A stretch of 20,645 nt of DNA from a virus: positions 1-20,645 of the IMG/VR virus record IMGVR_UViG_3300026544_000029; one strand, written 5' to 3'. Position numbers and translations under genes: made by a program. The notes beneath the pieces are model-generated. The model had not been told where the DNA came from, ran no database searches, and saw only the letters and a program-made list of their open reading frames with translations. Below are positions 1-20,645 of the stretch, piece by piece. Numbering within the stretch: position 1 is the stretch's first letter; the number at the start of each line of letters is the position of its first letter.

Positions 1-2
1 GT

Positions 3-434
3 ACAAGACGAAGTTTAATGTACACAATAGGCGCAGACGACCGCGGTAATAATTATGAAGTTGAATTTAAACAAGATAGAAACAATTCTAGTAATTGTAA
101 AATTTCACTAAATGGTGGTTATAATGATGGTAGTTTTTATGATTATAAAGATTCAAAGGAATGGGAATTTATTTCATTCTCATATACTGACGATAATAAT
201 CTTGAACTTTATCATAATGGAGAATTTTACAGCACAACTAATTCAACAAACGGTAAAGATGCTGTTGGCGATTTAGTTATAGGTAAAGGTGGAATTGGTG
301 CTTGGAAAGGTACTAATTGTATTTGTGATATAAGAAATATGAGATGTATAAAAGAATATATTGATTCTGAAAAAATGAAAGAATTATATGAATTTGAAGT
401 TCAACAAAATGAGGAGGGCGCAGGTGCTATTTAG
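3..434 (+). CDS. LamG/concanavalin A-like domain protein, 5' partial
   Basis: The frame is open from the window edge through TAG at 432-434, so the protein very probably begins upstream; an ATG lies at 18 but has no convincing ribosome binding site. The sequence looks like the C-terminal half of a Laminin-G/concanavalin A-like jelly-roll domain: residues 49-68 (counted from that ATG) read WEFISFSYTDDNNLELYHNG, the usual 'W-x-hydrophobic strand, then L-x-L-Y-x-N-G' pattern, followed by VGDLVIGKGG and a late helix KMKELYEFE. Such domains in phages occur in tail fibres, baseplate decorations and head fibres that bind glycans. Its neighbour is a neck-like gene whose GTG start lies inside the end of this frame, so the two are translationally coupled. 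The fold assignment is by pattern only; the virion location is inferred. Confidence 0.6.
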   Translation, partial: TRRSLMYTIGADDRGNNYEVEFKQDRNNSSNCKISLNGGYNDGSFYDYKDSKEWEFISFSYTDDNNLELYHNGEFYSTTNSTNGKDAVGDLVIGKGGIGAWKGTNCICDIRNMRCIKEYIDSEKMKELYEFEVQQNEEGAGAI

Positions 435-1071
435 TCCAACACTTAGAATAGCAGGAAGGACTGCTATATCTGTTCTTTCAAATATATTTGGTTTAGAGGG
501 AGAAATGTATTATCCCAAAGGATATGATTCAGCAAGGGGTGGATATGACGATGAGATTCAATACTCAGACACTCCTGACTGGACAGGTAAATTTCTAGCA
601 CCCTTTGTATTTGGAGGAGCGAAAGTTCAGTATGGTGGATTTTTTGATGAGTTAAATGGTGACGAAAAAGCAATTTTCTTTGATGACTTATCTACTGTTC
701 CTATTGGGTCGCTTATGGTTTTCAAAATGCCAGCGGGCGAACAATTATACAAAATAGATGACTTAGTAACAAACAATGATGAGTTTGGTGCTATATACAA
801 GAAAGTTATTGTAGTTCCTGTAACTAAAATAAACGAACACACTCCTAAGAAACAAGAATTACAAGAAGAATATCTTGATAAAATTGTTGAAGAAGAAATT
901 AATGAAGATACTTCTGCTGATGAATTTTTGAATGATTTATTGGGCGAACCAATGAAAGAATTAAAATCTACTCAAAAACACAGAAAAGAAAACACTGAAA
1001 TTATAGTAGACTCTTTTATGAATGCTTCAACGATAAGTATTGATTTGGATGATGAAGATTTATTAGAATAA
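424..1071 (+). CDS. putative neck protein, T4 gp14-like
   Basis: I chose the GTG at 424 because GAGGAGG at 411-417 sits six bases upstream; in-frame ATGs at 388 and 409 have no such site. The 215-residue product has a globular N-terminal half and an acidic, Lys/Glu-rich C-terminal tail from about residue 130. Features recalling T4 neck protein gp14 are an early MYYP motif (gp14 has CYYVP), a Phe/Gly-rich stretch (YGGFFDELNG) and then GSLMVFKMPAGEQLYKID, which matches gp14's 'GDLIYFP...LFEI' strand pair. T4 gp14 is 256 residues, so the length is compatible. It overlaps the upstream gene by 11 bases. If correct, it would sit in the head-tail connector with the gp13-like protein encoded near 14.4 kb. 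The homology is remote and read by eye; another head-completion role is possible. Confidence 0.5.
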   Translation: MLFSPTLRIAGRTAISVLSNIFGLEGEMYYPKGYDSARGGYDDEIQYSDTPDWTGKFLAPFVFGGAKVQYGGFFDELNGDEKAIFFDDLSTVPIGSLMVFKMPAGEQLYKIDDLVTNNDEFGAIYKKVIVVPVTKINEHTPKKQELQEEYLDKIVEEEINEDTSADEFLNDLLGEPMKELKSTQKHRKENTEIIVDSFMNASTISIDLDDEDLLE

Positions 1072-1080
1072 AGGAGATTA

Positions 1081-1395
1081 ATGAACAAGAGTTCAAGACA
1101 AATTTGGTTACTTTTGAAAGGGTATATTAACCAAATTTGTAAAGACAAAGAAATAGATTTTGCTGAATTTGCAAATAATTTCGAACAACACAGATCCCTT
1201 TCAATGATTGATGATATTATTATACTTGTACAAAAATATTCAAAAATCAGACCCTTCTCTGTCGAATATGATAAATTCGACAAACTTACTACAATCACAA
1301 AAAATGGAATGGAAGTTTTTGAAGTTAATTCAGAAGCAGAAGAACTTTTAGTTTGTATTCTATCCTCAATCATATATTCAGAACTTTCTAAATAA
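1081..1395 (+). CDS. uncharacterised small protein
   Basis: This 104-residue ORF starts at ATG 1081 behind AAGGAG (1072-1077), nine bases after the preceding stop, so it belongs to the same transcript as the gp14-like gene. It is mostly helical in appearance (RQIWLLLKGYINQICKDKEI, then SEAEELLVCILSSIIYSEL), with no signal peptide and no clear membrane segment. I do not recognise the family. Its place between a neck gene and the large terminase is where T4 carries gene 15 and the small terminase gene 16, so a packaging role is possible, but no sequence feature supports that. The operon appears to end here, because a new promoter follows. Confidence 0.6.
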   Translation: MNKSSRQIWLLLKGYINQICKDKEIDFAEFANNFEQHRSLSMIDDIIILVQKYSKIRPFSVEYDKFDKLTTITKNGMEVFEVNSEAEELLVCILSSIIYSELSK

Positions 1396-1413
1396 TTCTA
1401 AAGTTCTGGATAA

Positions 1414-1448
1414 TTTAATTAAATCTTAAGGTTTATTACAGTATAATA
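1414..1448 (+). promoter_or_regulatory. promoter with AATCTTAA - 12 bp - TATAAT
   Basis: AATCTTAA (1422-1429) is followed after exactly 12 bases by TATAAT (1442-1447), 26 bases before the ATG of the next gene. The whole 35-base block recurs exactly at 20509-20543, also just upstream of an ATG. There is no good -35 hexamer at 17-base spacing. A box 12 bases upstream of TATAAT is the geometry of T4 MotA-dependent middle promoters, so an activator-dependent early or middle promoter is inferred. Confidence 0.65.
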
Positions 1449-1473
1449 AAAAATATTAACAAAAGGAATAAAT

Positions 1474-1692
1474 ATGGCAGAACCTAAAAATATGGTTTTT
1501 ACTATTGATAAAGAAAATAATTGTACAGTAGATGGTACAAAAAATATACAAGTTGAAGATTTGGTAACTATGCTTTCTGTATGTTATGCTCTTTTAAAAG
1601 AAGCAGAGGAAAATTCAGATTTAGATTTAGAAGAAGTATTAGAACTTATTGATGCTGGTTCAGACACAACTTTAGATGTTGAAGGAGAATAA
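1474..1692 (+). CDS. small acidic protein, paralogue of its downstream neighbour
   Basis: This 72-residue product starts at ATG 1474 with AAAAGGAA just upstream and is the first gene after the promoter at 1414-1448. It is strongly acidic in its C-terminal half. Residues 23-42 (KNIQVEDLVTMLSVCYALLK) align with residues 22-41 of the next protein (ENITAQNLVYVMTHLSAIVK), and the preceding strands also match, so the two are tandem paralogues: a short beta segment followed by a helix. The function is not recognised. Its position directly before the terminase would suit a packaging or regulatory role, but no helix-turn-helix or other motif is visible. Confidence 0.6.
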   Translation: MAEPKNMVFTIDKENNCTVDGTKNIQVEDLVTMLSVCYALLKEAEENSDLDLEEVLELIDAGSDTTLDVEGE

Positions 1693-1917
1693 ATGAAAAC
1701 AGAAAATGTTACTTTACAATTTAATTTAGAAGAAGGGGTTCAACTAGAATCTTCAGAAAATATAACTGCTCAAAATTTAGTTTATGTTATGACTCACTTA
1801 TCTGCTATTGTAAAATCAATCAGCAAATCTGATGAAAATAATCCATCTTATGCTGATATTATGACAGTCGTAAGAGATGCTGGTGAAAAGTTTAGAAAAG
1901 AGATCCCTGAACAATAA
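1693..1917 (+). CDS. small protein, tandem paralogue of the preceding gene
   Basis: The ATG at 1693 abuts the preceding TAA (1690-1692), and GAAGGAG just before that stop serves as ribosome binding site, so translation is coupled. The product has 74 residues: an N-terminal strand pair (VTLQFNLEEGVQLES), the shared motif ENITAQNLVYVMTHLSAIVK, a short polar loop, then a helix ending in a basic/acidic tail (DAGEKFRKEIPEQ). It resembles the upstream protein in order and spacing of these elements. No known family is recognised. It lies ten bases before the first terminase gene and probably shares its transcript. Confidence 0.6.
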   Translation: MKTENVTLQFNLEEGVQLESSENITAQNLVYVMTHLSAIVKSISKSDENNPSYADIMTVVRDAGEKFRKEIPEQ

Positions 1918-1926
1918 GGTTTATCT

Positions 1927-2244
1927 ATGTCAGTGAAACAAGTTTATAAGGAAATGTCTAAACGACTTCAATACGAAAAAACACCTCCCACTATAAACGA
2001 GTTTCTTTCAAATCCTTATTATTTAGGTGAAGAAACTCAGGAAGGAACGAAAGTTTTCAAATACTGGAAAGATAAACTTAACGAATGGTATCCCACACCA
2101 TTCTTTGAATATGATCCGAATTTGAAAATCGTATTGATGTCTGGAGGGACTGGAATCGGGAAATGTCTTGGAAAAGACCAAGAATTGGAGATTTTGATGT
2201 CAGATGAAGATATTAAAAAATATAATTTAGAAGAGTATTTATAA
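1927..2244 (+). CDS. terL: terminase large subunit N-terminal part fused to split-intein N-fragment
   Basis: The product has 105 residues. Residues 1-79 are the N-extein: a T4 gp17-like start with NEFLSNPYYLG and TPFFEYDPNLKIVLMSGG, ending in GGTGIGK (73-79), which is Walker A without its final Thr. Residue 80 is Cys and opens the 26-residue intein N-fragment CLGKDQELEILMSDEDIKKY..., with the usual block A pattern (Cys1, then alternating hydrophobics). The chain stops at 2242-2244 instead of continuing into an intein. The matching C-fragment and the rest of the terminase are encoded at 4684-6714. Protein splicing in trans would join K79 to Thr136 of that protein and complete GGTGIGKT. The unspliced product cannot be an ATPase. 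The stop overlaps the ATG of the next gene (TAATG). Packaging motor role is established for this family; trans-splicing is inferred. Confidence 0.9.
   Translation: MSVKQVYKEMSKRLQYEKTPPTINEFLSNPYYLGEETQEGTKVFKYWKDKLNEWYPTPFFEYDPNLKIVLMSGGTGIGKCLGKDQELEILMSDEDIKKYNLEEYL
2164..2241 (+). other. split intein N-fragment (IntN), 26 residues
   Basis: These bases encode the intein segment from Cys1 (TGT at 2164-2166) to the last residue before the stop. The nucleophilic Cys follows the Walker A lysine directly. At 26 residues it is far shorter than the roughly 100 residues of DnaE-type N-fragments and close to the atypically split terminase inteins such as AceL-TerL. Block B, normally in the N-fragment, is found instead in the C-fragment gene. 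Confidence 0.85.
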
Positions 2245-3830
2245 TGAGAATAATGTTTAGGCAAAAATATCTGAAAGATTTGAATACTGAAGAAGAGTTT
2301 CTTGCATTTATTTCTGATATAGATTTTATGCCATCTCTTCCAAAAGAATTTAAAGAATTTTTTCATAATAACATAAATGAAACTTTTAATAAATCAGATT
2401 TAGAACCAAAGAAATTGAGATCTCAATTCTACGGAAAGGTTTTGTGTTCTACAAAACCTTATTTCTACTTAATAAGAGGTTATAACCAAGAACAAGCAGA
2501 GCAAAAAGTTAAGGAATTAATACTCAAACAATCTAATGCTAATAAAGCAAAGATTGAACAAATGAGTCCTGAGGAAAGAAAGAGTTTCAATTCAAATAAA
2601 ACCAAAGGATTAAAAAATACTGAAAAGTATTGGACCAATCAAGGGTTCAGTAAGGAAGAAGCGAAAGAACAAGTCAAAAGAGAACAATCTAAAACTTCAA
2701 AAGAGTCTTGGAAATCAGGTAAAATGGACAACAGACTAATTCCTTCAAATATCGAGTATTGGACAAAACAAGGTTTAAGTGAGAACGAGGCAAAAGAGAA
2801 AGTTAGAGAATTTCAGTCAAAATTTTCATACGATAAATTACTTTTAAAATATTCAAATGTCGAAGCAGATAAGATTTTCGACGAGAGACAAATGAAATGG
2901 CAAGAGTCTTATAAATCAACTATGCTTGAAAAATATAATGTAAAGTCCTTTGTAGAAACTAAAGATTTCCAAAAATCAGTAGTACCAAACAAACCAGAAG
3001 CAGAAATAATTGAATTTATCAAGAGTATATATGATGGTGAGGTTATTCACAACGATAGAGAAGTTCTAAATGGTAAGGAATTGGATATTTTTATACCAGA
3101 ATTAAATTTTGCAATCGAATATAATGGTATAATGTGGCATTCAGATGGATTGGGGTTTCCAAAAAACCTAAATACAAAAGATTCTTTGTTAGAGAAAACT
3201 AATCAATGCGAAGATAAAAATATTCACTTATTTCATATTTTAGATACTGAATGGGACACCATAAAGAAGCAAATTTGGTTTAGTAAAATAGCAATAAAAT
3301 TAGGTAAAGTTAAAAGAAAGATATTCGCTAGAAAGTGTGAAATCAGACAAGTAAGTACTGAACGAGAAAAAGAGTTCTTATTCAAGAACCATTTACAAAG
3401 TTATACTCCATCAAGCGAAGCGATTGGATTATTTTTTGAAGACGAGTTGGTTTGTTTAGCGACCTTTGGTCAAAGTAGATTTAAAGAAGGAGAAACTGAA
3501 CTTATAAGATTTGCTTCTTTGAAGAATTGTATAGTAGTTGGAGGATTCTCGAAACTTACTAAAGAAAAAACATTCATTTCGTACGGAAATAGAAGATGGA
3601 CTTATAAAGAAAATGTATATGGGAAAACACTTCAATTAGAAAGTATATCTCCGCCGAATTTCTTTTACTATAAAAATAAACTTTTTTCTAGAATGTCTTA
3701 TCAAAAACATATGTTATCGGAAAAATTAGATAAATATGACGAAAATATGACTGCTAAAGAAAATATGTTAATGAATGGATTTAGAATATTTTATGATTCT
3801 GGAAATTATAAATATTCTTCCGAAAAATAG
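2244..3830 (+). CDS. free-standing homing endonuclease-like protein (Vsr-like, EDxHD type)
   Basis: The 528-residue protein starts at ATG 2244, overlapping the intein N-fragment stop. The N-terminal part holds three degenerate repeats near residues 73-97, 128-150 and 171-193, best seen as YWTNQGFSKEEAKEQVKREQ and YWTKQGLSENEAKEKVREFQ; such repeats are common in phage homing nucleases. A Vsr-like nuclease core follows at about 248-340: PEAEI (E252, E254), ELDIFIPELNFAIEYNG (D281, E292), MWHSD (H299, D301), then HLFHILDTEW. This order of E, D, H and D fits the EDxHD family reported with fractured split-intein genes (I-Bth0305I group). The C-terminal 190 residues (FLFKNHLQSY, IGLFFEDELVCLATFG, IRFASLKNCIVVGGFSKL) match the conserved tail of that family. 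It probably cuts intein-free terminase alleles and spreads the locus. Activity is inferred. Confidence 0.75.
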   Translation: MRIMFRQKYLKDLNTEEEFLAFISDIDFMPSLPKEFKEFFHNNINETFNKSDLEPKKLRSQFYGKVLCSTKPYFYLIRGYNQEQAEQKVKELILKQSNANKAKIEQMSPEERKSFNSNKTKGLKNTEKYWTNQGFSKEEAKEQVKREQSKTSKESWKSGKMDNRLIPSNIEYWTKQGLSENEAKEKVREFQSKFSYDKLLLKYSNVEADKIFDERQMKWQESYKSTMLEKYNVKSFVETKDFQKSVVPNKPEAEIIEFIKSIYDGEVIHNDREVLNGKELDIFIPELNFAIEYNGIMWHSDGLGFPKNLNTKDSLLEKTNQCEDKNIHLFHILDTEWDTIKKQIWFSKIAIKLGKVKRKIFARKCEIRQVSTEREKEFLFKNHLQSYTPSSEAIGLFFEDELVCLATFGQSRFKEGETELIRFASLKNCIVVGGFSKLTKEKTFISYGNRRWTYKENVYGKTLQLESISPPNFFYYKNKLFSRMSYQKHMLSEKLDKYDENMTAKENMLMNGFRIFYDSGNYKYSSEK

Positions 3831-3839
3831 ATTTTTCTT

Positions 3840-3868
3840 TTAACAAATTCTTATTTTTATAGTATAAT
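3840..3868 (+). promoter_or_regulatory. sigma70-like promoter inside the split-intein locus
   Basis: TTAACA (3840-3845), a 17-base spacer ending in ATAG, and TATAAT (3863-3868) lie between the endonuclease stop and the ATG at 3893. This is the best host-type promoter in the window and would let the next gene be expressed independently of the terminase transcript. Confidence 0.6.
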
Positions 3869-3892
3869 TATATTATATAAAAAGGAATAAAA

Positions 3893-4663
3893 ATGACAAA
3901 ACAATTTAACTTCATCACCCTCGAAGAAGCATATTATCAACCAAAATTATCGGAAAAATCAGCAATGGATTTAGTTCAACACATTTTACCTGATGCAAAA
4001 GAATTGTTTGAAAAGTTTGGAACTCCGATAAAGGAAACTATTGAAAGAGTGGTAGTTCTTTCAAGAAAACTCCAGCGAGAAAGTAAACTTAAACAAACAA
4101 AAGAATATCTTTTTAAAAGAATTGAACAAATCACAGAAGAAAGATATCAATTTACTGAGTACCAAAATTCAGTAGAACTAAGTAACAAAAACGAATCTTA
4201 TGCTATTTTTGTTAGAAATGGTTGGATTTATTTTTCAGATAAATTTAAAGCATCAAGCATAGAATCTTTCTTAAAACGATTACAACAATTTGTAGATAAA
4301 ATGTATGAAATAGATTACACTATAAAAGCAGAACAAGTTATTTCACATGTCATTAAAACCTCAAAACAAGAGGGAGTAAACCTTAGACGAAGTGACTTTT
4401 TGAACTTTTCAACTGATAATGGATTGAATATAATTCTGGAGGGAGAATGTTGGGTGAAAGTCAACAAAGTTGTGGGAACTTTGGCCAGAGTTCAACGGAA
4501 AACTAATATGAGTTTAGTTCAAAAAATTATGATTGCTGGAATACAAATTATGAGCAAAGAATTATCTCATATGAATAATTTCGGAATAAGACCACATAAA
4601 GTTATTCCAGACAAAAGAGCGCCGAGTTTATTTAGGGTGAAATATTCACCTATGTATTGTTAA
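3893..4663 (+). CDS. uncharacterised protein nested between the split-intein halves
   Basis: The 256-residue protein starts at ATG 3893 behind AAAAGGAA. I do not recognise it. The first 90 residues look helical (ETIERVVVLSRKLQRESKLK, then KEYLFKRIEQITEERYQF). Residues near 105-125 form an aromatic strand pair (YAIFVRNGWIYFSDKF) followed by helices. The last 60 residues are basic (VQRKTNMSLVQKIMIAGIQI; RPHKVIPDKRAPSLFRVKYS), which would suit nucleic-acid binding. It has no intein, nuclease or LAGLIDADG motif. It is separated from the endonuclease by 62 bases holding its own promoter and is followed closely by the intein C-fragment gene. It may be a passenger, a partner of the endonuclease, or a resident gene between which the intein broke. 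All three are guesses. Confidence 0.65.
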   Translation: MTKQFNFITLEEAYYQPKLSEKSAMDLVQHILPDAKELFEKFGTPIKETIERVVVLSRKLQRESKLKQTKEYLFKRIEQITEERYQFTEYQNSVELSNKNESYAIFVRNGWIYFSDKFKASSIESFLKRLQQFVDKMYEIDYTIKAEQVISHVIKTSKQEGVNLRRSDFLNFSTDNGLNIILEGECWVKVNKVVGTLARVQRKTNMSLVQKIMIAGIQIMSKELSHMNNFGIRPHKVIPDKRAPSLFRVKYSPMYC

Positions 4664-4683
4664 ATATTCTAAAAGGAATAAAT

Positions 4684-5088
4684 ATGAAAAAAATTAAAAT
4701 TCCTATTGGTATTTTATTTGAGCGATTAGGTATTTCTCACGAAGAAAATGAATATAATAATTCTGTCGGTCAAACTCACTATGCTACTCCTGATATGTTT
4801 GTTGAAACTCCCTCGGGGGTTGCTAAAATGAATTTTTTAGTTACAAAGAAAGTAGAAACTATGGATTTAATTCTTGAAAATGAAACAAGATTGAATGTAA
4901 GTTCGCACCACCACATTATCCAGAACGGAAAAGAGGTAAGTGCTGAAAAAGCAGTTAGTGTTGATAATAAAGATGGAAATTCGTATAAGGTTACTAGAAG
5001 AATAAGAAAATCAAATGAAATAGTTTTTGATTTTAATATAGACGATCCACATATATATTGTACTCCTGATGGAAGTTTACATCACAAT
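4684..5088 (+). other. split intein C-fragment (IntC), 135 residues
   Basis: It begins with KIKIPIGILFERL, which looks like the second strand-helix of an intein that usually follows block A. Next come YATPDMFVETPSG, a block B candidate SSHHHI (S73, H76), and blocks F and G: VFDFNIDDPHIYCTPDGSLH with H123, then penultimate His134, terminal Asn135 and +1 Thr (ACA 5089-5091). No endonuclease domain is inserted. Confidence 0.87.
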
Positions 5089-6714
5089 ACAAAGATTTCT
5101 ACTTATGCTATGTTATACGATATGTGCAGAGTCTTGCATCTTAAGAATCCACAAGAGAAGTTCAAACTTCCTGGAACGACGAAGATTATTTTTATGCTAA
5201 CAAACTCTACAATGGAAACTGCTGAAAGTATTAACTATGATCCAATTTTAGCGATTATGAGGGAAAGTCCATTCTTTGTTGAAATGTTTAGTAAATCAGA
5301 TAGAACTCTTTTTAATAAAAATATAGATTTAAGAATTTCAACTAGAAAAAGACAGTTAGTTGGTAAGGATGTTATCGGGGCAATTTCAGATGAGATTAAT
5401 CAAGAAGTTGTAAAGGGTGGATCTTTTGAGTTAGTTACCGAAATGATTAATAGGATTACATCTCGTTTCTTATTGAAAGGTGATACATGGCCGGCACATT
5501 ATTTCATTATATCGTCAGCACAAACAGATGCTTCATTAACCGAACAAATCAAGTCAAATTATGAAGGATTTTCTGGAATAGAAGTAGTAAATCCTGCTAG
5601 ATTTGATGTACTTGCTGAGAAAATTGATTATTGCGGCGAGAATTTTAAAGTTTTTATAGGTACTTATGATTCTGATCCATTTATAATCAACAATAAAGAT
5701 GACTACGATAAAGCATTCGCTATTGACCCTATGAAAATCTACGATGTACCGATTGAACATAAAATTGAGTTTAATAACTCTATATATGCTGGTATTCAAG
5801 ATGTTTTAGGTAAACCGACAGTGAGTTCAAAAACTTTTATAAAAGACAAAAAAGAGGTCGAAGAGTGTTTATCTCTTACGAAATTGTATGGTAAAGATTA
5901 TATGTATGTCTCTGATGAAGTTGAAGATAAAATTATAAACCATATGGATACAAAAAAACTTTTAGCATTCTCATCAAATATTATGCACAATCCAGAAGGG
6001 GAAGGTGAAAATTTCAAACGAGTAATTGCTTTGGATATTGGAGTAACAAGAGATAGATTTGGATTTGCTATGCTTCATAGAAGAAGTGAAATAAAAGTTA
6101 ATAGACAAAGAGAAAATCTATCAGGTACTTTTGAAGATTTTGTATATTGGGCAGATTTATGTATTGCTTTCTTACCATCAGTAAAAGGTAAAAAACTGAG
6201 ACTCGAGAAAATAAGAGATTTTATTAGAGATCTTAGAGAGATAGGATTTGATATAGCATTAGTAACTGCCGATGGTTATCAATCGCTTGACACTTTGCAA
6301 ATTCTAGAGAAAGATGGTTTTAAAGTTAAAGACTACTCAGTGGATAAAAAGAAAGATGCTTATTATGCTCTAAAATATGCAATTGAGGAGAAGAGATTAA
6401 AACTTCCTAAAAACGAAATACTAAGAGAAGAACTTTTTTGTTTAGTAGAAACTGATAAGAAGATAGACCACTTAGAAGACATCAGAAGTAATATAGAAGT
6501 TCTTAAAAATAGAGAATTAGATATAAGTAAAGATTTAACTGATGCTGTTGCTTCTTGTATTATAAATTTTAATGATATTCCTGTTTCAAAATTTGATAAT
6601 AAAGGGTTCGTCAATAAGTTGAAGGAATCTGCTGGATTAAGTTCAGGAGACCCTACTTATGATGCTTTAATCAGAATGGGTGGAGTGAATGTTGATTTAT
6701 TTGGAGAAATCTAA
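4684..6714 (+). CDS. terL: split-intein C-fragment fused to terminase large subunit ATPase-nuclease part
   Basis: I place the start at ATG 4684, behind AAAAGGAA; a TTG nine codons upstream lacks a ribosome binding site. The product has 676 residues. Residues 1-135 are the intein C-fragment, ending LHHN; Thr136 begins the C-extein (TKISTYAMLYDM). The remaining 541 residues carry the gp17-like motor: Walker B GAISDE (D236, E237), the coupling motif IISSAQ (275-280), then the RNase H-like nuclease with RVIALDIG (D451), ALVTADG (D530) and KDLTDA (D620). After splicing to the 79-residue N-extein the terminase would have 620 residues, close to T4 gp17 (610). It binds the portal and pumps and cuts concatemeric DNA. 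After the stop comes a short copy of scaffold-coding sequence, then the portal gene. Terminase assignment is firm. Confidence 0.92.
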   Translation: MKKIKIPIGILFERLGISHEENEYNNSVGQTHYATPDMFVETPSGVAKMNFLVTKKVETMDLILENETRLNVSSHHHIIQNGKEVSAEKAVSVDNKDGNSYKVTRRIRKSNEIVFDFNIDDPHIYCTPDGSLHHNTKISTYAMLYDMCRVLHLKNPQEKFKLPGTTKIIFMLTNSTMETAESINYDPILAIMRESPFFVEMFSKSDRTLFNKNIDLRISTRKRQLVGKDVIGAISDEINQEVVKGGSFELVTEMINRITSRFLLKGDTWPAHYFIISSAQTDASLTEQIKSNYEGFSGIEVVNPARFDVLAEKIDYCGENFKVFIGTYDSDPFIINNKDDYDKAFAIDPMKIYDVPIEHKIEFNNSIYAGIQDVLGKPTVSSKTFIKDKKEVEECLSLTKLYGKDYMYVSDEVEDKIINHMDTKKLLAFSSNIMHNPEGEGENFKRVIALDIGVTRDRFGFAMLHRRSEIKVNRQRENLSGTFEDFVYWADLCIAFLPSVKGKKLRLEKIRDFIRDLREIGFDIALVTADGYQSLDTLQILEKDGFKVKDYSVDKKKDAYYALKYAIEEKRLKLPKNEILREELFCLVETDKKIDHLEDIRSNIEVLKNRELDISKDLTDAVASCIINFNDIPVSKFDNKGFVNKLKESAGLSSGDPTYDALIRMGGVNVDLFGEI

Positions 6715-6726
6715 ATAAATCAACCA

Positions 6727-6774
6727 GAAAGTTTAAATACTTTCAATAACATGGAAAAAATTAAAAAGGAATCA
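6727..6774 (+). repeat. short copy of scaffold-coding sequence before the portal gene
   Basis: After one in-frame 3-base gap these bases match 10675-10719 at 40 of 45 positions. Read in the terminase frame just after its stop they give ESLNTFNNMEKIKKES, versus ETLNTFNDMEKVKES near the C-terminus of the protease-scaffold protein. The frame ends in TAA at 6775-6777, overlapping the portal ATG. The differences mostly keep the amino acids similar. The segment also contains TTTAAATA (6732-6739), a late-promoter-like core, and AAGGAA, the portal ribosome binding site. Confidence 0.7.
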
Positions 6775-6776
6775 TA

Positions 6777-8234
6777 ATGAATTTTAACAAGTTTACACAA
6801 AAACTTTTTTGGTGGACTAATACAGGAAAGGATGCGGCAACTGGTCGTAATTTTGCTAATGCTGGTGATGCTCAACAATCAGAAAATCTAGTGAATATAG
6901 CATTACAAAATACTCAGAAGAATCTCGAATCTATTCACAATAAAATTTCAGGAATAAAAGGTTTTTATTTGTCTGAAATGATGATTAGTAGAATCATAGA
7001 CGATGCTCTTAATACAGTAGGCGAAGACGAAGAAGTTTTCAAAGTTCAAATAGTAAATGATGATGGGAGCGAGAATGAACTTGCTACAAAAGAATCAAAA
7101 TCTTTTAAAAAGAACTTTAATATTGAACGACTAATTACAGATATCGCTCCTGAAATTTTAGCATACGGAAGTCATTATATACGATTGGATGTTAATACTT
7201 CAAGTTCTGAATCAGCATTAAAGGGTGTTATTAACATTCACGATGATGTAGATCCTTCAAAAATTATTCCTTCTTGGAGAGATAGTCAAATTGTTTATTT
7301 CAATAAAATTAATGATGATGGTTCAATAGAACGAATGCCATCATATAATTATGTTTATTTTGGGTATTCTAATTCAAGAAAGAAAGTTAAAGTTGATATA
7401 AATGACGAAGAAGCAGTTTATTTTAGAGTTGGTGAAGGTCTTTTACATCCAGTTTTAAATCTTTTAGAAAGTTTATATTTATTAGAAGGATTAATATATG
7501 TAAATCTTCTTAAGAAAGCATCTAAACAACCTGTTTTAGGAGTTACTGTACCTGATACGGTTAAACCTGAGGAAGCAGTTAATATAAGTAAATCGTATGA
7601 AAAACTTATAAACAAATCTATGTCTGAAATAAAATTCGATTTTGAAAATATTAAAGAAACTCTTGATGATATTCTTAAACACAGCACATCTATAAAAGTT
7701 GTTCCTTCTTGGGGAGATAAAGGTCAAGTTGAAAAACAAAATTATGAAGTTTTTGAAGAACTTGATGATTTATTTCAAAAAGTTGAAGATCTTAGAAATA
7801 CTACATTGATGACTTTGGGTTTTCCTCAGTCTATTTTTGAAAACGAAGTGTCTAGAATGGATATTATTCAAAATAGCACTAGATATGCAAAGAAAATTAA
7901 AACTTTTCAAACTTCTCTAAGAAATAGTATTCAACATCTTTTCTTAGTTCATCTTAAAAATCAAGGGTATGATGTATCTATTCATAATATAAAAGTTATG
8001 TTTACAAATTCATATAGTTTATCTGATTTAGAGAAAATAGAATATCTAAATATGACTATTGATATGATGAGTACGATTAAAGACTTTGTTGATGATACTA
8101 TGGATAGTGCTGAAGAAATGGGAGTTACAGTTAATGGCAAAGAATTAATAAAATTTTATAATACTTCTTTTGAAAAATTATTTGATGCTCCTATCTTTAC
8201 TATTCGCGAAGATGATGACGAGGATGACGAATAA
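6777..8234 (+). CDS. portal protein, T4 gp20-like
   Basis: The 485-residue protein starts at ATG 6777 behind AAGGAA (6767-6772). The portal is the dodecameric ring at the head vertex through which DNA enters and on which the terminase docks; in T4-like phages it also starts prohead assembly. Supporting features are the early segment EMMISRIIDDALNTV, the wing region around GSHYIRLDV, VYFRVGEGLLHPVLNLLESL, the stem helices (EVFEELDDLFQKVEDLRNTT), and MTLGFPQSIFENEVSRMDII, similar to the 'LnvP.srl...' tunnel region of gp20 portals, followed by long C-terminal helices. It has an acidic C-terminus (REDDDEDDE). T4 gp20 is 524 residues. Location between terminase and prohead protease is the standard T4 order. 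Identification rests on pattern plus strong context. Confidence 0.85.
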   Translation: MNFNKFTQKLFWWTNTGKDAATGRNFANAGDAQQSENLVNIALQNTQKNLESIHNKISGIKGFYLSEMMISRIIDDALNTVGEDEEVFKVQIVNDDGSENELATKESKSFKKNFNIERLITDIAPEILAYGSHYIRLDVNTSSSESALKGVINIHDDVDPSKIIPSWRDSQIVYFNKINDDGSIERMPSYNYVYFGYSNSRKKVKVDINDEEAVYFRVGEGLLHPVLNLLESLYLLEGLIYVNLLKKASKQPVLGVTVPDTVKPEEAVNISKSYEKLINKSMSEIKFDFENIKETLDDILKHSTSIKVVPSWGDKGQVEKQNYEVFEELDDLFQKVEDLRNTTLMTLGFPQSIFENEVSRMDIIQNSTRYAKKIKTFQTSLRNSIQHLFLVHLKNQGYDVSIHNIKVMFTNSYSLSDLEKIEYLNMTIDMMSTIKDFVDDTMDSAEEMGVTVNGKELIKFYNTSFEKLFDAPIFTIREDDDEDDE

Positions 8235-8245
8235 AGGAGCAGATA

Positions 8246-8719
8246 GTGAAATTTAAAAATAAGGATGACGAGTTTGAGTTTAAAATACTTAACTTGTCTG
8301 AAGAAACTTATATTAAGAAAATGTTACTTGCTCAGAAATTAAATAAGTTTAAGAACGAGTTATCATTTTCGAATCTTAAAAATGCTTGGAATAAATGGCA
8401 AGAGTCTACTTCTAAGAAAAGATTTAAGAAAAAGATAGATGAATGTCTGAAAATCATCGAAAAAGATGAAATAAATTATCAAGATTTATTAAATATTCTC
8501 ATAACTTTGACTTCTATAAAGACTCACATTCTAATAGAATTACAATATTACGAACCAAATCAAAAAAGTAATGCTGAATTTTTATTTGTTATGAAAGTTT
8601 TCTATGAAAAGAGTCAAAAAGTTGAAGAAGAATTAAGAGAAATTATTTTTAAAAATAAAAGATCTTTAAATAATAATAAAGTTATTTTAGAAGAAATTTT
8701 TACTTTCTTCAGAGATTAA
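8246..8719 (+). CDS. uncharacterised helical protein in the prohead-core position
   Basis: The start is GTG 8246, behind AAAGGAG (8233-8239), only 11 bases after the portal stop. The 157-residue product is almost entirely charged helix, with segments such as KNAWNKWQESTSKKRFKKKI and FYEKSQKVEEELREIIFKNK, and is basic overall. In T4 the small prohead-core genes 67 and 68 lie between portal and protease, so a core or scaffolding role is suggested by position only; no clear sequence match is visible. No membrane segment or catalytic motif is seen. It would be cotranscribed with portal and protease. Confidence 0.65.
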   Translation: MKFKNKDDEFEFKILNLSEETYIKKMLLAQKLNKFKNELSFSNLKNAWNKWQESTSKKRFKKKIDECLKIIEKDEINYQDLLNILITLTSIKTHILIELQYYEPNQKSNAEFLFVMKVFYEKSQKVEEELREIIFKNKRSLNNNKVILEEIFTFFRD

Positions 8720-8730
8720 AAGGAAATTAA

Positions 8731-10830
8731 ATGTCCAAAATGAGAATTATCGACGAATGTTCTCTTTCTGATGTTAAGATTTATTCTGTGTCTGAGTATC
8801 AAGATTTAAATGAAAATTTTGATCCAAAGTCATTCAGTCCCATATTAGGTATTGTTGAAGGAAAATCGCTGGTTTTAGATGGAGTAAGTAGAAATGGTCG
8901 TTTCTACCCTAAAGAACTTTGGCAGAATGCATTAAAAAGAGAAGAAACAAAACAATTATTGAAAGATAAACTAATGTTTGGTTGTATTGGTCACCCAGAG
9001 AATTATACTCTTGATGAGTTATTATCTGACGGAAAAGTTTCACATATAGTATCAAAAATTGAAATTCGTAAAGACGGATATGGGTATGCTACATATGAAA
9101 TCTTAGATACAGAAGCAGGAAGAATTCTTTATACTGTATTGAAAGCAGGAAGTAAGATGAAAGTTTCTACTAGAGGATTTGGTGAATTTGCTAATGAATC
9201 AAAAAGTTTAGATGGAAAAAATTATCAAGTTATTAATCCAAATACTTTTAGTATTGAAAGTATTGATTTTGTCATCCATCCAGGTATTGCTGATGTAGAT
9301 GTTAAATTAATGGAAACATTGCTTCAAGACAATAAAGACGATCTTAAAAAATTGAAAGAGTCAAAAATTCAAATTTGTGAAGACGGAATTTGTACTATTC
9401 TTGAAGGAATAGAAGTTCACGAACACTATAAAAATGAATTGAGTAAATACAAGAAAATTGTTGAAAATCTTAATGAAGAAAATCAAACTTTACAAGATAG
9501 ACTTTTAGAAGAAGTGAATGATGTAAGCGACGACGAAGACAAAAAAGATGATGAAGAAAAAGACGAATTTGAAGAACCATTAGAACTTTTAAATGCTTAC
9601 TTAGAACATTATCTTAAACAGGTTCATTCAGTAAAGGCACATTCAGATAGAACAGACAAATTAATTGAGTGGATTAATACTCCAAATGATGAATTCACGA
9701 AAGAAAATTTTGACGATATCCTTGAATTGGTGAAAGTTTTTGACGACGATTATGTTGAAAAAGTAGTTAAACTTGTAGAATGGATGAAAGAAAAACTTTT
9801 TAGTGAAGAAGAACCTGATGAAGAATTAGGCGTAAATTCTGTTGACTCAAAAGAAATTATGGATTTAATTAAAGACGGAAACGAAAAATTAGTTAAAGAA
9901 ATAGAAGATAAAAATTCAGACGAAAAATCTAAGGCAGTTAAAGAAGCAAAAGAGCAAACTGTGAAAGAACTTACTGAAGATTATAATGATCTAATTAGAG
10001 AACTTACAAAAAAGATTTCAATTGAACAAAAAGTTGATGAAGATTTTAATGCTTTGACTAAAGAAATAATGAAATTAAAATCAGATTTAGTTCTAAGTGA
10101 AAAATTATTAGATGATGAAAAAATCAAGGTAGAATCTTTAAATAAAAGTATAAGTGAATCAAAGGGTTCAGTTAGAAAATTAGAAGAAGAAAAATCTTTA
10201 TTAAAAGAGAAAAATTTATTTTTAGAAGATGAAATGAAAAGTAAGTCTTTTGAGTTAAGTAAACAAAAAGAATTACAAAAACATTTAGTAAACGAATCAG
10301 TTCAAGAAAGGGTTCAATCAACTGAGCAAAGTTTTTCGGAAAAACTTACTAAGTTTAAAGAAGAATTTAGTTTAGAGAAAGAAACATTAACTGAATCATA
10401 CGAAAATGAAATAAAATCTTTAAAAGAAAAATTAAATACTTTTGAAAAAGAACATAAAAACTTAAACGAAAATCTTGAAAAAGAAATTATTCAAGAAAAA
10501 TCTAAAGTTGAAACTCTTTTACAAGAATCAAATACTCAATCAAATCGTTTAGAAGAGTTGAAAAAATCAACACAGATTTTAGAAACTGAGAACAAAAGTA
10601 TAAAAGAAGAAAACGATAAAATGAAAATTTTATATCTTCAATCTTTGTATAAAGTTGATAAAACAGTTATTATAGAAACTTTAAATACTTTCAACGATAT
10701 GGAAAAAGTTAAGGAATCATTGGAAAAGAAGGAATTAAAAGTTACTAATTTTAATGAAGACTTTGGACTAGATTTGAATATCAGACAAGAGAAAAAGAAA
10801 TCAGTTACTCTAGCAGAAAAACTTTTGTAG
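8731..10830 (+). CDS. prohead protease (T4 gp21-like) fused to long coiled-coil scaffold-like domain
   Basis: The 699-residue protein starts at ATG 8731 behind AAAAGGAAA. Residues 1-200 are a herpesvirus/T4-type prohead serine protease: VSRNGRFYPKELW (52-64), GCIGHPEN with catalytic His88, KVSHIVSKIEI, and MKVSTRGFGEF with nucleophile Ser146, then ESIDFVIHPGIADVD. T4 gp21 is about 212 residues, so the rest is additional: an acidic linker near 262-285 (SDDEDKKDDEEKDEFEEP), a helical stretch, then almost 300 residues of Lys/Glu coiled coil ending in VTLAEKLL. That tail is in the place of T4 scaffold gene 22, which normally follows gene 21 and is missing here as a separate gene. The fused protein could form the core and then cleave it and the capsid. 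The end contains L-A-E, matching the T4 cleavage rule (Leu/Ile-x-Glu). Confidence 0.85.
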   Translation: MSKMRIIDECSLSDVKIYSVSEYQDLNENFDPKSFSPILGIVEGKSLVLDGVSRNGRFYPKELWQNALKREETKQLLKDKLMFGCIGHPENYTLDELLSDGKVSHIVSKIEIRKDGYGYATYEILDTEAGRILYTVLKAGSKMKVSTRGFGEFANESKSLDGKNYQVINPNTFSIESIDFVIHPGIADVDVKLMETLLQDNKDDLKKLKESKIQICEDGICTILEGIEVHEHYKNELSKYKKIVENLNEENQTLQDRLLEEVNDVSDDEDKKDDEEKDEFEEPLELLNAYLEHYLKQVHSVKAHSDRTDKLIEWINTPNDEFTKENFDDILELVKVFDDDYVEKVVKLVEWMKEKLFSEEEPDEELGVNSVDSKEIMDLIKDGNEKLVKEIEDKNSDEKSKAVKEAKEQTVKELTEDYNDLIRELTKKISIEQKVDEDFNALTKEIMKLKSDLVLSEKLLDDEKIKVESLNKSISESKGSVRKLEEEKSLLKEKNLFLEDEMKSKSFELSKQKELQKHLVNESVQERVQSTEQSFSEKLTKFKEEFSLEKETLTESYENEIKSLKEKLNTFEKEHKNLNENLEKEIIQEKSKVETLLQESNTQSNRLEELKKSTQILETENKSIKEENDKMKILYLQSLYKVDKTVIIETLNTFNDMEKVKESLEKKELKVTNFNEDFGLDLNIRQEKKKSVTLAEKLL
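10675..10719 (+). repeat. scaffold-coding segment repeated before the portal gene
   Basis: This in-gene segment (ETLNTFNDMEKVKES) is the apparent parent of the noncoding copy at 6727-6774, with 40 of 45 bases identical after one 3-base gap. It also contains TTTAAATACTTT, found before the gp15-like gene as well. Confidence 0.65.
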
Positions 10831-10839
10831 TTTAAAAAT

Positions 10840-10895
10840 AGTTCGTATCATACAAATAAGCAATTAACAATTTTTTATTTGTGTGATACGAAACT
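10840..10895. promoter_or_regulatory. long inverted repeat in the capsid gene leader region
   Basis: The arm at 10841-10859 (GTTCGTATCATACAAATAA) pairs with 10875-10894 through about 19 base pairs with one bulged A and one G-T pair, around a 15-base loop. No T-run follows on the + strand; on the - strand the run complementary to 10833-10839 follows the hairpin. It could be a transcript end or processing site, or a protein-binding site. The 173 bases between the scaffold and capsid genes hold this, a second pair of small hairpins and the promoter. Confidence 0.55.
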
Positions 10896-10930
10896 AAAAA
10901 GCACAAAATTTTTAGTTAGTTTCAACTAAA
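10894..10930. promoter_or_regulatory. two mutually exclusive small hairpins
   Basis: CTAAAAA (10894-10900) can pair with TTTTTAG (10909-10915), while TTTAGTT (10911-10917) can instead pair with AACTAAA (10924-10930). The two overlap, so only one can form. Both are weak and AT-rich, and a regulatory switch is speculation. Confidence 0.25.
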
Positions 10931-10956
10931 TTTATTAAATCTTATGTCGGATCTTG

Positions 10957-10984
10957 AATCTTAAACTTTAAATAAATATAAATA
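10957..10984 (+). promoter_or_regulatory. capsid gene promoter: AATCTTAA - 12 bp - TATAAATA
   Basis: AATCTTAA (10957-10964) is followed after exactly 12 bases by TATAAA (10977-10982), the same layout as the promoters at 1414 and 20509. TATAAATA (10977-10984) is also the T4 late-promoter core. It ends 19 bases before the capsid ATG, giving a very short leader. TTTAAATA at 10967-10974 is an alternative late core. Confidence 0.55.
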
Positions 10985-11003
10985 AAAACAAGGAAATAAT
11001 AAA

Positions 11004-12401
11004 ATGTTTGGAAAAGAAGCAGTTTTAAAATCAATGGGAGATTACGAAAAGAAATATCAAAAATATTTTGATCTTTATGAAAGTAAATCTTCAAAAGCAA
11101 AAGCAGGAAAATCTGTTAATGAATTCGATCTTGCGGCATTAGGTGCTCAACTTGAACAATTCGAACACTGGACTTCATTCAAAGAAGCAAATGGTAGTGC
11201 TGATGATTTAGGTCTATTACCAAGAATCGGTCTTGATGTTATTGCGGCATCTGCGGCAACTTCTGTTATGCCTCTAATAGCAAGTATTCAACCAATTCAA
11301 GAGAAAAAAGGTCTTGTATGGTTCAAAAATGTTAAATCTGAAACAACTCGTGGTAATGTAACACAAGGTCAAACTCTTTTAGATGCTAAACAAGGTCGTG
11401 TTGGTTTACCTGAGCAATTTGCTGGCGAACATATTACTGATGATGCAGTAGCGAAAGGTGATGGTTCAACTACAGAATTTGAAGGTGTTATCAAATATCC
11501 AGAAGCAAGAGTAAGAACTATTCTAGTATCTGTTGATGGTCAATCAGGAACAAAACTATTAGACGATGGTCAAGGTAACTTAATCGGTGTTGGTGGTAAA
11601 GGTTCTATTAATTATAAAACTGGTGCTGTAAGTTTTGTATTCGAAACTGCTCCTGAAGATGGTGCTGTTATTAATGTTGAATATTCAACTAACCTTGAAA
11701 CTCTTCAAGAATTACAAACTGTTAGTACAGAATATGATTCTACTGAAATTACTGCAAGAACTTTTGGTTTAAGAGCAGAAATTGGTCTATTCAAATCTTA
11801 TGAAATGAGTAAAAGATTCAATATTGATTCAGAAGAAGTTTTAGCGAAAGATTTAGTTGGGGAACTAACTACAAATATTTCAACTGCTGGTATCGTTGAG
11901 TTATATACTAACACAAAAGGTACATTAACTTGGGACAAAAAAGCACCAACAGGTGTAAGTTATATGGAACACTTACTTTCATTCCAAGCAACTATTGCAG
12001 AAGCAGAAAATGCTATTCTTGAGCAATCAGGTAGAATTGGTGGTGATATTGTTTATGTTGTAGGTACAAGTGTTGCTGGTCTTATTAGATCTCTTCCTGG
12101 TTTCGTTCCTGCTACTGATGTAAAAGCATCTCTTGGTACACACTTATATGGTACATTAGATGGTCGTCCAGTTGTTAGAAGTATTGTTATGCCAAAAGGT
12201 GAAATGCTTTTAGTTACTAAAGATGATGATTTCTTCACAAGTCCGCTTGTAATTAGTCCTTATATGCCTTTATTTGTAACTGATACATTCCAAGGTATGG
12301 ATCACAATCCACTTGCTTCTCAAAAAGCGGCGGCATCAATGACAGGTATCAAATCTGTTGTTCCAACTCTTGCTACAAAAGTAAGAATCGAAAATATATA
12401 A
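11004..12401 (+). CDS. major capsid protein, T4 gp23-like
   Basis: The 465-residue protein starts at ATG 11004 behind AAGGAAA and follows the prohead protease, the standard order. It shows an HK97-fold layout: an N-terminal charged helical arm (1-65), PRIGLDVIAASAATSVMPLI and IQPIQEKKGLVWF, which correspond to the gp23 stretch leading into 'GVQPLNSPTG', then the core with ITARTFGLRAEIG, the spine helix near 268-295 and a C-terminal strand set (DGRPVVRSIVMPKGEMLLV). Residues about 150-228 form an inserted beta domain with GNLIGVGGKGSINYKTGAVS and ETAPEDGAVINVEY, like beta-sandwich insertions in other phage capsids. A possible protease site is LYE26. It would form the head hexamers. A hairpin straddles its stop codon and a terminator follows. 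Alanine codons are often GCG or GCA (GCGGCA runs), unlike weaker neighbours. Confidence 0.9.
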   Translation: MFGKEAVLKSMGDYEKKYQKYFDLYESKSSKAKAGKSVNEFDLAALGAQLEQFEHWTSFKEANGSADDLGLLPRIGLDVIAASAATSVMPLIASIQPIQEKKGLVWFKNVKSETTRGNVTQGQTLLDAKQGRVGLPEQFAGEHITDDAVAKGDGSTTEFEGVIKYPEARVRTILVSVDGQSGTKLLDDGQGNLIGVGGKGSINYKTGAVSFVFETAPEDGAVINVEYSTNLETLQELQTVSTEYDSTEITARTFGLRAEIGLFKSYEMSKRFNIDSEEVLAKDLVGELTTNISTAGIVELYTNTKGTLTWDKKAPTGVSYMEHLLSFQATIAEAENAILEQSGRIGGDIVYVVGTSVAGLIRSLPGFVPATDVKASLGTHLYGTLDGRPVVRSIVMPKGEMLLVTKDDDFFTSPLVISPYMPLFVTDTFQGMDHNPLASQKAAASMTGIKSVVPTLATKVRIENI

Positions 12402-12418
12402 TCCTTAGGGATTATATA
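12395..12418 (+). other. perfect hairpin over the capsid stop codon
   Basis: TATATAATCC (12395-12404) and GGATTATATA (12409-12418) form a perfect 10-base-pair stem with the tetraloop TTAG. The TAA stop (12399-12401) lies in the left arm. It may protect the 3' end of the transcript or form part of a double terminator with the next hairpin. Confidence 0.6.
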
Positions 12419-12419
12419 G

Positions 12420-12468
12420 ATTGAGTTTGTATTCAATTAATTTTGAATATCAAACTTAATTCTTTTTT
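12420..12468 (+). terminator. factor-independent terminator after the capsid gene
   Basis: Bases 12420-12436 pair with 12443-12460 over 17 base pairs (one G-T pair, one bulged T at 12450) around a six-base loop, followed directly by TCTTTTTT (12461-12468). The stem is AT-rich but long, and the T-run makes this the best terminator in the window. It would separate abundant capsid transcript from downstream genes. Confidence 0.7.
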
Positions 12469-12515
12469 AAATATAATAGATAAGTTATTTTTATGAAAGA
12501 GTTAAGTCAAATAAT

Positions 12516-12542
12516 GATTCTTAATCTTTAAATAATTTTAAA
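12516..12542 (+). promoter_or_regulatory. weak promoter candidate similar to the capsid promoter
   Basis: GATTCTTAATCTTTAAATAA (12516-12535) matches 10956-10975 in front of the capsid gene at 18 of 20 positions. The -10 position, 12 bases after ATTCTTAA, reads only TTTAAA. TTTAAATA (12528-12535, counting from the CTTTAAATAA run) may act as a late core. It restarts transcription after the terminator. Confidence 0.4.
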
Positions 12543-12551
12543 AGGATATTT

Positions 12552-12890
12552 ATGGTAGTTTTGTATAATGATACTCAGAAACTCCTTACTTTCTTAAAAA
12601 CTGATTATACACAAAAATCTTTAAAACCTACAGAAAGTTTAAAGATTGATGAAACATTAATTTTAAGAAAACCAGAGAGTTTAAAAATTTATTCTGAGCA
12701 AGAGTTCAAAAAACTTATAGATGCAATCGTTCCTGCTAAAAAAGAAACTAAGAAAACTGTTTCAAAAGCAAATGAACAAAAAGAAACTAAGACTGTTGAA
12801 AAAGTTGAAGTAAAACCAGAAGAAAAAGTTGAAGTTAAAAAACCTCGTAGAGGAAGAAAACCTAAACAACAAACTGAAGAGGGAAAATAA
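12552..12890 (+). CDS. uncharacterised protein with basic, AT-hook-like C-terminus
   Basis: The 112-residue product starts at ATG 12552 behind AAAAGG. Residues 1-60 are a compact domain with strands and helices (MVVLYNDTQKLLTFLKTDYT; ESLKIYSEQEFKKLIDAIVP). Residues 61-112 are low-complexity Lys/Glu/Val repeats (VEKVEVKPEEKVEVKK), ending PRRGRKPKQQ, which resembles the AT-hook core (RGRP/RGRKP) that binds the minor groove of AT-rich DNA. It is directly downstream of the capsid terminator and stop-start coupled to the next gene. A head protein touching packaged DNA or a head decoration is possible. The family is not recognised; AT-hook-like tails also arise by chance in lysine-rich proteins. 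Confidence 0.6.
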   Translation: MVVLYNDTQKLLTFLKTDYTQKSLKPTESLKIDETLILRKPESLKIYSEQEFKKLIDAIVPAKKETKKTVSKANEQKETKTVEKVEVKPEEKVEVKKPRRGRKPKQQTEEGK

Positions 12891-13526
12891 ATGAAATTAA
12901 ATTTCGAAGATATTATAAAGATCGTTGAAAATGATAGCACTTTAATAGTGAAATCAATTGACGAAGGTCTTATTATAAAAAGATTACAAGATGATAATAC
13001 TTTTGATGAAATTATGCTTATTCTTTCAAAATTCGGAGTAAAATCAACTGATATTACTGTGACTGAAGAAGGGACATTAATTAATTCAAATCATTATAAT
13101 TCACAAAAATTAAAGATGTTACTTGCACCTTTCCACAATCTTGAAGAAATGGAAGTAAAAGATGCATGGAATCTATTACTAAGAAATGTATTTTTCTCAG
13201 AAATAAAAGATCCAATGACAGGTGAAATTAAAGAAGACGGTGCTGAAGCATCTGCTAGTGCTGACAGTTTAGGTGAAGTTCCGAATGGTACTCCAAGTAC
13301 ACCTACAAGTGGAAATTCTGAAAGTTCTGTTCCTCAAACAATTGAAGATTTAGCAAAAACTTTAGATGGAATTTTAAATAATGTTAATATTTCAATAGTA
13401 AGTGATACTGAATTAGAACTTAGTTCTTCTGATGATATTGTAAATACTATTAAAGATAACGAAAAATTGTTTGATGGTTTTGAAGTTACTATACTTCCAG
13501 ATTTAATAACAATCGTAAAAAAATAA
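12891..13526 (+). CDS. uncharacterised two-domain head-region protein
   Basis: ATG 12891 immediately follows the preceding TAA, with GAGGG just upstream, so translation is coupled. The 211-residue protein has an N-terminal alpha/beta domain (about 1-110), then a Ser/Thr/Gly/Pro linker (residues about 118-150, for example NGTPSTPTSGNSESS), then a small C-terminal alpha/beta domain (ISIVSDTELELSSSDDI ... FEVTILPDLITIVKK). Both ends show a 'strand with V/I-x-D-x-E/T-L, then helix with hydrophobic phase, then strand' order, so the C-terminal domain could be a diverged copy of the first 60 residues. Function is unknown. It is encoded in the block of capsid-linked genes and its linker suggests a flexible structural or scaffold-associated protein. 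Confidence 0.6.
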   Translation: MKLNFEDIIKIVENDSTLIVKSIDEGLIIKRLQDDNTFDEIMLILSKFGVKSTDITVTEEGTLINSNHYNSQKLKMLLAPFHNLEEMEVKDAWNLLLRNVFFSEIKDPMTGEIKEDGAEASASADSLGEVPNGTPSTPTSGNSESSVPQTIEDLAKTLDGILNNVNISIVSDTELELSSSDDIVNTIKDNEKLFDGFEVTILPDLITIVKK

Positions 13527-13545
13527 ATTTAAGGGAAACTCAAAA

Positions 13546-14328
13546 ATGATTAAAGATTTAAGAGAAGAAAAACTTCAAGAGGCACAATTAAAGAAAATAG
13601 AAAGAGAAGCATATATGAAAGCATATGAAGCGATTCTTTCAGAAAATGTTGTTCTTACTGATACTCAATTCAAAGAAGAAATAGAAAAAGCAAAAACAGA
13701 AACTAAAGATCTTTTAGCAGAAGGATTTGCTGAAATAGGTTTAACAAGTGATGTAGTTGCAAAAATCGAAGAAGGAACTGCAAAAGTTTATTCTGATGAA
13801 GTTTTAAAAATTGCTGAAGAAAAAATGATTGAAAAAGTTACTGCTGATATCGTTTCTGATTCTTGTTTAAGTGAAGAATTATTTAAAGAAGTTATCAAAG
13901 GAACTGCTACTGTAATATCTGAAGCAGATTTTGAAAAAGTTGAAGATATTCTTGAAAGTAAAGTCGAAGATGCTAAGAAAGTTGGAGCAACACAAGTTGT
14001 TGAAGAACTTACTGCTGTTGTTGGAGATAAAGCAATCAAATCAATCTACGAAGCAATCGATTCTAAAGAAACATTATATGTTTTAAGTGAAAGCGACCTT
14101 CCTGCTGTTGAAGAAAAAATGTTAGAAAAAATGAATATCAAAAAAGATGAAACTAACATAAACGAAAATGCTCCTGTAAATGGAGAAACTGGAATCAATG
14201 AAGACAAAAAAGACGAAAAATCAGATAAAGGTTTAAGTCTTGCTGAGAAATTAATGGTTACAGGAAATGAAAAAGTTGAAATTGATGAAAATGCTGAAAA
14301 AGCATCTTTAGCAGAAAAACTTTTATAA
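13546..14328 (+). CDS. repeat-containing head-region protein with scaffold-like LAEKLL C-terminus
   Basis: The 260-residue acidic protein starts at ATG 13546 behind AAGGGAA. It holds about four degenerate repeats of some 30-37 residues: near 24-52 (KAYEAILSENVVLTDTQFKE), 64-97 (VVAKIEEGTAKVYSDEVLKI), 104-139 (LFKEVIKGTATVISEADFEK) and 159-195 (IKSIYEAIDSKETLYVLSES). Each has a helix, a strand with T-x-x-V and a second helix. After an Asn/Asp/Lys linker come LSLAEKLMVTG (230-240) and a final KASLAEKLL (252-260). The latter matches the last residues of the protease-scaffold fusion (SVTLAEKLL), and each contains L-A-E, fitting T4 protease specificity. A scaffold accessory or capsid-bound protein processed by the prohead protease is inferred. 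The family is not recognised. Confidence 0.65.
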   Translation: MIKDLREEKLQEAQLKKIEREAYMKAYEAILSENVVLTDTQFKEEIEKAKTETKDLLAEGFAEIGLTSDVVAKIEEGTAKVYSDEVLKIAEEKMIEKVTADIVSDSCLSEELFKEVIKGTATVISEADFEKVEDILESKVEDAKKVGATQVVEELTAVVGDKAIKSIYEAIDSKETLYVLSESDLPAVEEKMLEKMNIKKDETNINENAPVNGETGINEDKKDEKSDKGLSLAEKLMVTGNEKVEIDENAEKASLAEKLL

Positions 14329-14352
14329 TTTAAAGGGGTCTCCCCCTTTAAA
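14329..14352. terminator. GC-rich palindromic hairpin after the repeat protein
   Basis: TTTAAAGGGG (14329-14338) and CCCCTTTAAA (14343-14352) form a perfect 10-base-pair stem with loop TCTC, directly after the stop codon. No T-run follows on either strand beyond short AT tracts. The element is nearly the same as 19347-19370 (22 of 24 bases). It is a likely transcript end or stabiliser in both directions; a protein-binding palindrome is possible. Confidence 0.55.
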
Positions 14353-14371
14353 AATTTAATGGAGAATTAAG

Positions 14372-14992
14372 ATGACAAAAGAAGAAGTATTAGATTATAT
14401 ATTTGTAAATACTAACCAATATTTTGTTGGTATAGAAAATTTTGAAATAAAAGAACCTATTCTAGATAAACTACTTCAAAGAGCACTTAACATTTATTCT
14501 GAATATAAATCAGTTGATGTATTAGTGCCGATAAAAATTTCTTCTAAAAGAATGAAATTTAAAACTATTCAAGACGAGTTCGGCGACGAAAGAACAATAA
14601 AAAATATAACTGGAATTTATATGAACGATTGGAGAAATTTTCCTTTAGAACAAGCAAAAGAAAATTTTAAAATTCCATGGAATTATCAATTTGATAAAAA
14701 TAGAAAGGTGTTAATTTGTAGTTTTGGAAATATGTCGTCAGAACCTTATTATATAGCATTTTTATGCCATATGATACTTGATGATATTACAGACCAAGAT
14801 GTTGAGTTTTTGGATTTGATTACTGCCCTTGCTTATATATACATAGGACATAATAGAAACGATTTTGCTCTTTCTGAGTTACCTTTTGACATAACTGATT
14901 TAAGAGACACTGGACAGACTTTATTAGACGAGACAATCGCTAAATTAAAGGAATCAGGTAACTCTGATTGGTGGAAAGCAATAGATGTTTAA
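14372..14992 (+). CDS. putative neck protein, T4 gp13-like
   Basis: The 206-residue protein starts at ATG 14372 behind GGAG (14361-14364). T4 gp13 begins with a short region followed by DQIYDCIQRALELYGEYH; here ILDKLLQRALNIYSEYKSVD (residues 30-49) matches that pattern closely. The C-terminal third (ALAYIYIGHNRNDFALSELP, then FDITDLRDTGQTLLDETIAK) is typical of head-tail connector proteins that use long helices to pack around the portal base. T4 gp13 is 309 residues, so this one is shorter. It is followed by the gp15-like gene; in T4 gene 13 lies next to 14 and 15. It would form the neck ring between portal and tail with the gp14-like protein. Remote homology read by eye, with good context. 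Confidence 0.6.
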   Translation: MTKEEVLDYIFVNTNQYFVGIENFEIKEPILDKLLQRALNIYSEYKSVDVLVPIKISSKRMKFKTIQDEFGDERTIKNITGIYMNDWRNFPLEQAKENFKIPWNYQFDKNRKVLICSFGNMSSEPYYIAFLCHMILDDITDQDVEFLDLITALAYIYIGHNRNDFALSELPFDITDLRDTGQTLLDETIAKLKESGNSDWWKAIDV

Positions 14993-15012
14993 ATACTTTT
15001 AAGGAGATAAAA

Positions 15013-15801
15013 ATGGTTCAATTATTTGAGGCGAGTGTCGTTCATTATTTAAAGAATTTGTTTTTTGATAAAGTAGGTATTAATGTACCCTTTAAATTTT
15101 CTCCGTCTATGTCTTTTATAAAAGAATTTAGAAGAGATAGAACATCAAAATTAAATACTATTTTATATAAAGACATAATAAAAGAATGTATCGGCGAAGA
15201 AACTGAATTAATGAATCTAGCAATTTGGGGAAGAGACCCATTAACCAGAGACGATAATAGAGGTAAGAATTCGCCATACGATCAACTTGCAATAGAAACA
15301 GATTCTGGAGCAACTTTGAGAGATACTTTTTATGGAAAAACTACTTTTCAAATTCAAATGTTTAGTTCTGAAAATAAAATTATTCATCTCTTAGAAATGA
15401 TATATAATATAGATTTTGTAAAAAATAAAACTATTGATATAACATATGTCGTAGACAATGAAGAGTTGGAAATACCATACCAAACAAATTTCTCTGAAAT
15501 TGAAAGTTTGGAATTTATAGATACTGACTCTTATGGTGGTATGATGTTAATTTCATTTAATGTAGAAGTATCTGGATTATTTTTTAGTCCATTTTATACA
15601 GTTGCTAAAACAATTAAAGAAGTAGATTTGAAAGTTTTTACTATGGACAAATCTTTAAATATAAATGAAATAGAAAATTACAATGAGAATACTCTGTCTT
15701 GTGAACGAAAGTGTTTAGTAGATGATGAAGATACTAAATTAATAATTGAAGAAACTTGTTTATCTTTAAATAAAGATAAGGAAGTAGATAAAATCTCATA
15801 A
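15013..15801 (+). CDS. putative tail completion/sheath stabiliser protein, T4 gp15-like
   Basis: I place the start at ATG 15013, behind AAGGAG (15001-15006); an in-frame GTG at 14968 lies inside the preceding gene and has no ribosome binding site. The 262-residue product matches the order of T4 gp15 (272 residues): an N-terminal helix (VVHYLKNLFFDKVGINVPFK), a segment like gp15's 'IKMIYELSIFTRYEDDMFQI' (FYGKTTFQIQMFSSENKIIH), a helix, then FIDTDSYGGMMLISFNVEVS, matching 'R..WSLTFEVNG', and GLFFSPFY. The acidic, charged C-terminal 60 residues look disordered. gp15 forms the hexameric ring that closes the tail tube and binds the neck. Adjacent to gp13-like and sheath genes. Identification by pattern and context. 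Confidence 0.6.
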   Translation: MVQLFEASVVHYLKNLFFDKVGINVPFKFSPSMSFIKEFRRDRTSKLNTILYKDIIKECIGEETELMNLAIWGRDPLTRDDNRGKNSPYDQLAIETDSGATLRDTFYGKTTFQIQMFSSENKIIHLLEMIYNIDFVKNKTIDITYVVDNEELEIPYQTNFSEIESLEFIDTDSYGGMMLISFNVEVSGLFFSPFYTVAKTIKEVDLKVFTMDKSLNINEIENYNENTLSCERKCLVDDEDTKLIIEETCLSLNKDKEVDKIS

Positions 15802-15812
15802 AAGGACGAAAA

Positions 15813-15998
15813 TTGAAAGTACAAGTTTTTAATAACTCTGAAAGACAATTTATGATCGACACTCACGGAAAAGGTAAACACGAAAATATCTTTTTAGTAG
15901 GATTCGGTGAAGAAATGGTCTTAGAAGTTGATGAAAGTCAAGTTAGAAAGATAACAAGTGAAGCACCAAACGGTGTTCAAATAAATATTTTAGGATAA
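15813..15998 (+). CDS. small protein preceding the tail sheath gene
   Basis: The start is TTG 15813 behind AAAGGA, 12 bases after the gp15-like stop; no ATG or GTG suits better, since the next ATG would lose the conserved-looking N-terminus. The 61-residue product has an all-beta appearance: KVQVFNNSERQFMI, then NIFLVGFGEEMVLEVDE and a final NGVQINILG. It lies nine bases before the sheath start, whose ribosome binding site overlaps its end. Many contractile phages have a small protein directly before the sheath, but I do not recognise this one. TTG starts reduce expression and may set a low ratio to the sheath. Confidence 0.6.
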   Translation: MKVQVFNNSERQFMIDTHGKGKHENIFLVGFGEEMVLEVDESQVRKITSEAPNGVQINILG

Positions 15999-16007
15999 GG
16001 AAGTTTA

Positions 16008-18626
16008 ATGGGTGCGGCAAAAGTATTATTTGCAACTCAAGACAGATCAGCAGTAATTCAAGGAATGTCTGGAATTTATGCTGGTATAGTAGTGAGAAGT
16101 AAAAAAGGAACTGTAAAAAAACCTCGTTTAGTAACATCAGAACAAATGTTCATAGATTTATATGGTACTCCAGATTTAAGATATCCTGAAACTCAGGCGG
16201 CAGTACAACTATTAAAAGCAACAAACAAATTGTGGGTTGTAAGAGCGGCAGAAGATGATTCTAAATATGCAGGTGTGTTAGTTAGAGGTGGAAATTTTAA
16301 TATTGGCGATAAATATAACGACGATGTTAAAAGAATAATTGAACCTTTAAAAGAAGATGGTATGACTCAACATGATGTTGATACATACGGATTTGTACAA
16401 GTTGAAGACAAAGTTCAAATTGAAAAAATGCTTGATAAAGCAGGAAGTTCAGTAATAAACACATACGAGTTTGTACTTGAAGGGACTCCTAAACAAATCA
16501 AAGCAGGAAATAAAATAGTTATTAATTCAAAAGATAATTATGCTCCAATAACTGATTATGATGTTGAGTCTGAAGGATTTAATATTGTTGATGTAGTAGG
16601 TGTTAATAAAGGTGCTAAACCATTCCAAAGAATAGTATTTGATAAAGATGCTGATGGAAACCAAACATTAATTACTGCCTCTAAAGGTACTACTATAAAA
16701 AATAAATCAAATGGTGCTAAGACTGTTGTATTAATTGATGCGAAAGATCAAGGGTTTGTAATCGTTGCTTCTGCTGATAAATTTCACGATGCTGATGAAA
16801 TAGTTGTTTTAGATGATGCTGGTGAAGAAACTGAAGATACTGCAATTCAAAAGTTTAAAGATGAAATTGATTTATATTTCGTAACTACTAAACAACCTGT
16901 GTCAATAGGTTCTGAAGATACAATTTATAGATTAACAAAAGTTTCAATTTGGAAACAACTTTATACTATGTTGGTAACTGGTGTGAATCCTGGTGAATGG
17001 AATAATAACCTTTCAATTGGTATTGAAGCATCTAAAGATTATCCAGATGGTAAAGCATTCTATTTTGTAGTTTATGAAAATGGTATGGAAGTTGAAAGAT
17101 GGTTAGTATCTAGAGATAGAGTTTTTGTTGATGGTTTTGGTAAAAAACTTTTCATTGAAACTGTTGTGAATGGTTACTCAAAATATGTTCAAGTTAAAGA
17201 TAATAAATTCGCGAAAGTGATAAAAGACGGAAGTCCAATCAATCCTAAACCAACTGATTATTCTCTATGGAGAAGAAATCCAGAAATGATTTTTGATGTT
17301 GTGAAAGATTCTGATGGAACTGATATTTATGTAAAAGAAGATCTTTATACAAGCGATATTGAAGTATTTGTTAATGATTTAGGCGATCTTAATATCGGAG
17401 ATAAAATTAAATTTGCTCCTTTCTATGAAAATAGAGAAGAAATTTATGGAACTGAATTATTTGAAATATATACTATTGAAAATATCAATACTGATAATAA
17501 TCAAATTTTCTTAGATAGACAAATAGTTAGAAATTATAACTATAATGATGCCGAAGACATTGGTTGGAAAGTATTCAAGTTTATGAAAGATATGACTAAA
17601 CCAGAAAAACATATAATTGAAGGAATTCAGAATTTTCCATATACAATTATGTCGTTCCCTATGGTTGCTGATAGAATTGGCGATGATGTTAAAATCGGTG
17701 ATTATCAAGGTTATATTCTTGATGGTGGTGTGAATTATATGACATTCGGTGATAATGGTTCTGCTATTTCACTTGCTAGTATGATATTCGCTCTAAGAAC
17801 ATTAAGTAATAACAATAACACTCCTGTTCAAATGTTAGATGATGGTGGTTACACTATTCCTGCATATGCTCAAGAAATGTTAAGAGTTGCTATGGCACAA
17901 GGCGAAAATAATACACATTGTTATTGGTCTATGGATCCAAGTGCTGAAGAAAGTTCAGACGCATTATCTGCTGTAAGAGCATATGCTGAAAAACTTATGA
18001 TAAATACACACTTAGGAAGTTTATTCACTGGTTGGGTAAAACAATACGACCCTTATAATAGAGAATATGTATGGACTGCTCCATCTACATATGGTATTAT
18101 AACACAAAACTTTGTACATAGAAATTATACTTTATTCACTCCTGCCGCTGGTTTGGTGAAAGGTAAAGTTCTTGGTTTAGATGTTAAGCATCAGTTTAGT
18201 GATGGTGAACTTGATTTAGTTGTTGATAGTAGAATCAATCCAATTGTGTATAAACCTGGACAAGGATTAATAATCTGGGGAAATCGCACTATGTATGCAA
18301 AACCGAGTCCAATGCAATTAAGATCTGTTTCATTCTTGTTAATGATTATAAGATATGGTCTAGAAAGTTACTTAAAATATGAGTTATTCAATTACAACAA
18401 TCCTGAAACTTGGAGTAGAATTGAATCAACTATAAACACATTTATGAGTAATGAAGTGCTTGCAAAACAAGGTGTATATGCATTTAAATGTATAGTTGCT
18501 CCAACTGATTTTGATATAGACAATAGAAAACTTCCGATTTTCTTAGGTATCCAACCAACAATGGATATTAATGAAATCAAAGTTACTCTTGGTATATTCA
18601 ACAAATCTTTAGCGATAACAGCATAG
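16008..18626 (+). CDS. tail sheath protein, T4 gp18-like, enlarged
   Basis: The 872-residue protein starts at ATG 16008 behind AAGGAAG. The N-terminus (IQGMSGIYAGIVVRSKKGTV, then RYPETQAAVQLLKATNKLWV) and core (NPGEWNNNLSIGIEASKDYP; VYENGMEVERWLVSRDRVFV) are typical sheath strands. The C-terminal domain is the most conserved: APSTYGIITQNFVHRNYTLF, GLDVKHQFSDGELDLVVDSR, INPIVYKPGQGLIIWGNRTM and the ending IQPTMDINEIKVTLGIF. T4 gp18 has 659 residues; the surplus lies mainly in beta-rich inserts at about 150-310 and 440-530. The sheath polymerises around the tube, stabilised by gp15, and contracts on infection. The tube gene follows. A perfect hairpin spans the stop codon. Confidence 0.92.
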   Translation: MGAAKVLFATQDRSAVIQGMSGIYAGIVVRSKKGTVKKPRLVTSEQMFIDLYGTPDLRYPETQAAVQLLKATNKLWVVRAAEDDSKYAGVLVRGGNFNIGDKYNDDVKRIIEPLKEDGMTQHDVDTYGFVQVEDKVQIEKMLDKAGSSVINTYEFVLEGTPKQIKAGNKIVINSKDNYAPITDYDVESEGFNIVDVVGVNKGAKPFQRIVFDKDADGNQTLITASKGTTIKNKSNGAKTVVLIDAKDQGFVIVASADKFHDADEIVVLDDAGEETEDTAIQKFKDEIDLYFVTTKQPVSIGSEDTIYRLTKVSIWKQLYTMLVTGVNPGEWNNNLSIGIEASKDYPDGKAFYFVVYENGMEVERWLVSRDRVFVDGFGKKLFIETVVNGYSKYVQVKDNKFAKVIKDGSPINPKPTDYSLWRRNPEMIFDVVKDSDGTDIYVKEDLYTSDIEVFVNDLGDLNIGDKIKFAPFYENREEIYGTELFEIYTIENINTDNNQIFLDRQIVRNYNYNDAEDIGWKVFKFMKDMTKPEKHIIEGIQNFPYTIMSFPMVADRIGDDVKIGDYQGYILDGGVNYMTFGDNGSAISLASMIFALRTLSNNNNTPVQMLDDGGYTIPAYAQEMLRVAMAQGENNTHCYWSMDPSAEESSDALSAVRAYAEKLMINTHLGSLFTGWVKQYDPYNREYVWTAPSTYGIITQNFVHRNYTLFTPAAGLVKGKVLGLDVKHQFSDGELDLVVDSRINPIVYKPGQGLIIWGNRTMYAKPSPMQLRSVSFLLMIIRYGLESYLKYELFNYNNPETWSRIESTINTFMSNEVLAKQGVYAFKCIVAPTDFDIDNRKLPIFLGIQPTMDINEIKVTLGIFNKSLAITA

Positions 18627-18635
18627 TCTGTTATC
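18614..18635 (+). other. perfect hairpin over the sheath stop codon
   Basis: GATAACAG (18614-18621) and CTGTTATC (18628-18635) form a perfect 8-base-pair stem with a six-base loop that contains the TAG stop (18624-18626). It is followed by a mixed T-rich stretch rather than a clean T-run. It may stabilise or attenuate the sheath transcript so that the tube gene is set apart. Confidence 0.5.
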
Positions 18636-18666
18636 CTTTAGAATAATTTTTATAAGGAATTCCTAA

Positions 18667-19239
18667 ATGGCAAAAATTTCAAGAAAGTTTTCTGATTATA
18701 AAACAAATATTGGTGAGTTACAAACTACTCAAATTTGGGTTATAGAAATAACAGATGCAAACAAAGCAAAAGGTGCTACGAATTTTAAATTCAAAACATC
18801 TGAAATAAGTGGATGTCCTCCGTCTCCTGATGTTAATATAATTGATGTTCCGACAGGTGGATTTACAATGAGATTCTTCGGAAAAATAGATAAACACGGT
18901 ACGATGGATTTTGATGTATTTGAAGATACTAATGGAACTGCTGGTAAATTCTATAGAGAAGTAATGAGAAGTTATATGGGTTCAACATCAGATATGAAAA
19001 AACCTGATGGAGTAGTTCAAGAATCGACTGATTTATCTGCTGATTTAAGATTTAAAATCAAGGTAACTCTTGCAAAAACTGATGGTACAGCAACAAAAAC
19101 TTGGAGATTCTTCAATGCTTTATGTAAACCTACTCAGGAAGCATCATTAAATCAAGACGCTGGTGCTTACAAATATAAATTCACTTTTGAATACGAAATG
19201 TATTTAGAAGGAAATGGTGACGAGGGTGATGTTTGGTAA
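18667..19239 (+). CDS. tail tube protein, T4 gp19-like
   Basis: The 190-residue protein starts at ATG 18667 with AAGGAA upstream (18654-18659). T4 gp19 is 163 residues. Signs of the tube fold are RKFSDYKTNIGELQTTQIWV at the start, the beta-strand TGGFTMRFFGKIDKHGTMDF, the helix GTAGKFYREVMRSYMGSTSD, and the closing strand pair (WRFFNALCKPTQEASLNQDA then YKFTFEYEMYLEGNG). The 'lP.....E..i.......' loops of gp19 that stack hexameric rings have a counterpart in SEISGCPPSPDVNIIDVPTG. It forms the inner tube through which DNA passes. It follows the sheath gene, as in T4 and nearly all contractile phages. A hairpin overlaps its stop codon. Confidence 0.9.
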   Translation: MAKISRKFSDYKTNIGELQTTQIWVIEITDANKAKGATNFKFKTSEISGCPPSPDVNIIDVPTGGFTMRFFGKIDKHGTMDFDVFEDTNGTAGKFYREVMRSYMGSTSDMKKPDGVVQESTDLSADLRFKIKVTLAKTDGTATKTWRFFNALCKPTQEASLNQDAGAYKYKFTFEYEMYLEGNGDEGDVW

Positions 19240-19249
19240 AAACATCACC
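19225..19249 (+). terminator. perfect hairpin over the tube stop codon
   Basis: GGTGATGTTT (19225-19234) and AAACATCACC (19240-19249) form a perfect 10-base-pair stem with loop GGTAA; the TAA stop (19237-19239) is in and beside the loop. T-runs occur only from 19273 on. It is probably a transcript end or 3' stabiliser for the late tail operon. Confidence 0.55.
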
Positions 19250-19346
19250 TCTGGTCAAGATCATTGGACAATATTTTTTAATCTTTTTACAAGTCCGATG
19301 AATCAATTTTTATAAAAAACTAAACATTAAACTTTCAAAAAATATT

Positions 19347-19370
19347 TTTAAAGGGTTCTCGCCCTTTAAA
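19347..19370. terminator. second copy of the TTTAAAGGG palindromic hairpin
   Basis: TTTAAAGGG (19347-19355) and CCCTTTAAA (19362-19370) form a perfect 9-base-pair stem around TTCTCG. It matches the element at 14329-14352 at 22 of 24 positions. On the minus strand an AT-rich stretch with a T-run follows. It lies 25 bases before the next ATG, and TTTAAATA (19365-19372) overlaps its right arm as a possible late-promoter core. Confidence 0.5.
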
Positions 19371-19395
19371 TAAAATAAAATAAAAGGAAGTTAAT

Positions 19396-19893
19396 ATGTG
19401 TCTACAAAAAATTTTAGAATCTACAAAACAAATAGATGCTGATGGTATCTATATCTCACTCGCATTAAGCGAAAAATCAAAAACAAAACTTAAAAAATAC
19501 TTACTAGAAAATAATATAAAAGAATCATTTAACGATTTTCATTGTACTATAATATATTCAAAAAAGAAATTCTCTGGAAAAATAATTTCAGATTTTGAAG
19601 AAATAATAGTAGAAAAAACTTCTTTAGGAAGATTTGAAAATAAAGAGAAGGACGAGAATGTAGTTGTCTTGCATTTAGACAATCCTAAAATTAATTCGTT
19701 ACATAATTTTTATATGCAAAATTATGATTTCAAATATGATTTTCCAGATTACCAACCACATATGACATTAACATATTTTGGAAAAGAAATAAATTTAGAA
19801 GATTTAAATGATTTAGATTTTCCTCTAATATTTGATAAACTTGAAATAGAAAAATTAGACGATAACTATGTTGAAAAGATAAAGAAAGATTAA
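19396..19893 (+). CDS. 2H phosphoesterase, Acb1-like anti-CBASS candidate
   Basis: The 165-residue protein starts at ATG 19396 behind AAAAGGAAG. It has two H-x-T motifs, H49-C-T51 in FHCTIIYSKKK and H122-M-T124 in YDFPDYQPHMTLTYFG, 73 residues apart: the signature of the 2H phosphoesterase superfamily. The layout matches the phage anti-CBASS protein Acb1 (T4 57B, H44 and H113 as I recall): a first strand GIYISLALS, a helix, the first HxT followed by IIYSKK, a strand VVVLHLDNP, then YDFP-x-x-x-PH-x-T. Acb1 destroys the cyclic oligonucleotide messengers of CBASS immunity, so this is a candidate defence inhibitor. Other 2H enzymes (LigT, CPDase-like) are alternatives. It follows the tail operon and precedes other accessory genes. 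Confidence 0.75.
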   Translation: MCLQKILESTKQIDADGIYISLALSEKSKTKLKKYLLENNIKESFNDFHCTIIYSKKKFSGKIISDFEEIIVEKTSLGRFENKEKDENVVVLHLDNPKINSLHNFYMQNYDFKYDFPDYQPHMTLTYFGKEINLEDLNDLDFPLIFDKLEIEKLDDNYVEKIKKD

Positions 19894-19898
19894 CATTA

Positions 19899-19922
19899 TT
19901 TTAAGTTATTATATAGTATAAT
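19899..19922 (+). promoter_or_regulatory. promoter: TTTTAA - 12 bp - TATAAT
   Basis: TTTTAA (19899-19904), 12 bases, then TATAAT (19917-19922), 21 bases before the ATG at 19944. The 14 bases from AGTATAATACTAAA are the same as at 20535-20548. This is the same geometry as the promoters at 1414 and 20509, with a divergent upstream box. Confidence 0.55.
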
Positions 19923-19943
19923 ACTAAAAAATAAGGAGTCTTC

Positions 19944-20513
19944 ATGAAAATCCAAGTAAAACCAAATTCATTTTTAGAAATACCTACTGAGTTAGAAGAA
20001 AATAATTTTATAAAAAGTTTATATAAACAATCGAGAGAAAGTTTAAGCGAAAAACAACATATCGCATTATTGAATATTTTAGGTAAAACTCCTGTTTTAA
20101 ATCATATAAAATACAATACGAAGACATTCTATAAAATTACAGAATATTTTAACTATTGCGATTATCATGGAGATTATATGATTTCGTCTGCTATAATTTA
20201 TAAAACTGAAATTCCTTCTGGATACTTTGAAAGAAAACTTCAAGATAGAAATGCTTCAGACCACGGTTGCGAACAATATTTTACTCAATTTGAACTTATA
20301 TATGAGTTTCAAGCATCTGAAAATTTCAGTGAATTTTTTATGCTAAATGGGTTTAGAAACTTTTTGGATCTTGAAGAGAAAATCAAAAGAAATAAATTCA
20401 GAAAAGAAAGTTCAAGATATAAACACATAAAATTATTCAATGATATAGTTTCTAAAGATGCTAATGATTTTGTTGACGAGTTGGATGAATTAATAAATTT
20501 CAGAAGATTTTAA
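19944..20513 (+). CDS. uncharacterised accessory protein with SLSEKQ helical motif
   Basis: The 189-residue protein starts at ATG 19944 behind AAGGAG, with its own TATAAT promoter. Residues 23-46 include FIKSLYKQSRESLSEKQHIA, a helical motif with 'SLSEKQ..AL..I' that I associate with several phage proteins of unknown role. A middle region rich in Tyr and His (YKITEYFNYCDYHGDYMISS) and DASDHGCEQYFT-like residues (RNASDHGCEQYFT) follows, then a charged helical C-terminus (KRNKFRKESSRYKHIKLF). The Cys/His content might bind metal but no regular zinc-ribbon spacing is seen. Context suggests an early or middle host-takeover gene. The function is not recognised. Confidence 0.6.
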   Translation: MKIQVKPNSFLEIPTELEENNFIKSLYKQSRESLSEKQHIALLNILGKTPVLNHIKYNTKTFYKITEYFNYCDYHGDYMISSAIIYKTEIPSGYFERKLQDRNASDHGCEQYFTQFELIYEFQASENFSEFFMLNGFRNFLDLEEKIKRNKFRKESSRYKHIKLFNDIVSKDANDFVDELDELINFRRF

Positions 20514-20543
20514 TTAAATCTTAAGGTTTATTACAGTATAATA
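20509..20543 (+). promoter_or_regulatory. promoter: exact 35-base copy of the one at 1414
   Basis: This block is identical over 35 bases to 1414-1448: AATCTTAA (20517-20524), 12 bases, TATAAT (20537-20542), 23 bases before the ATG at 20566. Its 5' end overlaps the TAA stop of the preceding gene (20511-20513). Confidence 0.65.
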
Positions 20544-20565
20544 CTAAAAATTAAAAGGATTAAAA

Positions 20566-20645
20566 ATGAAAAATGCACCCGAAATAATGTGGCAATCAAA
20601 AGAAACTACTCCGAATGGCGATCCATTTATGACAGTTAAAAAAGC
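20566..20645 (+). CDS. start of an uncharacterised gene, 3' truncated by the window
   Basis: ATG 20566 is preceded by AAAAGG and the promoter at 20509. The first 26 residues (MKNAPEIMWQSKETTPNGDP, then FMTVKK) are visible and no stop occurs before the window edge. The family cannot be judged. By its promoter it belongs with the genes at 1474 and 19944, probably expressed before the structural genes. Confidence 0.6.
   Translation, partial: MKNAPEIMWQSKETTPNGDPFMTVKK

What the first reader, a model, noticed from the sequence alone, without database searches (positions are those of the whole stretch)
1927..6714. Fractured large-terminase gene with a split intein exactly at the Walker A motif
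One gene ends GGTGIGK followed by an intein-like Cys segment and a stop. Another, 2.4 kb away, begins with an intein C-fragment ending HHN and continues Thr-Lys-Ile-Ser with the rest of a gp17-like terminase (Walker B D236/E237, nuclease D451, D530, D620). Joined, they give GGTGIGKT and a 620-residue terminase. The +1 splicing residue is the P-loop threonine, so no ATPase exists until trans-splicing occurs. This matches the 'fractured gene' layout described for phage split inteins from metagenomes, here with two whole genes between the halves.
Basis: partly seen in the sequence, partly recalled or inferred. Interest (0 to 1): 0.87.

Follow-up and report, generated by a model that had tools for sequence, protein, structure and literature searches.

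The report
Phage packaging motor gene split by intein
In an uncultured T4-like phage the gene for the DNA-packaging motor (large terminase) is broken into two separate genes exactly inside its ATP-binding motif, each half carrying part of a self-splicing intein that should stitch the two proteins together; relatives show the break moves between phages, survives loss of its homing nuclease, and has collected other genes inside it.

Summary
P0001 (1927-2244) is 79 residues of TerL ending GGTGIGK plus a 26-aa IntN. P0004 (4684-6714) is a 135-aa IntC ending HHN plus 541 residues of TerL beginning T. The join falls between the Walker A Lys and Thr, where Rhizobium, Thermus and Acinetobacter phages have uninterrupted terminases. 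A profile of uninterrupted TerLs scores the joined protein at 535 bits and the C- and N-halves at 444 and 73. A fold search finds both terminases and inteins. The first gene between the halves is a homing endonuclease, and the layout recurs. Nine other viral contigs carry the same intein at the same site. Their gaps hold HEN plus an unknown gene (one contig), another HEN (one), HEN plus three ORFs (one), a 91-aa gene without HEN (one), a 76-aa ORF (one) or 106 bp (one). Two contigs with 93%-identical TerL exteins differ in having or lacking the insert, so the element moves. The kind is known: fractured genes, and AceL/GOS TerL and VidaL split inteins. Differences are the combination of P-loop site with an S1-like split, and HEN-independent persistence with resident genes. 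Trans-splicing itself is inferred, not shown.

The parts
1927..2163 (+). TerL N-extein, 79 aa, ending ...SGGTGIGK (Walker A up to the Lys)
   Evidence: Profile of uninterrupted TerL N-termini, E 7.6e-23, only hit among 230 window ORFs; colinear alignment with Rhizobium/Thermus/Acinetobacter phage TerLs
2164..2241 (+). IntN, 26 aa: CLGKDQELEILMSDEDIKKYNLEEYL (Cys1), stop at 2242-2244
   Evidence: Cys1 and the QE.E..MSEEDI..Y.LEE pattern conserved in L002, L004, L017, L033, L099
2244..3830 (+). Homing endonuclease, 528 aa; start codon overlaps the stop of the N-half (TAATG)
   Evidence: phrog_3339 homing endonuclease E 1.6e-89; E254/D281/H299 invariant in 4 aligned relatives; relatives free-standing near the major capsid gene in T4-like phages
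3840..3868 (+). Promoter-like TTAACA-17-TATAAT, 11 of 12, before the 256-aa gene
   Evidence: the count of such sites in the region is near the shuffled expectation, so weak
3893..4663 (+). 256-aa protein of unknown function lodged in the fracture
   Evidence: Only relative found is in the same place in L002 (63% identity, dN/dS 0.18); no significant PHROG, Pfam or phage match
4684..5088 (+). IntC, 135 aa, block B SSHHH, block F VFDFNID, block G TPDGSLHHN
   Evidence: Profile of the joined intein hits solved inteins: DnaE 1.4e-7, gp41-1 0.0057, CatC 0.026; Foldseek hits gp41-1 6.1e-5, Cat 2.8e-4, VidaL 2.9e-3; dN/dS 0.22 against L002
5089..6711 (+). TerL C-extein, 541 aa, +1 Thr of Walker A, then Walker B (D236/E237 of P0004) and nuclease (D451, D530, D620)
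   Evidence: tblastn to annotated phage TerLs, E down to 1e-47; Foldseek HK97 terminase 4.4e-8, D6E terminase 2.7e-6, G20c terminase nuclease 1.9e-4

Best explanation
The large-terminase gene of this myovirus is fractured by a mobile element made of a naturally split intein and a homing endonuclease (HEN). Two precursors are translated separately: TerL(1-79)-IntN(26 aa) and IntC(135 aa)-TerL(80-620). IntN docks on the nearly complete Hint domain of IntC. Cys1, the block B and F residues, His-Asn of block G and Thr+1 carry out protein trans-splicing. This joins Lys79 to Thr80, restores GGTGIGKT, and so yields the only functional packaging ATPase. The HEN most likely spread the element into intein-less terminase alleles by cutting at or near this site. 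After the split the halves no longer need to be adjacent, so the HEN can be lost or replaced and other genes can lodge between the halves. Shown from sequence: homology, junction, conservation of the catalytic residues, recurrence, and presence/absence in close relatives. Inferred: trans-splicing, dependence of packaging on it, and HEN-driven homing.
For: Colinear uninterrupted homologues with GIGK|TT, GQGK|ST and GIGK|ST at the join. Joined protein 535 bits against 444 and 73 for the halves. Intein profile and fold hits. Same site and intein in L002, L004, L013, L014, L016, L017, L033, L098, L099, with separate N-halves seen in L002, L004, L014, L017, L033 and L099. Cys1 (in the readable N-halves) and HN|T/S conserved in every copy. 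IntC under purifying selection, dN/dS 0.22. Occupied L033 and empty L031 have exteins 93.4% identical; L033 IntC is 63% identical to L017 IntC while their exteins are 38% identical; the extein tree forces three changes of state. HEN in PHROG 3339.
Against: No protein data. No experiment shows that this IntN and IntC associate. IntC changes about five times faster than TerL at the protein level (dN/dS 0.22 against 0.04), so constraint is only moderate. HEN relatives in T4-like phages are free-standing beside capsid genes, so this HEN may not recognise the terminase site. L004 and L099 have no HEN in the gap. In L014 the N-half carries a frameshift in the contig. Flanks of the L033/L031 pair show only a weak dip next to the insert (73% in the first 60 bp downstream against about 88% elsewhere), so co-conversion is not shown.
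Confidence: 0.9

Rival explanations
1. The halves do not splice; they assemble non-covalently into a working terminase (a two-chain ATPase), and the intein remnants only hold them together.
For: IntC evolves faster than TerL; block B has S, A or D instead of the usual Thr three residues before the His.
Against: Cys1 and His-Asn|Thr/Ser are conserved in all intact copies over exteins that are as little as 31-38% identical; a P-loop with Lys and Thr on different chains next to an unspliced Hint domain is unlikely to bind ATP.
Confidence: 0.05
2. Assembly or sequencing artefact: really one continuous terminase gene with a contiguous intein.
For: Single metagenomic contig; L014 has a frameshifted N-half.
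Against: L002 has the same layout from another sample with 85% HEN and 91% extein identity; L004, L017, L033 and L099 have separate, complete halves with stop codons and start sites.
Confidence: 0.02
3. RNA-level splicing (group I or II intron carrying a HEN) removes the gap, as in ICP1 terL (PMC10448857).
For: Phage terminases are interrupted by introns with HENs nearby in other phages.
Against: No Rfam intron family in the window up to E 0.5; the coding sequences flanking the gap are a conserved intein with HHN|T; gap length varies from 106 bp to 3.4 kb between relatives.
Confidence: 0.02
4. Split intein as stated, but the gap HEN is an independent free-standing homing gene that landed in a tolerant spot and does not mobilise the intein.
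For: HEN relatives sit alone beside major capsid genes; unrelated HEN-like ORFs occupy the gap in L033 and in L017/window; L004 and L099 have none.
Against: A HEN sits in the gap of four of the seven cases whose gap is fully seen (window, L002, L017, L033); the element has moved between terminases.
Confidence: 0.3

Closest known systems
Fractured genes with split inteins and free-standing homing endonucleases (Dassa et al. 2009, NAR 37:2560; paper not held, known from citing papers and memory)
   Same: Host gene broken into two genes, split intein halves on each, HEN gene between
   Different: An additional non-HEN gene between the halves; relatives keep the fracture without HEN and with other resident genes; I could not check whether such cases are in that paper
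AceL-TerL, GOS-TerL and Cat split inteins (PMC11766414, PMC13014065; Cat structure 6dsl)
   Same: Split inteins in phage large terminases, short IntN (25-37 aa)
   Different: About 25% identity to AceL (AceL sequence recalled, checked by its match to CatC). AceL/GOS are split after helix alpha1 (S2); here the KIKIPIGILFERL element lies at the start of IntC, so the split is before alpha1 (S1-like). +1 is Thr at the P-loop; GOS-TerL has Cys+1
VidaL and PolB16 split inteins (S1 split; PMC13014065; VidaL structure 6vgv)
   Same: Split after beta2, short IntN
   Different: IntN is 26-32 aa here against 15-16 aa, with a conserved MSEEDIxxYxLEE extension; host gene is TerL; sequence similarity to VidaL is marginal (E 0.42)
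TerL1-a contiguous inteins of mycobacteriophages (PMC5050341)
   Same: Same insertion point, between the invariant Lys and Thr of the TerL P-loop
   Different: Those are described as inteins within one gene; here split in two genes
gp41 of Vibrio phage vB_VmeM-32 (KU160494, L008)
   Same: Isolate phage with the same short-IntN split type, a HEN-like ORF between, IntC 30% identical, HHN|T
   Different: Host gene is the replicative helicase; no second gene between the halves in the ORF list

Membership tests
Large terminase (TerL) | Sequence or fold similarity to known TerL over ATPase and nuclease | tested here: met
Large terminase (TerL) | Walker A, Walker B and three nuclease acidic residues | tested here: met
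   GGTGIGK|T on joining; D236/E237, D451, D530, D620 invariant
Large terminase (TerL) | Pfam terminase model above cut-off | tested here: not met
   No Pfam hit for P0004; nor for the Rhizobium TerL annotated as terminase, nor the Thermus and Acinetobacter homologues, so the models miss this branch
Intein | Nucleophile at position 1, block B His, terminal His-Asn, nucleophile at +1 | tested here: met
Intein | Hint fold | tested here: met
   Foldseek of the P0004 model to gp41-1, Cat, NpuDnaE, VidaL; IntC part partly of low confidence
Intein | Protein splicing activity | not testable with these tools
   Needs expression
Fractured gene (Dassa type) | Two genes with intein halves on the same host protein | tested here: met
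Fractured gene (Dassa type) | Free-standing homing endonuclease between the halves | tested here: met
   PHROG 3339, E 1.6e-89
Vsr-like (EDxHD) homing endonuclease | Vsr fold and E-D-x-H-D catalytic residues | tested here: inconclusive
   E254, D281, H299 invariant with Vsr-like spacing (Vsr spacing from memory); no match to a solved Vsr-like HEN
AceL/GOS TerL split inteins | Split after alpha1 (S2) | tested here: not met
   Alignment puts the split before the alpha1 element
S1-type natural split inteins (VidaL, PolB16) | Split right after beta2 | tested here: met
   Position by alignment with the contiguous intein of LR756508 and with AceL; no structure of the joined intein

The most novel reading that the evidence does not exclude
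The fracture has become a lasting genetic niche: once TerL depends on trans-splicing, the interval between the halves keeps dedicated non-nuclease genes (the 256-aa gene in two phages, the 91-95-aa gene in four). All copies of these that the scans found lie inside the terminase fracture, and they may act on splicing or on the timing of motor assembly.
Probability: 0.08. Interest if true: 0.75.

Novelty: new variant of a known kind. Interest (0 to 1): 0.5.

Why it matters
It gives a natural series, within one host gene and one insertion site, of empty site, HEN-bearing fracture, HEN-less fracture and fracture with resident genes. That makes it possible to test whether splitting an intein is a one-way ratchet that outlives the mobile element that caused it. 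It also places the splice junction on the catalytic P-loop of the packaging motor, and adds a set of S1-split inteins with a conserved IntN extension that could serve as protein-ligation tools.

Tried and rejected
Structure of the 256-aa gene: model worthless (mean pLDDT 34, two sequences). Pfam, NCBIfam and PDB by sequence for P0004: nothing significant; the TerL profile also fails against PDB sequences, so the fold search was needed. Introns: none in Rfam. Co-conversion around the L033/L031 insert: weak dip only, not counted as evidence. The idea that the intein of the window and L002 was acquired separately was dropped: dS is similar in IntC and extein, only dN differs. Relation between the 256-aa and 91-95-aa resident genes: none (hhalign E 0.27). 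Inteins of this family in 84,980 cellular genomes: none found. Dassa 2009, the GOS-TerL and Cat papers and Aranko 2014 are not held, so comparison with them rests on citing papers and memory.

Full report
What is there. The window is a whole 20.6 kb IMG/VR record with a head and tail module of a T4-like myovirus: Gp23-type capsid protein, S77 prohead protease, sheath. P0001 (1927-2244) is 105 aa and ends SGGTGIGK followed by CLGKDQELEILMSDEDIKKYNLEEYL. P0004 starts best at ATG 4684, after AAAAGGA. It begins with 135 aa ending TPDGSLHHN and continues TKISTYAMLYDM with 541 aa. Between them lie a 528-aa ORF, whose ATG overlaps the stop of P0001, and a 256-aa ORF.

The host protein is TerL. tblastn of P0004 finds annotated terminases of Rhizobium, Maribacter, Vibrio and other phages. 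Three uninterrupted proteins, from Rhizobium phage RHph_TM39, Thermus phage phiLo and Acinetobacter phage Ab1-TPeters, align along both halves, with GQGK|ST, GIGK|TT and GIGK|ST at the join. A profile of 15 uninterrupted homologues scores the joined 620-aa protein at 535 bits, the C-half at 444 and the N-half at 73. A profile of their N-termini finds only the N-half among 230 window ORFs, at E 7.6e-23. A model of P0004 (mean pLDDT 69) matches HK97 and D6E terminases, the G20c terminase nuclease and, in shorter alignments, gp41-1, Cat, NpuDnaE and VidaL inteins. Pfam models miss this TerL branch, including its annotated members.

The intein. A profile of seven joined inteins hits solved inteins (DnaE 1.4e-7, gp41-1 0.006). 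Cys1 is present in the readable N-halves, and the block B His, block F Asp and His-Asn are present in every copy; +1 is Thr, once Ser. A contiguous intein of the same type sits in the P-loop of a clamp-loader-like ATPase of an uncultured phage, LR756508. Against it and AceL-TerL, the break lies before the KIKIPIGILFERL element, which in AceL is still part of IntN. The split is therefore S1-like, as reported for VidaL and PolB16 (PMC13014065), but with a longer IntN of 26-32 aa. The insertion point is the classic TerL1-a site between Lys and Thr (PMC5050341).

Recurrence. The same intein at the same codon boundary is found in nine further contigs. L002: TerL C-extein 91% identical, HEN and 256-aa gene between the halves. 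L014: 67%, a 76-aa ORF between, N-half frameshifted in the contig. L013: 64%, contig ends inside IntC. L016 and L098: a 94- or 95-aa gene before the C-half, N-half off the contig. L099: a 91-aa gene only. L017: 47%, a 628-aa HEN, a 53-aa ORF, a DUF285 protein and a 92-aa gene. L004: 38%, only 106 bp with a 21-aa ORF. L033: 32%, a different 324-aa HEN-like ORF overlapping both halves. Many relatives have the site empty. The 91-95-aa gene was found only in the fracture, in four contigs, and the 256-aa gene only in two. These scans reach close relatives only.

Movement. L033 and L031 have TerL exteins 93.4% identical, yet only L033 carries the insert (1424 nt, same codon boundary). L033 IntC is 63% identical to that of L017, while their exteins are 38% identical. 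The extein tree needs at least three changes of state. Gain and loss cannot be told apart for each event, but the intein/extein identities of L033 argue for transfer. Between the window and L002 the intein protein is only 60% identical against 91% for TerL, with similar dS, so it changes faster in place (dN/dS 0.22 against 0.04) while still constrained.

The endonuclease. The 528-aa protein belongs to PHROG 3339, homing endonucleases. Glu254, Asp281 and His299 are invariant among relatives with spacing like that of Vsr (the Vsr comparison is from memory). Relatives in T4-like Acinetobacter and Providencia phages stand alone beside the major capsid gene. Whether this enzyme cuts the empty terL site is not known.

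Mechanism. Two precursors, made from nearby genes, should associate and trans-splice to give GGTGIGKT. Because Lys and Thr of the P-loop are on different chains, ATP hydrolysis should depend on splicing. This is inferred. The fracture survives without the HEN and with unrelated genes between the halves, which fits a ratchet: after the split the halves are free to part, while reversal needs an exact fusion.

Comparison and novelty. The kind is known: fractured genes with split inteins and HENs, split inteins in phage TerL, S1 splits, and P-loop insertions. New, as far as I could check, is the combination, and the series with HEN loss and resident genes. The key paper (Dassa 2009) could not be read. 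Interest 0.5.

Noticed in passing
L008 (Vibrio phage vB_VmeM-32, KU160494) 742-6119: This isolate appears to have two fractured replication genes close together: a RecA-like (uvsX) gene with a SegG-like HEN and a HintC domain in the second part, and gp41 helicase with a HEN-like ORF between. The gp41 C-half (4953-6119) is not annotated. A cultivable model for the same split type.
   Followed up: partly
L009 (LR756508) 3824-5218: Contiguous intein of the same type in the P-loop of a clamp-loader-like ATPase (GTGK|C...CHN|T), unannotated.
   Followed up: partly
L017 3117-3278: 53-aa ORF whose end (KIVYSMSDEDIEKYELSEYMED) resembles the tail of IntN: a partial IntN-like copy in the gap.
   Followed up: no
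L099 3725-4000; L016 922-1206; L098 334-621; L017 4250-4528: A 91-95-aa protein family of unknown function; all four copies found lie directly before the C-half, inside the terminase fracture.
   Followed up: partly
L039 202-2895: Contiguous intein with a LAGLIDADG nuclease at the same TerL site (GSGK|C...THN|S): an unrelated intein type hitting the same codons.
   Followed up: partly
L026 1-300: An intein C-end (CSN|C) just before the Walker A of a related TerL, a neighbouring insertion site.
   Followed up: no
L033 1-1725: DNA-methyltransferase-like ORF that seems to hold an intein (start ...GGSP|C, end VIVHN|C).
   Followed up: no
L003 6530-7690: A relative of the gap HEN stands alone after the major capsid gene in a relative of the window phage.
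   Followed up: no
window 12981-13058: Sub-threshold Rfam snoZ155 match (E 0.039, below gathering), inside a protein-coding ORF; taken as chance.
   Followed up: no
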